DNA of 64,000 nt from Acidobacteriota bacterium. Lineage in GTDB: Bacteria > Acidobacteriota > Polarisedimenticolia > J045. This document shows positions 1-64,000 of the stretch, piece after piece. The DNA lies in the NCBI GenBank assembly GCA_030949985.1, contig JAUZRX010000017.1, positions 62,001 to 126,000 on the forward strand, written 5' to 3'. The translations under genes were made by a program, and so were the position numbers. Within the stretch, counting starts at the first letter, position 1; each line of letters starts with the position of its first letter. Under the pieces are notes generated by a model. It saw only the letters and a program-made list of their open reading frames with translations, was not told the DNA's origin and did not search any database.

Positions 1-9
1 GCCCGGGTT

Positions 10-123
10 TCACCTGTTCCGGTCCTGCTGGAAGACCTTCCAGAAACAAAACACCGTCAGGGCCACCACGGCGGTCCAGGTCAGGCCCATGAACAGGGCC
101 GCCAGCCAGTCTCCGCCGTTCAT
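10..123 (-). CDS. MetS-like small subunit of NSS transporter
   Basis: A 37-residue protein with a single hydrophobic segment (about residues 6-29) and a polar, basic tail (KVFQQDRNR). Its ATG overlaps the stop codon of the upstream NSS-family transporter gene by four bases (ATGA), so the two are almost certainly translated together. Size, single membrane span and position match the small MetS subunit known to accompany MetP-type methionine/alanine sodium symporters in actinobacteria; the family match is by context and shape, not by a diagnostic motif. It is probably an inner-membrane accessory peptide needed for transport activity. An open frame continues upstream in the same frame, but the overlapping ATG and the switch to hydrophobic sequence favour this short form. 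Confidence 0.7.
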   Translation of the reverse strand: MNGGDWLAALFMGLTWTAVVALTVFCFWKVFQQDRNR

Positions 124-2021
124 CGGCTCTCCTCCCGGGGCGGGTGTCCGTCCGGATAGCGCTGCTTCCAGATCGCCCAGACCATCAACAGGAAGCCCGC
201 GTTGAAGACGACGATGACCAGCCGCGTGATCCAGATCGCCGTTTCCCGGTAGCGGGCCTGGAAGGCGATGTTGATGGCGATGGAACTCTGGGGCGCTCCC
301 TGGGGCGCCTGGTAGCGCAGTCCCTGGAGAGACAGCCAGCGCTGAAAATCCTTCGGCCGGAGCACATCGAGCAGGGCGGGGTCGCCGCTCCACTGGGCCA
401 CCACCAGTGGCGCGCTGGGGTGCAGGACCACCGTGGCCCAACCGTCGAGGTCCCGCCGCAGCAGGCTGACCCGATCGGCGACCTTGGCCTCGAGGGCGGC
501 CAGGTCGCGCGCGTCGTTCCCTTCCGTGGCAGCCCTGGTGCGGAATTCACCGTCGTACGTTTCCCGGTCGATGATGCCCCAGTGCAGCTTGGGGGCGGGG
601 GCCAGCAGATCGCCGCTCACCACGGCTCCCTGGAACCAGAAGGCGAAGATCAGCAGCAGCAGCACCGGCGTGACGTACTTGAGCACGAAACGGAAGACGC
701 GGGGGACCTGGATCACCGCGCCGCGGTGCATCTCTTCCCAGCCCTTGTCGATGCCATAGACCCACGAGAAGAGAATGATCTCGACGATGGTGAACACCAC
801 CAGGCCGATGGTGCCGGCCCAGAAATCCAGCTCGTTCAACGCGCCATAGCGATAGAGCAGCACGATCGGCAGGCTGCCGAGCGTCCAGAAGATCAGCAGC
901 AGGCCCGCGGCGCTGGCGCGGGAGAGCCGCGCCTCGTCTTCGAGGAAACTCATCACCGGCTGGGCCACCGCCACCGAGGAGGTGAAGGCGGCGAAGAAGA
1001 GCAGCAGGAACCAGATCGTGCCGAAGATCTGCAAGGCCGGCAGGCCGCGCAGAATCTCCGCCATCGAAACCATGCCGATGGCGAAGGTGCCCTGGCCGGC
1101 GATCTCGGGGACCTTGTCGGCGCCGAAGTAGACCGCCGCCGCCGGGATGGCGATCATGCTGCCGAAGATCACCTCGACGAACTCGTTGAGGGAGGCTGTG
1201 GTCAGCCCTGTCAGGGTCAGGTCGTCGTTCTGCTTCAGGTACGAGCCGAAGCACTCGAGGCAGCCGTAGCCGATGGAGAGGGTGAAGAAGATCTGCCCCG
1301 CCGCGGCCATCCACACCTTGGGGCTGGTCAGAGCGGTCAGGTCCGGTGACCAGAGAAAGCGCAGCCCGTCCCACACGCTGCCCTCGATCCGTCCGAGGGT
1401 CAGCACCCTTACCGAGAGGATCAGGCAGAAGAGCAGCAACAGGGGAATGGCGATCTTGGCCAGGGTTTCGATGCCGCGATTGATGCCGCGGAACAAGACC
1501 CAGACGTTGAGCGCCAGGGTGATGGCGAGAAAGGTGACCGCGGTGCCGATGCCGGGAAAGTAGCTGTGGGTCGTGCCGTTGCCGAGGAATTCGTCGTAGA
1601 ACATGCGCAGGTCGACGTAACGCCCGGCATGAGAGACGAAGCTCTCCCGCATGGAGAACCAGGCATAGCCCAGGCACCAGGCCTCGATGTAGGTGTAGTA
1701 GAGGATGAAGATCATCGGCAGGGCCACGCCGATCACGCCCAGGTACTTGCCCCAACTCTTGCCGCTCAGCCGCCAGAACATCCCCGGCGTGGTGCCGTGA
1801 CCCCAGCGGCCTCCCATCCGTCCCACGGTCCAGGCGACCCACATCATCGGCAGGCCGAAGAGCAACAGCGAGAGGATGTAGGGGATCATGAAGGCGCCGC
1901 CGCCGTGCTGGGCGGCCTGGCCCGGAAAGCGCAGCAGGTTACCGATGCCCACGGCACTGCCGGCGGCGGCCAGGATCACGCCGATCCTCGAGCCCCAGGA
2001 TTCCCGTTGCTGCTCAGACAT
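120..2021 (-). CDS. Sodium-dependent amino-acid transporter, NSS (SNF) family
   Basis: A 633-residue inner-membrane protein of the neurotransmitter:sodium symporter family. The N-terminus carries the family signature GNLLRFPGQAAQHGGGAF, equivalent to the LeuT TM1 unwound region that binds sodium and substrate. About 12 membrane spans follow. Between the last two lies a polar insertion of roughly 115 residues (about 481-595), which makes the protein longer than typical bacterial members (450-550 residues). The next gene encodes a MetS-like single-span peptide, so methionine, alanine or another neutral amino acid is the likely substrate (inference). It lies 11 bases downstream of pdxJ at the 3' end of the long minus-strand series. 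The start is supported by a purine-rich stretch (GGAAGCGAG) just upstream. Confidence 0.9.
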   Translation of the reverse strand: MSEQQRESWGSRIGVILAAAGSAVGIGNLLRFPGQAAQHGGGAFMIPYILSLLLFGLPMMWVAWTVGRMGGRWGHGTTPGMFWRLSGKSWGKYLGVIGVALPMIFILYYTYIEAWCLGYAWFSMRESFVSHAGRYVDLRMFYDEFLGNGTTHSYFPGIGTAVTFLAITLALNVWVLFRGINRGIETLAKIAIPLLLLFCLILSVRVLTLGRIEGSVWDGLRFLWSPDLTALTSPKVWMAAAGQIFFTLSIGYGCLECFGSYLKQNDDLTLTGLTTASLNEFVEVIFGSMIAIPAAAVYFGADKVPEIAGQGTFAIGMVSMAEILRGLPALQIFGTIWFLLLFFAAFTSSVAVAQPVMSFLEDEARLSRASAAGLLLIFWTLGSLPIVLLYRYGALNELDFWAGTIGLVVFTIVEIILFSWVYGIDKGWEEMHRGAVIQVPRVFRFVLKYVTPVLLLLIFAFWFQGAVVSGDLLAPAPKLHWGIIDRETYDGEFRTRAATEGNDARDLAALEAKVADRVSLLRRDLDGWATVVLHPSAPLVVAQWSGDPALLDVLRPKDFQRWLSLQGLRYQAPQGAPQSSIAINIAFQARYRETAIWITRLVIVVFNAGFLLMVWAIWKQRYPDGHPPREESR

Positions 2022-2032
2022 CTCGCTTCCTT

Positions 2033-2749
2033 TCAGGCTCCGATGGCGTCGAGCATTTCCGAGACGGCGTCGCCGAGGCCGAGGAAAATCGCGCGCGCGA
2101 CGATACTGTGTCCGATGTTCAGCTCGAAGACCTGGGGGACGTCGGCGATGGGGGCCACGTTGCGCACCGTCAGGCCGTGGCCGGCAGCCACCCGCAGGCC
2201 CAGTGCCTCCGCCCGCGCCGCGGCGGCCACGAAGGCGTCGTAGGCCCGGGCCCGGGCCCGCTCGCTCCCGGCCGCGGCATAGGCGTTGGTGTTCAGTTCC
2301 ACCGTGCCGACTCCCAGCTCCGCGGCCGCTTCGATCTGCTCGATCTGGGGATCGATGAACAGGGAGACGTCGATGCGCGAGCGCCGCAGGGCGGTGATGT
2401 GCCCGCGCAGGCGTCGGCGCAGGCGGGCGGCGTCGATGCCCCCCTCGGTGGTCACCTCGCCCTCCCGTTCGGGCACCAGGGTGACCAGGTGGGGGCGGTG
2501 GCGGCGGGCGATTTCCAGCATGCGGGCGGTGGCGGCCATCTCCACATTGAGGCGGGTGCCCACCACCTCGCGCAGTCGCCGCAGGTCGTCGTCCTGGATG
2601 TGCCGCCGGTCGCCCCGGATGTGACAGGTGATGCCGTGAGCCCCGGCCAACTCGCAGATCACCGCCGCGGCGATGGGGTCGGGTTCCGCGGCCCGGCGGG
2701 CCTGCCTCACGGTAGCCACATGATCGATGTTGACCGACAGACGCGTCAT
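2033..2749 (-). CDS. pdxJ: Pyridoxine 5'-phosphate synthase
   Basis: 238 residues, the usual PdxJ length. PdxJ condenses 1-deoxy-D-xylulose 5-phosphate with 3-amino-2-oxopropyl phosphate to give pyridoxine 5'-phosphate, the last ring-forming step of the DXP-dependent vitamin B6 pathway. Family signatures are clear: LSVNIDHVATVRQAR at the N-terminus (catalytic His region), ITCHIRGDRRHIQDDD, the LNVEMAAT strand with the catalytic Glu, LVPEREGEVTTEGG, and the AGHGLT motif near the C-terminus. TIM-barrel cytoplasmic enzyme. It lies between glmM (105 bases upstream) and the NSS transporter. Having PdxJ means this organism makes B6 by the DXP-dependent route. Confidence 0.97.
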   Translation of the reverse strand: MTRLSVNIDHVATVRQARRAAEPDPIAAAVICELAGAHGITCHIRGDRRHIQDDDLRRLREVVGTRLNVEMAATARMLEIARRHRPHLVTLVPEREGEVTTEGGIDAARLRRRLRGHITALRRSRIDVSLFIDPQIEQIEAAAELGVGTVELNTNAYAAAGSERARARAYDAFVAAAARAEALGLRVAAGHGLTVRNVAPIADVPQVFELNIGHSIVARAIFLGLGDAVSEMLDAIGA

Positions 2750-2854
2750 CCTACCTCCCGTTCAGAACGCCAGATTCTTGCACAAAGCCGCCCCGGCTGT
2801 GTAGAGGTCCCCGGCCGGCCGGATCGCCGATCCAGGCGCGCCCGCCGCGGCGCT

Positions 2855-4204
2855 TCAGCCCAACTCCCGCTCGAACAGCGTCACCAGTTCGTCGGCCAGG
2901 TCTTCCACCAGGCGGGCGTCGGCGCCTTCGATCATCACCCGGGCCTTGGGTTCGGTCCCCGAGTAGCGCACCACCACGCGGCCTTCGCCGGCCATCCGGC
3001 GTTCGGCGTCGGCGACAGCGGCGGCCAGGACGGGATGGTCGGCGATGGCGGGCTTCGAGCGGACCCGTACGTTCTTGAGTACTTGGGGGTAACGCCGGAT
3101 GCGCGCCGCTGCCTCGAGCAGATCGCCGGCGCCCTGCTTCCACATCCGGGCCAGGGTCAGGGCGGTGAGCACCCCGTCGCCGGTAGGGGCATAGTCCATC
3201 AGGATGACGTGGCCCGACTGCTCGCCCCCCAGGCTGAGGTCGCGCCTACGGAGGGCCTCGAGTACGTAGCGGTCACCGACGGGAGTGCGGAGCATGGCCA
3301 ATCCCTCGGCCTCGAGGGCTTTCTCGAGGCCCAGATTGCTCATCACCGTGGCCACCACGGTGGCTCCCTTGAGCTGCCCCGCCCGGTGCAGGGCGCACCC
3401 CATGTAGTAGAGCAGGAAGTCGCCGTCGAGAATCGTGCCGTCGCCGGCAATCGCGATGCAGCGGTCGGCGTCGCCGTCGAAGCAGAAGCCCAGGCTCGCA
3501 CCGCTGCTGCGCACCAGCTCCGCGGCCACCTCCGGATGGAGCGAGCCGACGCCGTCGTTGATGTTGCGGCCGTCGGGCGCGTCGCCGGTGACCACCACCC
3601 CGGCTCCCGCCCGGCGGAAGGCTTCGGGGCCCACCTGGTGGGCCGCGCCGTGGGCGCAGTCCAGGGCCACCAGGACGCCCTCCAGGTCGACCCCCTCCCG
3701 GCAGTGGTCCAGGAAGGCCAGGTACTCCTCGAGCAGATGATCGTGGTCGTCGGTCGCGGCGTCGTCACCGACCGGCGGCGCCACGTCCCCGAGGGCCTCC
3801 ATTTCCGCTTCGATAGAGGCTTCCGAGTGATCGGAGAGCTTGCTGCCGTCGGCGGCGAAAACCTTGACGCCGTTGTCCTCGTAGGGGTTGTGGGAGGCGG
3901 AGACCATCAGTCCCGCCGCGAAGTCGTCCCGGCGTGTGAGCAGCGCCAGGCCCGGTGTGGGCAGCACGCCGGCGCTGACCGGCTCGCCCCCGCCGTCACG
4001 GATGCCCCGGGACAGGGCGGCGGCGATCCAGCCGCAGGACTCGCGGGTATCCCGCCCCAACAGCACTCGCGGCGGCGCCGATCGTTCCGGCGCGCGAGCG
4101 AGGATCACCGCCAGGGCGCGCCCGAGGCGGTAGAGCGTGGATCCGTCGAGGGGGGGGGTGCCCGCCACACCCCTCATACCGTCGGTGCCAAAGAGTTTTC
4201 TCAT
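2855..4204 (-). CDS. glmM: Phosphoglucosamine mutase
   Basis: 449 residues, normal for GlmM, which converts glucosamine 6-phosphate to glucosamine 1-phosphate for UDP-GlcNAc synthesis. All alpha-phosphohexomutase motifs are visible: the active-site serine loop VSASHNP (phosphoserine about residue 104), the metal-binding loop DGDADR, the sugar-binding loop GGEQSGH and the phosphate-binding loop RYSGTEPKARV. The gene follows cdaA and cdaR, the conserved cdaA-cdaR-glmM arrangement in which CdaA and GlmM are known to interact in Firmicutes. A run of nine C (coding strand; 4150-4158 on the plus strand) spans codons 16-18 close to the start and is a possible slippage site. glmS and glmU lie elsewhere in this window. 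Confidence 0.97.
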   Translation of the reverse strand: MRKLFGTDGMRGVAGTPPLDGSTLYRLGRALAVILARAPERSAPPRVLLGRDTRESCGWIAAALSRGIRDGGGEPVSAGVLPTPGLALLTRRDDFAAGLMVSASHNPYEDNGVKVFAADGSKLSDHSEASIEAEMEALGDVAPPVGDDAATDDHDHLLEEYLAFLDHCREGVDLEGVLVALDCAHGAAHQVGPEAFRRAGAGVVVTGDAPDGRNINDGVGSLHPEVAAELVRSSGASLGFCFDGDADRCIAIAGDGTILDGDFLLYYMGCALHRAGQLKGATVVATVMSNLGLEKALEAEGLAMLRTPVGDRYVLEALRRRDLSLGGEQSGHVILMDYAPTGDGVLTALTLARMWKQGAGDLLEAAARIRRYPQVLKNVRVRSKPAIADHPVLAAAVADAERRMAGEGRVVVRYSGTEPKARVMIEGADARLVEDLADELVTLFERELG

Positions 4205-4232
4205 GGTCGTCGTGGATCTCCCCGACCCGTTC

Positions 4233-5144
4233 CTAGTTGGGCCGTACCTTCACCCGGGCCGGTTCGACCTTCACGTCGGAGACCAGCGCCAGCTCGTCGG
4301 TATCAAGATTGCCCCAGGAGAGGGTGACGGCCACCTCGCCGGCCTTGCTGCCCAGGGCATCGACCGATGCCGTGGCCTGGAGCTGTTCGCTGAGAGGGGT
4401 GAAGAGTGAGGGGGGGGCAAGGAAGCTGAGGGTCACGGCCTCCGGCTCCACCCGCCATCCCGGTTCACTGGGACGAACGGTGAGTTGCAGCGAGAAGGAC
4501 GTGGGCACTTCGCGGATCTGCACCCGGGCCCGCACCGTGGCCGGGGCCAGGCGCACGTTGGCCTCGGGCAGCACCAGCTTGAGCATTCGCTCGCTGCTGC
4601 GGGTGAGGGCGCTGAGATCGAAGGGTTCGGTGGGCACGTTGCGCACGGAGAGCACTTCTTTTTCGGGGCCGCTGACCTCCACGTCCGAGGGCTTGACCTC
4701 GCTCTCCACGACTTCGTAGCCGTCGGGAAGCTCCCCGCCCAGAACCAGCACCACGGGGACCAGGGTGGTCCGACGGGCGTCGAGGGTGACGCTGATCAGG
4801 GCATGGACCACGCTGATGTCGGAGACCCCCCGGGGGACCCGCCGGATTTCCTCGGGAACCACGGCCACCCGGTGGCTGCCGGGGGCCAGGTGGGAAACGT
4901 CCACCTCGGCGTAGATCTCGTCCGGTGCGACCCGGTCGAGGATCGTGGAACTGCCGGAGAGCTGAATGCCCACCATGGCCGGGGCGGGGTTGGTGACGAT
5001 CAGATCGGGCCCGGTCTTGAACCGCACCGGCACCTCGTACCAGCGCACTTCCGGCGAGCGGGTCACCACGCTGGCCCAGAGGATGAAGGCCAGCAGGAGG
5101 GAAAGCAGCTTGAGGCCCATGTTGCGCCGGAAAAAACCCCTCAT
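4233..5144 (-). CDS. cdaR: YbbR-domain protein, CdaA regulator
   Basis: 303 residues with one N-terminal membrane segment (GLKLLSLLLAFILWASVV) and an extracytoplasmic beta-rich region of about three YbbR-like repeats, each a roughly 80-residue unit with an xVPV or xVPxxxxx strand. CdaR-type proteins bind the diadenylate cyclase CdaA at the membrane and modulate c-di-AMP production. The ATG overlaps the cdaA stop by four bases, and glmM follows after 28 bases. No catalytic residues are expected or seen. The identification rests on the N-terminal anchor, the YbbR-type repeats and the cdaA-cdaR-glmM order. Confidence 0.9.
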   Translation of the reverse strand: MRGFFRRNMGLKLLSLLLAFILWASVVTRSPEVRWYEVPVRFKTGPDLIVTNPAPAMVGIQLSGSSTILDRVAPDEIYAEVDVSHLAPGSHRVAVVPEEIRRVPRGVSDISVVHALISVTLDARRTTLVPVVLVLGGELPDGYEVVESEVKPSDVEVSGPEKEVLSVRNVPTEPFDLSALTRSSERMLKLVLPEANVRLAPATVRARVQIREVPTSFSLQLTVRPSEPGWRVEPEAVTLSFLAPPSLFTPLSEQLQATASVDALGSKAGEVAVTLSWGNLDTDELALVSDVKVEPARVKVRPN

Positions 5145-5995
5145 GAAAACAGTCCCGCCCGCGCCGAACGCGATTCGAAGAAGCCCGGCGAGGCTTCACC
5201 CTCGGCGCCTTCTCCTCCGAGCTGCTCTTCGAGGAAGGCGCGCAGGGCTCGCCCGTCCAGATCCGTGAGCAGGGCGCCGTCGACCGCGACGGAGATCTTG
5301 CCCCGCTCCTCGGAGACCACCACCGCCACCGCGTCGGTTTCTTCGGTCACGCCCTTGGCCGCCCGGTGGCGGGTGCCGAAATCCCGCGAGGTGTAGGGGT
5401 CGGTGGTCAGGGGCAGAAAGCAGCTCGCCGCCTTGATCCGGCCCTCGCTGATGATCACTGCCCCGTCGTGCAGGGGCGTTTTGGGCGTGAAGATGTTGAT
5501 CAGCAGGTCGTAACTCACCCGGGCGTCGAGTTCGATGCCGGTCTCGATGTAGTTCTTCAGGCCGTGGGTTCGTTCGAGCACGATCAGGGCGCCGATGCGT
5601 CTCGAGCCCATGGCCGAGCAGGCCAGGGAGATGTCCGCGATGATCTGGGCCCGGACGTCATGCTGCCGAAAGCGGCGGAAGGGATTCCGGCCGAACTGGG
5701 CCAGGGCCTGCCGGATGGGGTTCTGAAAGATCACGATCACCATGAAGGCGCCGTAGATCAACACCTGGCTCAGGACCCAGTTTACGGCCTGGAGCCGGAG
5801 CGGTGAGTAGAGCCCGGTCAGGGCCCACAGCAGCACCACGGCGAGCAGGCCGTAGACCATCTGGACGGCACGGGTGCGCCGGATCAGCAGCATCAGCTGG
5901 TAGGTGGCGAACCACAGCACGAGAAGATCGAGCAGGCCCCGGAGCTGGGTGAGCTGGGCGGCGATCAGCCAGAGGAAGTCGAGGATCTCGCTCAC
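5141..5995 (-). CDS. cdaA: Diadenylate cyclase (c-di-AMP synthase)
   Basis: 284 residues with three N-terminal membrane segments in about the first 95 residues, followed by a DisA_N/DAC catalytic domain. The two catalytic signatures are present: LHDGAVII (DGA motif, metal/ribose) and GTRHRAAKG (RHR motif, triphosphate binding). The enzyme makes cyclic di-AMP from two ATP at the inner face of the membrane. The gene starts with GTG, which overlaps the folP stop by four bases (GTGA). It is followed immediately by cdaR and then glmM. c-di-AMP commonly governs potassium and osmolyte homeostasis and cell-wall precursor supply; the osmolyte operon at 31-35 kb makes the former a reasonable idea here (inference). 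No c-di-AMP phosphodiesterase is seen in the window. Confidence 0.95.
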   Translation of the reverse strand: MSEILDFLWLIAAQLTQLRGLLDLLVLWFATYQLMLLIRRTRAVQMVYGLLAVVLLWALTGLYSPLRLQAVNWVLSQVLIYGAFMVIVIFQNPIRQALAQFGRNPFRRFRQHDVRAQIIADISLACSAMGSRRIGALIVLERTHGLKNYIETGIELDARVSYDLLINIFTPKTPLHDGAVIISEGRIKAASCFLPLTTDPYTSRDFGTRHRAAKGVTEETDAVAVVVSEERGKISVAVDGALLTDLDGRALRAFLEEQLGGEGAEGEASPGFFESRSARAGLFS

Positions 5996-7134
5996 CGTGA
6001 GCCCTCTGCCGGACCGCGGCGGGGCCAGCCCTGGAGGGGTTCGACCACCGCCAGGGCTTGCCGGGTGGCCGCTACGTCGTGGGCCCGGATAATGCGCGCT
6101 CCGGCCAGGACGGCCGCGCAGGCGGCCGCAAGAGAGCCCGCCAGCCTGGCGGCCGGAACCTCCACCCCGCTGCGGAAACCGACGAACATCTTGCGGGACA
6201 CACCCACGAGAATGGGAAAACCAAGGCTCCTGAAGGAGCCGAGCCGCCGAAGGATCTCCTCGTTGCCCTCCACCGACTTGCCGAAACCGACTCCCGGATC
6301 GACGAGGATTCTATCATCCTCGATCCCCGATTCGCGGGCCCGGGCGCTTCTTTCCGCCAGGTGATCGAAGATCTCTTGCAGCAAGTCGTCGTAGCGCGTG
6401 TCGGCCTGCATCGAGCGGGGCTCACCCCGCATGTGCATCAGCACCACCGGGCAGCCCCACTCGGCCACCACCCGGGCCAGCGAGGGATCGGCAAGGGCGG
6501 AGATGTCGTTGATCATGTCGGCCCCCGCCTCGAGGGCCTGCCGGGCCACGGCCCCCCGGCGCGTATCCACCGAGATGCGCAGGGTCGGCAGTTCCCGGCG
6601 GATGCGCCGGACGACGGGAATGACCCGGGCGAGTTCCTCGTCGGTGTCGACGGGTGTGGCGCCGGGGCGGGAGGACTCACCGCCGACATCCACCAGGTCG
6701 GCTCCCTCCTCGGCCATCCGGGCGGCCTGCTCGGTGGCGCGGCCGGGGTCGACGAAGAGCCCGCCATCGGAGAACGAGTCCGGCGTGACGTTGATGATGC
6801 CCATCACCCGCGCGGCGCCTGCCATGTCCAGGGATGCGCCGTCGGCGAAGCGCAGGGGGCGGGGAGCCGCCTCGTAGGCCTCGAGGGCCGCCGCCAGGAC
6901 CGGGCCGGCGGGAGGCGGGAGAAGCCGGGTGAAGTCGAGGAGGGCCCGGGCCGGGCCGGCCAGCAGCAGGTGATCGGGACGTTCGAGAAGACACAGCGGC
7001 GGGTGGCGGCGCTCGAGGGCCGTGGCGATCGCCGTCCGGTGGGCGGGAGGGCAGCGCAGGACCCGGCAGGGGGTGGGCAGGCCCTCGCCCGCGCTCTCGC
7101 ACAGATCCCAGGTCCGCACCCCCGCCGTGGCCAT
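5992..7134 (-). CDS. folP: Dihydropteroate synthase with N-terminal extension
   Basis: 380 residues. The C-terminal two thirds is a complete dihydropteroate synthase: MGIINVTPDSFSDGG (about residue 113 on), DVGGESSRPGA, then INDISAL, a VLMHMRGEP strand, and the DPGVGFGKS loop. It condenses 6-hydroxymethyl-dihydropterin diphosphate with p-aminobenzoate, and is the target of sulfonamides. The first ~110 residues, before the TIM barrel, form an extension of unknown role that E. coli FolP (282 residues) lacks; similar extensions occur in some other phyla. I chose ATG at 7134, which follows the ftsH stop by five bases; the frame is open further upstream but there overlaps ftsH. The stop overlaps cdaA's GTG. 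Confidence 0.93.
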   Translation of the reverse strand: MATAGVRTWDLCESAGEGLPTPCRVLRCPPAHRTAIATALERRHPPLCLLERPDHLLLAGPARALLDFTRLLPPPAGPVLAAALEAYEAAPRPLRFADGASLDMAGAARVMGIINVTPDSFSDGGLFVDPGRATEQAARMAEEGADLVDVGGESSRPGATPVDTDEELARVIPVVRRIRRELPTLRISVDTRRGAVARQALEAGADMINDISALADPSLARVVAEWGCPVVLMHMRGEPRSMQADTRYDDLLQEIFDHLAERSARARESGIEDDRILVDPGVGFGKSVEGNEEILRRLGSFRSLGFPILVGVSRKMFVGFRSGVEVPAARLAGSLAAACAAVLAGARIIRAHDVAATRQALAVVEPLQGWPRRGPAEGSR

Positions 7135-7139
7135 GGGGC

Positions 7140-9065
<1,926 letters not shown>

Positions 9066-9128
9066 AAAGATTCCTCCGGCGGGGGCCGATCCGCCGGGGC
9101 GGATCTGCGCCAGGGCGCCTGTACGATG

Positions 9129-9157
9129 ATTCTAGGGTGGGGCGGGGGTTGCCGCCA
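9129..9157 (-). promoter_or_regulatory. Possible sigma-70 promoter upstream of ftsH
   Basis: On the minus strand the hpt-ftsH gap holds TAGAAT (plus-strand 9129-9134; five of six matches to TATAAT) with a poor -35 (TGGCGG) 17 bases further upstream. A heat-shock-type or other promoter would be plausible for ftsH, but the -35 is weak. Its only role would be to give ftsH extra, hpt-independent transcription. Confidence 0.25.
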
Positions 9158-9210
9158 TCCGGGACCTTTCGCCGGACTTTCCTGCCTGGGATGCCGCGGC
9201 CGGCTCCCGG

Positions 9211-9732
9211 TCAATCTTCGATGAAGCCGACGTAGGGCAGGTTGCGGTAGGTTTCGTCATCGTCCAGGCCGTAACCCACGACCCACTTGTCCGGGATTTC
9301 GAAGCCCCGGTACTCGACGCGGGTCTCGACCTCCCGCCGGGGGACCTTGTCGAGCAGAACGGCGGTGCGGATCCGGGCCGGCCGGCGGGAGGCCATGCGC
9401 TCCTGCAGCCGGGTCAGGGTGATCCCGGTGTCCAGGATGTCCTCGATGATCAACAGGTCGGCGCCCTGGATCGGAAAGGGATGGGTGAAAAGGAAGTCGG
9501 TGGCGCCGGGATCGTCGGGGTCCTTGTGGGTTTCGAGAAAGCCCACCCGGGTCTTGCGGTCGATGGCCCGCAGAAGGTCGGCGCCGAAGACGAAGGCGCC
9601 CTTGAGCACGATCAGGGCGGCGATTTCGCCGTGTTCGGGAGTCTGCTCGGTGATGACTCGGCCCAACTCCCGGACCCGGCGTGCAATCTCTTCGGCGGAA
9701 TAAAGGACCTCCGGTGCGAGCTTCCTAGCCAT
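9211..9732 (-). CDS. hpt: Hypoxanthine phosphoribosyltransferase
   Basis: 173 residues, normal for bacterial HPRT. It salvages hypoxanthine (and usually guanine) with PRPP to give IMP or GMP in the cytoplasm. The PRPP-binding signature LLIIEDILDTGITL is clear, as are the early flexible-loop region, the KDPDDPGATDF segment and the base-binding C-terminus (PDKWVVGYGLDDDETYRNLPYVG). The ATG lies inside the end of tilS (8-base overlap), so the two are translationally coupled. The purine biosynthetic gene purH is at the other end of the window. Confidence 0.97.
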   Translation of the reverse strand: MARKLAPEVLYSAEEIARRVRELGRVITEQTPEHGEIAALIVLKGAFVFGADLLRAIDRKTRVGFLETHKDPDDPGATDFLFTHPFPIQGADLLIIEDILDTGITLTRLQERMASRRPARIRTAVLLDKVPRREVETRVEYRGFEIPDKWVVGYGLDDDETYRNLPYVGFIED

Positions 9733-10765
9733 CGATGCCTTTCTCCTCGATAGATGAGGCCAGCATGATGACCCCTTTTTCGCGTCGGGCCACCAGTCCC
9801 CGGGGAAGGTCCACCCGGCGGCCCCGGCCGCGGGCCTCCACCAGGGCGTCGACCGCCTCGAGGTGCGCCCGGGAGAGCCGCAGGTCGGAACCCCCCAGGC
9901 GCTGGAGATGATCCCGCAGCACCAGGCGCCTGAGGGCCGGAGGGAGATCGGCGAGCCGTCGGCGATCGAGGGCCAGGCAGCCGGGGGGAGCGGGCAGGGG
10001 GGAAGGGGCGAGCCGCGCGGCGAGGGCGTGCAGGGCCTCTCCCTCTTCCCGGGCCAGGCTCGCCGAGCGCGCGATGCCCGCCAGGGCCTGCCCGCCGAGG
10101 GCCCGGGTCAGGGCCGGCAGGACCAGATGGCGGATCCGGTTGCGCGCCGCATCGAGTTCCGCGTTGGAGGCGTCTTCCCGCCAGCCGGCTCCCTGTTCCC
10201 GCAGCCACTCCCGCAGGGTGTTCCGCGAAACCCGCAGCAGGGGGCGCCACAGGGGTGGGGCCCAGCGGGTCATGGCACCCGCTCCCGCCAGGCTCGTGCC
10301 CCGGGCCAGGCGGTAGAGCACCGTTTCCACCTGGTCCTCGAGCTGGTGTCCGAGGGCGATGACCTCCGCCTTCTCGGTGGCGGCGGTGCGCCGCAGAAAG
10401 TCGTGCCGAACCCGCCGGGCGCAGAGTTCGAGGCTCTCTCCGCGCCGGGGGCGGGTCTGCAGCCGTCGGCCGCGGCAGGGCACGTCGAGGCGACGGCAGA
10501 CCTCCTCGACGAAGCAGCGGTCCGCCGCGGAGGCTTCGCCTCGCAGGCCGTGGTCCAGGGTGGCGGCGGCCAGGGTCCAGCCCCGGCCGGGTGCCAGGGC
10601 CGCCAACAGGTGGAGCAGGGCCAGGGAGTCGGCGCCTCCCGAGACGGCGACCAGGATGCGCGCCCCCCGGGGCGGGGCCCAGGGACGCGTCACTTCCTCG
10701 AGCAGGGCCGGCGGAGCGGCGCGCAGCCAGGGATCGGGGGTGGGACGCTCGGGGGTGGGGGCCAT
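9725..10765 (-). CDS. tilS: tRNA(Ile)-lysidine synthetase, short form
   Basis: 346 residues. TilS converts C34 of the CAU anticodon of tRNA-Ile2 to lysidine, switching its identity from Met to Ile. The N-terminal PP-loop ATP pyrophosphatase motif SGGADS is at residues 42-47, followed by the family's LDHGLRGEA and LGHQLEDQVETVLYRLARG signatures. It then continues into the helical substrate-binding middle domain (about 215-345) but stops before the C-terminal TilS_C domain found in the ~430-residue E. coli type, as in short forms such as that of Aquifex. Start chosen at ATG 10765, because the open frame upstream runs through the tRNA gene. It lies 29 bases downstream of tRNA-Met and overlaps hpt by 8 bases. 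Confidence 0.93.
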   Translation of the reverse strand: MAPTPERPTPDPWLRAAPPALLEEVTRPWAPPRGARILVAVSGGADSLALLHLLAALAPGRGWTLAAATLDHGLRGEASAADRCFVEEVCRRLDVPCRGRRLQTRPRRGESLELCARRVRHDFLRRTAATEKAEVIALGHQLEDQVETVLYRLARGTSLAGAGAMTRWAPPLWRPLLRVSRNTLREWLREQGAGWREDASNAELDAARNRIRHLVLPALTRALGGQALAGIARSASLAREEGEALHALAARLAPSPLPAPPGCLALDRRRLADLPPALRRLVLRDHLQRLGGSDLRLSRAHLEAVDALVEARGRGRRVDLPRGLVARREKGVIMLASSIEEKGIDG

Positions 10766-10794
10766 GGCAGGCCTCCAGGCTCTCGGAACGGATG

Positions 10795-10870
10795 TGGTAG
10801 CGGTGCCCGGACTCGAACCGGGGACACAGCGATTATGAGCCGCTTGCTCTACCGACTGAGCTACACCGCC
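10795..10870 (-). tRNA. tRNA-Met (CAU anticodon, probably elongator)
   Basis: A 76-base cloverleaf with encoded 3' CCA. The 7-bp acceptor stem is GGCGGTG paired with CACCGCT (one G-U pair at the end). The D arm carries AGCTCAGTCGGTAGAGC, the anticodon loop is CTCATAA (anticodon CAT) on stem AGCGG/TCGCT, and the T arm carries GGTTCGAGTCC. The acceptor stem is like that of Bacillus elongator tRNA-Met rather than E. coli tRNA-Ile2, so elongator Met is favoured. Because tilS follows directly and acts on CAU tRNAs, tRNA-Ile2 cannot be fully excluded without comparison to the other CAU tRNAs of the genome. Confidence 0.95.
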
Positions 10871-10939
10871 ACACGCCACGCCCCACCCGCTTCTCGCGCC
10901 CATCGCCGGGGGTGAGGGGGGTGGGGTCGCCAGCGGCAC

Positions 10940-10968
10940 ACTTTACGGGGCGGGGCAGGGAGCGTCAA
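10940..10968 (-). promoter_or_regulatory. Sigma-70 promoter of the tRNA-Met-tilS operon
   Basis: Minus strand: -35 TTGACG (plus-strand 10963-10968), exactly 17 bases of spacer, then -10 TAAAGT (10940-10945). It matches consensus at five of six and four of six positions. The expected start point falls about 60 bases before the tRNA 5' end. It is the best sigma-70 match noticed in the window, and could drive the whole minus-strand series from tRNA-Met onwards. Confidence 0.6.
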
Positions 10969-11142
10969 CTCCGCGACACCCGGTCGGCCAAGGGGCAGAC
11001 AGGGCGGGGGAAAGGACGCAAATTGACCCTGGTTCGTTTCTCCGGTCCAGGAAGTCCGGGGCAAGGGGTGGCGCGCCGCCGAGCGGGCGGCCTCCCGGGT
11101 CGGTCAACCCCTGGCCTTCAGCCGGCGCCTTGCCGCCGGGGG

Positions 11143-11826
11143 GGGCGTTACGTGGCCCTGGAGGTCCGTGATACCGGCGTGGGCATGGACGAGGAAACCT
11201 TGGCCCGGGTCTTCGACCCTTTCTTCTCCACCAAGGCCCTCGGGCGCGGTGCCGGACTCGGCCTGTCGAACGCCTACGGCATCGTGCGCCAGGGCGGCGA
11301 TGACGTGCAGGTCTTCTCCCGGGTCGGCGAGGGGACGACCTCTCGGTTGCTCCTGCCCTTCTGCGCGGAGGCGCTCGAAGTCGCGCCCCGGCGACCGCCG
11401 ACGCCCCGGCACGCCGAGGGGCACACGGTGGTGGTGGAAGACGAGCCCTCGGTGGCAGGGCTGATCGGTTGCGTACTCGAGGCAGGCGACTACCGGGTCG
11501 TGTGCTACCCCGACGGGGCGACGGCGGCGCTCGAGGGCCCGCAGGCACCGGCCTACGACCTGTTGATCCCGGACGTGGTGATGCCGGGGATCACCGGCCC
11601 GGAACTCGCCCGACGGTTCGGCGCCAGGCTGGCCGGCCGTCGCGTCCTGTTCCTGTCGGGTTGTGCGGACCCTGCGCGGATCGCTCACGGCTTCGAGGCC
11701 GGCCGTGTACCCCTGTTGCGCAAGCCCTTCTCCGCGGCCGCCCGGCTCGAGGCGGTCCATCGCGTGCTCTGCGGGAAGATCCTCGCATCACGCGCTTCCG
11801 ACCTGTTGGGATCGGTCGACTCTGTC
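11143..11826 (+). pseudogene. Truncated hybrid histidine kinase (HATPase remnant plus receiver)
   Basis: The reading frame holds the C-terminal half of a histidine-kinase ATPase domain: DTGVGMD (G1 box), FDPFFSTK (F box), GAGLGLS (G2 box). A receiver domain follows, with VVVEDEPS, phosphoacceptor Asp in PDVVMPG, and LRKPF lysine. The H box, the dimerisation domain, any sensor domain and the N box of the ATPase are missing: the recognisable sequence begins right before the G1 box. What precedes it is Arg/Gly-rich and resembles nothing. The frame also runs about 80 bases into the convergent end of recQ. It is most likely the 3' remnant of a hybrid kinase whose 5' part was deleted. No intact partner is next to it, although a response-regulator gene lies on the far side of recQ. 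Confidence 0.7.
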
Positions 11827-11827
11827 T

Positions 11828-13882
11828 TCAGGGGGCCGGCGCGCCGCGGATCAGATCCAGCAGGGCCGGGCCGAAGCGCTCGGCCTTGGTCGGGCCGATA
11901 CCCTTGACCGCCAGCAACTCGGCCGCGGTGCGGGGGCGGGTGCAGGCCAGGGCGTCGAGTGTGCTGTCGTGGAGGATCCTGTAGGCGGGGATTCCGCGGC
12001 GGCGGGCTTCCTCCGCCCGCCAGGCCCGCAGGGCTTCCGCCAGCGGGGAGGCGCCGGCTCTTCGCCGCCGGCGGTCTTTCCGCCCGGGCTCGCGGGGCGG
12101 ACCGGTGGCGGCGGCCGCCTGCCCGGACGGCAGGGCCAGCTCCGGTCGCCGGACGCCCCTCATCACCTCGGCGCCGATCTCCGTCAGGGCCAGCACGAAC
12201 TGTCCCGGCCGGCCACCTTCCAGGGTGCGTCGTTCGATCAGCCCCGCATCGGCCAGGACACCGAGTAGTTTCTGGGCCTCGTCGACGCTCAACTCCGCCA
12301 GGCGTCCGTAGGTCGGCAGGCGATCGAGGCGCCGGACCAACAACTCCCTCGAGCGGCTGCCGGTGAGCATCTGGGCGATGCGCCGGGCGCCGAAGCGGCC
12401 CTCGAGGCGGGCCACCCCCGACAGGGCGACGCGCACCCGTCGATACTCCTCGTCGTCGAGGGGGCGGCCCCGGTGCCGGTGCCAGCCCAGGCAGTTGTCG
12501 CAGGTGCCGCACTGAAGGGCTCGACCGCCCTGGGCCGAGCCGGCGAAGTAGTCGTAGATGAACTGGGAGCGGCAGCCGGGGGAGAGGGCGTAGCGGATCA
12601 TCGCCTCGAGACGCTCCCGGTCGCGTTCGGCCTTGGCTTGCTGGATGTCCAGGTCGAGGGGCAGGGGGCCATGGCCCGGCCGCACCCCGGCCAGATCGGC
12701 GGCCTGGCGCAGCAGGCGTACGGCGGTCTCCACCCCCGCCTCGTCGGCGCCCGGGAAGGCGGAGGGGGGCAGCTCGTCGTCCACTGTCGCCAGGTCGGCC
12801 CAGACCCGGCGGAAGAGGGCCGGGGAGGGGTTGGAAAGGGCGATGAAGAATTCCTGGGTCCGTACGTCGGCCCCGGAGTAGAGCAGCAGGCAGAGGGATG
12901 GTTTGCCGTCCCGGCCTGCCCGGCCCGCTTCCTGGTAGTAGGCCTCGACGCTGCCCGGCACCTCGACGTGGACCACGAAGCGGATGTCGGCTTTGTCGAT
13001 GCCCATGCCGAAGGCGTTGGTCGCGGCGATCACCTCGAGCTCGCCGCCGGTGAAGGCTTCCTGAATGGCGTGACGCCGGGCGTCGGGCAGGCCGCCGTGA
13101 TAGCAGTCGGCGCGCAGGCCCTGGGCGGTCAGCCACTGGGCCCAGCGTTCGGTGCTGCGGCGGGTCGCCGCGTAGATCAGCCCCGGCGTGCCGCACTCCC
13201 GCAGCACCCTCGAGACCACCACCTGCTTGTCGACCGTCCGTCCCACGCGCTCGACCCCGAGAGTCAGGTTGGGGCGCTCGAAGCCGGTGACCAACTCCAG
13301 GGGATCGCGGAGGGAGAGCTGGTCGATGATGTCCCGGCGGGTGCCGGGTGTGGCGGTGGCCGTGAAGGCCGAGACCGGAACGCCCAGGCGTTTTTTGAGG
13401 GGGCCCAGGCGCCGGTAGTCCGGCCTGAAGTCGTGGCCCCACTGGCTGATGCAGTGGGCCTCGTCCACGACCAGCCGGGCGACCCGGCAGCGGTCGAGCA
13501 GGGCGAGGAAGCCCTCGCTGGCCAGTCTTTCAGGAGCCACGTAGAGCAGGTTCAGCGCGCCCTCGGCCAGGGCCCGCCGCACGTCTCGCCGGGCCTCCCC
13601 CCCCTGGCCGGAATGGATCGCGGCGGCCGCGATGCCGGCGCCCGCCAGAGCGTCGACCTGGTCCTTCATCAGGGCGATCAGGGGCGAGACGACGAGAGTG
13701 ACGCCATCGAGCAGGGCGGCGGGCAGTTGGTAGCACAGGGACTTGCCGGCCCCGGTGGGCATCACGGCCACCAGGTCCCGGCCGGCAAGAATCGCCGCCG
13801 CGGCCTCCCGCTGGCCGGGGCGGAAGGAGGCATGTCCGAAATGCCGATCCAGGCCGGCCGCGAGACGATCCCATGGCTCCAT
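11828..13882 (-). CDS. recQ: ATP-dependent DNA helicase RecQ
   Basis: 684 residues, a 3'-to-5' DNA helicase of recombination and repair. Walker A PTGAGKS is at 42-48, the DEAH box ([23 protein letters not shown] region, written here only as [15 protein letters not shown]) is at about 138-152, and the helicase C domain has the arginine-finger region [10 protein letters not shown]. The RecQ zinc cluster (C-x16/17-C-x2-C-x2-C type, ending CGTCDNC) and winged helix follow. An HRDC domain (about residues 605-675, with [16 protein letters not shown]) closes the protein. There is a short Arg/Lys-rich linker (RKDRRRRR) before the HRDC domain. It is transcribed divergently from the response regulator at 13977; the tail overlaps the kinase remnant. 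Confidence 0.96.
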
Positions 13883-13976
13883 GTCGGGAGTCTATCGCAG
13901 ACGGGGGAAGGCGCCGACGGCGTCGCCGGGGGGAGTCCCGGGCGGTAGAATCGGGGCTTGCCCGTCTGGAGGATCC

Positions 13977-16153
<2,177 letters not shown>

Positions 16154-16177
16154 TCGAGAAAGCTTTCCGCCGACCGA

Positions 16178-16210
16178 CAGGGGACGCCTTGCGGCGTCCC
16201 CTGTTGTTTG
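16178..16210 (+). terminator. Intrinsic terminator of gdhA
   Basis: Perfect 11-bp stem CAGGGGACGCC / GGCGTCCCCTG with a TTGC loop, then TTGTTTG. It lies 25 bases after the gdhA stop. Confidence 0.8.
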
Positions 16211-16264
16211 CGGCTGCTACAATTCCGGCGGGCCGGTTCTTCCCACGGCGCCGGAAGGGAAACC

Positions 16265-19219
16265 ATGGAAGCCACGCCGAAGACGACCTTGCCGCCACGG
16301 ATGCGAAGACTCGAGAGCCTCCAGGAGTTGATGCCCCGGCGGATTCAAAACATCCTTCTGGTCTCGAGCCTCTACGATTCGTTCATCCTCGAGCGGGATG
16401 GTCAGCTCACCGAACTCTTCCTCAGCGAATTCCTCGATCTCAACCTGCGGCACACTCCGGGGCTCCGGCATGTCTCGAGTGGTCGTGAGGCCCTGCAGGC
16501 CCTGGAGGAGGGACGCTTCAACCTGGTGATCACCTCGCTCAACGTCATCGATATGAACGCCCTCGAGCTGGCTCGCGAGGTCAAGGCGCGCACCGAGGAC
16601 GTGCCGGTGATTCTGCTCGGCTACGACAGCCGTGAACTGAAAGACTTCGTCAGTCGTCACGACGTCTCCGACATCGAACGGGTCTTCCTCTACCAGGGAG
16701 ACGTGCGGATCTTCCTGGCCATCGTCAAGTACATGGAAGACCGTCTCAACCTCGAGCACGATACGGCGGCCGGTGTGCAGGTCGTGATCCTGATCGAGGA
16801 TTCGATTCGCTACTACTCTTCGTTCCTGCCGCTGATCTACGCCGAACTCTTCCGCCATTCTCACAGCGTGATCTCCGAGGGGGTCAACCTGACCCACAAG
16901 ATCCTGCGCATGCGGGCGCGGCCGAAGATTCTGCTTTGCAGCAGTTTCGAGGAGGCCTGGGAGTACTTCTCGCGCTACAACGAAGTGATCCTCGGGGTGA
17001 TCTCGGACATCGAGTTCCCTCATTGGGGTCGATTGCAACCCGATGCCGGGGTCGAGTTCGCCCGCAAGGTGCGCGAAGCGTGGCCGGACATTCCCGTGCT
17101 CTTGCAGTCTTCACGGCCGGAGAACCGGGTGCTGGCGGAGCAGGCCGGCACCTGTTTCGTACTCAAGGACTCGCCCACGCTGCTCAACGACCTGCGGGAG
17201 TTCATGGTCGACAACTTCGCCTTCGGCGATTTCGTCTTCCGTCTGCCCGACGGCACAGAGGTGGACCGGGCTCACAACCTGCGCTCTCTGCTGGAGAAAC
17301 TGCGCACGGTGCCGGTCGAGTGCATCGGCTACCACGGTGAGCGCAACCACTTTTCCAACTGGCTCAAGGCGCGCACGGAATTCGCGCTGGCCGAAAAGCT
17401 GCGTCCCCGGAAGGTCTCCGATTTCGAGACCCTCGAAGACATCCGGACCAACTTGATCGAGGCCATCGAGGAGTACCGCCGGGAGCGGCAGAGCGGCGTG
17501 ATCTCCGACTACGATCCCGACAGTTTCGATGCGCAGCATGGTTTCGCCCGGATCGGCGGCGGCTCGCTGGGCGGCAAGGCGCGGGGCCTGGCCTTCGTGC
17601 GCTACCTGCTCTACAACTACCCCGTCGACCGCCTTTTCGACGGCGTCGTGATTTCCGTACCGCCGGCGGTGGTGCTGGGTACCGACGTCTTCGATCGTTT
17701 TCTCGACGAGAACGACCTGCGGGACTTCGCCCTCCACTGCGACGACGACCACGCGTTGACCGAGCGCTTTCACGCCGCTTCTTTTCCGGAAGACGTGCGG
17801 CAGGACCTGGCCGCGTTTCTCGCAAGCGTGACCACGCCCCTTGCGGTGCGTTCGTCGAGCCTGCTCGAAGATTCTCAGTACCAGCCTTTCACCGGCGTCT
17901 ATGAAACCTACATGCTTCCCAACGTCGAGGCGGATCCCGGCATTCGACTCGAGCGGCTGATCGCGGCGATCAAGCAGGTCTATCTCTCCACGTTCTCCTC
18001 CCAGGCCAAGGCCTACATGCGCGCCACGCCCTACCGCCTGGAAGAGGAGAAGATGGCGGTGATCGTGATGAAGGTCGTCGGTGAGCGTCACGGCGGGCGC
18101 TTCTACCCCGACTTCTCCGGTGTGGCCCGGTCCTACAACTTCTACCCCACGCCGCCTCTCGCCGCGGACGACGGCGTGGCGTCGGTGGCCCTGGGCATGG
18201 GGCGCATGGTGGTCGAGGGGGGCGCGGCCCTGCAGTTTTCTCCGCGCTTCCCCCGCCACGTGCTGCAACTCTCCTCGGCTCGCGACATGCTCGCCGGTTG
18301 CCAGCGCACCTTCTGGGCTCTCTCGCTCGAGGAAGAGACCGGCGCCTGCGCCTTCCGCGAGAAGGAATATGGTCTCGACGCGGCGGAGGAGGACGGCACC
18401 CTGGGCCGCCTGGGCTCGGTCTACTCACCGGAGAACGACGCGATCTACGACGGTATCTCCCGTCCGGGCGTGCGGCTGGTCAGTTTTGCCCCGGTGCTCA
18501 AGCACGGGGTCTTTCCCCTGGCGCAGATTCTCGAGATCCTGCTCGAGTTGGGAAGCTGGGGCATGAACTCTCCGGTGGAGATCGAGTTCGCCGTCAATCT
18601 CTCGGTTCCCCGGGGCGCTCCCCAGCAATTCGCCATGCTGCAGATGCGGCCCCTGGCCCTGGCCCGCGAGACCGAGGCCCTCGAGTTGGGGGACCCGTCC
18701 CCCGAGTCCCTGGTCTGCCGCAGCGACAACGTGCTGGGCAACGGCCGCTTCCGGGTCTTCGACCTGCTGGTGGTGGATGCCAACACCTATCGCCGGGAGG
18801 AGAGCCGGGCGGTGGCCGAGGCGGTGGCGCGGATGAACACCCGCCTGGTGGGGGAGGGGCGCTCCTATGTGCTGATCGGCGTGGGGCGGTGGGGCTCGAA
18901 GGACCCCTGGCTGGGCATCCCGGTCACCTGGGACCAGATTTCCGGGGCGCGAACCATTGTCGAGGCGAGCTTTCGGGACTTCCAGGTCGCCCCTTCCCAG
19001 GGGACCCACTTCTTTCAGAACCTGACTTCCTTCAACGTCGGTTACTTCACGGTCAACCAGGGCGGCGTCTCCTTCGTGGACTGGGACTGGCTCGCCCGGC
19101 AGAAGGCCGTGGTGGAAGAGGGGCCGGTAAGACTGCTGTCTTTCGACCAACCCCTGGTGGTCAAGATGAACGGCCGCCGGGGAGAGGGGTTGATCTCCCG
19201 GCCCGGCCAGGGCGACTAA
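16265..19219 (+). CDS. Receiver-receiver-PEP/pyruvate-binding (PPDK_N) fusion protein
   Basis: 984 residues, cytoplasmic (no signal or membrane span). Three parts are visible. Residues ~28-165 are a receiver-like fold in which the phosphoacceptor aspartate is replaced (Ser91 in VITSLNVIDMNALEL), so probably a pseudo-receiver. Residues ~170-315 are a second receiver with Asp248 (VISDIEFP) and Lys301 (FVLKDSP). From ~425 comes an ATP-grasp domain like the N-terminus of PEP synthase/pyruvate phosphate dikinase: GGGSLGGKARG at 431-441, LAVRSSSLLEDSQ, FTGVYETYMLPN and a QMRPL end motif. The phosphohistidine swivel domain and PEP-binding barrel of true PPDK/PpsA are absent. It may be a phosphorylation-controlled ATP-dependent phosphotransferase; its substrate is unknown. 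Start ATG 16265 follows GGAAGGGAAACC. Confidence 0.8.
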   Translation: MEATPKTTLPPRMRRLESLQELMPRRIQNILLVSSLYDSFILERDGQLTELFLSEFLDLNLRHTPGLRHVSSGREALQALEEGRFNLVITSLNVIDMNALELAREVKARTEDVPVILLGYDSRELKDFVSRHDVSDIERVFLYQGDVRIFLAIVKYMEDRLNLEHDTAAGVQVVILIEDSIRYYSSFLPLIYAELFRHSHSVISEGVNLTHKILRMRARPKILLCSSFEEAWEYFSRYNEVILGVISDIEFPHWGRLQPDAGVEFARKVREAWPDIPVLLQSSRPENRVLAEQAGTCFVLKDSPTLLNDLREFMVDNFAFGDFVFRLPDGTEVDRAHNLRSLLEKLRTVPVECIGYHGERNHFSNWLKARTEFALAEKLRPRKVSDFETLEDIRTNLIEAIEEYRRERQSGVISDYDPDSFDAQHGFARIGGGSLGGKARGLAFVRYLLYNYPVDRLFDGVVISVPPAVVLGTDVFDRFLDENDLRDFALHCDDDHALTERFHAASFPEDVRQDLAAFLASVTTPLAVRSSSLLEDSQYQPFTGVYETYMLPNVEADPGIRLERLIAAIKQVYLSTFSSQAKAYMRATPYRLEEEKMAVIVMKVVGERHGGRFYPDFSGVARSYNFYPTPPLAADDGVASVALGMGRMVVEGGAALQFSPRFPRHVLQLSSARDMLAGCQRTFWALSLEEETGACAFREKEYGLDAAEEDGTLGRLGSVYSPENDAIYDGISRPGVRLVSFAPVLKHGVFPLAQILEILLELGSWGMNSPVEIEFAVNLSVPRGAPQQFAMLQMRPLALARETEALELGDPSPESLVCRSDNVLGNGRFRVFDLLVVDANTYRREESRAVAEAVARMNTRLVGEGRSYVLIGVGRWGSKDPWLGIPVTWDQISGARTIVEASFRDFQVAPSQGTHFFQNLTSFNVGYFTVNQGGVSFVDWDWLARQKAVVEEGPVRLLSFDQPLVVKMNGRRGEGLISRPGQGD

Positions 19220-19252
19220 CCGAAGGCATTGACAGCTTATTTTACCGGGGAG

Positions 19253-19281
19253 TGGATCTCCCTCAGGGTGTAGCTTACTAT
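19253..19281 (+). promoter_or_regulatory. Possible promoter of the multiheme cytochrome gene
   Basis: TACTAT (19276-19281) is four of six to the -10 consensus, with TGGATC exactly 17 bases upstream as a partial -35. A perfect TTGACA also occurs at 19229-19234 but has no -10 at the right distance. This 105-base gap is the only non-coding DNA before the cytochrome gene. Confidence 0.3.
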
Positions 19282-19324
19282 TAAGTCAAACTCGGCTCGC
19301 GATGGCCACTCCGGAGGCGACCCC

Positions 19325-21835
19325 GTGGGAACGAAAAGCTTTTCTCTGTCGGCCAGGTGGACCTTGGTCTGCGTCTCGATCACGGTTGCCTGCATCGCGG
19401 GAGGGGTCGTCCGGGCCGACCATGACGAGTGCCTGGCCTGTCACGAAGACAGCGGGTTGACCCGGGACGATGGGCGGTCGGTCTACGTCGACGCCGGGCA
19501 CTTCGAACAAAGCATCCACGCGGGCATGGAGTGCCTCGACTGCCACGACCAGGGTGCCGACTACGACGATCTGCCTCACTTCGCCGTCTATCGTCCGGTG
19601 GACTGTTCGAGCTGTCACGACGATGCGGTGAGGACCTTCGAGGGCAGCGTTCACGGTCGTGCGGTGGGGAGGGGCAAGCCCGGTGCGCCGGGCTGCGTGG
19701 ACTGCCATGGCGCCGGTGGCGATGCGCACTACCTGCAGCCCCTGGATCCGCGGTCGGTGGAGCGGACCTGCCGGCGTTGCCACCAGGACCAGGCCGAGCG
19801 TTTCGACGGCAGCATCCACCGGCAGGCCCTGGCCGCGGGGCAGAACGCTCCGGGCTGCATCACCTGTCACCCGGTACACGCTTCCCAGGCGCCTCCGTCG
19901 GCGGGCGCGGTCGGCCGGCTTTGCGAGGCCTGCCACCAGGGAGCGATGGACGAACTGACGGCCAGCGGTCATCTCGGCCCCCTTCCCGCCGGGGGCGTGA
20001 TCTCCTGTTCCTCGTGCCATGACGTGCATGGCGTGGTCAAGCCGACCCTCGACCAGGGCACCCTCGAGGCCTGCAGCCAATGCCACCCCAGCTACGACCG
20101 GCTCTTCGAGGGGTCGGTGCACGAGGCGATCTTCGCCTCGGGAGAGATGAACTGCCTGTCCTGCCACCGGGCGCACCAGGTCAAGGGGCCCCGTGAGGCC
20201 ACGGGCTTCGGCTGCGGCCGCTGCCACCAGGAGGCCGAGGCGGCCTACCGCCGCAGCGCCCACCGCCACGCTCACCTGCAGGGCAGCCAGGTGGCGGCCG
20301 AGTGCGGTAGTTGCCACGGCGGCCACCACGTCCTGGCTCCGAGTGATCGGGACAGCCCGGTCAACCACTTCAACATCCCCAAGACCTGCGGTCACTGCCA
20401 CACCGACGAGCCGGTGATCACCGAAGATTACGTTCGCCTGCCGGTGAGCCTGCCCAGCTACCTGCAGTCGATTCACGGCCAGGGTTGGCAGGACGGCGAC
20501 ATGACCGCTGTCTGCACCGACTGCCATGGAAGCCACGAGCTCTACGGTGCGGCCGATCCGGCCAGCACGGTGGCCCGCGAGAACCTGGCCAGGACCTGCG
20601 GCCAGTGCCACGCGGAGATCGCGGCGGTCTACGAGGGATCGGTGCACGGCAAGGCGCTCGCGCACGGGATCGGGGACGCCCCGTCCTGCACCGACTGCCA
20701 CGATGAGCACCTGATCATGCCGGTGGACGACGATTGCTCGGCGGTCAGCCGCTCGCGCCAGGCCACCGAGACTTGCGGGCATTGCCACGAGGACGAGGAG
20801 ATGAACGCCCGCTACGCCCTGGCTCCCAATGTGGTGGGCAGCTATCTCGACAGTTACCACGGCTGGGCGATCAAACGGAATTGCGAGGCGGCGGCCTCCT
20901 GCGAAGATTGCCATACCAGCCACGACATCCGCTCCCCCCTCGACCCCGACTCTTCGGTGCATCCGGACCACGTGGTGGCCACCTGCGGCCGTTGCCACGA
21001 GAACACCAACCCCGAGTTCGCCCGCTCCTACACCCACCTGGAGGCCGGTCGGGCGTGGCGGCCCCACGATTACGTGCGCTGGGTCTACATCTGGCTGATC
21101 GTACTGACCCTCGGTGGGATGGGGCTGCACAACCTGCTGATCTACGTCAAGGAACTCAGGGGGCACTATCGGCAGTACCATGCCCAACCCACCGTAGAGC
21201 GCATGACGCGCTCGGAGGTCCTCCAGCACCTGGTGCTGGCGCTGACCTTCTCGACCCTCGCTCTGACGGGCTTCGCGTTGCGCTTTCCCGATGCCTGGTG
21301 GGCCCAGGCGCTGAGTGCCGCGGGCATGAACGAGGGACTGCGACGCGTCATCCACCGGGTGTCCGCGGGGCTGATGGTGGCCGCTTCCCTGCTGCACATC
21401 GGTTACCTGCTGCTGACCCCGCGGGGCCGGAAGCTGCTGTGGGCGATGCTGCCGCGGCTTTCCGATCTGCGCGAGGCGGTGGGCAACGTCGCCTACTACC
21501 TGGGCCTGCGTCCGAAGCCCCCGGCCTTCGGCTACTTCGATTACACCCAGAAAGCCGAGTACTGGGCCCTGGTATGGGGGACGATCGTGATGAGCGTCAC
21601 CGGCTTCGTGTTGATGTTCCCCGATCTGTCCACCGAGTACGTGCCCGCCTGGGTCGTGCGCGTCTGCGAGACCGTGCACTTCTACGAGGCGATCCTGGCG
21701 GTCGGCGCGATCATCGTCTGGCACCTGTTCTTCACCGTATTCGTCCCCCGCGAATATCCCATGAGCTGGATCTGGATCAGTGGGCGGATGCCCCGCAAGG
21801 ACTTCGAGCACCATCACCCCCGCGGCGACCTGTAG
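19325..21835 (+). CDS. 19-heme cytochrome c fused to a membrane cytochrome b
   Basis: 836 residues with an N-terminal signal (hydrophobic core about residues 13-30). The region from residue ~36 to ~570 contains 19 CXXCH heme c-binding motifs (my count), interspersed with distal-His patterns such as GSVHG and SIHGQ. From ~585 to the end come five membrane spans with histidines spaced like the b561/FdnI-type diheme cytochromes (about His 635, 677, 691, 785, 800). The whole is a single-chain electron conduit: membrane quinol or quinone reaction through hemes b, then a periplasmic heme wire. The terminal donor or acceptor is not evident. GTG start with GGAGGCGACCCC ribosome site. It has no oxidoreductase subunit next to it, unlike formate dehydrogenase or Geobacter Cbc operons. 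Confidence 0.9.
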   Translation: MGTKSFSLSARWTLVCVSITVACIAGGVVRADHDECLACHEDSGLTRDDGRSVYVDAGHFEQSIHAGMECLDCHDQGADYDDLPHFAVYRPVDCSSCHDDAVRTFEGSVHGRAVGRGKPGAPGCVDCHGAGGDAHYLQPLDPRSVERTCRRCHQDQAERFDGSIHRQALAAGQNAPGCITCHPVHASQAPPSAGAVGRLCEACHQGAMDELTASGHLGPLPAGGVISCSSCHDVHGVVKPTLDQGTLEACSQCHPSYDRLFEGSVHEAIFASGEMNCLSCHRAHQVKGPREATGFGCGRCHQEAEAAYRRSAHRHAHLQGSQVAAECGSCHGGHHVLAPSDRDSPVNHFNIPKTCGHCHTDEPVITEDYVRLPVSLPSYLQSIHGQGWQDGDMTAVCTDCHGSHELYGAADPASTVARENLARTCGQCHAEIAAVYEGSVHGKALAHGIGDAPSCTDCHDEHLIMPVDDDCSAVSRSRQATETCGHCHEDEEMNARYALAPNVVGSYLDSYHGWAIKRNCEAAASCEDCHTSHDIRSPLDPDSSVHPDHVVATCGRCHENTNPEFARSYTHLEAGRAWRPHDYVRWVYIWLIVLTLGGMGLHNLLIYVKELRGHYRQYHAQPTVERMTRSEVLQHLVLALTFSTLALTGFALRFPDAWWAQALSAAGMNEGLRRVIHRVSAGLMVAASLLHIGYLLLTPRGRKLLWAMLPRLSDLREAVGNVAYYLGLRPKPPAFGYFDYTQKAEYWALVWGTIVMSVTGFVLMFPDLSTEYVPAWVVRVCETVHFYEAILAVGAIIVWHLFFTVFVPREYPMSWIWISGRMPRKDFEHHHPRGDL

Positions 21836-21872
21836 GGCGCGTTCCGATGGCGTCGCGGGGCGCGGGGCCGGG

Positions 21873-23858
21873 TCAGCGGATCTCGACGGAAATGCAGGTG
21901 TCGCCGACCTCGATCGCGTCGACCACGTCCATCCCCTCGACCACCCGGCCGAAGACGGTGTAGCGGCCGTCGAGGTGGGGCGTGGGAACGTGAGTGATGA
22001 AGATCTGGCAGCCGCCGGTGTCGGGGCCGGCGTTGGGCATCCCCACGGTGCCCCGTTCGTAGGGCAGGGGGTTGATCTCGTCGCGCAGGAAAACGCCGCC
22101 GGTGCCCCATCCGTCGCCCCGGGGATCGAGGCCCTGGATCACGAAACCCGAGACCACCCTGTGGAACGGAAGACCGTCGTAGAAGCCCCGGCGGGCGAGG
22201 GTGGTGAAGTTCTTCACGTGACGCGGCGCCTGTTCGCGCAGCAGCTCGATGACGATCCGGCCGCGGCTGGTTTCGAGCAGGGCCCGCGGGTTCTCCCGTT
22301 CGCTGCCGAAGTCCTCCCCGGCGACGAGACGCACCGAAGAGGGTTTGCCGATCCGCTCGCCCGTCGCGGCGGGCAGGCCGCCCAGTTCCCGCGCCAGCGC
22401 GGCCACGGCCGGTGAGGGGTCGGCGGCGGCGGTGACGAAGAAGTCATGGGCCCGTGCGCCGGCCAGGGCCTTGGCGGTGCGCAGGGCTTCGCGGCGGACT
22501 TCCACGTCGGCGTCTCCCGTCGCGGCGGCGAAACAGGCGCGCACCGCGGCCAGGTCCTCGGCCTTGCCGTGGCGGGCGAGCAGGCTCAGCGCCGTCCCGC
22601 GCAGAGCCAGGTCGTTCTTCTCGAGGGCTTCGAGCAACCACCGGCGGCGCTGATCGCCGACCCGGTCGAATTTCTGTTCGTCCAGCGCTTCGATGGCCTG
22701 GGCGGCCACCAGGGGGTCGGCGTCGTTGCGCAGCCGGTCGAGCAGCCGCAGGGCGGCGGGTAACTCGAGGCGGGCGGCGGCCCGGGCCGCCGCGGCCCGC
22801 TGCCAGCGGTCGGGGCTGATCGCCCAGCGGGCCACCTCCGGGGTTCCCGGATCCCGCAGTCCCGCTCCGCGTTCGAGGGCCTTGGCGCGCACCATGCGCG
22901 AGCCGTCGGCCAGGGCGCGGGCCAGTACCCCCGGCGGAAGCTGCGGCAGGGAGACGATGGCCAGCCGCAGATGGAAGCTCTTGCTGTTGCGGTGCCGGAC
23001 GAAGGCCTGGGCCAGCGCTTTGCGAACCTCCTTGTCGGGCATCCGCCCCAGGACCGTCGCCGCGGCCGCCGCCACGTGGGGCGAGGCGTCATCGAGCAGG
23101 GGCGACAGCGCCCGCGAGACCCTCTCGGCGATCGCCGGCTCGGCCTCGAGCCGCCGTCCCAGGCCGCGGACGGCGAAGATGCGGGCGCGGTCGTCGGGGT
23201 CGGCGCAGGCGTCGAGGAGGAGGTTGGTGGCGCCGGGCAGGGAGATCTGTTCGAGGGTGTAGACGGCCCACCAGCGCAGTTCGGCGTCCGTGTCCTGGCG
23301 CAGCTTCGACAGGGCTTCGAGGAGAGTGGCGGCCGCGGTCGCCTCGAGGGGGGCCGGCGGATCGGCACGTCGCCCGTGAAGGCGCACGAGGGCCGCCAGG
23401 GCCGCCCGGCGCACCGCCGGGGCGGGATCTTCGAGGCGCTCGATGAACAGGGCGCTGCGCTGCATACCGATCTTGCCCAGGGCCTCGAGGATGCGCGCCC
23501 GCAACGCTGCCGTCGTGCGCTTTTCGAGCTCCAGCAGCGGGTCGGTGGCCCGGGGATCGGCGATCTGCCCCAGGGCGAAGATCATCTCCCCGGCGGCCCG
23601 GGAGTCGTCCTCCGTCCCCAGCCGTTCGAGGAGCGGGGCGACCAGGGACCCGGCCCGGACCCGCCCCATGCCGCGGGCGGCCAGGCCGCGGAGCCGGGGG
23701 TCGCGATGGGTGAGCCAGGGCGCCCAGGCCTGGGGGTCGTCCACCCGTCGGTCTTCCAGTGCGGCGACGCGGGAGAGGTCCTCGAGGGACGGGGTGGGGG
23801 TGCAGCCGAGAGCGGCGAGGGTGGCGAGCAGCAGGCAAGATGGCATCCAGCGGGACAT
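21873..23858 (-). CDS. Lipoprotein: HEAT repeats fused to cyclophilin peptidyl-prolyl isomerase
   Basis: 661 residues. The N-terminus is a lipoprotein signal with lipobox LAALGC (Cys19). Residues ~40-500 are a chain of about a dozen HEAT-like helical pairs with the recurring pattern DPxxxVRxxAxxAL, a protein-binding solenoid. The last ~130 residues are a cyclophilin domain: catalytic-Arg region FHRVVSGFVIQGLDP, PNAGPDTGGCQIFI, and HLDGRYTVFGRVVEG. It would sit on a membrane in the periplasm and isomerise proline bonds in proteins bound by the solenoid. The tail ends 38 bases from the convergent cytochrome gene; the start is divergent from tatD with a 41-base gap. Confidence 0.88.
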   Translation of the reverse strand: MSRWMPSCLLLATLAALGCTPTPSLEDLSRVAALEDRRVDDPQAWAPWLTHRDPRLRGLAARGMGRVRAGSLVAPLLERLGTEDDSRAAGEMIFALGQIADPRATDPLLELEKRTTAALRARILEALGKIGMQRSALFIERLEDPAPAVRRAALAALVRLHGRRADPPAPLEATAAATLLEALSKLRQDTDAELRWWAVYTLEQISLPGATNLLLDACADPDDRARIFAVRGLGRRLEAEPAIAERVSRALSPLLDDASPHVAAAAATVLGRMPDKEVRKALAQAFVRHRNSKSFHLRLAIVSLPQLPPGVLARALADGSRMVRAKALERGAGLRDPGTPEVARWAISPDRWQRAAAARAAARLELPAALRLLDRLRNDADPLVAAQAIEALDEQKFDRVGDQRRRWLLEALEKNDLALRGTALSLLARHGKAEDLAAVRACFAAATGDADVEVRREALRTAKALAGARAHDFFVTAAADPSPAVAALARELGGLPAATGERIGKPSSVRLVAGEDFGSERENPRALLETSRGRIVIELLREQAPRHVKNFTTLARRGFYDGLPFHRVVSGFVIQGLDPRGDGWGTGGVFLRDEINPLPYERGTVGMPNAGPDTGGCQIFITHVPTPHLDGRYTVFGRVVEGMDVVDAIEVGDTCISVEIR

Positions 23859-23899
23859 GGCGCGGATTATAGGCGCAGGCGTCCCGCCGGAGACCGGCG

Positions 23900-24682
23900 A
23901 TGACCTCGGCGTCCCTTTTCGACACGCACAACCACCTGCTCTACGGCGAGCTGGGAGCCGATCCGGACGCGGCCTGGCACCGGGCCCGGCGGGCTGGCGT
24001 GACCCGGGCCCTCCTGATCGGCATCGACGCCGATTCCGCCGAGGCCGTCGCGGCCTACGTCGCTTCCCGCGAGGGGCTCTTCGCCGCGGTGGGTATTCAT
24101 CCCAACGAGACCGCCGACGCCGACGAATCGGCCTGGCGCCGGATCCTCGCCCTGGCCGCCGATCCCAAGGTGGTGGCCCTGGGCGAGACCGGGCTCGACC
24201 TGCACTGGAAGCGGGTGCCCCTGGGTGTGCAGGTGGCGTGGCTCGAACGGCACGCGGAGGCGGCCCTCGAGGCCGATCTGCCCCTGGTGCTGCACCTCCG
24301 GGAGGCCTGGCCCGCCGCCCGTGAGGCCCTGGCTCCCTACGCAGCGCGGGGTCTGCGTGCGGTGCTGCACTGCTTCGGCGGCACCGAGCGCGATCTCGAG
24401 CCCTTCCTCGGCTGGGGCTGGCCGATCTCCTTTGCGGGCAACCTGACCTATCCCGGCTCCGGGGCCTTGCGCCGGGCCGCCGCGCGGGTGCCGCTCGACC
24501 AGCTGCTGGTGGAGACCGACGCGCCGTGGCTGGCTCCCGTCCCTTGCCGCGGCCGGGTCAACGAGCCGGCCTTCGTGGTGCACACCGCCCGCCGACTGGC
24601 GGAAATCCTCGGCCGGACGTACGAGGAGGTCGCCGAGGCGACCTCCCGTAATGCTCTTCGTTTTTTCCGTATCGAGCCGTGA
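23900..24682 (+). CDS. tatD: TatD-family metal-dependent hydrolase/DNase
   Basis: 260 residues, standard for the TatD family (3'-exonuclease or D-aminoacyl hydrolase type activities reported). Metal ligands lie in the expected motifs: DTHNHL at 8-13, ALGETGLD, VLHLREA, VLHCFGG and ETDAPWLAP. Cytoplasmic TIM-barrel protein. The gene is divergent from the HEAT-cyclophilin gene, and its stop abuts the stop of the unrecognised protein on the other strand with no gap. Confidence 0.93.
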   Translation: MTSASLFDTHNHLLYGELGADPDAAWHRARRAGVTRALLIGIDADSAEAVAAYVASREGLFAAVGIHPNETADADESAWRRILALAADPKVVALGETGLDLHWKRVPLGVQVAWLERHAEAALEADLPLVLHLREAWPAAREALAPYAARGLRAVLHCFGGTERDLEPFLGWGWPISFAGNLTYPGSGALRRAAARVPLDQLLVETDAPWLAPVPCRGRVNEPAFVVHTARRLAEILGRTYEEVAEATSRNALRFFRIEP

Positions 24683-25666
24683 TCAGGCTTCCGCGCTGAC
24701 CACCGCCGGCAGGGCGGGCGCTTCGAGGTAGGCCGAGATCCTGGCCTCGAAGGAGATCTTCAGTTCGAAGCTGCCCGGCGTGACGGCCGGCTCCGCGGTG
24801 GGGGCCCCCGCCAGGGGCGTCGTGGCGGCTGCGGGGGCCGGAGCCGGGGACGCGTCCCGGGTGAAGGCGCCGAAGATGTCGAGGATGTTCCGCGTGAAAC
24901 CATCGAAGAGTCGGTTCAGGCGGCCGAAGAGATCCTGGAGCGGATCGGACTCCGGAACCGGCGAGGGGGTGACCCCTTCGGGGAGCACCGGCTGGGGATC
25001 GGCCGGGGCCACCATCCCGGTCGCCGGCGTGGCGGCCGCCACCTCGCCGGGTGTCGCGGATACCACCGGCGTCGTGGTGGCCGGGGCGGCCGTCGCCGGG
25101 TCGGTGCTCACGGGCGCGGCAGCGGGCGTTCCCGGATCGAGGGGCCGGCCCGAGAAGAGCCCCGCCAGGCCGGAGAGGAACTCGCCGAAGACGCTGCCGA
25201 GTTCCCGGGTCAGGCCGTCGGCGCCCATGCCGGACCGGGTCGACAAGCCCTCGAGCTTGAACTGGAGCTTCATCTCGAAGGACTGCTGGATCTTGAAGCT
25301 GGCCTCACGCTTCTCGTCGTCGGCCTCGCTGCGCTCGAGTTCGGCTTCGATCTCGCGCTTGAACTTGAAGGAAATCTTCGCTCCCTCTTCCCGCAGGCGA
25401 ACCTTGAAGCCGAGCTTGTCCTCTTCGTGATCGTCGTTTTCGAAGAGCTTGAACTGGATCTTCAGCTCGGCGGCACGCTCCAGCAAGCGATCGAGGTCGC
25501 CCTCCCCGTTTGCCGGCGCCGCCGGAAGCGGCTGGTCGGTGGGCTGGGGCAGGACGGGTTGGGGGGTGCCCCCGACCTGCAGGGACGCGTCGTTCGGCTG
25601 GGCCGATCGCAGGGGAGGGGTCGTCGATGGTGTCGTCGGGTTCAGGGCCAGGCTAGCGATGTTCAT
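24683..25666 (-). CDS. Unrecognised protein with amphipathic charged segments
   Basis: 327 residues, not assigned to a family. The N-terminal ~60 residues are Thr/Pro/Gln-rich and look disordered. Residues ~60-150 alternate hydrophobic and charged residues (KIQFKLF, ISFKFKREIEAELERSEADD, MKLQFKLEGL), suggesting long amphipathic beta strands plus a charged helix. A hydrophobic stretch FGEFLSGLAGLFSG follows, then a Pro/Ala/Thr-rich linker (~185-265), a helix (LFGRLNRLFDGFTRNILDIFGAF), and a C-terminal repeat of the early motif (FELKISFEARISAYLE). No signal peptide or cysteine is seen. Start at ATG 25666, preceded by GAGGAGAGACGG; a longer frame exists upstream. It ends flush with tatD and lies 117 bases upstream of the peptidase fusion's end. 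Role unknown. Confidence 0.6.
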   Translation of the reverse strand: MNIASLALNPTTPSTTPPLRSAQPNDASLQVGGTPQPVLPQPTDQPLPAAPANGEGDLDRLLERAAELKIQFKLFENDDHEEDKLGFKVRLREEGAKISFKFKREIEAELERSEADDEKREASFKIQQSFEMKLQFKLEGLSTRSGMGADGLTRELGSVFGEFLSGLAGLFSGRPLDPGTPAAAPVSTDPATAAPATTTPVVSATPGEVAAATPATGMVAPADPQPVLPEGVTPSPVPESDPLQDLFGRLNRLFDGFTRNILDIFGAFTRDASPAPAPAAATTPLAGAPTAEPAVTPGSFELKISFEARISAYLEAPALPAVVSAEA

Positions 25667-25783
25667 CCGTCTCTCCTCCCGATGGCTCCGCAACCACCGG
25701 CGTGTCACAGCAACAGATCGGCCGGAGGCGGGTGGACTTGACGGCGAATTTTAAGCGAAAGCTGGAATGTCCCGGCGTCGCGG

Positions 25784-28700
25784 TCAGCGGGCCCGCAGCG
25801 TGATCTCGAGCTGGATCTCCTCTTCCCCCCGCAGCAGGGTCAGGCGCACCTTCTGTCCCGGGCGGCTGGCCCGGATCCGTTCGGTATAGCCCCGCAGGTC
25901 GTTCACCGGCTGGTCGTCCCAGCCGATGATCACGTCGCCGGGAGCCAGGCCGGCCTCGGTGGCGGCCGAGTCGGCCATCACCTCGTCGATGCGGACACCG
26001 GGACCCTTGAAGGCGAAGTCCGGCAGGGTTCCCAGGGTGGCCTTGCGGGCGGCCGGTTTCGCCGCCGCGGCGGCGGCCGGCCGGGAGCTTGCCGAGGCCC
26101 CGGTGAAGTGCAGCGCTTCACTGCGGCCGGCCAGGTAGGATAGGGTCTCGCGAGTCACTTCCACCACGCGTCCGAGACCCGCGGCGTCGATCTTGTCCGC
26201 CGTGTCCGTGGGCCGGTGGTAGTCGGCATGGGCCCCGGAGAACAACTGCACCCCGGGGATCCCCGCCTCGATGCAGGCGACCTGGTCGGAGCTGTCCAGG
26301 GGCTCGGCGGCCATCTCGATCGGTACCCCGGTGGTGTAGCCCACGCCCATGAAGAGGTACTTCCACTCCCGGGCCGATTCGGCGCCGATGACCAGCAGGG
26401 GGTCGTCACCGAGGCGTCCGACCGTGTCCAGGTTCACGCAGGCGAAGGGCCTGACGGCTTCACCGAGGGAGGCCACCATGTGCCGCGATCCCACGCCCCC
26501 GAACTCTTCCCCGGTGACCACGGCCACCAGGATCGGCCGGGCGGGAGGCGGGGCGGCGGCCAGCAGCCGGGCCACCTCCAGCAGCACGGCCACGCCGGAG
26601 GCGTTGTCGTCGGCGCCCGGGTGGATCTGCCCCTCGTTGCCCGCGCGCACATCGGGCCCGCCCCGACCCAGGTGATCGAGATGGGCCATCAGGATCACGG
26701 GCTGGTGGGCGAGGGCCGGGTCGCTGCCTTCGATACGGCCCAGGAGGTTGACCGCCTCCACCCGGCGGGCCGGGGTACCGACCTGGGCGACGAAGCTCTG
26801 GCGGTAGCCGTCGCCGCCCGCCGGTGCGAGGCCGATCGCCTCGAACCTCTTCTCGACCCAGGCGGTGGCTTCCGCCAGCCCCGGGCTGCCCATGCCGCGT
26901 CCTTCGAGGGCGGGGGCGGCGAGGAACTCGACGGCCTTCACCATCGCCGTGCTCTCCACCGCCGGGGGGAGGGTGGCCAGGGGCTCGCGTCGGGGGAACC
27001 GGGCGCGGGGTGCGCCTTCTTCGAGGAAATACACCAGCGGTGACCGCAGGGGGGTCCACAGGCCCTTGCCCACGTTGGACGGTTCGTCGCCGGCGAAGGC
27101 GAGCCACGAGTAGCGGGTGTAGTGGGGCAACTTGCGGGCCAAGCCCGCGATGGCCTCCACCGGATCCGCCGCGATCCAGGCGGCGGCGACGGCCGGGTCC
27201 TCCGGGCGTCGGGCCACGAGTACCAGGCTGTGGCCGCTGAGGGGCAAACGCTGGTCCCGGACCCGAATGCCGCTCTCATCCAGGCTGACGCCCTGTTCGG
27301 CCAGGGTGGCGGCCAGGGGCGGGCCGAAGCGGTTGTCGCGCCCGAGCACCCACACCGTTCCCGCCGGCAGGGCGTCGATGTCTTCGTCGAGCAGGAAGCG
27401 GGGTTCGGTGTCCGGCCCCTGCCAGTTTCCGGCCAGCTCGCGCCAGGCCCTCAACTCGGCCTCGTCGGCCCCGGCGGGAAGGATGTAGGTCGGGCTCTTG
27501 TCTCCCATCAGGGTGCTCAGGGCCGGGGGCACCTCGAGGGGGTCGAGGCGGCGCATCACGTCGAAGAGAGGATCCACGTCCACGCGCAGCGGGCGCGAGG
27601 GGCAGTCGATTTCGAAGACGATTTCCCGTTGGTTGGTTTCTTCCCATGCCACCAGGGCCTCTTCCCGGCCTGCGAGGGTGACGTAGACCGGCACGGCGAA
27701 GGGAAAGGGCTCTTCAGCCTGGACCTGCCGCAGCCGCACGACCAGGTGCCATGGCTCTCCCGGCTGCGCGGGGGCCGTGGCCTCGACCCCGTCGATCTTC
27801 AATGCCGCCGCTCCGCTGCGTTCGATCCACGAGCGGAAGAAGGGTTTCCAGTAGATGCCGGTCTCGGCGGTCATGATTCCGGAGATGTGGTCGAAGGTGG
27901 CCCGCTCGAAGGTCATCGTCTGGGCGAAGCGCCGCAGGGCCGCGCCGAACAGGTCGTCGCGCAGGATCTGGCGCGCCATGTGGAAGAGCATCAGGCTCTT
28001 GCCATAGCCCACCGCCTCGGAGGCCGCCGAATGTCGCGAGCGAAACGTCACCAGGGGCTTGTCTTCACCGCCCCGCACCATGTCGGTGAACTTCTTCAGC
28101 GTCGAGCGGCGATAGAGCGCGTCTTCTCCCCGCTGTTCGGCCAGCAGGTGGTCGGCCATGTAAGCCGTCAGCCCCTCGCACCAGTTGCCCAGGGCCGCGT
28201 CGACGTAGACCGAATTGCCCCACCAGTTGTGGAGAATCTCGTGGGGATAGGACGAGGTGAGGATCCACGGGAAGCGGATGATGCGCGAGCCGAGCAGGGT
28301 GAAGCCCGGCATCCCGTAACCGGTCTCCCAGAAGTTCTCCACCAGGGAGAAGCTGGGATAGGGAAAGGGCGGCAGCACCTGCTCGTACATCTCCAGGTAG
28401 CGGCGGGTGGCTTGCAGGTAGCGGTCGGCCAGGGCCCCGTCGGGGGTGCGCAGAAAGGCCAGGATCTCCGTCTTGCCGTGGCGCGCGCCATACTCGGTCC
28501 AGGGGCCCGCCACCAGGTAGACCTCTTCGGTGGGAGAGGGGCAGTCCCAGACGGTGGTCCAGCGACCCTTCGAGTCCTTCTCGTGGCGCGTGCGGCCTCC
28601 TTGGCTGACCACGTCCCAGCCTTGCGGCAGTTCCCGGGCTTCCAGGCGGAAGGTCAGCAGTGCGTCGTCCAGGCGCGGCACCCAGAGGCTCGATCCGGCC

Positions 28701-29164
28701 AGGAAGACCCCCTCGGCGCCGATCAGTCCCGGGGTTTCCGCGAAGCTGCGCTGGTACTCCTCGCCCACCTGCTCGAGGGGATGGTGAATCGCGCCCTCCC
28801 ACTCGAGGGTCACCGGGCCCCCGGTCCCGGCGTCACGCACGAGCCGGTAGGCCGTCAGGGGCACCTGCGCCCCTTCGGCGCCGGCGAAGCCTTCGGGGAC
28901 CTGGTCGAGGGTTTCGAGGTGCCAGCCCTCCGAGCGGCAGCGGAGCTCGAGACCTTCGTGCAGCACCAGGGTCACCCCGTCGGCGGCCGCGGCGAATGGC
29001 GCGGCGCCCAGGGTCATCTCGTCGCGGACGAAGATGCGGTGGGTCGGGGGATCGAGACGCACCTGGAGGTCGTGGTGCACAAGGTCCGCCGCGGTGGCGG
29101 CGAGGGAAAGGGCGCCGGTGGCGAGCACCCCCAACAGGGGCAGGAATCGGAGACGGTCGATCAT
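25784..29164 (-). CDS. Secreted M1-type aminopeptidase/M28 peptidase/PDZ fusion
   Basis: 1126 residues with a signal peptide (hydrophobic core ~5-25, ending AATAA). Residues ~30-545 resemble an M1 family metallopeptidase; the zinc motif is HEILH (308-312) with the third ligand Glu330 in NWCEGL. The spacing is 17 residues rather than the usual 18. After a region of unclear type (~560-740) comes an M28 zinc peptidase domain (~760-1010): MAHLDHLG, PGADDNASGVA, TGEEFGGVGS, NLDTVG and HADYHRPTDTADKID supply the two-zinc ligands. A PDZ domain closes the protein (~1045-1126, SAATEAGLAPGDVIIGWD). Probably a periplasmic or cell-surface peptide-degrading enzyme. Start chosen at the Met that opens the signal peptide, preceded by GGGAG. 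Confidence 0.88.
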   Translation of the reverse strand: MIDRLRFLPLLGVLATGALSLAATAADLVHHDLQVRLDPPTHRIFVRDEMTLGAAPFAAAADGVTLVLHEGLELRCRSEGWHLETLDQVPEGFAGAEGAQVPLTAYRLVRDAGTGGPVTLEWEGAIHHPLEQVGEEYQRSFAETPGLIGAEGVFLAGSSLWVPRLDDALLTFRLEARELPQGWDVVSQGGRTRHEKDSKGRWTTVWDCPSPTEEVYLVAGPWTEYGARHGKTEILAFLRTPDGALADRYLQATRRYLEMYEQVLPPFPYPSFSLVENFWETGYGMPGFTLLGSRIIRFPWILTSSYPHEILHNWWGNSVYVDAALGNWCEGLTAYMADHLLAEQRGEDALYRRSTLKKFTDMVRGGEDKPLVTFRSRHSAASEAVGYGKSLMLFHMARQILRDDLFGAALRRFAQTMTFERATFDHISGIMTAETGIYWKPFFRSWIERSGAAALKIDGVEATAPAQPGEPWHLVVRLRQVQAEEPFPFAVPVYVTLAGREEALVAWEETNQREIVFEIDCPSRPLRVDVDPLFDVMRRLDPLEVPPALSTLMGDKSPTYILPAGADEAELRAWRELAGNWQGPDTEPRFLLDEDIDALPAGTVWVLGRDNRFGPPLAATLAEQGVSLDESGIRVRDQRLPLSGHSLVLVARRPEDPAVAAAWIAADPVEAIAGLARKLPHYTRYSWLAFAGDEPSNVGKGLWTPLRSPLVYFLEEGAPRARFPRREPLATLPPAVESTAMVKAVEFLAAPALEGRGMGSPGLAEATAWVEKRFEAIGLAPAGGDGYRQSFVAQVGTPARRVEAVNLLGRIEGSDPALAHQPVILMAHLDHLGRGGPDVRAGNEGQIHPGADDNASGVAVLLEVARLLAAAPPPARPILVAVVTGEEFGGVGSRHMVASLGEAVRPFACVNLDTVGRLGDDPLLVIGAESAREWKYLFMGVGYTTGVPIEMAAEPLDSSDQVACIEAGIPGVQLFSGAHADYHRPTDTADKIDAAGLGRVVEVTRETLSYLAGRSEALHFTGASASSRPAAAAAAKPAARKATLGTLPDFAFKGPGVRIDEVMADSAATEAGLAPGDVIIGWDDQPVNDLRGYTERIRASRPGQKVRLTLLRGEEEIQLEITLRAR

Positions 29165-29397
29165 GGAAACTCCCGGGTTCATCAGCGCAGGACAGTGAGA
29201 ATACACCCGCTCCACGAGGCTTCATCCCAAGTCCGGGGGGGCAGGGTCCGGCAAGCGTCCTCGTGCTTTTCGCGTTCGCGGCGGGAGGCCGGGCGGCCGC
29301 GAGTCTCGCCCGGGCTTCCCGCGAGCGCTCCGGCGTCTCGGGCCCCACGGCGGCGGCGCCGGATTACACTGATCCGCCCGATGGAAGGAGGCCGGCG

Positions 29398-30309
29398 ATG
29401 CGCGTGTTGGTGACGGGAGCAGGTGGTTTCATCGGGCGGGCGCTGGTTGCCCGCCTGGTGGAGGAGGGCCGTCAGGTCGTCGCTCTCAGCCGCCGGCCCC
29501 GGGCGGTGACGGAGGCGCTGCCGGAACTGTCCGGGGCCTGGGCCTGGCAGCCCCAGGCCGGCCCGCCTCCCGCCGAGGCCCTCGAGGGAGTCGGGGCGGT
29601 GGTCCACCTGGCCGGAGAGCCGGTGGCGGGGATCTGGACGCGGGCCAAGCGTCGGGCCATCGAGGACAGCCGCGTGTCGGGTACGCGCCACCTGGTCGAG
29701 GGGCTGGTGGCCGGCGGCACCGGGGGGGTGCTGGTCTCCGCCAGCGCGATCGGCTTCTACGGCGAACGCGGGGACGCCATCCTGGACGAAGGAGAGGGCC
29801 CCACCGACGACTTTCTCTCCCGGGTCTGCCGGCAGTGGGAACAGGAAGCCCGGCAGGCGGAAGCGGCCGGCTGGCGGGTGGTGCGGCTGCGTATCGGCAT
29901 CGTGCTCGAACGGGGCGGCGGGGCGTTGGGGGCGATGGAACGGCCTTTCCGCCTCGGCATGGGGGGGCGCCTGGGCAGGGGGCGCCAGTGGTGGTCATGG
30001 ATCCACCGGGAGGATCTGGTGGAGATGATCCTCTGGGCCCTGGGCGGGCAGGTGGGCGGTGCGGTCAACGCCACCGCTCCCGGCCCGGTGCGCCAGGGGG
30101 AGTTCGCCCGGGAACTCGGACGCGCTCTGCACCGGCCGGCCTGGCTGCCCGCGCCGGCCTTCGCCCTGCGGATCCTGACCGGGGGCTTTGCCTGGGAGCT
30201 GCTGTCGAGCAAGAGAGTGCTGCCCCGCCGGGCCCTGGAGGCGGGTTTCCGCTTTCGCCACCCCGAACTGCCCGCGGCCCTGGGGGCGATCTACGGGGAG
30301 GCGCGGTGA
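29398..30309 (+). CDS. TIGR01777-type NAD(P)-dependent epimerase (YfcH-like)
   Basis: 303 residues, short-chain dehydrogenase/reductase fold. The N-terminal nucleotide-binding motif is VLVTGAGGFIGRAL. VVHLAGEPV, SASAIGFYG, LRIGIVLERGGGAL and WIHREDLVEM are characteristic of the TIGR01777/SulA-YfcH family; the end has the family's DUF1731-like region (SSKRVLPRRALEAGFRFRHP). Substrate unknown. A strong GGAAGGAGG site precedes ATG 29398. Its stop overlaps the start of the DUF1848 gene (GTGA), so the two are cotranscribed. Confidence 0.92.
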   Translation: MRVLVTGAGGFIGRALVARLVEEGRQVVALSRRPRAVTEALPELSGAWAWQPQAGPPPAEALEGVGAVVHLAGEPVAGIWTRAKRRAIEDSRVSGTRHLVEGLVAGGTGGVLVSASAIGFYGERGDAILDEGEGPTDDFLSRVCRQWEQEARQAEAAGWRVVRLRIGIVLERGGGALGAMERPFRLGMGGRLGRGRQWWSWIHREDLVEMILWALGGQVGGAVNATAPGPVRQGEFARELGRALHRPAWLPAPAFALRILTGGFAWELLSSKRVLPRRALEAGFRFRHPELPAALGAIYGEAR

Positions 30310-31283
30310 TCCTCTCGGCCAGCCGCCGTACCGACCTGCCGGCCTTCTACGGACCGTGGCTGCGGGCCCGCCTGCGGGAAGGCTGGTGCGAGTCGGTCAA
30401 CCCCTTCAATCGGCGCCAGCGCCGGCGGGTGTCCTTGCGGGCCGCGGACGTGGATGCCTGGGTCTTCTGGACCCGCCAGCCGTGGCGCCTGGAAGCGTTG
30501 CTCGACGCCCTCGAAGCAGCGGGGCACCGGCGTAGCGTGGCCATGGTTTCACTGACCGGACTCGGGCCCCCTCTCGAGCCCCAGGCGCCACCGGAAGAGC
30601 GGGTGATCGAGGGGATGATCGCCCTGGCCCGCCGCTGGGGCGATCCCCGGCGGGTGGTCTGGCGCTACGACCCCATCGTCCTGGGACCGCGGGACGGACC
30701 CGGCGTCCATGCCGCCCGCTTCGAGCGCTTCGCCAGCGCGCTGGAGGGGAGCGTGGAGCGGGTCGTGGTCTCGATTCTCGATCGTTACCGCAAGACCCGC
30801 CGTCGCCTGGCGGGGGTGGAGCCGGGCGGGGGCTATCCCCTGTGCGCCGAGGAAGAGGAGCCGGCGCTGGCGCGGGAGGTGTTGGCCCGGCTGGTGGAAC
30901 GGGCCGGACGCCACGGCCTCGAGATCCAGAGCTGCGCCGAGCCCCTGGCCTGGGACGTCCCGGGGCTGGCCCGGGGGCGCTGCATCGACGGGCCGTGGCT
31001 GGCGGGGCTCTTCCCGGAGCATGCCTTCTCCTTCCGCTCCCACAAGGGCCAGCGTGCGGCCTGCGGCTGTCACCACTCCATCGACATCGGCTTTCCCGAT
31101 AGCTGCCTCCATGGCTGCGTCTATTGCTACGCCACGGTCTCGACCCGGGCGGCCCGGGCGACCCGGGCGGCGCACGATCCTTCCTCGAGCGCCATGGTCC
31201 CTCCGGGTTCCGAGACCCGTTCCGCCGGCCGGAAGGCTCGGGGCGCCGTCCCGGGTGGAGCGACCGGCGGCACCCCTTCGTGA
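30306..31283 (+). CDS. DUF1848 family protein with C-terminal radical-SAM-like cysteine motif
   Basis: 325 residues beginning with GTG (ILSASRRTDLPAFYG), overlapping the epimerase stop by four bases. The family is named DUF1848; no reaction is established that I know of. Recognisable features are the N-terminal SASRRTDLPAF, VFWTRQPW and WRYDPIV strands of a probable TIM-type barrel, and a C-terminal cysteine cluster with CGCHHSIDIG followed by SCLHGCVYCYA. The CxxxCxxC spacing is that of radical SAM iron-sulfur ligands but sits at the C-terminal end rather than the N-terminal end. The last ~45 residues are low-complexity (Ala/Arg/Ser/Gly) and may be an unstructured tail. Confidence 0.85.
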   Translation: MILSASRRTDLPAFYGPWLRARLREGWCESVNPFNRRQRRRVSLRAADVDAWVFWTRQPWRLEALLDALEAAGHRRSVAMVSLTGLGPPLEPQAPPEERVIEGMIALARRWGDPRRVVWRYDPIVLGPRDGPGVHAARFERFASALEGSVERVVVSILDRYRKTRRRLAGVEPGGGYPLCAEEEEPALAREVLARLVERAGRHGLEIQSCAEPLAWDVPGLARGRCIDGPWLAGLFPEHAFSFRSHKGQRAACGCHHSIDIGFPDSCLHGCVYCYATVSTRAARATRAAHDPSSSAMVPPGSETRSAGRKARGAVPGGATGGTPS

Positions 31284-31349
31284 GTGCGGCGCCGCTGGCG
31301 GGGGCGCCCGCTTCTTCGTCGCGCGCGGAAGAGGCTTTTCAGCGGGCTG

Positions 31350-32195
31350 CTAGGGGCCGAGCCATGCGCTCAGCGCGTCCGCCCAGCCGGCGGGGCCGGG
31401 GGCGGAGGCGGTGATGGCGTGGGGGTGGGAGGCGAGGGCCCGGGCGAGGTCGGGGTCGGGCTCGCCGTTCGGGGGCGGGATGAGAACCGCCGTGTCGGCG
31501 GCGAGGAGCATGGGAAGGTCGTTGTAGCCGTCGCCGAGGGCGATGGTGCGCAGGGCCGTGCCGAAAAAACGCTCGCAGGCGGTGTGGAGCAGGCGGAAAG
31601 CCTGACCCTTGTCCTGGTGACCGAGGAGGTGGAGCAGGGAGCCGCGCGTGAGGCGGTAGCCGAGGGCCCGGACCGCCTGCTCGAGGGCCGAGTCGTCGGG
31701 TTGGGTGGGGCTGTCCACCACGAAGCATTCGTCGAACTCGCGGCGGCGGGCCAGGCGGGCGGCCGGGACACTCAGGCCGGTCCGTGCGGCGACCTCTTCG
31801 GCGCTCATGTCGGCAAAGCCCCGCAGGGCGAAGCCCTGTGCGCGAAGCCGGTCCATCGCCTCGAGGATATCCCGGTAGCGGGGGCCCCGGCGCACGAGCA
31901 GCAGGTCGTCGCGCTCTTCGATGAAGGCGGGCCGGGCTTCGAGACTCTCGAGGACCCTCCGCCACGGCTCCGTGGCGGGAAAGAAGACGCCGCCGCCGTT
32001 TTCTGCCGCAAAGGGGGCGCCGAGGCCCATCTCGGCCAGTACCGCGCGCATCTCCGCGCAGGTCTTGCTCGAGCAGGCCACCAGGGGAATGCCGCGCTGG
32101 GCCAGGTCGTCGAGCACCCGGCGAGCCGGCTCGAAGGAGTAGTCCCGGCTGTCGAGCAGGCTGCCGTCCAGGTCGGTGACCACCAGCGCTTTCAT
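31350..32195 (-). CDS. gpgP: Glucosyl/mannosyl-3-phosphoglycerate phosphatase (HAD family)
   Basis: 281 residues, HAD superfamily type II like mannosyl-3-phosphoglycerate phosphatase. Motif I is VTDLDGSLLD (nucleophile Asp and DxD), motif II CSSKT, the ENGGGVF strand is typical of MpgP-type enzymes, and motif IV is ALGDGYNDLPML. It would remove the phosphate from glucosyl- (or mannosyl-) 3-phosphoglycerate to give the free compatible solute. It is the third gene of the gpgS-glycerate kinase-gpgP operon; its ATG overlaps the kinase stop (ATGA). The glucosyl assignment follows from the GpgS-like synthase upstream; related phosphatases accept both substrates. Confidence 0.87.
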   Translation of the reverse strand: MKALVVTDLDGSLLDSRDYSFEPARRVLDDLAQRGIPLVACSSKTCAEMRAVLAEMGLGAPFAAENGGGVFFPATEPWRRVLESLEARPAFIEERDDLLLVRRGPRYRDILEAMDRLRAQGFALRGFADMSAEEVAARTGLSVPAARLARRREFDECFVVDSPTQPDDSALEQAVRALGYRLTRGSLLHLLGHQDKGQAFRLLHTACERFFGTALRTIALGDGYNDLPMLLAADTAVLIPPPNGEPDPDLARALASHPHAITASAPGPAGWADALSAWLGP

Positions 32196-33505
32196 GGCGC
32201 ACGGCCCACCAGGAGGATCTGGAGGTCCATCACGTTGGTACCGGTGGGACCGGTGACCAGCAGCCCGCCGGCGCGGCGGAAGAATTCGTAGGAGTCGTTG
32301 CGCTCGAGGAAGACCCTGGGATCGAGGCCCCGGCTCAGCGCTCGCGGCACGGTCCGGCCATCGACCATCGCGCCGGCGGCGTCGGTGGGGCCGTCGCTGC
32401 CGTCGGTGCCCGCCGAAAGCAGGGTGACCGCCTCGGCGCCGGCGATTTCGATGGCGAAGGCCAGGGCCAATTCCATGTTGCGCCCGCCGCGTCCGGGACC
32501 CCGTACGTGGACGGTGGTCTCGCCGCCGCTCACCCGGCAGCAGGGCCCGTCGCCCAGGGTCCGGGCGAGTCGGGCCATCTCGACGCCTACCCGGCGGGCT
32601 TCGCCCTGGACGTCGCTGGGGCCGGCCTGCGCGGGCCATCCCGCCTGTCGCGCGGCGTCCACCGCGGCTTCCACCGCCAGCCGGTTGCCGGCCACCAGGA
32701 TGTTCTCCACCCTGTCGAAGAGAGGGTCGTCGGGCCCGGGCGTCTCCGGCAGGTCGCCGGCCGCGCCCTTTTCCAGGTGGGCGATCACGGCGGGGGCGAC
32801 CTGGTGGCTGATGCGATGCCGGCGGAGCACGGCCAGGGCCTGGGCGTAGGACGAGCTGTCGGGAGTCGTGGGGCCCGAGGCGATCACGTCGAGGCGATCG
32901 CCGATCACGTCCGAGACGATCAGCGCCAGCACGCCCGCCGGGGCCGCGAGGCGTGCGGCCCGGCCTCCCTTGATCGCCGACAGGTGCTTGCGCACCGCGT
33001 TGATCTCGCCGATCTCGGCGCCGCAGCGCAGTAGGGACTCGGTGGCCTGGCGCTTGTCTTCGAGGCTCAGCCCGGCGGCGGGTTGCACCAGCAGCGCCGA
33101 GCCACCGCCGGAGATCAGGAACAGCACCAGGGTCCGACCGGAGGCGCCTTCGAGCAGTCGTCGCATCGCCGCCGTGCCCGCGACTCCCTTCGCATCGGGT
33201 ACCGGGTGACCGCCTTCCATCACTTGGAGGGGGGGCAAGGCTTCGGTTCCCGCGTGGCCGTAGCGGGTCAGCACCACCCCGGCCTCCAGGCGTTCACCCA
33301 GCAGGCGGCGCGCCGCCCGGGCCATCGGCCAGGCCGCCTTGCCCACGGCTGCGACGCGTACGCGCTCGATGCCCTCGCGGGCCAGGCGCTGTTCGACCGA
33401 GGCGAAGTGGCGCGTGACGGCCTGGGCCGGATCCACCGCCGCCAGGGCGGCGTCCAGCAACTCGCGCGCGAAGGATCGTCGGGGCTCTTCGACGGGGAGG
33501 CTCAC
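32192..33505 (-). CDS. Glycerate kinase, class II (DUF4147/MOFRL family)
   Basis: 437 residues. The N-terminal DUF4147 domain has VAAVGKAAWPMARAA, GGHPVPD and LISGGGSALL; the C-terminal MOFRL domain has VSGGETTVHVRGPGRGGRN and AGTDGSDGPTDAAGA. Members usually phosphorylate D-glycerate at the 2-position with ATP. GTG start at 33505 overlaps the gpgS stop by four bases; the stop overlaps gpgP's ATG. Between a synthase that uses 3-phosphoglycerate and a phosphatase that releases glucosylglycerate, its job may be to recycle glycerate when the solute is broken down, or to supply phosphoglycerate. That is inference; the regiochemistry of this enzyme cannot be read from sequence. Confidence 0.9.
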   Translation of the reverse strand: MSLPVEEPRRSFARELLDAALAAVDPAQAVTRHFASVEQRLAREGIERVRVAAVGKAAWPMARAARRLLGERLEAGVVLTRYGHAGTEALPPLQVMEGGHPVPDAKGVAGTAAMRRLLEGASGRTLVLFLISGGGSALLVQPAAGLSLEDKRQATESLLRCGAEIGEINAVRKHLSAIKGGRAARLAAPAGVLALIVSDVIGDRLDVIASGPTTPDSSSYAQALAVLRRHRISHQVAPAVIAHLEKGAAGDLPETPGPDDPLFDRVENILVAGNRLAVEAAVDAARQAGWPAQAGPSDVQGEARRVGVEMARLARTLGDGPCCRVSGGETTVHVRGPGRGGRNMELALAFAIEIAGAEAVTLLSAGTDGSDGPTDAAGAMVDGRTVPRALSRGLDPRVFLERNDSYEFFRRAGGLLVTGPTGTNVMDLQILLVGRAP

Positions 33506-34710
33506 CGGTTGTCGTCCTGCACGGCCTGGACCAGGTTTTCGCAGATGCCGTCGATGGCCGAGGCGACCCGGTCCCAACTGGCGATCAACGGCACCCCCAG
33601 GGGGTCGTCGCTGATCGTGGCGGCGGCTTCCCGGACGGCGTGGGTGAAGGTCTCCACCGCCCGGGCTTCCGCGTGGCGGTCGAAGATCAGCGAGTTGATC
33701 GCGGCGTCGTCCTGGTAGCGCTCGAGCATGTTCTCGGCGGTTTTCACGTACGCCGCCACGAGGGTGTTGAAAAACGCGCCGGAGAAGATCACTCCTTCGG
33801 AAGCCAGGGTCCTGAAAAGGCTCTTGCAGATGTCGACGCCCATCTTGTGCAGGCCGCGGCCGGCGTCCTCGGGCGAGAGCGCCTGGTGCTTGTGTTCGTA
33901 GCCGTCGGCGATATCGGCCTGGCAGATGTTGCGCAGGGAGACGTTGCGGTAGACCTCCGCCAGCACGCCCACTTCGAGGCCCCAGTCGCCGGGGATGCGG
34001 TTTTGACGGGCCAGGCGGGTGGTCATGGCGAACTCGCCGGCCAGGGGGTAGCGGAAGGAGTCGAAGAACGTCAGCAGGGGATGGTGGCCGATCATTTTGA
34101 CCAGCGAGCGCAGCAGGGGGGTGACCAGCAGCCGCGTGGCGCGGCCGTGGAGCCTGTCGGTGACCCGCGAGTAGTAGCCCTTGCAGAACTCGTAACCCAG
34201 CTCCGGGTGCGTCACTCCGTAGCACAGCCGGGGCAGCAGGCGGCGCTCGTAGGTGACGATGTCGCAGTCGTGCAGCGCGATGGAATGGAACTCCCCCCGG
34301 CCGATCACGTAGCCGAAGGCCATCCAGGCCGAGCGACCCTTGCCCGGCAGGCCGAGAGGGAGTTGGGCCTTTTCGATCTGCCGTGCGATCTCCGTCAGCC
34401 GCGGCCCGTCGTTCCACAACACGGTGGCCTCCAGGCCGATGTCGGACAGACGGCGTCGTACGGCGGCGAAGTCGTCGGGGCCGGCGGGTCCGAGGGTGAA
34501 GACGATCTCTCCGAGGAAAGGCGCCTCGACCAGGCGAGCGAGGATCCCCTCCATCGGCGGGGCGTGGAAATCGTCGACGGTGGTCGGAAGCACCAGGGCG
34601 ATGGGCCGGCGCCGGGCATGGCCAAGCAGCTCGCTCTCCAGTCGCGCGCAGTTGTCGTGGCCCAGGTTGTGCAGGGTGGTGATCAGCCCGCGCTGGTAAA
34701 AGTCGGACAT
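33502..34710 (-). CDS. gpgS: Glucosyl-3-phosphoglycerate synthase (GpgS type)
   Basis: 402 residues, a GT-A fold glycosyltransferase resembling the GpgS enzymes of Persephonella-type bacteria and halophilic proteobacteria. The N-terminus MSDFYQRGLITTLHNLG is characteristic. LWNDGPR and PGKGRSAWMAFGY precede the metal-binding DxD-type motif HDCDIVTY (DCD 148-150); DSFRYPLAGEFAM, PGDWGLEVGVLAEVYRN and YEHKHQALSPED follow. It transfers glucose from an NDP-glucose to 3-phosphoglycerate, the first step to glucosylglycerate, a compatible solute made under salt, heat or nitrogen stress. First gene of a three-gene operon with 4-base overlaps. A mannosyl (MpgS) specificity is less likely on sequence pattern, but donor preference needs assay. 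Confidence 0.85.
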   Translation of the reverse strand: MSDFYQRGLITTLHNLGHDNCARLESELLGHARRRPIALVLPTTVDDFHAPPMEGILARLVEAPFLGEIVFTLGPAGPDDFAAVRRRLSDIGLEATVLWNDGPRLTEIARQIEKAQLPLGLPGKGRSAWMAFGYVIGRGEFHSIALHDCDIVTYERRLLPRLCYGVTHPELGYEFCKGYYSRVTDRLHGRATRLLVTPLLRSLVKMIGHHPLLTFFDSFRYPLAGEFAMTTRLARQNRIPGDWGLEVGVLAEVYRNVSLRNICQADIADGYEHKHQALSPEDAGRGLHKMGVDICKSLFRTLASEGVIFSGAFFNTLVAAYVKTAENMLERYQDDAAINSLIFDRHAEARAVETFTHAVREAAATISDDPLGVPLIASWDRVASAIDGICENLVQAVQDDNR

Positions 34711-34734
34711 GCGGCCTCCCCGGCTTCGATCAAG

Positions 34735-35325
34735 CCGGGTCGATCATAGCCCACCGGACCAGGAAAGGAATCGTCACCGTCAGCAGCACGGTCAGCGCGA
34801 ACCCCGGCAAGAACAGCAGGGGCACCCGCCACCGGGGGCGCGCGCGCCGGATCCGGGCGACCCGGTCGGGGACCGGATCGGGCTCGCCCCGTGGTACGTG
34901 GCCGGCCGTTTTCCACACCGGCAGCCGGCTCAGGCCCAGGGGCACGCCGAAGCCCGGGGGGTTCCATCAGATCCAGAACACGCCCGGGCAGCAGGTCGAG
35001 CATCGTCAGGGGCAGTCGGCCCAGGCCGTTGAGCACCAGCGACCAGCGGCCTGGCTGCGGGCGGCCGGTTCCCGCTGCGCCTGGCTTCCCAGGCCGGAAT
35101 GCCAGGGAAGCTGACGGCGGAACTCCGGGTCGCCATGGTCGACAAGCCCATCGCCCATCCCGGTAGCCGGCGTCCTCCCGCGTGGCAGTCGGCCGTCCCG
35201 GCTTGCCGCCGGTCCACCACGGCGCCCAGGACCGGCATGGCAAACATGCAGGCGGCGATGACGGCCTCGTCCCGGAGGGTTCATCGCGGCGTTCGGGCAC
35301 AGCCGGGCGCGGGCCTCGGCAGGGG
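34735..35325 (-). pseudogene. Remnant of a sodium:solute symporter (SSF) gene
   Basis: This stretch has no intact gene. On the minus strand one frame gives AACMFAMPVLGAVVDRRQAG and then GGRRLPGWAMGLSTMATRSS and AVSFPGIPAWEARRSG, closely resembling the TM1-TM2 region of SSF transporters (GRRLPWWAVGLSTMAT type). The similarity then shifts to a second frame (WSLVLNGLGRLPLTMLDLLPG) and a third (VPLLFLPGFALTVLLTVTIPFLVRW, cited here only by its start VPLLFLPGFALTV), the last a membrane span ending near 34735. Roughly 350 residues of a normal symporter are missing. The pattern is of internal deletions plus frameshifts. The family call rests on remembered motif resemblance. Confidence 0.5.
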
Positions 35326-37581
35326 TCAGTCGCAGGGTTGCAGGGTGGTGTAGTGGGGCAGGATGCGCTTGCGTCCCGCCCGCTCGAAGCGGATGTCCAG
35401 GGTCAGGCGTTGGCCCCGGCCGCTGACCTCGAGAATGCGGCCGCGGCCAAAGCCCGGGTGATGGACCTGCATGCCCCGGCGGAAGACCGTCCCGTCTCCC
35501 GTCGCGTCGGGATCCGGCTCGAATCGCAGTTCGCCGCCCCGGGGGCGGGCCGTGCCGGCGGCGGGAGTGCGCCGCAGATCCCGGCGGGGAACGCCCGCCA
35601 GCGCGCCGCCGGGTCGCGCGCGGGGAAGGTCGTCCCTCCGGGCGCTGCCCCGTTCTTCGAGCAGATCCGGGGGAATCTCGCCGAGAAAGATCGAGGGACG
35701 CGAGAGCACGGGCTCGCCGTACTGGCGCCGGAAGTGGGCCGAGGTCAGCAGCAGGCGTTTGCGCGCACGGGTCATCGCCACGTACATCAGCCGCCGCTCT
35801 TCCTCGAGGCCGCCGTTTTCGTGACGCGCCCGGGCGTGGGGGAAGAGGTCCTCGTTGAGGGCGGCGATGAACACCACGTCGAACTCGAGCCCCTTGGCGG
35901 CGTGGATCGTCATCAGGCAGGGGCCGTGCCGGCCCTGCACGTCATCGGTGTCCGAACGCAGGGAGACGCGATCGAGAAATCCCGCCAGGCCCTCCGGGGC
36001 GCCGGCCTCGTCGTGCTCTTCGGCGGCCGAGACCAGGGCGTCGATGTTCTCCGCCCGCTGCACGTGGTCGGTGGGATAGGCCCGCTCGAGGTATGCCATC
36101 AGGCCCACCGCATCGATCACCGCGGTGACCCAGGCGGCGGTGGACAGGCCTCGGCCCAACTCCCGCAGGTCGTCCAGGGTGGCGAGGAAACGCTGCAGCG
36201 CCCCCCTGGCCCGGGGGGTGAGGGCGGAGGCCTCCTCCACCACGCGGCGGGCGGCCTCGTGGCGCGAGCAGCCCCATTCCGCGGCCCGTCGGCCGACCTC
36301 CTCGAGGGTCTTGGCCCCCAGGCCCCGGGGCGGCGTGGCGGCGGCCCGCAGGAAGTCCTGGTCCGAGTCGGGATGCGCCAGCAGCCGCAACCAGGCCAGC
36401 AGGTCCTTGATCTCCTTGCGGTCGTAGAAGCGCAGCGAGCCGAAGATCCTGTAGTGGATGCCCCGGGCCGTCAGGCGATCTTCGAAGAGTCGCGAGGTAG
36501 CGTTGGTGCGGTAGAGCACCGCCATCTCTTCAAGGGGGATCTCCTCCTCCCGGGACAGGGCGAGCATGCTCTCGACGACGAAGTCCGCCTCTTCCCGGTC
36601 GTCGCGGGCCGTGTAGTGGATGATCCTCCGGCCGCCGGGATTCTCCGTCCAGAGGGTCTTGTCGTGGCGCTCCGCGTTGTTGGCGATCACCTTGCCGGCG
36701 GCGGCGAGGATCGTGCCCGTCGAGCGGTAGTTCTGTTCGAGCTTGACGATGCGGGCGTCGGCGAAGTCGCGGGTGAAGTCGAGGATGTTGCGGATGTCGG
36801 CGCCCCGGAAGGAGTAGATGGACTGGTCCTCGTCACCCACGCAGCAGACGTTGCCGTGGACCGCGGAGAGGTGGCGGATCAGGGCGTATTGCAGGGGGTT
36901 GGTGTCCTGGTATTCGTCGACCAGCAGCCAGCGGGTGCGGCGGGCGTAGCGTTCGGCGATTTCCGGATGGCGGCGGAAGAGCAGCACCGTGCGTACCAGC
37001 AGGTCGTCGAAATCCATCGCGGAAGAGACCTTGAGCTGGTCTTCGTACTCCTGGTAGCAGGCGGCGAGGATCTTCTCGTTGGGAAAACGGGCCCGCTGGG
37101 CCGCCGTCCCCGGATCGACCAGCTCGTTTTTCGTCCGCGAGATCCAGGTCAGCACCTGCCGCGGGGGATAGGCCTTGTCGTCGACGGCCAGTTTCTTGAT
37201 CGCCGCCCTGGTCACCGAGAGCTGGTCGGTGGTGTCGTAGATCACGAAGCCCGGCGGGTAACCCGCGGCCAGGGCGTTGGCCCGCAGGATGCGCAGGCCC
37301 AGGGCGTGGAAGGTGCCGATGAAGGCGCCGGTCAGGGCCTGGCCCAGGCGGCGCTCGACGCGCTCGCGCATCTCCGCCGCGGCCTTGTTGGTGAAGGTCA
37401 CCGCCACGATGTCCCGCGGCTGGGCCCCCCGGGTGGCGACCAGCCAGGCGATGCGGTGGGTGATGACGCGGGTCTTGCCCGAGCCGGCGCCCGCGAGGAT
37501 CAGCAGGGGGCCGTCGGTATGCAGCACGGCCTCGCGTTGGGCGTCGTTGAGGCGGCCGAGGATTTCTTCCTGGTCGAACAT
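35326..37581 (-). CDS. UvrD/PcrA-type superfamily I DNA helicase
   Basis: 751 residues, the size of PcrA/UvrD, a 3'-to-5' helicase of nucleotide-excision and mismatch repair that also clears stalled forks. Motifs: Q motif LNDAQREAV, Walker A AGAGSGKT at 30-37, TFTNKAAAEMRER (Ia), LLVDEYQDTNPLQ (II), VGDEDQSIYSFRGAD (III), LEQNYRST (IV), TIHAAKGLEFDVVFI (V) and VAMTRARKRL (VI). The C-terminus has the small Tudor-like PcrA tail with VHHPGFGRGRILEV. Start at ATG 37581 after GGAAGG; an open frame upstream is not protein-like. An inverted repeat at 37668-37694 lies 90-110 bases upstream and could be an operator. Confidence 0.95.
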   Translation of the reverse strand: MFDQEEILGRLNDAQREAVLHTDGPLLILAGAGSGKTRVITHRIAWLVATRGAQPRDIVAVTFTNKAAAEMRERVERRLGQALTGAFIGTFHALGLRILRANALAAGYPPGFVIYDTTDQLSVTRAAIKKLAVDDKAYPPRQVLTWISRTKNELVDPGTAAQRARFPNEKILAACYQEYEDQLKVSSAMDFDDLLVRTVLLFRRHPEIAERYARRTRWLLVDEYQDTNPLQYALIRHLSAVHGNVCCVGDEDQSIYSFRGADIRNILDFTRDFADARIVKLEQNYRSTGTILAAAGKVIANNAERHDKTLWTENPGGRRIIHYTARDDREEADFVVESMLALSREEEIPLEEMAVLYRTNATSRLFEDRLTARGIHYRIFGSLRFYDRKEIKDLLAWLRLLAHPDSDQDFLRAAATPPRGLGAKTLEEVGRRAAEWGCSRHEAARRVVEEASALTPRARGALQRFLATLDDLRELGRGLSTAAWVTAVIDAVGLMAYLERAYPTDHVQRAENIDALVSAAEEHDEAGAPEGLAGFLDRVSLRSDTDDVQGRHGPCLMTIHAAKGLEFDVVFIAALNEDLFPHARARHENGGLEEERRLMYVAMTRARKRLLLTSAHFRRQYGEPVLSRPSIFLGEIPPDLLEERGSARRDDLPRARPGGALAGVPRRDLRRTPAAGTARPRGGELRFEPDPDATGDGTVFRRGMQVHHPGFGRGRILEVSGRGQRLTLDIRFERAGRKRILPHYTTLQPCD

Positions 37582-37667
37582 GCACCTTCCCGGGGAAACG
37601 ACGCCGTGGCAGCGCGCGCCCGGCATTGTGGCCATCCCGCGGGACGGGGGCAACCGCCGAAGACAGG

Positions 37668-37694
37668 AGTTCGGACACTCTGTCCGGAAGAACT
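37668..37694. promoter_or_regulatory. Imperfect palindrome upstream of uvrD/pcrA
   Basis: AGTTC GGACA CTC TGTCC GGAA GAACT: two nested inverted arms (GGACA/TGTCC and AGTTC/GAACT) with a small asymmetry. It lies in the divergent gap between the helicase gene and the sigma-54-preceded small gene. Such a site could be an operator; LexA control of uvrD is common in bacteria, but this sequence is not a consensus LexA box I can name. Confidence 0.35.
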
Positions 37695-37734
37695 GTCCTC
37701 CCCCGGCCGGGACGCCAAGCTGACTTCCTTTGTT

Positions 37735-37748
37735 TTCAACGCATTGAA
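37735..37748. repeat. Short palindrome next to the sigma-54 promoter
   Basis: TTCAA CGCA TTGAA, a 14-base inverted repeat that ends three bases before the -24 element at 37751. It is AT-rich against the surrounding GC-rich DNA. It could be a protein-binding site that modulates the adjacent sigma-54 promoter. Confidence 0.35.
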
Positions 37749-37750
37749 TG

Positions 37751-37766
37751 CTGGTACGCCCCTTGC
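37751..37766 (+). promoter_or_regulatory. Sigma-54 (-24/-12) promoter
   Basis: CTGGTACGCCCCTTGC matches the sigma-54 consensus YTGGCACG-N4-TTGC closely, with GG and GC exactly ten bases apart. The expected start point is near 37777, about 65 bases ahead of the small exported protein gene at 37841. It implies control by an enhancer-binding activator, which is not found in this window. Confidence 0.65.
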
Positions 37767-37840
37767 GAAGGGTGGCGGCGTCGCAGCCGGGACGAGGCCG
37801 CGACGCCCGCCGGCCGAAGGCCAGGAGAAAGCAGGGATCC

Positions 37841-38284
37841 ATGGGAACGCGCCAACAAGGTCGACCGCAGCGCAGGCGAGGGGCCCGGCTCCTGCTCGTC
37901 GCTCTGGTGTCGACCCTGGCCATGCCGGCCGCGGGCGCCGCTCTGCCCCGCCCCGATCGGGCCGTGGCGCTTGCGGAGCCCGGGACCCGCGCTTTCTCGA
38001 GGCCTTCGGCACGCCTTTCCTACCCTCGCCTGGCGGAAGTCGCCCGGGCTCTGCCCCGTGAGCCGTGGCATCGGCGGGGAGACGATCGGAACGCCCTCGA
38101 GTCATGGGATCGGCTGCGGGCGACCCTCGGCGGCAGGCGTGACGCTCCCCGGGATCGGCTCGCTCCCAGCACGCTCGCCGCCCGGCCCCGGCGGGTCAGT
38201 CGTCGAGACGCCGCCCCCCGTGGCGAGGGTATGGACCGCCGGGTCCTGCGGCGCTGGCAGCGCCTGAGGGGCGTGGCTCGCTGA
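37841..38284 (+). CDS. Small basic exported protein, unknown
   Basis: 147 residues with a basic N-terminus (RQQGRPQRRRGAR), a hydrophobic core (LLLVALVSTLAMPAAGA) and a probable AxA cleavage site, so likely secreted to the periplasm. The mature part is about one fifth arginine with short motifs such as LSYPRLAEVARALPREPW and no cysteine; no family is recognised. Start ATG 37841 is favoured by an upstream AGGAG and by the signal peptide. The gene sits behind a good sigma-54 promoter, which supports its being real, although its Arg/Ala/Gly-rich composition is what chance open frames also give in GC-rich DNA. Confidence 0.5.
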   Translation: MGTRQQGRPQRRRGARLLLVALVSTLAMPAAGAALPRPDRAVALAEPGTRAFSRPSARLSYPRLAEVARALPREPWHRRGDDRNALESWDRLRATLGGRRDAPRDRLAPSTLAARPRRVSRRDAAPRGEGMDRRVLRRWQRLRGVAR

Positions 38285-38288
38285 CCGG

Positions 38289-38702
38289 TCAATCTTCGAG
38301 GCGGGTGCGCAGCCACGCTCCCGCGGCGGCGGACAGCAGGCAGAGCCCCAAGAGCAGCGGCGCGGCGAGGGGGAGCCAGCGGAGCAGGTAGCGGCCGACG
38401 CCGGCATCGGCCCAGCGGGCCCAGCGCAACACCAGGAGCACGCAGGTGGCGGTGCTGGCCAGCGCCGCGGACGGAACCACCAGGCGCCGGGGCCCTCCTC
38501 CCACCATCGCTCCCGCGACGGCGCCTCCCACCGCCGCCAGGGCCAGCAGCCAGCCCGTCCGCAGGGGATCGTGCAGCGCGCCCTGAAGGGCCATCGCGAT
38601 GGCCGAGGCGATCACGGTCATCGCGCCCACCAGGGGCGCGGTCAGCAGGCGATGCAGCCCCGGAGGCGGCCCCGGTCGGGACGATGGCGGCAGGCGGATC
38701 AT
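38289..38702 (-). CDS. Small four-span membrane protein, unknown
   Basis: 137 residues with about four hydrophobic segments (LLTAPLVGAMTVIASAIAMA; GWLLALAAVGGAVAGAMVG; VVPSAALASTATCVLLVL; WLPLAAPLLLGLCLLSAAAG) separated by short polar loops, some Arg-rich. No family is recognised. It lies 74 bases downstream of glmS on the same strand and ends four bases from the convergent small exported protein gene. Membrane topology is the only readable property. Confidence 0.55.
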   Translation of the reverse strand: MIRLPPSSRPGPPPGLHRLLTAPLVGAMTVIASAIAMALQGALHDPLRTGWLLALAAVGGAVAGAMVGGGPRRLVVPSAALASTATCVLLVLRWARWADAGVGRYLLRWLPLAAPLLLGLCLLSAAAGAWLRTRLED

Positions 38703-38776
38703 GGCGCGAGTCTACAGCCCTTCGGCCGCGCATCCCGTCGGCACCGGCTGCACCGGGGGAGGGGCCTTCGCGCCCC

Positions 38777-40621
<1,845 letters not shown>

Positions 40622-40642
40622 CTGTGCTCTCCTCTCCCGCGA

Positions 40643-42112
40643 TCAGCGGCGGGACTTGCCGCCGCCCCCCTGTTGCTTTGCGGCCATCTTTCTCTTCTTG
40701 CGGGCGACCCAGCCCTCGATGTTCTTCTGCTCGGCCCGACTGATCGCCAGCGCGCCCGCCGGCACGTCCCGGGTGATCGTCGCCCCGGCTCCCACGTAGG
40801 CGCCCTTGCCCACCCGCACCGGCGCGACGAGTTGGGTGTCCGAGCCGATGAACACGCCGTCGCCCAGTTCGGTGCGGTGCTTGTGGGTTCCGTCGTAGTT
40901 GCACGTGATGGTGCCGGCGCCGATGTTGACCTGCCGCCCCACCTCGGCGTCGCCGATGTAACTCAGGTGCGAGGCTTTCGAACCGCGGCCGAAACGGGCC
41001 TTCTTGGTTTCGACGAAATTGCCCACCTTGCACGCCGGGCCGAGCCGGGTGCCGGGTCGCAGGTGGGCGTAGGGACCGACCTGGGTGCCGGCGCCGATGC
41101 TGCTGTCGGTGGCCACCGTGCCCTCCAGCAGGATCGCGCGGTCGGCCACGTCCACGTCGGTCAGTCGACAGCCGCTGCGCACGACACAGTTCTTGCCGAT
41201 GCGCGTGGCGCCCTCCAGGCAGACGCCGGGATGGATGACCGTGTCCCGTCCGATGCGCACCGTGTCGTGCACCCAGGTGGTGGCCGGGTCGAGAATCGTC
41301 ACTCCCCGGGCCATCAGCTCGTCGAGGACCTGGGCCGAGCGCACCCGGTGGGCTTCGGCCAGGTGCCGCCGGCTGTTGACTCCCAGGGCCTCGGCCGGGT
41401 GCTGGTGGAGGCAGGCCTCGACGCGCAGGCCTTCGGCCAGCAGTTCCCGTACCGCATCGGTGAGGTAGTACTCGCCCTGGGCGTTGTCGGGGCGGATGCG
41501 CCGCAGGGCCCGGCGCAGGGCCGGCCAGGTGGCGCAGTAGGTCCCCGTGTTGATTTCGTGGATCGCCCGCTGCTGCGGGTCGGCATCCCGGTGCTCGACG
41601 ATGGCCTCGATGGTGCCGTCTTCACCGCGCACGATGCGGCCGTAGCCGGCGGGGTCGTCGAGGGCCGCGGTGAGCACGGTCAGGGCCGAGCGCCGCCGCC
41701 GGTGCCGGCGCACCAGGTCCTTCAGCGCGCGACCGGGGAGGGAGGGGACGTCCCCGCAGAGAATCAGCACCTCGCCACGGACGCCCCGCAGGTGTCCCGC
41801 CGCGGCGGAGACGGCGTCGGCGGTTCCCCGACGCTGCCGCTGGGTGGCGAATCGCAGGTCCGGTCCGTCGACGCGCGCGCGGAGGACACGTTCGACTTCC
41901 CCGCCTCCGTGGCCCACCACCACGACCACCCGTGTGGCTCCCGCCCGGCGGGCGGCGAGCACCACGTGCTCGACCATCGGCCGGCCCGCCACCGGGTGCA
42001 GCACCTTGGGCAGGGCGGATTTCATGCGCTTGCCCTCGCCCGCGGCGAGGATCACGGCGACGAGGGATGGGGAGCTTTCAGACGCCCTGGTTCGGCTCGG
42101 TTTCCGGGCCAT
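40643..42112 (-). CDS. glmU: Bifunctional GlcN-1-P acetyltransferase/GlcNAc-1-P uridylyltransferase
   Basis: 489 residues. The N-terminal pyrophosphorylase domain has LAAGEGKRMKSALPKVLHPVAG; the early part also shows LCGDVPSL and GYGRIVR. The C-terminal left-handed beta-helix acetyltransferase shows hexapeptide repeats from about 265 on, with NFVETKKARFGRGSKASHLSYIGDA and NIGAGTITCNYDG. The tail is strongly basic (VARKKRKMAAKQQGGGGKSRR region) and slightly longer than in E. coli (456 residues). It makes UDP-GlcNAc from glucosamine 1-phosphate. Its start lies 35 bases inside the preceding TPR gene in a different frame, so the two are translationally linked; glmS follows. Confidence 0.97.
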   Translation of the reverse strand: MARKPSRTRASESSPSLVAVILAAGEGKRMKSALPKVLHPVAGRPMVEHVVLAARRAGATRVVVVVGHGGGEVERVLRARVDGPDLRFATQRQRRGTADAVSAAAGHLRGVRGEVLILCGDVPSLPGRALKDLVRRHRRRRSALTVLTAALDDPAGYGRIVRGEDGTIEAIVEHRDADPQQRAIHEINTGTYCATWPALRRALRRIRPDNAQGEYYLTDAVRELLAEGLRVEACLHQHPAEALGVNSRRHLAEAHRVRSAQVLDELMARGVTILDPATTWVHDTVRIGRDTVIHPGVCLEGATRIGKNCVVRSGCRLTDVDVADRAILLEGTVATDSSIGAGTQVGPYAHLRPGTRLGPACKVGNFVETKKARFGRGSKASHLSYIGDAEVGRQVNIGAGTITCNYDGTHKHRTELGDGVFIGSDTQLVAPVRVGKGAYVGAGATITRDVPAGALAISRAEQKNIEGWVARKKRKMAAKQQGGGGKSRR

Positions 42113-42692
42113 CCTGGTATGCCTCCTCAGGCCCGGTGCCGGCGCTCTGCGGAGGTTCGACGAGTTCGACGAATCCGGCCAGTTCCCGCAGCCGCTCGAA
42201 GTCCGGGTCGCCCAGGGCGAAATTCCGATTCTCCGGGTCGGCCGCCAGGGCCAGCCTCAGGCTTTCCATGGCCTCGTCGTTCCGCTCCGCTGCCGCCAGG
42301 GTCGCAGCCCGGGCGTAGTAAACCTTCGCCTCTTCCGCGCCGGATGCCAAGGCCTTTTCGTAGGCCTCGATGGCTTCGTCGGTGCGACCCTCGTTGGACA
42401 GGACCACGGCCTGGGTCAGCCACTCGGCCCCCGTGGAGGGGTTGGCCGCGGGCGGAGAGGTCTTCAGGCGGCAGGCTGCGAGGTGGGAGCGGGCGCGATC
42501 AACCAGCTCGAGAACCGTGTCGTCGTCGCTGAACTGCTCGAGAAAAGATTCGAACGCCTTGATGGCCGCGGCGAAATCCCGCTTGACGGAGAAGAGCTGC
42601 ATGGCACTGGAATAAGCCTTTTCCGCGGCGGCGAAAGTGCTTGGGACCGTGGTGGTGCTGGAGGAGGTGGAACCGGCCTTCCGCTTCGGCAT
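42078..42692 (-). CDS. Tetratricopeptide-repeat protein overlapping glmU
   Basis: 204 residues, cytoplasmic. The basic N-terminus (MPKRKAGSTSSST) is followed by TPR-like helical pairs: AAIKAFESFLEQFSDDD, then GAEWLTQAVVLSNEGRTDEAIEAYEKAL and AKVYYARAATLAAAERNDEAMESLRLALA (each cited in part). The C-terminus is acidic. The last 35 bases overlap glmU in another frame, an unusually long overlap that implies coupled translation. Start ATG 42692 has GGGAG ten bases upstream. Possibly a scaffold or chaperone for the aminosugar enzymes (inference only). Confidence 0.75.
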   Translation of the reverse strand: MPKRKAGSTSSSTTTVPSTFAAAEKAYSSAMQLFSVKRDFAAAIKAFESFLEQFSDDDTVLELVDRARSHLAACRLKTSPPAANPSTGAEWLTQAVVLSNEGRTDEAIEAYEKALASGAEEAKVYYARAATLAAAERNDEAMESLRLALAADPENRNFALGDPDFERLRELAGFVELVEPPQSAGTGPEEAYQDGPETEPNQGV

Positions 42693-42805
42693 GCGACAAT
42701 CTCCCTTCGCCGCACCACCGCGTCTCGCGGCGGCGAGCGGAGCGTTGCGGATGCTATGTCTGCCGGCCGAGGGTGTCAAACAGGCCGGGTTCGGGAGGCC
42801 GGGGC

Positions 42806-43381
42806 ATGGAAGGCTGGGTGGTCGTCGCCCTGGGATCGAACCTGGGGGACCGGGAGCAGTGGCTGGGCCGGGCCCGACGGGAATTGCGGCGCGGAGGGTG
42901 GCCCTGGACCCTGGCTTCGGGGATTTACGAGAGTCCCGCCGAGGGCGGTCCTCCCGGGCAGGGGCCCTACCTCAACCAGGTCCTCGCCGGGCCCTCGGGG
43001 CGTTGCCCCCTGGCCCCCCGCGAGCTGCTCGATCTGGGTCTCGCCATCGAGCGCCGTTGTGGACGCCGGCGCCGGCGGCGCTGGGAAGCCCGTGTGCTGG
43101 ACATCGACCTGCTGGTCTACGGCCCGCTGGAAGTCGACGAGCCGGGTCTGGTGCTGCCCCATCCGCGAATGACCGCACGACGCTTCGTCCTCGCGCCACT
43201 GGCGGAAATCCTGCCCCACCTGGAACTTCCGCCGACCTCGGCGACGGTGGCCGAGCGCCTGGCCGCCCTGGCCCCTTGCTCCGCGCCGGACAGTCCCCGT
43301 AGGATCGACATCCCGGCCGGGGGGAGTCCGGAACCCGCCCCGGCCGGGCCGGGAGACCCGAGCGAGGAGCGGACGGGGTGA
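42806..43381 (+). CDS. folK: 6-hydroxymethyl-7,8-dihydropterin pyrophosphokinase
   Basis: 191 residues. HPPK transfers pyrophosphate from ATP to hydroxymethyl-dihydropterin, making the substrate of FolP. Signatures: VVVALGSNLGDRE, IYESPA, YLNQVL, the RRRRRRWEARVLDIDLLVYG core and LPHPRMTARRFVLAPLAEI. The last ~35 residues are a Pro/Gly-rich extension. ATG 42806 follows GGGAGGCC. The stop overlaps the GTG of the next gene (GTGA). In some bacteria FolK and a deoxynucleoside kinase form a single protein; here they are two overlapping genes. Confidence 0.95.
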   Translation: MEGWVVVALGSNLGDREQWLGRARRELRRGGWPWTLASGIYESPAEGGPPGQGPYLNQVLAGPSGRCPLAPRELLDLGLAIERRCGRRRRRRWEARVLDIDLLVYGPLEVDEPGLVLPHPRMTARRFVLAPLAEILPHLELPPTSATVAERLAALAPCSAPDSPRRIDIPAGGSPEPAPAGPGDPSEERTG

Positions 43382-44004
43382 CGCCACGGTACATCGCTAT
43401 CGAGGGGCCCATCGGTGTGGGCAAGACGGTGCTCGCCGAGCGCCTGGCCGAACGCTTCGATGCCCGCCTGGTGCGGGAGCCCACCGACAACCCCTTTCTC
43501 GAGCAGTTCTATGGAGATCGGCGGGGCTCGGCTTTCCCGACCCAGATCTGGTTCCTGATCTCCCGGCATCAGCAGCTCCGGCACCTGGCCCAGGGCAACC
43601 TCTTCCAGCAGACCGTGGTCTCGGACTATCTCTTCGAAAAGGACCGCATCTTCGCCTACATCAATCTGGACGACTCGGAACTGGCGACCTACGAGAAGCT
43701 CTATGAGCACCTCGTCACCGAGATTCCCCGACCCGACCTGGTGGTCTACCTCCAGGCCCGGGTCGACACGTTGATCACCCGCATTCAACGCCGGGGCCGC
43801 CAGGCCGAGCGGCGGATCTCCGACACCTATCTCGAGCAGGTGGTGCAGGCCCACGACCACTTCTTCTTCCACTTCGACCAGGCGCCGCTGCTGGTGGTGG
43901 ACACCAACGAGATCAACCCCCTCGAGCACGAAGCCCAGCTCGACGATCTGGCCTCCAGGATCCAGGCCATGGAGCGGGGAGGGGTGGAGTACTACCGCCC
44001 CTGA
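43378..44004 (+). CDS. Deoxynucleoside kinase
   Basis: 208 residues, of the deoxyadenosine/deoxyguanosine kinase family. P-loop GPIGVGKT lies at about 10-17, and REPTDNPFLEQFY and SDYLFEKDRIFA (the ERS-like motif) are present. The LID region with arginines (IQRRGRQAERRI) contacts phosphate. GTG start overlaps folK. It phosphorylates salvaged deoxynucleosides to the monophosphate; substrate preference is not readable. It ends 271 bases before panB. Confidence 0.9.
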   Translation: MTPRYIAIEGPIGVGKTVLAERLAERFDARLVREPTDNPFLEQFYGDRRGSAFPTQIWFLISRHQQLRHLAQGNLFQQTVVSDYLFEKDRIFAYINLDDSELATYEKLYEHLVTEIPRPDLVVYLQARVDTLITRIQRRGRQAERRISDTYLEQVVQAHDHFFFHFDQAPLLVVDTNEINPLEHEAQLDDLASRIQAMERGGVEYYRP

Positions 44005-44275
44005 TCTCCACGCCCGTTGGTCGGGGGCCGGTCCGCGGCGCTGGCTTACGGCCCGGGCGGCTGCTAAACTCTGCCGAAAATCAACTGGGTGTGAGGGTTA
44101 GCCCGGTCCGCCGCGGAACTGTCCGGGCGGTTGGAAGATCCCGGGCGCGGGGCCGGATCTCCCCTTGGGGGACCGGCACCACGGCAGCCCGCTCTTCCGA
44201 CGAGCCGGATCCTGCCCGGCACCCGACCAGCCCCATCCTGCGACCGGCCCTGCCGGCGGGGAGGTGGGAGGACAG

Positions 44276-45187
44276 ATGGTCTACGGTCCCCAGGACGGCG
44301 CCTCGCCGCGAGCCGCCGCTCCGCGCAAGATCACCGTTCCCGGCATCATGGCCAGCAAGGGCGTGCGCCCCCTGGTGATGCTCACCGCCTACGATGCGCC
44401 CTCGGCCCGCATCGCCGACGAGGCGGGGGTCGACCTGCTGCTGGTCGGCGATTCCCTGGCCATGGTGGTGCTGGGCTACGAGGACACCCTGCGGGTCGAT
44501 CTGGAGGACATGGTCCGGCACACCGCCGCGGTGGCCCGCACCCGTCCCCAGGCCCTGGTGGTGGCCGACATGCCCTACCTCAGCTACCACACCGGTCCCG
44601 CCGATGCGGTTCGTGCCGCCGGGCGCCTGGTGCGGGAGGGCCACGCCGAGGCGGTCAAGCTCGAAGGCGGCCGTCGCCGCCGGGAGGTGATCGAGGCGCT
44701 GGTCGGCGCCGAGATCCCGGTGATGGGGCACTTGGGGCTGACGCCCCAGTCGCTCAACGCCATGGGTGGTTACCGGGTTCAAGGTCGGGCTCTCGAACAG
44801 GTCGATGCTCTGCTCGAAGACGCCCGGATTCTCGAGGAGGCCGGGGTCTTCGCCCTGGTCCTCGAAGGGGTTCCGGCGGAGGTGGCGCGCCGGGTCACCG
44901 CGCAGGTGGGCGTGCCCACCATCGGTATCGGTGCCGGCGCCGACTGCGATGGACAGGTGCTGGTCTTCCACGACCTGCTGGGCCTGGGAGACGGTCCCTT
45001 GCCCAAGTTCGTCAAGGCCTACGCCGATCTCCGCCGTCAGGCCGTCTCGGCGGTGTCGGCCTTCGCCGACCAGGTGCGTTCGGGGGCCTTTCCCACGCCG
45101 CGCCACGCCTACCGCCTGCCCCGGGAAACCGCCGAGGCGCTGGCGGCCCGCGACAAGGGCCGCCAGGATTCCCGTCGCCTCGGCTGA
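44276..45187 (+). CDS. panB: 3-methyl-2-oxobutanoate hydroxymethyltransferase
   Basis: 303 residues. PanB adds a hydroxymethyl group from methylene-THF to ketoisovalerate to give ketopantoate. Signatures: LTAYDAPSARIADEAGVDLLLVGDS is the N-terminal segment (shown in part: LTAYDAPSARI, LLLVGDSL), and DMPYLSYH, VKLEGG, GHLGLTPQS and GIGAGADCDGQVLVFHDLLG are family motifs. ATG 44276 follows GGGGAGGTGGGAGGACAG; the open frame upstream shows no protein-like sequence. panC follows after 15 bases. The 271 bases before it include no gene. Confidence 0.97.
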   Translation: MVYGPQDGASPRAAAPRKITVPGIMASKGVRPLVMLTAYDAPSARIADEAGVDLLLVGDSLAMVVLGYEDTLRVDLEDMVRHTAAVARTRPQALVVADMPYLSYHTGPADAVRAAGRLVREGHAEAVKLEGGRRRREVIEALVGAEIPVMGHLGLTPQSLNAMGGYRVQGRALEQVDALLEDARILEEAGVFALVLEGVPAEVARRVTAQVGVPTIGIGAGADCDGQVLVFHDLLGLGDGPLPKFVKAYADLRRQAVSAVSAFADQVRSGAFPTPRHAYRLPRETAEALAARDKGRQDSRRLG

Positions 45188-45202
45188 GGGAGAAGCCAAC
45201 GG

Positions 45203-46081
45203 ATGGAACTGGTTCGCCGTGTGCACCTGATGCGCGAGATTTCCCGGGAGATTCGCAGCCGGGGGCGGAAGATCTCCCTGGTGCCCACCATGGGGGCGCT
45301 CCACGAGGGGCACCTGGCCCTGATTCGCAAGGCGCGTCAGCTGGGCGACGTGGTGGTGGTCTCGATTTTCGTCAACCCCAAGCAGTTCGGTCCGGCGGAG
45401 GATTACGACACCTATCCTCGCGACCTGGTCCGGGACGCCGATCTCTGCATCGAGGAAGGCGTCGACTTCCTCTTCTGCCCGGAGGGCAGGGACATGTACC
45501 CCTCGGGCTTCCGGACGGCGGTGGAGGTGGAGGGGCTTTCCGCGGTCTTCGAGGGCGCGAGCCGGCCGGGATTCTTCCGCGGGGTCTGCACCGTCGTGCT
45601 CAAGCTCTTCCAGATCGTCGCTCCGCACTTCTCCGTCTTCGGCCAGAAAGACGCTCAGCAGGCGCTGATCGTCCGGAGGATGGTGGCCGATCTCAACCTG
45701 GACATGGAGCTGGTGGTCGAGCCCACCGTGCGCGAGGCCGACGGCCTGGCCCGGTCCTCCCGAAACGCCTACCTGGACCCCGAACAGCGCCGGGCGGCCG
45801 GCGTGCTCTACCGGGCTCTCGAGGCGGCCAAGGCCATGATCGAGGCGGAAGAGAGTGTTGCCGGTGAGCGGGTCGAGGCCGAAATGCGGCGGATCCTCGA
45901 AGCCGAGCCGCTGGCCCGGGTGGACTATGTGGCAGCGGTGGAGCCCTCCAGCCTCGACCGACTGGAGACGGTGGAAGACGAGGTGCTGCTGCTGGTGGCG
46001 GCCTGGATCGGCCAGACCCGCCTGATCGACAACCTGCTGCTGCCCGAGATTCCGGGCGTCGGTGGAGGCGACCTGCGATGA
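45203..46081 (+). CDS. panC: Pantothenate synthetase
   Basis: 292 residues. PanC joins pantoate and beta-alanine using ATP. Signatures: VPTMGALHEGHLALI (HIGH-like), VSIFVNPKQFGP, FCPEGRDMYPSGF, VFGQKDAQQ, and the VREADGLARSSRN loop (KMSKS-like). The stop overlaps panD's ATG (ATGA). Ketopantoate reductase (panE or ilvC-like), which would complete pantoate formation, is not in this window. Confidence 0.97.
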   Translation: MELVRRVHLMREISREIRSRGRKISLVPTMGALHEGHLALIRKARQLGDVVVVSIFVNPKQFGPAEDYDTYPRDLVRDADLCIEEGVDFLFCPEGRDMYPSGFRTAVEVEGLSAVFEGASRPGFFRGVCTVVLKLFQIVAPHFSVFGQKDAQQALIVRRMVADLNLDMELVVEPTVREADGLARSSRNAYLDPEQRRAAGVLYRALEAAKAMIEAEESVAGERVEAEMRRILEAEPLARVDYVAAVEPSSLDRLETVEDEVLLLVAAWIGQTRLIDNLLLPEIPGVGGGDLR

Positions 46082-46470
46082 AGATTCCCTTTCTCCACTC
46101 GAAGGTGCACCGGGTGCTGGTCACCGCTGCGGATCCCGACTACGAGGGGAGCCTGACTCTCGATCGGGCCCTGATGGACGCGGCCGGCATGGCGCCCTAC
46201 CAGCGTATCGAGGTCTACAACGTCAGCCGCGGGACCCGCCTGTCCACCTACCTGATCGAAGGGCCCGCGGGTCGGGGGGATTGCTGCCTCAACGGTGCCG
46301 CCGCTCACCTGGTGGAACTGGGAGACCGGGTGATCATCGCCGCCTATTGCGACCTGGAGCCGGACGAGGTGGCGGGTCACCGGCCGCGGCTGGTGCTCGT
46401 GGGGGCCGACAACCGGGACTTCACCGTGCGTACCGGCGAGACCGCCTTCACCCCCGTCGGTCGGGGCTGA
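46078..46470 (+). CDS. panD: Aspartate 1-decarboxylase precursor
   Basis: 130 residues. PanD makes beta-alanine from aspartate for PanC. It is self-cleaved: the cleavage site is the Gly-Ser in YEGSLTLD, where the new N-terminal pyruvoyl group comes from the serine. KVHRVLVTAADPDYEGSLT and YNVSRGTRLSTYLIEG are typical; NGAAAHLV and DRVIIAAY follow. Last gene of the panBCD run, with a possible terminator at 46490-46522. Confidence 0.96.
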   Translation: MKIPFLHSKVHRVLVTAADPDYEGSLTLDRALMDAAGMAPYQRIEVYNVSRGTRLSTYLIEGPAGRGDCCLNGAAAHLVELGDRVIIAAYCDLEPDEVAGHRPRLVLVGADNRDFTVRTGETAFTPVGRG

Positions 46471-46861
46471 TCGCCTGTCGGGTACGTCGGAGCCGGCGAG
46501 AGGTGCTGCCCCCCGCCGGCTCTTGGTGTCTCCCCCCTTGCGGGTCGATGGCGCGATCCGGCGTAACCTCCCGGTTGTTCGATTCCAGCAGGGTCGACGC
46601 CTGCCGGCCGTGCGGACCGCAGAGGATCTCGCGCGCAAGCGAAGGCGGAAGACCCGAGTCCTGCGCCCTACCTGCAAGGGATCTCGAGAATCTACACCGA
46701 AATCCCCCTTCGGGGGGGAGTGCGTCTCCACCTTCGTCTCCTCTTTGCCTCGGGGCGGGTCGTCGAGGACGGTGGGGCGCGAAAGTTGCGGGCTAAAGGG
46801 CTCCGGTGTTGGTGCCGACAAGAGAGGGCAGACGCCACCGCCCCGCAGGAGCCAGAACCGC
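46471..46861. other. 391-base non-coding gap panD-HDOD
   Basis: No convincing gene. It contains the hairpin at 46490-46522, a small CCCCC-TTCG-GGGGG hairpin near 46704-46717, and at 46796-46823 a TAAA followed after 16 bases by GCCGACAA, which resembles a sigma-28 (flagellar) promoter whose usual spacing is 15. The last lies about 40 bases ahead of the HDOD gene. The rest is unremarkable GC-rich DNA. Confidence 0.4.
46490..46530 (+). terminator. Possible terminator after panD
   Basis: Perfect 9-bp GC-rich arms GAGCCGGCG (46490-46498) and CGCCGGCTC (46514-46522) with a 15-base loop, then TTGGTGTCT. The T-tract is weak. Confidence 0.45.
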
Positions 46862-47710
46862 GTGAGCCAAGACACTCTCCAGCAGGTCCCCGCTACGCTC
46901 GAGGAACTTCTCTCCTCGACGACGGAACTTCCGGTCTTGCCCCAGGTGGCCGTGAGGATCTTCGAGGAGATGCGCTCTCCACAGATCACCGCGGCGCGGA
47001 TGGCGGAGTTCATCAAGAAGGACCCGGTGCTGGCCACCGCGGTGCTCCGGGTGGCCAACTCCGCCCTCTACGGGGCCCGTGGGCGGATCAACGACCTGGC
47101 CTTCGCCATCGCCCGGGTGGGGCTCTCCCAGATCCGGAACCTGCTGCTGGCGCTGGTGCTGCGCTCACAGATGGCCGATCCCGATGTCTACGGCGAGGAT
47201 GGAGCGCCGTTGATGGAACACGGCCTGGCGACGGCCTTCGGTGCCGGCATGGTGGCCGATGGCGCGGGGATCGAGTCGGGCGAAGCGTTCATGTGCGGCC
47301 TGCTGCACGATTTCGGCAGGCTGGCCCTGATCAAGGCCTTGCGGGAGCGGGAAGCGGTCTCGGCGCCGCACCTGCCAGCCGAGCTGGCCCGGGTGGTCGA
47401 CGACCTGCACAGCGAGGCGGGCGAACTCCTCTGCCGCAACTGGGAGCTGCCCGAGCCGGTGGCCGTGGTGGCGCGTTACCACCACGACCCCGGCGCCGCG
47501 CCCGAGAAAGACCAGCCGATCGTCGCCACGGTGTCCTTCGCCGACGCCCTGTCCCATCGCCTGGGGTTGGGAATCGGCCGCGACGAGGACCTGGACCTGC
47601 TGGCGCATCCGGCGACGGAGATGCTGGGTCTGGGAGCGGAGAAAGTGGAAGAACTCGAGGAGTACCTTCCGGGGCTGTTCAGCACGGCCCGGTCGGCGCT
47701 TTTCAGTTGA
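46862..47710 (+). CDS. HDOD-domain signalling protein
   Basis: 282 residues. The HDOD domain (about residues 20-215) begins LPVLPQVAVRIFEEM and has the pattern IKKDPVLATAVLRVANSALYG and FMCGLLHDFGRLAL, a degenerate HD domain in which the catalytic metal ligands are only partly kept. A helical C-terminal part follows, with an HHDPGAA motif. HDOD proteins act in c-di-GMP-linked signalling, motility and stress circuits; a specific partner is not visible. GTG start at 46862 with upstream GCAGGAG. A sigma-28-like promoter may precede it. It is followed by a structured segment and a strong terminator. Confidence 0.85.
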   Translation: MSQDTLQQVPATLEELLSSTTELPVLPQVAVRIFEEMRSPQITAARMAEFIKKDPVLATAVLRVANSALYGARGRINDLAFAIARVGLSQIRNLLLALVLRSQMADPDVYGEDGAPLMEHGLATAFGAGMVADGAGIESGEAFMCGLLHDFGRLALIKALREREAVSAPHLPAELARVVDDLHSEAGELLCRNWELPEPVAVVARYHHDPGAAPEKDQPIVATVSFADALSHRLGLGIGRDEDLDLLAHPATEMLGLGAEKVEELEEYLPGLFSTARSALFS

Positions 47711-47725
47711 GCAGGAGTTGGTAGG

Positions 47726-47778
47726 AGGCGGCGCGGCCCAGAGACTTGATCCCCCCGCAACGCGAACCCGCGCCGTCT
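47726..47778 (+). ncRNA. Structured segment between HDOD gene and its terminator
   Basis: AGGCGGCGCGG (47726-47736) pairs with CCGCGCCGTCT (47768-47778) to give an 11-bp stem (one G-U) closing a 31-base loop. A textbook terminator hairpin follows at once. The two hairpins in series, starting 16 bases after the stop codon, might be a 3'-UTR-derived small RNA or simply a stable mRNA end. No known RNA family is recognised. Confidence 0.3.
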
Positions 47779-47780
47779 GG

Positions 47781-47813
47781 CACCCTCGGCATCGTGCCGA
47801 GGGTGTCTTTTTG
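47781..47813 (+). terminator. Strong intrinsic terminator after HDOD gene
   Basis: Perfect 11-bp stem CACCCTCGGCA / TGCCGAGGGTG with a 3-base loop, then TCTTTTTG. It is the best plus-strand terminator in the window. Confidence 0.9.
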
Positions 47814-47863
47814 TCGGAGGCCCGTTGTCGGGAGGCCGGCGGGTGAGGGAGCGCCGGTGTCGC

Positions 47864-47896
47864 GAAAAAGAAGGCCCGGCCGAAGCCGGGCCTTCT
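47864..47896 (-). terminator. Strong intrinsic terminator of the small Cys-rich gene
   Basis: Read on the minus strand: AGAAGGCCCGGC, TTCG tetraloop, GCCGGGCCTTCT, then TTTTTCGC. A perfect 12-bp stem with a T-run, placed 60 bases after the stop of the gene at 47957. Confidence 0.9.
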
Positions 47897-47956
47897 CTTG
47901 ATCGATAGTCTGGTGTTTCTCTCGAGAGCTAGAAACTGGCCAGTTCCTCCGGGGAC

Positions 47957-48319
47957 TTATGGAGCCGAAGGAGAGTTCTGGCAGTCCCGGTAGCAGTTGT
48001 ACGCGACAGTATTCGCCACACTCACGCAGCGCCTGTGGTCGGCCTGTGCGCGAAACCGCTTGATGTTGACCTCACGCAGGCAGAGTCCCGCCGCAATGGG
48101 GTCGGAAGAGTTGTTGAGGCAGTCATCCGCCTCCTGGTCCAATTGGGCCAGAGTGTCATCAAGCTGACGGTCGCACTCGGCCTTGTCCGCGTCGAACTGG
48201 TCGACGCAGGCCTGCACGCATTCGGCGAAGTCTGCGTGCGCCACTGGCACGGTGATCGCCGCAGCGGCGACGAGCACGAGAGCGGCGCACAGCATCTTCA
48301 ACACAGCTGCCGGACGCAT
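47957..48319 (-). CDS. Small cysteine-rich exported protein, unknown
   Basis: 120 residues with a signal peptide (core MLCAALVLVAAAAITVPVA, cleavage near AHA-D). The mature ~90 residues carry eight cysteines in a spaced pattern (ECVQAC, AEC, DDC, GLC, RRC, NCYRDC), suggesting four disulfides in a small helical protein. No family is recognised. ATG 48319 has an AAAGGAG ribosome site ten bases upstream, which rules against the longer open frame. It is monocistronic, with its own strong terminator, so it is very probably expressed. Secreted cysteine-rich proteins of this size can be structural or redox-related; nothing here decides. Confidence 0.75.
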   Translation of the reverse strand: MRPAAVLKMLCAALVLVAAAAITVPVAHADFAECVQACVDQFDADKAECDRQLDDTLAQLDQEADDCLNNSSDPIAAGLCLREVNIKRFRAQADHRRCVSVANTVAYNCYRDCQNSPSAP

Positions 48320-48667
48320 CGTATTGGGCTCCTTTCCTTGAACGGCGCAGGGGATTCCAGTGTCGAAGTTTTCTAGGTTGACCAAACCCGAACCTCACTA
48401 AACCCGCGATTCACGTTCCGACGATTCGAGAGCTTTCCGTGGCCCTTGCCTGGTGGCCAGAACCCATCCCCCTGCGCCTTACCCCCAAGCGGGGGCCGGG
48501 AGGGCTCCGGAATCGTCGCTCGTCCTTCCACCTTCCCCTCCATGCTCTGGCAGCTCGAGCAGGGACCGGTCGGCAGTTGGACCTAACCTGACGGCCGGAA
48601 ATAAACCCGCAACTCCGGTCGAATGCAAGGAAAAAAGGCGGGAACCTGCGGGCGATTCCCGGGGTCC

Positions 48668-48683
48668 TTACAAGACGTTGTAA
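48668..48683. repeat. AT-rich palindrome TTACAA-GACG-TTGTAA
   Basis: Perfect 6-base arms with a 4-base centre in the non-coding region, against a strongly GC-rich background. A candidate operator for the divergent genes on either side. Confidence 0.4.
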
Positions 48684-48871
48684 ACAAAAGGGTTGATGGT
48701 TTGGTCCCCGGAGTCCCGGCGGGCGCCCCCGGTCGTCCCGGGGCGACTCGCGGGCGGAGACCGGCTCGGCGTGAGTGAAAAAAGCCCCGGGGAAAGCCCC
48801 GCCACTTCGCGGCGCCGGCCCCTTGTCTTGCCGTCAAAAACCCCATGGAGCGAGTCCGGACCTTGCCTGGC

Positions 48872-48911
48872 CGGCGTTGGCGCCGGTGTCCCGCGGCCGG
48901 TGCCAACGCCG
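48872..48911. repeat. 15-bp hairpin in the leader region
   Basis: CGGCGTTGGCGCCGG (48872-48886) pairs with CCGGTGCCAACGCCG (48897-48911), with one G-U pair and a 10-base loop. No T-run follows on either strand, so it is not a standard terminator. It lies about 300 bases upstream of the large secreted protein gene and may be an RNA element or protein-binding site. Confidence 0.5.
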
Positions 48912-49206
48912 TCGATCCCGGGCCGGCCGGGGGCCAGGGGAGAAAAGAGCCGTCGCCGAGAGAAATTTGGGGAGACAACGGGTCGCCATGACGGTATATG
49001 CACGAAGGATTCGGCTTGGCTACACCGGGAGGGGCTGGCTGCGGGGCGCCCTGTTCCAATCGGCGGCGGGAGGGCCGTCGCGGCCTCGAAGCACGGCCTG
49101 GGGAATGAGACGAGATGGTGCAGTGCCACGCCCGGCGGGTAGCCCACCGCCGTGGCGGTCAGGGCTTCGTTTCCACCGGGCGGGCCGCAGGTGAAGGAGT
49201 CGTCGA

Positions 49207-52200
49207 ATGCGCCGCATGGAAGGTGATCGCAAGGTGATTCGCAAGGGCGTCATGATCGTCGTGGCGCTGCTGCTGGGTATGCTGGCCTCCGGTGCGGCGC
49301 TGATGCGGGATCCCGACTCGAGGGTGGAGGTCAACGAGGGGCTGTTCGTCAATACCTCCAAGACTCGCGCTCCCCGGGTCATCTTGCAGGGCGGCACGGT
49401 TTACGCCGTTTTCCAGGACCGGCGTTATTTCACCGGTTACGATTCCTACATCAACCTCTCGGTCAACGAAGGCGGAACCTGGCGCACCGGTGACGTCCGG
49501 CTGAATACCAATTTCCCTCCGGGCTGGGCCGATGGCGGGAGCATGGAAATCGCCGTGCCCGCCCTCGATGACGCAGGCCGGCTCTACGTGATGATGCTCG
49601 AGGATCTGCTGGGCCAGGTCTTCGTCCACGTGTCTCCGGACGGGGGCGTGACCTGGCCCGGAAATCCCGCGACGGTGACCAACAACGACGCCGACGAGAT
49701 GAGTCCCTGGTTGACCCGCCGCGCGCTGTTGGAGCCCACGGGGGACGGGATCGTCAATGTGATCTGGGAGGACAACCACTCGAATCCCTCCACCGGCTAC
49801 GGCAATGTTCGCGTTCGCGGCAGCATGGACGCCGGGCAGACCTGGGGGGTGGAAGTGACGGTCAACATCGACGAGGGTGGCGGGGGAGAGACCAACTTCG
49901 AACGAGCTACCGAGCCGGCGGCCTGCCGCGATGAGGGAGGGACACTCTACGTGGCCTACCGCGACCGGCGGGACCCCGATCCGCAGATCACTCTTCCCCA
50001 TCCGGGGCGCATCCTCCTGCGCTACTCGAATGACAACGGCCAGAGCTTCTTGCCGGTCGGCGCGGAAATCCGTCTCGACGCCGCCGATGCCTCCGAGACC
50101 CAGGCGGCGGCCCCGGCGCTGGCCTGCGGCGCGGCCGGGGTCGTGGCGGCCGTCTGGCAGGATCGCCGGAACGGTGACGACGACATCTACTTCGCGCTTT
50201 CCACCGATGGCGGCGCCACGTGGTCCACCGAAGTGCGGGTCGACGACGCGCCGGCCGGTGCCGGCGCCACCGCGCCGAGGATCACCCTGGCCGAGGGGAC
50301 GCCGCGGAGAATCTACGTGGCCTGGGAAGACGATCGGGACGGTAGCGCCGATCTCTACTTCTCCGAGAGCAGCGACGACGGGGTGAGCTGGTCCGCCTCC
50401 CGCCGGATCGACGAGGGCGTCGACCCGGGTACGGTGGCCGTCGAGGGGTGGGACATGGAGGCCGACGGCACCGAGGTGACCATCGCCTGGGTCGACAATC
50501 GCAACGGGCCGGCCGACCCCAAGGGGCGGGACGTCTTCATCGCACGCTCGACGGATGGCGGGCTTTCCTGGCCCGTCTTCGAGCGTATCGACCTGGGTAC
50601 GGCTCCCGGAACGGCCGATTCGTTCGATGTGGACCTGGCGGTAGGGCCGGATGCCTATGCGGTGATCTACCGGGACGATCGCAACGATCCGGCCAACAGC
50701 ACCGATATCTTCGCCGGCGGCGCCGGCATGGACTACGACCCGATGGACGCCGACGGGGACGGACTGGTGGGGGGCCGGGACAACTGTCCCAACTACCCCA
50801 ATGCCGACCAGAGGGACCGGGATTTCGACTCCCGCGGCGATGTCTGTGATCCCTTCGTTCTCGATCCCGACAACGATTCGGACGCCGACGGTGTGCCCTC
50901 CGACTCGGACAACTGCCCCGACGAGCCGAACATCCTCCAGGAAGACGACGACGGTGACGGTTTCGGCAACGCCTGCGATCTCTGCCCGACCAACGTCGAT
51001 GCTTCGAACCGCGACCTCGATGGTGACGGAACCGGTGACAACTGCGACAACGACGTGGATGGCGACGGTCTGGACAACGCCACCGACAACGACGACGACG
51101 GCGACGGGGTGAATGACGCCAGCGACAACTGTCCCCACGTGCCGAACCCGGCCCAGCTCGACGAGAACGACTCCGGTGGTTTCCCTGACGGCGTCGGAGA
51201 CGCCTGCGACCTGGACGACGGGGCGGTGCAGAACCTGCTGCTCAACAAGCGGTCCACCAAGCCCGACCAGGCGAAGTGGGAGAAGGAGACCGGGGCCGAG
51301 AGCTACAACGTCTACTTCGGTTTCGTCAGTCGCCTGGCTTCCGGAGAGCCCGGCTACTGCTACCGCCCGCTGGTTCCCCTGACCCGGGCCGTGATCAACG
51401 ACCAGCCCGAGGCCGGCAAGAGTTTCTGGTACCTGGTGACCACCATCTCCTCGGGCGCGGAAGGTACGCCGGGCAAGGCCAGCGACGGCAGCGAGCGGCC
51501 CCTGCCGCAGGTCTGCGATGAAGACGCGGCCCGCGACTGGGATGCCGACGGTGCGCAGAACCACGTGGACAACTGCCCGATGACGGCCAACGCCGACCAG
51601 GCCGACGCGGACCATGACGGTGTGGGTGACGTCTGCGATCTCTTCCCCGGTGATCGTTACGACGATGCCCAGGACGGCGATGGTGTGGGAGGCGACCTGG
51701 ACAACTGTCCGTTGCTCGCCAATCCGGACCAGGCCGATGGAGACGGCGACGGTATCGGGGACGTCTGTGACGACTGCCCGACGGCCTACGACCCGCTTCA
51801 GCTCGATGCGGACGGCGATGGTGTGGGCGACGCCTGCGATGACGACATGGACGGTGACGGCATTCCCAACGCCTCCGATGACGACCGGGACGGTGATGGC
51901 GTTCTCAACGATGTCGACAACTGCGCCGACATGGCCAACGCCGACCAGGCCGACCTCAACGACGGTGATGGCGTGGGTGACGCCTGCGACCTGGACGACG
52001 GAGAGATCGGGGGCGTGCGCATACGGGTCACCGATTTCCTCGAGTGGACCAAGGAAAGCGGCGCGAGCGGCTACGCGGTCTACGCCGACTCCGTGACCAC
52101 CCTGACCACCGGGGGGCTCTACGGCCAGTGCCTCTCGCCGAGCAGCCCAGCGGCCTTCCTGGAAATCCCGGAAGCGCCGACCGCGGGCGATGCGCGCTTC

Positions 52201-52293
52201 TTCCTGGTCACCGGTACCTTCTCCGGCGGCGAGGGAACGGCGGGGCGTGACACCGCGGGCAACGAGCGCCAGGTCCCCGCGGGCTGCCAGTAG
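49207..52293 (+). CDS. Large secreted protein: BNR/Asp-box propeller plus thrombospondin type 3 repeats
   Basis: 1028 residues with a signal-type hydrophobic segment (VIRKGVMIVVALLLGMLASG). Residues ~45-510 contain seven Asp-box (BNR) motifs of the form SxDxGxxW (SVNEGGTW, SPDGGVTW, SMDAGQTW, SNDNGQSF, STDGGATW, SSDDGVSW, STDGGLSW), typical of sialidase-like beta propellers. Next comes a first calcium-binding TSP3 array (~515-680; D-rich DxDGDG, DNCP), a ~95-residue module, a second TSP3 array (~780-935), and a second copy of the module, which ends SGGEGTAGRDTAGNERQ. No sialidase catalytic Arg triad is evident. It probably acts at the cell surface or outside. ATG 49207 follows AAGGAG. Confidence 0.85.
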   Translation: MRRMEGDRKVIRKGVMIVVALLLGMLASGAALMRDPDSRVEVNEGLFVNTSKTRAPRVILQGGTVYAVFQDRRYFTGYDSYINLSVNEGGTWRTGDVRLNTNFPPGWADGGSMEIAVPALDDAGRLYVMMLEDLLGQVFVHVSPDGGVTWPGNPATVTNNDADEMSPWLTRRALLEPTGDGIVNVIWEDNHSNPSTGYGNVRVRGSMDAGQTWGVEVTVNIDEGGGGETNFERATEPAACRDEGGTLYVAYRDRRDPDPQITLPHPGRILLRYSNDNGQSFLPVGAEIRLDAADASETQAAAPALACGAAGVVAAVWQDRRNGDDDIYFALSTDGGATWSTEVRVDDAPAGAGATAPRITLAEGTPRRIYVAWEDDRDGSADLYFSESSDDGVSWSASRRIDEGVDPGTVAVEGWDMEADGTEVTIAWVDNRNGPADPKGRDVFIARSTDGGLSWPVFERIDLGTAPGTADSFDVDLAVGPDAYAVIYRDDRNDPANSTDIFAGGAGMDYDPMDADGDGLVGGRDNCPNYPNADQRDRDFDSRGDVCDPFVLDPDNDSDADGVPSDSDNCPDEPNILQEDDDGDGFGNACDLCPTNVDASNRDLDGDGTGDNCDNDVDGDGLDNATDNDDDGDGVNDASDNCPHVPNPAQLDENDSGGFPDGVGDACDLDDGAVQNLLLNKRSTKPDQAKWEKETGAESYNVYFGFVSRLASGEPGYCYRPLVPLTRAVINDQPEAGKSFWYLVTTISSGAEGTPGKASDGSERPLPQVCDEDAARDWDADGAQNHVDNCPMTANADQADADHDGVGDVCDLFPGDRYDDAQDGDGVGGDLDNCPLLANPDQADGDGDGIGDVCDDCPTAYDPLQLDADGDGVGDACDDDMDGDGIPNASDDDRDGDGVLNDVDNCADMANADQADLNDGDGVGDACDLDDGEIGGVRIRVTDFLEWTKESGASGYAVYADSVTTLTTGGLYGQCLSPSSPAAFLEIPEAPTAGDARFFLVTGTFSGGEGTAGRDTAGNERQVPAGCQ

Positions 52294-52366
52294 GCCGCGG
52301 CCGGGCGCTTGCCGCGGTCGCCGGAAGAGGTGATCCTTGTCGCCGACCTTGCTGGAGGTGCGGCCG

Positions 52367-52672
52367 ATGGCGGATGATGCCCAGGCGAGCTTGCCGCTGA
52401 TCGTGATCTGTCCGTGCTGCCGGGGCCGCCTGACCGTCGATCCCGGCAGCGGGGAAGTGCTCGATGCGGAACAGGCCTCGAAGACCCCCCGTGATTTCGA
52501 TGACGCCCTCGGGGCCGTGCAGGAGGCGGGGTCCCGCCGGGACGAAGACTTCCTGCGCGCCTTCCGCAGCGAACAGAAGCGGGGGCAGACCCTGGAGCGG
52601 AAGTTCCGCTTGGCCAAGGAAAAAGCCCGCAAGGATCCCACCCCACCCAAGAACCCGCTGGACTTCGAATGA
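52367..52672 (+). CDS. Small zinc-ribbon-like/coiled-coil protein
   Basis: 101 residues. An N-terminal CPCC motif (VICPCCRGRLTVDPGSGEV) looks like half a zinc ribbon; the middle and C-terminus are charged and helical (FLRAFRSEQKRGQTLERKF, LAKEKARKD). A conserved SKTPRDFDDAL stretch links them. Proteins of this shape recur in acidobacteria in my recollection, with no assigned function. ATG 52367 with GGAGGTGCGG is preferred over a TTG 30 bases upstream. The stop overlaps the ATG of the HEAT lipoprotein, so they form an operon. Confidence 0.7.
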   Translation: MADDAQASLPLIVICPCCRGRLTVDPGSGEVLDAEQASKTPRDFDDALGAVQEAGSRRDEDFLRAFRSEQKRGQTLERKFRLAKEKARKDPTPPKNPLDFE

Positions 52673-53409
52673 AGCGATCGCCGGTCCGCAGCGTTGGACT
52701 CCTGCTGCTGGTCCCCGCAGCCCTGGTTGCGGCGGGATGCAAGACGGGTGTCGAAGAGCGGGTCAGTGCCCTGTACGAACTGGCGCGGAGTGAGGAACTC
52801 GACATCGAGGCCCTGCGTGAGTCCCTCGCCGATCCCTCGCCCCTGGTGCGCTCGACGGCCGCGGCCCTCGTCGCCCGCGCCGCCGGCCCGGTCGGCGTGG
52901 ATCTCCTCGCCGGCCTGGTCGACGATCCGGATCCCGGAGTGCGCGCGTCGGTGGCGGCGAGCCTGGGCAAGCTGGGGTCTTCGAGGGCCATTCCCGTCCT
53001 CGCCCGGTTGATGGACGACGCCAGCCTGGTGGTGCGCATCAAGGCCGCCGGGGCCCTGGGAGAGATCGGCGATCCCGCGGGGGTGGGGCCGCTGATCGAG
53101 GCCCTCGGTCAGCCCGAGCCGAAAGTGCGGCAGGTGGCTGTCGAGTCCCTGGCCCGTCTTGCGGCGCCCGAGTCGCTGGAGACTCTGCTGGGCCTGCTCG
53201 ACGACGAGTCGGTGATGGTTCGCTCGTGGGCCGCCCGCGGCCTGGGGGCCATCGGCGATCCCCGCGCGGTGCCCGCCCTCGAGGCGATGGCGCGACGGGA
53301 CAACCGCTACGACCAGAGTGCGGCGCTGACCGCCCTGGAGCAGATTCGTCGTGCCGCGGAGGAGGGGCAAAACAAAACCGGCGGGGCCGATCCCCGCCGG
53401 CGGCCGTAA
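52669..53409 (+). CDS. HEAT-repeat lipoprotein
   Basis: 246 residues. Lipobox LVAAGC (Cys24) at the end of a clear signal. About five to six HEAT/PBS-lyase-type repeats follow, each with a DPxPxVRxxAxxxLGxxG pattern (for example DPSPLVRSTAA, DPDPGVRASVAASLGKLG, DASLVVRIKAAGALGEIGDP, DDESVMVRSWAARGLGAIGDP). Likely a membrane-anchored periplasmic protein-binding solenoid. ATGA overlap with the zinc-ribbon gene. The repeat sequence resembles that of the HEAT-cyclophilin lipoprotein at 21873-23858. Confidence 0.88.
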   Translation: MKRSPVRSVGLLLLVPAALVAAGCKTGVEERVSALYELARSEELDIEALRESLADPSPLVRSTAAALVARAAGPVGVDLLAGLVDDPDPGVRASVAASLGKLGSSRAIPVLARLMDDASLVVRIKAAGALGEIGDPAGVGPLIEALGQPEPKVRQVAVESLARLAAPESLETLLGLLDDESVMVRSWAARGLGAIGDPRAVPALEAMARRDNRYDQSAALTALEQIRRAAEEGQNKTGGADPRRRP

Positions 53410-53529
53410 CGAGGGGGGACGGAGGACCTCGTCCGGCAGACTTGCCCCAGTGATATGCGAGATGCGTGCCAGGATCGGGCACAAGAGGGCCCCAGGGCCG
53501 GGCCTGGATCCTGGGTGGAAAGTAACTGT

Positions 53530-53541
53530 ATTGAATTCAAT
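53530..53541. repeat. Perfect 12-base AT-rich palindrome
   Basis: ATTGAATTCAAT, between the HEAT lipoprotein and the next gene. Its AT-rich composition is striking in this GC-rich DNA and suggests an operator or promoter element. It lies about 20 bases before the ATG at 53562. Confidence 0.35.
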
Positions 53542-53561
53542 GTTTTGGCTGGTTTCCACGG

Positions 53562-54392
53562 ATGCCCTGGGTGGAGCGGAGAATCGTGCTCGGATCAGGA
53601 TCGGCCCCCGACGGGGAGGGGAGTGTCAGCGGCTGGGGACGCCCCGCGTCCCCTTGCGGCGTCAGCGCCCGGCTGGACAGTGCTCGGAGGTCTCTGCTAG
53701 GCTGCCTGCGGTTGGAGGGCGCCGCCCGGCCATGGTTGCTGCCGGCTGCTGCGGCGCTTTTCCTGATGGTCGGTGCCGATGTCCGGGCCCTGGCGCCTGC
53801 GGGTGGCCGGGCTCCGGCGCAGCGGCCCGTCCCCGCCGGGAGCCCCATCGATCGAGCCGAGGCCGTGCGGCGCGGATCCTGCGAGAGCCGGAAAGATCTC
53901 GACGACCTGCTCGCTCGGCTGGAGGATCCCGAGCCCCTGGTTCGGGGGACCGCGCTCAGCCGCCTGCTGGCGGCGCCTCGGGAGTGGGTCGTCGAGGCCC
54001 TGGGTTCTGCCCCGGCCTCCTCGCGGGGGGTGGGAACGGAGAGGCTGATGGCCGTTCTCGCGCTCGAGGATCCCTCCCTCGTTCGGCACTGGGGCATCTG
54101 CTCGGCAGTGGCTGGACAGGAGGATCCGTGGCTCCGTTCGGTGTTGGCCGGGGTCTGCGTGGCGGGGGGGCGGCCCGGCGGGGAAGAACTGGCCCGGATG
54201 GCGACCGACTCCCACTGGAGTGTGCGGGCGCGGGTGGCGCTGGCTCTGGCCGGGAAGGGCGACGCGGAAGCCCGAAGGTGGCTCGCACGGCTGTCCCGCG
54301 ATCCGCATCCGACGGTGCGGCACGCGGCGCGGAGTGGTGAAGCCGGCGCGGAAAGAGTCTCGGGGCTCCAGGTGAAGGAACACAGCAGATAG
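53562..54392 (+). CDS. Exported HEAT-like protein, start uncertain
   Basis: Up to 276 residues. A hydrophobic segment (WLLPAAAALFLMVGADVRA) around residue 58-76 looks like a signal peptide, so the true start is probably an in-frame TTG or GTG near 53700-53720 rather than ATG 53562; the first ~45 residues do not look like conserved protein. The mature part has degenerate helical HEAT-like units (LLARLEDPEPLVRGTALSRLL, MATDSHWSVRARVALALAGKG, LSRDPHPTVRHAA). It follows the HEAT lipoprotein and precedes rho by 43 bases. Function unknown. Confidence 0.6.
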   Translation: MPWVERRIVLGSGSAPDGEGSVSGWGRPASPCGVSARLDSARRSLLGCLRLEGAARPWLLPAAAALFLMVGADVRALAPAGGRAPAQRPVPAGSPIDRAEAVRRGSCESRKDLDDLLARLEDPEPLVRGTALSRLLAAPREWVVEALGSAPASSRGVGTERLMAVLALEDPSLVRHWGICSAVAGQEDPWLRSVLAGVCVAGGRPGGEELARMATDSHWSVRARVALALAGKGDAEARRWLARLSRDPHPTVRHAARSGEAGAERVSGLQVKEHSR

Positions 54393-54435
54393 CCGCAGGC
54401 TGAATCTCCTGGCGGTTCGGAAAAGAAGGACAGAC

Positions 54436-55731
54436 ATGGCGAGTGGATCGGGTAACGGGCCGGGTAGCGGATCAGGAGGCGGGTCCGGCAACAAGAAGGG
54501 CAACTATCGTCGTCGCCGCCGCCGCCGTCGTCCGGGAGGACAGGGCGGCAAGGGGAACCGGGGCAATCGGAACGCCAGCGCCCAGGCTCCCGCCATGAGC
54601 ACCTCGACGGCGGTCGCCAACGGCGAACCGGTGGAGGCCTGGGGTGTGCTGGAAACTTTGCCCGAGGGCTATGGCTTCCTCCGTACCCAGAAGGCCAACT
54701 ACCTGCCCCGACCCGACGACGTGTGGGTCGCGCCGGACATCATTCGCGACCGCCGTCTCGAGGAAGGGGTGGAGATCAAGGGCCAGGCCCGGGCCACCGG
54801 CCGTCGGGGCGCGGCCCTCTTCGAAATCCACGAGATCAACGGTCGCGACCCGGAAGCCTGGAAGAGCCGACGTCACTTCGCCGATCTGACCGCCACCTCG
54901 CCCGAAGAGCCGATTCGACTGGAAACCGGCCCCGAGCCCATCGAAACCCGGGTGGTCGACCTCGTGGCCCCCATCGGCAAGGGGCAGCGTTGCCTGGTGG
55001 TCGCTCCGCCCAAGGCGGGCAAGACCACCCTCCTGCAGCAGATCGCCCATGCGGTGGGAGTCAACCATCCCGAGATCCACCTGATCGTCCTGCTGGTCGA
55101 CGAGCGCCCCGAGGAGGTGACCGACTGGCGGCGCCGGGTTCCGGCGGGAGAGGTGATCGCCTCGAGTTCCGACGAACTCTCGCGAAATCACGTGTCCGTG
55201 GCGGAGATCGTCCTCGAAAGGGCCAAACGCCTGGTGGAGACGGGCAGCGACGTGTTGATCCTGCTCGACTCCCTGACCCGCCTGGCGCGGGCCTACAACG
55301 TCGAACAGCGCGGCTCGGGGCGGATTCTCACCGGGGGCATCGACTCGCGGACCCTCGAAAATCCCCGACGCTTCTTCGGCGCGGCCCGGCGTTGCGAAGA
55401 AGGCGGCTCGCTGACGATCATCGCCTCCTGCCTGGTGGACACCGGTTCGAAGATGGACGAGGTGATCTTCCAGGATTTCAAGGGCACCGGGAACACCGAG
55501 GTCGTCCTCGACCGCAGCCTCTTCGAAAAGCGCGTCTTCCCCTGCATCGACATCCACATGACGGGTACGCGCAAGGAAGAGAAGCTGCTCAAGGCCTGGA
55601 CCCCCAAGGTGCATCTGCTGCGCCGGGCCCTGGCCTCGATGGGAACGGTCGACGCGGTCGAAGCCCTGCTCAAGAAGCTCTCGGCCTTCGAGAGCAACGA
55701 GGCTTTCCTGGCCAACCTCGGTACGCGCTAG
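54436..55731 (+). CDS. rho: Transcription termination factor Rho
   Basis: 431 residues. Rho loads on nascent RNA and terminates transcription with ATP hydrolysis. The RNA-binding OSB domain (GVLETLPEGYGFLRTQKANYL; shown in part as GVLETLPEGYGFLR) starts at ~70. Walker A PPKAGKTT is at 191-198, LLVDERPEEVTDWRR and LDSLTRLARAYN are the family motifs, and GSKMDEVIFQDFKGTGN is near the RNA-binding R-loop. The first ~65 residues are Gly/Ser/Asn-rich with a run of ten arginines (RRRRRRRRPGG region) and replace the usual helical Rho_N domain, a disordered insertion of a kind seen in other high-GC Rho proteins. GGACAGAC precedes ATG 54436. Confidence 0.96.
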   Translation: MASGSGNGPGSGSGGGSGNKKGNYRRRRRRRRPGGQGGKGNRGNRNASAQAPAMSTSTAVANGEPVEAWGVLETLPEGYGFLRTQKANYLPRPDDVWVAPDIIRDRRLEEGVEIKGQARATGRRGAALFEIHEINGRDPEAWKSRRHFADLTATSPEEPIRLETGPEPIETRVVDLVAPIGKGQRCLVVAPPKAGKTTLLQQIAHAVGVNHPEIHLIVLLVDERPEEVTDWRRRVPAGEVIASSSDELSRNHVSVAEIVLERAKRLVETGSDVLILLDSLTRLARAYNVEQRGSGRILTGGIDSRTLENPRRFFGAARRCEEGGSLTIIASCLVDTGSKMDEVIFQDFKGTGNTEVVLDRSLFEKRVFPCIDIHMTGTRKEEKLLKAWTPKVHLLRRALASMGTVDAVEALLKKLSAFESNEAFLANLGTR

Positions 55732-55833
55732 CGGTCCGCGCCGAAGGCCCCGAGGCGGCGGCCTCGAGAAGGCACGGTCTCGACGGGATCCGCGGACCTC
55801 CGGTGCTCGTGCCGGATCGCGCCGTGTGCCGGG

Positions 55834-56886
55834 TCACGGGGTGCCGGGTGCGCGGCGGCGGAAGGCGAGCTGACCGCAGGCGCCGTCCACCTCCCGCCCG
55901 CGAGAGCGGCGTACGGTGCCCACCACGCCTCCCTGGGCCAGGGTGCGGAGGAAAGCCTCGATGCGCTCTTCGGGCGCGGGTCGGAAGGGCAGTTCCGGGG
56001 TGGGGTTGAACTCGATCAGGTTGACCTTGGCCCGAGCCGCGCGGGCCAGCGCCACCATCGCCCGGGCGTCTTGCGGGCGGTCGTTGACCCCTTCGAGCAG
56101 GACGGCCTCGAGAGTCGGGCGATCCCGTCGTCCCCTGCCGTATTCCCGCACCGCCTCGGCCAGCTCCTCGAGGGCGTACTTGCGGGCCACCGGCATCAGT
56201 TCCCGGCGGCGCTCTTCGTCGGCGGTGACCAGCGAGACCGCCAGCCGTGGGGGACGCGGCAGACGGGCCAGGGCGCGGATACCCGGCGGCAGGCCGACGG
56301 TGGACACGGTGACGCGCCGCGGGGGCAGGTCCGGACCCAGTTCGTCGCTGAGAATCTTCAGCGATTCGAGCACGTTCTGCAGGTTGTGCAGGGGTTCGCC
56401 CATCCCCATGTAGACGATGTTGTAGGTTTCGCGGGAGGCTGCCGTCAGAGCTCGCAGGGCCGCCACCTGGCCTACGATTTCTCCCGCCTCGAGGTGGCGC
56501 CGAAAGCCCAGGCGCGCGGTCATGCAGAAGGTGCAACCGAAGGCGCAGCCCACCTGGGAGGAGATGCAGAAGGTCACGTGCCGCTCGGCGGGAATGGCCA
56601 CCGCCTCCACCTGGCCGCCCCCGGGGAGGTCCACCAGGGCCTTGATCGTGCCGTCGGGAGCCGACCGGGTTTCGGCGATGCGGGGTCGGGCGATGACGAA
56701 GCGCCGGGCGATTTCCTGCCGCAGGGCGAGGGGCCAGTCCGTCCAGTGGGCCGGATCGAGGCAGTCCCGGCGATAGAGGGCGGCGAAGACCTGCCGGATC
56801 CGGAAGGCGGGAAGGTCCAGGGGGGCCAGCGCTTCGGCCAGGCCCTCCCGGCCGAGGCCGTAGAGCTGGATCGGGTCGGAGGACAT
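55834..56886 (-). CDS. rlmN: Dual-specificity rRNA/tRNA methyltransferase RlmN
   Basis: 350 residues, radical SAM enzyme that methylates C2 of A2503 in 23S rRNA and A37 of some tRNAs. The iron-sulfur motif CAFGCTFC has cysteines at 114, 118 and 121, inside FCISSQVGCAFGCTFCMTA (19 residues). MGMGEPLHN, STVGLPPGI, VSLVTADEERR and the second catalytic Cys in DGACGQLA near the C-terminus are as in RlmN; Cfr-type differences are not evident. ATG 56886; the open frame upstream belongs to no conserved protein. Convergent with rho, with a 102-base gap that holds no clear terminator. Confidence 0.95.
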   Translation of the reverse strand: MSSDPIQLYGLGREGLAEALAPLDLPAFRIRQVFAALYRRDCLDPAHWTDWPLALRQEIARRFVIARPRIAETRSAPDGTIKALVDLPGGGQVEAVAIPAERHVTFCISSQVGCAFGCTFCMTARLGFRRHLEAGEIVGQVAALRALTAASRETYNIVYMGMGEPLHNLQNVLESLKILSDELGPDLPPRRVTVSTVGLPPGIRALARLPRPPRLAVSLVTADEERRRELMPVARKYALEELAEAVREYGRGRRDRPTLEAVLLEGVNDRPQDARAMVALARAARAKVNLIEFNPTPELPFRPAPEERIEAFLRTLAQGGVVGTVRRSRGREVDGACGQLAFRRRAPGTP

Positions 56887-56965
56887 GCCCGGATTGTCTC
56901 CCAGGGGTCGGCGGGCCGCCAAGGGCGGTTTGACGGCCTTCCCGCGACGGATCAAACTCGGAGCC

Positions 56966-57241
56966 ATGCTGGGGTTGATTCGCGGCTTTGTCTTCTTCGT
57001 CCTGGCCTGGCTGCTGGCCCGGGGGCTGTCGCGCGTTTTCGCCGCGCCACAGATGAAATCTTCCGGGTCCGGAGCGCGCTCGGCCCCCCCCCGGGCTCCC
57101 GAGCGCCTTCTGGCCTGTGCCGTCTGCGGCATTCACTTCCCCGAGCCCGCCGCCCGCCGCCCCCGGTCGGGGGGCGAGTCCCCGGTACTCTGCTCGGCCG
57201 AGTGTGAAGCCCGCCACCGCCTCGAACAAGGCGCCGCCTGA
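56966..57241 (+). CDS. Small PP0621-like membrane zinc-finger protein
   Basis: 91 residues: one N-terminal membrane span (LIRGFVFFVLAWLLARGLS), a Ser/Pro-rich linker, then a four-cysteine finger with CAVC and CSAEC (CxxC...CxxxC) as in the PP0621 family of small membrane proteins. Function unknown. Start at ATG 56966, matching the beginning of the membrane span. It is divergent from rlmN with a 79-base gap. Confidence 0.65.
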   Translation: MLGLIRGFVFFVLAWLLARGLSRVFAAPQMKSSGSGARSAPPRAPERLLACAVCGIHFPEPAARRPRSGGESPVLCSAECEARHRLEQGAA

Positions 57242-57455
57242 GCCCCGGGTCTTGTCCCCGGGCGTATGGCCAACCTGTTGAACCCGGGTCGTTTGAGGTT
57301 GGGCCTCAAGGGGGTGGGGGGGCGTCGCGCGCCAGCTCGCTCCCGCCTTGCCGGCCTCCACCGGCGCTCCCTATATTCGCATCAGTGCTGCCGAGGCCCT
57401 CGGCTGCGGGGACCGCCGTGGGAAAGGGCGAAGGCGAAAGGCCGAGGAGAGGCGC

Positions 57456-59645
57456 GTGTCCCAGACGACAACCTTCGACGAGCAACTCGAGTCCCTCCAC
57501 GCCCAGGCGACCTCCCGCCACAGGGCCGGAGACCACCAGGGGGCCCGCCAGATCTGGGAGGCGATCCTGCAGATCGCGCCTGGAGACGAGCGCGCTCTCG
57601 AGGGTTTGCGGCTGACCGAACTGTCCGAGGACAACTGGTCCCTCGTCGAGCAGGCCTCGGGCGGCGGGCCCGAGTACCGGGCCGCCCTGGTCAAGATCCG
57701 CGAGGCCCTCGATAGCGGCCTGGCCGGTGAGGCCGTGATGCAGGCCGAAGAGCTACTCCGTCGGAACCCGGAGGACGGGGCGCTCCAGCAGCTCCTCGGC
57801 CAGGCCCGGCAGGAACTCGAGCGATCGACCCTGATCAGCGCTTCCCTCGAGCAGGCCCGGGAGGCCTTGGCCCGCGGCGAGAACGACGCCGCGCTGGCGG
57901 CTTGCCGCCGGGTGCTCGAAATCGATCCGGCCCACCGCGAGGCGACCCTGCTGCTCGAGCAGGCCGAGAGTGCCGCCGAGCCGGCTGCCGCCGAGCCGGC
58001 TGCCGCCGGCCTCGAACTGGATCTGGACCTGGTCGAAAACGTGACTTCCGCGCCGGCTTCCGTCAAGACGGCCGGCGCCGCACCGGCCGCTCCCGCACCG
58101 GTGGACCTGGATCTCGACCTGGATCTCGCCCCGCCGCCGGTCCCGGCGACCCCCCAGGAGGTTCCGGTGATCCCGCCGGAGCCGTCCGCCGGGGCCGATT
58201 CCAGCACGGTGCGGGATCTTTTCGACGCCGCCGAAGGCCTGGACCAGGAGATTCCCGTCGAGGAATTCCAGCCGCGCCCCGAGTCCGCGGCCGTCGAAGA
58301 GCCGCCCCTGGTCGGGCAGGCCCGCCAGGCCCTCGAGGAGGGGCGGCTGGCCGACGCCATGGAACTGGCCAGCCGGGCCATGGCGACCGACGAGAACGCT
58401 CCGGGGGCCGACGAGGTGCTCGAGTCGGCCCGCCGGGAAACCCAGCGCCGGGCCGAGCACGCCGAAAGCCTGCTGGTGGAAGGCCTGGCGGCGATGGAAA
58501 ACGGCAACGACGCCGAGGCCATTCCGCTCTTCGAGCAGGCCCTCGAACTGGTGCCCGATCATCCGGAAATCACCGAGGCCCTCGAAAGGGCGCGGGGGCT
58601 GGTCTCCGCCCCCGCCGGAAACTCGCCCTCCGAAGAACTGAACCTCGAATCCATCGAGTCGATTCCCCTGGCCGCGGCCCCGCCTGCCCAGGCCGCCCCC
58701 GAGGCGACGGCCGCCCAGGCCACCCCCACCGAAGACTTGCCCGCCGCGGCCCCGCCCCCGCCGCCTCCGCCAGGGGACGAGCCCGCCGGCTGCCAGGTCG
58801 AGCCCGGCACACCACCGGTGGAACGGGAAGATCCCGGCGTCCCCGGTCCGCCGGCGCCCGACGCCGGGCGTCCCGGGCCGCGGGTGGGTTCGGTGCGTGC
58901 CGCCGGATCACGCCGGTGGCTGCCGGGGCTGTTGCTGGTCGTTGCGACGGGCGCCGCAGGCTGGTACGGCTACGACTGGTGGCGGGGGCAGCAGGAGCCG
59001 GTTGCCGGTGCAAGCGCCGCCCCCTCTCGTTCGGCCCCATCCGCTCCGGTGCCCGACGCGTCCGCAACGGTATCCACCGAGTCGCCTGCGGCTCGGCAAG
59101 ACCGGGAAGAGCCGGCTCCCGCGCCCCAGGCGCCGGTCTACACCGCGCGTGACGTGCCGCGCCTGATGGCCCGGGCCCGACGGCTGCTGGCCCAGGGCAA
59201 GGAGTCCGAGGCCGTGGAACTGCTGGTCGCGGCCCAGCACGCGGACCCCACCAGCTTCGACGTGGTCGAGCAGTTGGAAAACGCGCGGAGGGTTCTCCGG
59301 GAGCGGCAGCGTGCCGAGGAGCGCATCGCCATCGGCAAGGACGCCTTCCACTCGGGAAGCTACGAGGAGGCCCTGCGCATCTTCTACCGCGTGCCCAAGG
59401 CCTATCAGCCTCCCGGGCTCGAGCGGTGGATCGCCAACGGGTGGTACAACCTGGGTGTGCGCTCGCTGCAAGCCGGTGACGTGGTCGAAGCCGCCCGCTT
59501 CTTTGCCGACGGCTTGGAGCTGATGCCCGACGACGCGGACGCCCAGCGCAACAGGGAACTGGCGCGGCGCTATCGCCGTCGCGGCCTCGATGACGCCTAT
59601 CGACTCTACGTCTCCCGCCTGACCCTGCGGGCCCTCGAAGACTAG
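57456..59645 (+). CDS. Membrane-anchored TPR protein with cytoplasmic and periplasmic parts
   Basis: 729 residues. No N-terminal signal. Residues 1-~480 are TPR-like helical pairs (ASRHRAGDHQGARQIWEAIL; LARGENDAALAACRRVLEID; MENGNDAEAIPLFEQALELVP) separated by Ala/Pro/Glu-rich linkers. A single span (~489-509, WLPGLLLVVATGAAGWYGY) separates them from a C-terminal TPR region (~575-729, ARRLLAQGKESEAVELLVAA; FHSGSYEEALRIFYRVPKAY). The membrane span places the two TPR parts on opposite sides of the inner membrane if the topology is simple. GTG start at 57456 with a GAGGAGAGG site. Candidate scaffold linking cytoplasmic and periplasmic partners (inference). Confidence 0.8.
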   Translation: MSQTTTFDEQLESLHAQATSRHRAGDHQGARQIWEAILQIAPGDERALEGLRLTELSEDNWSLVEQASGGGPEYRAALVKIREALDSGLAGEAVMQAEELLRRNPEDGALQQLLGQARQELERSTLISASLEQAREALARGENDAALAACRRVLEIDPAHREATLLLEQAESAAEPAAAEPAAAGLELDLDLVENVTSAPASVKTAGAAPAAPAPVDLDLDLDLAPPPVPATPQEVPVIPPEPSAGADSSTVRDLFDAAEGLDQEIPVEEFQPRPESAAVEEPPLVGQARQALEEGRLADAMELASRAMATDENAPGADEVLESARRETQRRAEHAESLLVEGLAAMENGNDAEAIPLFEQALELVPDHPEITEALERARGLVSAPAGNSPSEELNLESIESIPLAAAPPAQAAPEATAAQATPTEDLPAAAPPPPPPPGDEPAGCQVEPGTPPVEREDPGVPGPPAPDAGRPGPRVGSVRAAGSRRWLPGLLLVVATGAAGWYGYDWWRGQQEPVAGASAAPSRSAPSAPVPDASATVSTESPAARQDREEPAPAPQAPVYTARDVPRLMARARRLLAQGKESEAVELLVAAQHADPTSFDVVEQLENARRVLRERQRAEERIAIGKDAFHSGSYEEALRIFYRVPKAYQPPGLERWIANGWYNLGVRSLQAGDVVEAARFFADGLELMPDDADAQRNRELARRYRRRGLDDAYRLYVSRLTLRALED

Positions 59646-59816
59646 CCGTCCGTTGATCCGGTCTTTGCACTGCGGGGGGGCGGGATTCCAAGGTCGGTGC
59701 AGCCGGCGGAACGAAGTCGTATGGGGCCCGGACGGACTGGGGGGACTGTCGGATGCGCCGGTCGCTGGAAGCTCGCTGCCGGCCTCGGAAGGGGCCTTTC
59801 CCGAGGGGGGGTAGCG

Positions 59817-60917
59817 ATGCAGCAGCGCATCTCCATGCACGACACGCCCTGGGCTCTGCGCCTGTTGGGTGGCGCGCTGCTCCTCGGCGGGGCCGCGGTG
59901 CTGACGGGTCTGCCGGAGGATGTGTGGACCCGTGGATCGAGAGCCGCGATCCTCACGCTGATGCTGGGGGGAGCCCTGATGGTGGGGTGGAAGAGGGGGC
60001 TCTGGATCGATCCCTACGCCCACAAGCTGGGGCGCTGGTGGGGTGTCTTCGTGCCGCTCGGAGAGCGTACCGACTGTCTCGAACCTCTCGAGGCCGTGGA
60101 GATCGTGCGCAAGGTCTCCCGTTCGAGTCAGCACTCCCAGGTCGTCTACGGGGTTCGTCTTGTCGCAGGTCGGCGGCATCGCGTTTGCTCCCACCACGAC
60201 CCGGTGCGTGCCCGCCGCCGCGCCGAGGCCCTGGCCCGGGCGCTGGACATTCCCCTCGACGACCGCACCTACGCCGGCGCCGTCCGGCGCCGGCCCGAGG
60301 AACTCGACGAGTCCCTCGGACAGCGTCTGGTCCGGGAGGGCGGCGTGGTGGACCCCGGCCCACCACCGGGGCGGATCGAGATCCATGAGCAGGCCGGAAA
60401 GGTCCTTCTACGCCTGCCTCCCGCCGGTCTCAAGGCGTCGGGGGGGCTGCTTCTGCTGCTGCCCGTGATCACCTTGCCGGTCAGCCTGGCTCTCTTCGCC
60501 CTTCCCCTGCTGACCTTCCAACCCTCGGGGCTCTTGCTGTTGGGCATGGGCGTGTTGACCGTGGTACCGGCCCTGGTGACGGCCGCCGTGGGGGCGTGGA
60601 AGGCGGCACGGCGGGAATCGGTCGGCGTCAGTGAGGGGGGCGGCCTGTGGTTCGGGTGGCGTTGCGGTCCGTTGGCCCGCCGCCGGAGGCTGGACGGCGG
60701 GGCCGTGGAAGAACTCTTCGTCTCCACGCCCGAGGCGGCGTCGCCGCTGGCGCCCTCGGGGCCCTTTCTCGTGGCGCGGGGCGACGGGGCGAGCCTGGTC
60801 TTCGGCCGCGGGTTGACCGAGGAGGAGGCCGCCTGGGTCGCTGCGCGCCTGCGATGGGAACTCGCCCGCCGTCACACCGCCGGCGTCCTCAGTGCCGGAA
60901 CTGTCGCCGTCCGGTAA
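59817..60917 (+). CDS. Four-span membrane protein, unknown
   Basis: 366 residues. Two hydrophobic hairpins: about residues 12-30 with 41-58 (LRLLGGALLLGGAAVLTGL; ILTLMLGGALMVGW), and later LLLLLPVITLPVSLALFAL with LLLLGMGVLTVVPALVTAA. Between and after them lie soluble segments of roughly 130 and 100 residues. No family is recognised; the arrangement resembles bacterial PH-domain-like integral membrane proteins but I see no decisive motif. ATG 59817 with a GAGGGGGGG site; an open frame upstream has no conserved sequence. It overlaps the convergent purH tail by 29 bases. Confidence 0.6.
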   Translation: MQQRISMHDTPWALRLLGGALLLGGAAVLTGLPEDVWTRGSRAAILTLMLGGALMVGWKRGLWIDPYAHKLGRWWGVFVPLGERTDCLEPLEAVEIVRKVSRSSQHSQVVYGVRLVAGRRHRVCSHHDPVRARRRAEALARALDIPLDDRTYAGAVRRRPEELDESLGQRLVREGGVVDPGPPPGRIEIHEQAGKVLLRLPPAGLKASGGLLLLLPVITLPVSLALFALPLLTFQPSGLLLLGMGVLTVVPALVTAAVGAWKAARRESVGVSEGGGLWFGWRCGPLARRRRLDGGAVEELFVSTPEAASPLAPSGPFLVARGDGASLVFGRGLTEEEAAWVAARLRWELARRHTAGVLSAGTVAVR

Positions 60918-62490
60918 AGACCATCGCCAGGCCGTGTTCGTCGGCCGCCGCGATCACCTCCTTGTCGCGGATGCTGCCTCCGGGCTGGATCACCGCCGTG
61001 ATCCCGGCGCTCACCGCCTCGTCGATGCCGTCGCGGAAGGGGAAGAAGGCGTCGGAGGACATCACCGCTCCCTTCGAGCGCTCGCCGGCCTTGCCCGCCG
61101 CCAGTCGCACCGAGTCCACGCGGCTCATCTGCCCGGCACCGACTCCCACGAGCTGGGTGCCGCGGGCGAAGACGATGGCGTTGGACTTGACGTGGCGGGA
61201 CAGGCGCCAGGCGAAGCGCAGGGCTTGCCACTCCTCTTCGGTGGGTTCGCGGCTGGTGACCGTGCGCGCGCCCGCGAGGTCGTCGTCGGTATCCCATTCC
61301 TGGAGCAGGTAGCCCCCGGAAACCCTCCGCAGATCGAGACCCGGTCGCCGATAGTCACGGAGATCGCCCCACTGGAGGACCCGCAGTTTCTTCTTGCGTG
61401 CCAGGACCTCCCGCGCTTCGGGCGTGAACTCCGGAGCCACCACGGCTTCGAGGAACATGGAAGTCAGCTCCCCGGCGGCCTCGGGATCGACGCTGCGATT
61501 GAACGCGACGATGCCGCCGAAGGCGCTGACCGGGTCGCCTTCCCGCGCCAGGCGGAAGGCTTCGGCCGGATCCTTGCCCTGGGCGGCGCCGCAGGGGTTG
61601 GAGTGCTTGATCACCACGCAGCCGCAGCCGTCGATGGAGGCCGCAATGCCCATCGCCGCGTCCAGGTCGAGCAGGTTGTTGAAAGACAGTTCCTTGCCCT
61701 GCAGTTGGGCCGCTCGGGCGAGGGTCGGCTCGTTGCCCTGCAGCTCGGCGTAGAACGCCGCCTGCTGGTGCGGATTCTCGCCGTAGCGCAGGTCCTGTAC
61801 TTTCTCCATGACGACTTCGATCTTCTGGGGGAAGAGCGAGGAGGCCACCTTGCGCGTGCCGTCGGCTTCGAGCTGGTTGAGGAAGGAGAAGATCGCCGTG
61901 TCGTAAGACGCCGTGTGCTGGAAGGCTTTGCGGGCCAGCAGGAAACGCGTGGCATCGCTCAGGCCGCCTTTTTCGGCGATCTCGTCGGCCACCGCGGTGT
62001 AGTCCCGCGGATCGACGACGGCGCCCACGTCGCGGAAGTTCTTCGCGGCGGCCCGAACCATGGTCGGGCCGCCGATATCGATCATTTCGACGATCTCCGG
62101 CAGGCCGATGCCTTCCATGCGTGCGGTCTGTTCGAAGGGGTAGAGGTTGACCACCACCAGGTCGATGGTCGCGATCTGCTCGCGGCCCAGGTCCTGCATG
62201 TGCTGATCGTTGTCGCGGATGGCGAGGATGCCCCCGTGTACCTTCGGGTGGAGGGTCTTGACCCGTCCGTCGAGCATTTCCGGAAAGCCCGTCAGATCGG
62301 CGATGCGGGTGATCTTCAGGCCCGCCTCCTGGAGCATCCGCGCGGTACCGCCGGTGGAGAGGATCTGCACGCCGTGATCGGCCAGGTTGCGGGCCAGGTC
62401 GACGATGCCGTCCTTGTCGTAGACCGAGAGCAGGGCCCGGCGGATGGGCGTCACGCGTTCGGAAGCCGACGAATCGCTCACTTCGCTCAT
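60889..62490 (-). CDS. purH: Bifunctional AICAR transformylase/IMP cyclohydrolase
   Basis: 533 residues, full length. PurH catalyses the last two steps of IMP synthesis: formylation of AICAR, then ring closure. The N-terminal cyclohydrolase (MGS-like) domain has ALLSVYDKDGIVDLA, LSTGGTARML, GFPEMLDGRVKTLHPKVHGG and DIGGPTMVRAAAKN; the AICARFT domain has LRYGENPHQQAAFY, KHSNPCGAA, SDAFFPFRDGID and IQPGGSIRD. It starts 4 bases after the exported helical protein's stop, so the two form an operon. Tail overlaps the convergent membrane-protein gene. Confidence 0.97.
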   Translation of the reverse strand: MSEVSDSSASERVTPIRRALLSVYDKDGIVDLARNLADHGVQILSTGGTARMLQEAGLKITRIADLTGFPEMLDGRVKTLHPKVHGGILAIRDNDQHMQDLGREQIATIDLVVVNLYPFEQTARMEGIGLPEIVEMIDIGGPTMVRAAAKNFRDVGAVVDPRDYTAVADEIAEKGGLSDATRFLLARKAFQHTASYDTAIFSFLNQLEADGTRKVASSLFPQKIEVVMEKVQDLRYGENPHQQAAFYAELQGNEPTLARAAQLQGKELSFNNLLDLDAAMGIAASIDGCGCVVIKHSNPCGAAQGKDPAEAFRLAREGDPVSAFGGIVAFNRSVDPEAAGELTSMFLEAVVAPEFTPEAREVLARKKKLRVLQWGDLRDYRRPGLDLRRVSGGYLLQEWDTDDDLAGARTVTSREPTEEEWQALRFAWRLSRHVKSNAIVFARGTQLVGVGAGQMSRVDSVRLAAGKAGERSKGAVMSSDAFFPFRDGIDEAVSAGITAVIQPGGSIRDKEVIAAADEHGLAMVFTGRRQFRH

Positions 62491-62494
62491 GTTT

Positions 62495-63334
62495 CTATTC
62501 TCCGGTTTGTTCTCCGCCGGCTGGGGCGGCCTGGAAAGGTGCCGAAACTTGCGTGTCGTTCAAGGTGGGGGTGCCGTGCAGATCGCCGTGGGCCAGTCTC
62601 CAGGTGTAGAGCCAGGCCCGGGCCGTCGCGGTGACCGCCAGGGACACCTCGAGGGAGGCCGAAGCGAAGGCCACCGAACGGTCGTCGAAGTCCTGGGGGC
62701 TGGCGCGGCGTCCCGGCGGGAAGTAGCTGCGCAGGATGCCGTCGTAGTCCCGGCGGGCCCGTTCGCCGATCCAGCGGCCGAAGGCCTCCGTCTCGCCCGC
62801 CGCCAGTCGGGGGTCGGCAAAGCCGTCGAAGACGACTCGCATGCGCGGCAGACGGCTTTCGGCGTAGCGGGCGAAGTCGTCGTAGATCGTCGCCTCTCGC
62901 GGGTCGTCGGGCCCCACGTTGAGGGCGAAGGCCAGGTCGGCGGTCCAGCGGGCGATCCGCCCGAACCGTCGTGCGACTTCTTCCATGCCCCGGCGGTCTT
63001 CGATGGCCTGGGCGGCCCTGTCGATGGCGCCGGCCAGGCGTTGGGGAGCCTGGCCCGGGTCGAGGGCCGCGAGGGGGCGGGGTTCGGCCTCCAGGCCCTC
63101 GAGGGCTCCCGCGAACAGGGCCCGGGCATGTTTGCGAAGCTGGCGCTCGAGGCCGTCGGGCATCAGGGCCAGGGCGCGTCGCGCGATCTCCGCCCGGGTG
63201 CGGGGGGTGAAGGCCCGAGCGGATCCCTCCGAGGCTGCCAGCACCGCCAGTGCGCACACCGACGCGCCGATCCACGGTCGGGCGAGGGGGACGAGCAGGC
63301 GCAACAGAGGGAAGGAAGAGAGACGACCAGCCAT
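62495..63334 (-). CDS. Exported all-helical protein, unknown
   Basis: 279 residues. An N-terminal signal (PWIGASVCALAVLAASEGSARA-F) predicts export. The mature part is nearly all helical by pattern (TRAEIARRALALMP, ARRFGRIARWTADLAFALNV, DDFARYAESRLPRMR, ARRDYDGILRSYFPPG, ASASLEVSLAVTATARAWLY). The start and helical pattern recall zinc-dependent phospholipase C/S1-P1 nuclease-like folds, but the characteristic ligands are not clear, so I do not assign that function. The gene lies just upstream of purH (4-base gap) and appears cotranscribed with it. Confidence 0.6.
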   Translation of the reverse strand: MAGRLSSFPLLRLLVPLARPWIGASVCALAVLAASEGSARAFTPRTRAEIARRALALMPDGLERQLRKHARALFAGALEGLEAEPRPLAALDPGQAPQRLAGAIDRAAQAIEDRRGMEEVARRFGRIARWTADLAFALNVGPDDPREATIYDDFARYAESRLPRMRVVFDGFADPRLAAGETEAFGRWIGERARRDYDGILRSYFPPGRRASPQDFDDRSVAFASASLEVSLAVTATARAWLYTWRLAHGDLHGTPTLNDTQVSAPFQAAPAGGEQTGE

Positions 63335-63402
63335 CGAGCCTCCGCCCGGGATGATAGCAGTTCGGCCGTGGGCCGGGTCCGCATTCCCGGGGTTTCACAA
63401 GA

Positions 63403-63419
63403 CTGGCACGTGACGTGCA
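63403..63419 (+). promoter_or_regulatory. Sigma-54 (-24/-12) promoter
   Basis: CTGGCACGTGACGTGCA: the -24 half CTGGCACG is a perfect consensus match and the -12 half GTGCA is one base off TTGCA. GG and GC are ten bases apart. The expected start is near 63430, about 130 bases before the gene at 63562. It is the second sigma-54-type promoter in the window. Confidence 0.65.
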
Positions 63420-63561
63420 ATAAGCATCGCCGTGTCAGCAGGAGCGGAAGGAGCGCCCCGGTGAGTCGGGATCTTGACGGTTACCGGCCACGGATGCCAC
63501 CGAATCCCGACGCTGGCGCCCGGCCGACCTGTCGTCGGCCCTCGTGATGCGGAGGATTCTC

Positions 63562-63972
63562 ATGAATCAGCAGCAAGAAGCCGCCCCTGAGGCGAAGACC
63601 GATACACAGTCCATGGCCCTGCGTGCCTTGAGCACGGCCAGGCAGTTTCTCGGTGCCGTTCAGCGGGAAGCGCCGGAATTGATTGCCGGACTCCGGGAAG
63701 GCCGGACCCAGGAAGCGGGGGCCAAGCTTGGCTTCCTGCTCGATGGCCTCGGTTCACTCACGCGCCTGGCCGTGGACCTGGTCCAGGTCAAGGGGGCCGA
63801 TGAGGACGTCGGTGTCGACTTCGGCGCCATGGCCCGCTCGCTGGCCGACCTGGTGCGGCACCAGGAAGCCAACGACTGGGAAGCCACCGCTGCGCTGATC
63901 GAGACGGAGATCGCGCCCCAGCTTTCCGCCTGGGATGAATTTTTCCAGATTCAGATCGAGAAGATCCGCTAG
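63562..63972 (+). CDS. Small helical protein behind sigma-54 promoter, unknown
   Basis: 136 residues, no signal or membrane span, no cysteine. Mainly helical and mildly acidic: ALRALSTARQFLGAVQREA, LDGLGSLTRLAVDLVQVKG, AMARSLADLVRHQEANDW, IAPQLSAWDEFFQIQIEKIR. The WDEFF ending is like small helical proteins linked with flagellar or secretion chaperones in other bacteria, but I cannot assign it to a family. GGAGG six bases before ATG 63562 fixes the start over two earlier Met/Val codons. Expression from the sigma-54 promoter at 63403-63419 points to motility, pilus or nitrogen/stress control (inference). Confidence 0.7.
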   Translation: MNQQQEAAPEAKTDTQSMALRALSTARQFLGAVQREAPELIAGLREGRTQEAGAKLGFLLDGLGSLTRLAVDLVQVKGADEDVGVDFGAMARSLADLVRHQEANDWEATAALIETEIAPQLSAWDEFFQIQIEKIR

Positions 63973-64000
63973 CGAACCCGGCGCAGAGCCCGGCGGGCCG

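Follow-up and report, generated by a model that had tools for sequence, protein, structure and literature searches.

The gdhA locus and the partner gene

The window, i.e., the whole stretch of 64,000 nucleotides that was analysed, contains a gene for a 984-aa protein, hereafter the partner, which lies directly behind gdhA, the gene for a class I, NADP-specific glutamate dehydrogenase (GDH) (Table 1). The gdhA product reached 759.7 bits against NF006929, for which the cut-off is 536, and the gene ends 111 bp upstream of the partner gene. The partner reading frame, which ends with a stop codon at 19217-19219, has a good ribosome-binding site ahead of its ATG, and this Shine-Dalgarno-like site together with the hundreds of homologues indicates that the reading frame is real. 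A similarity search with the protein alone yielded at least 571 confirmed homologue candidates, and the family is old and widespread. None of the viral relatives was full-length, the best match being Gp139 of Bacillus phage G with partial coverage. A role in anti-phage defence was considered and dropped because PADLOC gave no match.

Table 1. Features of the gdhA-partner locus and of the second pair in the same genome (positions in the window unless stated otherwise).
Feature	Position	Strand	Basis
LuxR/NarL-type response regulator, just upstream of gdhA	13977..14630	+	Pfam; tblastn
gdhA, NADP-specific glutamate dehydrogenase (class I)	14792..16153	+	NCBIfam NF006929; Pfam ELFV_dehydrog
Terminator-like hairpin and T-rich tail between gdhA and the partner gene, CAGGGGACGCC-TTGC-GGCGTCCCCTG TTGTTTGC	16178..16211	+	sequence, hairpin scan
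Shine-Dalgarno-like GGAAGGG before the ATG at 16265	16253..16259	+	sequence
GDH-partner gene, 984 aa	16265..19219	+	ORF, translation, Pfam, 86-sequence family alignment, structure model
Receiver 1, degenerate (residues about 28-165; S34/S35, S91, no Lys)	16346..16759	+	Pfam, residue counts, Foldseek
Receiver 2, intact (residues about 170-318)	16772..17218	+	family alignment, structure model, Foldseek, residue counts
DUF5752 segment (residues 334-409)	17264..17491	+	Pfam
PPDK_N ATP-grasp module (residues 434-804)	17564..18676	+	Pfam, motif alignment, residue counts, profile match to 5hv6/5fbs
C-terminal domain without known relatives (residues about 810-984)	18692..19216	+	GRWGS 874-878, H915; stand-alone model
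Second GDH and receiver-less partner pair	contig 27 of the same genome (locus L090), 3788-7551	-	reading frames overlap by about 10 bp

The gap between gdhA and the partner gene holds a terminator-like hairpin, and 37 of the 62 homologous gaps contain a hairpin that was matched by at most one of 20 shuffles. With a hairpin so often between them, the two genes may not be strictly co-transcribed, and the cell may produce less of the partner than of GDH or express it from a separate promoter. As for the other neighbours, homologues of the LuxR/NarL-type regulator precede gdhA in few loci (six, as found by tblastn). The preliminary description of this DNA had stated that no histidine kinase is adjacent, which is correct for the immediate neighbours; about 5 kb upstream of the partner gene, however, an open reading frame on the forward strand (10912-11907) combines HATPase_c with a receiver and resembles a hybrid histidine kinase. 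It is separated from the partner gene by RecQ, which is encoded on the other strand, the LuxR-type regulator and gdhA, and it is a possible phosphodonor for the partner. Directly 3' of the partner gene, a forward-strand gene (19325-21835) encodes a multihaem cytochrome c (Cytochrome_C7/c3, paired CXXCH) that is fused to a cytochrome b561-type membrane domain.

Domain architecture of the partner protein

The partner is composed, in this order, of a degenerate receiver, an intact receiver, a DUF5752 segment, a PPDK_N ATP-grasp module and a C-terminal domain without known relatives. The preliminary description had proposed a receiver-like fold, a receiver and a PPDK_N ATP-grasp without the PEP domains, and this architecture was confirmed far beyond chance by Pfam, by residue counts in an alignment of 86 family sequences and by Foldseek; the domains that it named all stood, while the DUF5752 segment, the C-terminal domain and the GDH neighbour had been overlooked. 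An AlphaFold model of the full chain, which was based on a 43-sequence alignment, had a pLDDT of 83.3 and a pTM of 0.66, and its best Foldseek match in the PDB was to tandem receivers (PleD 9g85, E 2e-8), with PPDK 5lu4 matching at E 1e-6. Pfam placed Response_reg at residues 67-120 (E 2e-8). In receiver 1, the acidic pair is replaced by S34/S35, Ser being present in 79-81 of the 86 aligned sequences, position 91 is Thr, Asn or Ser with the acceptor Asp gone, and the Lys region is replaced by W/Y-Q-G, whereas E178, D179, D248 and K301 of receiver 2 are present in all 86. The residues that were tested for a response regulator (acidic pair, acceptor Asp and Lys) are thus complete in receiver 2 and lost from receiver 1, as the earlier reading of Ser91, Asp248 and Lys301 had suggested. 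PleD-type regulators likewise carry one degenerate and one intact receiver in tandem, but their output is GGDEF instead of an ATP-grasp module, and the order in the partner, in which the degenerate receiver comes first and the intact one second, was also counted as a difference. The DUF5752 segment (Pfam E 4e-8) is the sole match to this family in the genome.

The PPDK_N module (PF01326) was recognised with an E-value of 2.5e-36 and 126 bits against a cut-off of 27, and the fold was ATP-grasp/PPDK-like according to Foldseek, which answers the earlier question of whether the C-terminal half might not be an ATP-grasp. Within that half, residues 434-804 form the ATP-grasp; the last 175 residues lie outside PPDK_N and make up a conserved domain of their own. 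The family profile matched PDB chains 5hv6/5fbs, which are entered there as 'phosphoenolpyruvate synthase' and which we take to be rifampin phosphotransferase (RPH) chains. Residues K438, R529, E772, E774, Q793 and R795, which align with the PPDK motifs GGKG, VRSG, EF and LQxR, are invariant in the 86 sequences and, judged from this conservation, the ATP-grasp site is likely active. Moreover, K438 and R529 are the equivalents of Lys22 and Arg117, which are required for the function of RPH (PMC4844700). RPH and PEP synthase/PPDK share the same module, including these two residues, with the partner, but the partner has no rifampin-binding domain, no match to the PEP/pyruvate-binding barrel (PEP-utilizers_C) in Pfam across the whole 984 aa and no Pfam, profile or fold match to the phosphohistidine swivel (PF00391), so the absence of the His-swivel and PEP-binding domains that had been noted earlier was borne out. 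Further differences from RPH and PPDK are the receivers and DUF5752 that precede the module, the unrelated C-terminal domain that follows it and the linkage to GDH. Its NCBIfam matches include PigC/RedH-type PPDK_N enzymes and RPH, the latter (RIF_Ptrans_rph) with 23 bits against a cut-off of 999 and over residues 500-611 only; the partner lacks features that define PEP synthase/PPDK and RPH.

The C-terminal domain has its own invariant residues, i.e., S820, GRWGS (874-878), LGIP, E900 and SQG[TS]H915FFQN, the last of which reads SQGTHFFQN in the protein from the window. Receiver-less paralogues, whose cores are 27-40% identical, also contain this signature, though partly varied. The partner carries both features that define the family, PPDK_N and the GRWGS/SQG[TS]HFFQ domain. 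When modelled alone, the domain gave a pLDDT of 92.4 and a pTM of 0.90; it had no fold match in the PDB below E 1e-3 with Foldseek, no sequence match in the PDB and no match in Pfam.

Two explanations for the missing carrier domains have to be weighed here. The C-terminal domain could be a diverged PPDK swivel in which H915 is the phosphohistidine, making the partner a self-sufficient ATP-to-His phosphodonor; H915 is invariant across members with and without receivers, and the PPDK ATP-grasp normally requires a His carrier. Nevertheless, a comparison by hhalign with a profile of about 22 swivel sequences returned a probability of 0.1%, and the confident model of the domain had no Foldseek match to PPDK or enzyme I, which leaves this explanation unsupported and, in our opinion, very unlikely. 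Alternatively, the PPDK_N homology might reflect a PEP synthase/PPDK that has been split, the His and PEP domains being products of another gene, a situation that the preliminary description had asked to be checked in the vicinity of the gene. We consider this scarcely credible and in effect refuted: no stand-alone swivel or PEP fragment recurs as a neighbour in about 100 loci, no split partner was found in the genome, and its PPDK_N, PEP-utilizer and PTS enzyme I domains belong without exception to a complete PPDK on contig 23, to enzyme I on contig 15 and to the two members of the GDH-partner family, with PEP-utilizer swivels occurring solely in the complete PPDK and in enzyme I, both of which lie on other contigs.

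Linkage to glutamate dehydrogenase genes

The homologues were gathered by protein similarity alone, GDH not being a criterion, and the flanks were taken from the matches listed. Upstream sequence of 1.6 kb or more was available for 83 receiver-class genes; among these, a GDH gene lies on the same strand no more than 700 bp upstream in 59 and no more than 3 kb upstream in 65, and 69 have a GDH gene within 5 kb. Beyond this pair, the next commonest neighbour family was found in 8 of about 100 loci, and neither a second conserved neighbour nor a histidine kinase exceeded this number; neighbour cluster 2 was an artefact, made up of antisense frames in the mechanical gene calls. The pairs occur in at least nine phyla, including Acidobacteriota, Ignavibacteriota, Bacteroidota, Actinomycetota, Calditrichota, Gemmatimonadota and Chlorobiota, and also in the candidate phyla Eisen-, Latesci-, Zixi- and Krumholzibacteria.

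A linkage-blind sample of 199 Acidobacteriota genomes, which were drawn evenly and 79 of which have a family member, gave the same picture. These genomes contain 76 class I GDH genes, 47 of which share a contig with a family member; all 47 are no more than 3 kb from it and 42 are in tandem with the partner downstream, a count in which short contigs favour proximity and to which several megabase-sized contigs (e.g., in four of the genomes) also belong. For the gdh2 subclass, which was defined by at least 63% identity to the GDH on contig 27, all 34 of the genes that share a contig with a family member are no more than 3 kb from it and 29 are in tandem, while for more distant GDHs (41-53% identity) the corresponding numbers were five of 13 and none. 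A GDH of class I or of the gdh2 subclass was present in 71 of the 79 genomes with a family member vs. 22 of the 120 without one (Fisher p 6e-25, with relatedness ignored). About 20 Acidobacteriota genomes have a class I GDH and no family member at all, which indicates that GDH can function without the partner. An unknown substrate, as the preliminary description had it, was not supported: the conserved neighbour for which it proposed to search is GDH, and this points to GDH as the target. Some family members (at five loci) have no GDH in the fetched flanks, and their neighbours, among them a metallopeptidase, CysS, a SpoU methylase, a GH32 enzyme and an NtrC-type regulator, have no common theme.

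The genome itself encodes a second family member of 827 aa, which has a helical-looking N-terminal region of unknown family instead of receivers and is located beside another GDH. Receiver-less paralogues, this one included, pair with a second GDH subclass: members of 591 aa are directly downstream of GDH2 in five loci, and the 827-aa type is less tightly linked and usually the next gene along, being directly adjacent in one of 12 cases and within 3 kb in eight. Since the receiver-less members keep the GDH neighbour, the linkage belongs to the core of ATP-grasp and C-terminal domain, and the N-terminal halves are interchangeable inputs. Furthermore, two pairs in a row are found in several Ignavibacteriota/Bacteroidota genomes (loci L029, L057, L060, L065 and L074), in which each partner copy has its nearest relatives among the partners of its GDH subclass in other genomes and not in its own neighbour copy. 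The GDH-partner pairs were duplicated together, each copy keeping its own partner subclass, and this co-duplication, along with the correlation between partner and GDH distances (0.70; Mantel p 0.001), argues for a specific matching of partner to GDH. In these five loci and in L069, two or three different GDH genes form arrays in which two family genes are interleaved. Once close relatives were considered, no GDH residue marked the paired enzymes; S83, M81 and others, which were tried as such marks, follow the phylogeny and are common to two close unpaired GDHs.

Proposed function and known systems

Because its gene is found beside GDH in at least nine phyla, the partner is probably a signal-controlled regulator of nitrogen assimilation. 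That it is, more specifically, an ATP-dependent regulatory phosphotransferase dedicated to GDH, with receiver 2 as its switch, has in our judgement an even chance of being correct. In such a mechanism, the core would bind ATP and recognise the GDH that is encoded next door, PPDK-type chemistry would release AMP and Pi, and the phosphoryl group would be transferred to GDH, or to H915 of the partner and then onward, by which the activity of GDH would be adjusted. Receiver 2, when phosphorylated on D248, would be the input switch, and receiver 1 may be a pseudo-receiver with a structural or dimerising role. A His carrier is normally part of PPDK-type chemistry; as the partner has none, the acceptor could be GDH itself or H915. 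The direct contact with GDH, the enzymatic phosphotransfer, its direction, the target residue and the control through D248 are all inferred. Taken more broadly, many phyla of uncultured soil and sediment bacteria might control ammonium assimilation through a protein-modifying enzyme of a new class, a receiver-gated ATP-grasp of the PEP-synthase type that phosphorylates GDH directly or via a C-terminal phosphohistidine; we put this possibility forward tentatively.

The same linkage could arise if the partner and GDH catalysed successive metabolic steps, in which case the ATP-grasp would activate glutamate, 2-oxoglutarate or ammonia by acyl-phosphate/ligase chemistry, the pair would make a downstream metabolite and the receivers would merely tune it. 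ATP-grasp enzymes commonly make acyl-phosphates and amides, and the linkage spans GDHs of two subclasses. Additionally, PPDK_N enzymes such as PigC/RedH and RPH, which are among the NCBIfam matches, act on small molecules other than pyruvate (PMC4844700). However, the presence of a separate partner copy for each GDH subclass within one genome is more easily explained by protein-protein specificity than by a shared metabolite, and the N-terminal receivers suggest regulation, which makes a metabolic role unlikely. Another possibility is that the partner is not catalytic and that its ATP-grasp is an ATP or energy sensor, which binds GDH and alters its activity or assembly without phosphate transfer. 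This would fit the absence of a PPDK swivel or acceptor domain, and GarA is known to regulate GDH by binding to it directly (PMC12321487). On the other hand, all of the ATP-grasp residues that were checked are invariant, including K438 and R529, whose counterparts are needed for RPH catalysis (PMC4844700), and this exceeds the needs of pure binding. The invariant catalytic residues favour an active enzyme, and we therefore find a pure sensor improbable as well.

The regulatory phosphotransferase would be of interest since GDH is situated at the junction of carbon and nitrogen metabolism, and for most bacterial phyla the control of its activity is little known. If the proposal is true, ammonium assimilation in Acidobacteriota, Ignavibacteriota/Bacteroidota, Actinomycetota and at least five other phyla would share a general point of post-translational control, and the PPDK ATP-grasp engine would have a new use that involves neither a PEP site nor a known phosphohistidine carrier. 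Proteins recognised solely by a PPDK_N model also gain a functional context from the linkage, and a direct test with the two proteins is possible. No earlier description of a receiver-PPDK_N fusion or of its linkage to GDH was found in the full-text literature that was searched, the coverage of which largely excludes subscription journals and preprints. The partner belongs to the PPDK_N ATP-grasp proteins, and there is a substantial chance that it represents a new class of metabolic regulator.

Proteins that are devoted to a single branch-point enzyme of carbon or nitrogen metabolism, which is the role proposed for the partner, are exemplified by AceK, the isocitrate dehydrogenase kinase/phosphatase, GlnE, the glutamine synthetase adenylyltransferase, and GarA/OdhI. 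The last is an FHA protein that acts on GDH and 2-oxoglutarate dehydrogenase (PMC12321487, PMC5448819). In contrast to the partner, these proteins have unrelated folds, none of them being an ATP-grasp or carrying receivers, and the linkage to genes for GDHs of the small hexameric type distinguishes the partner from all of them.
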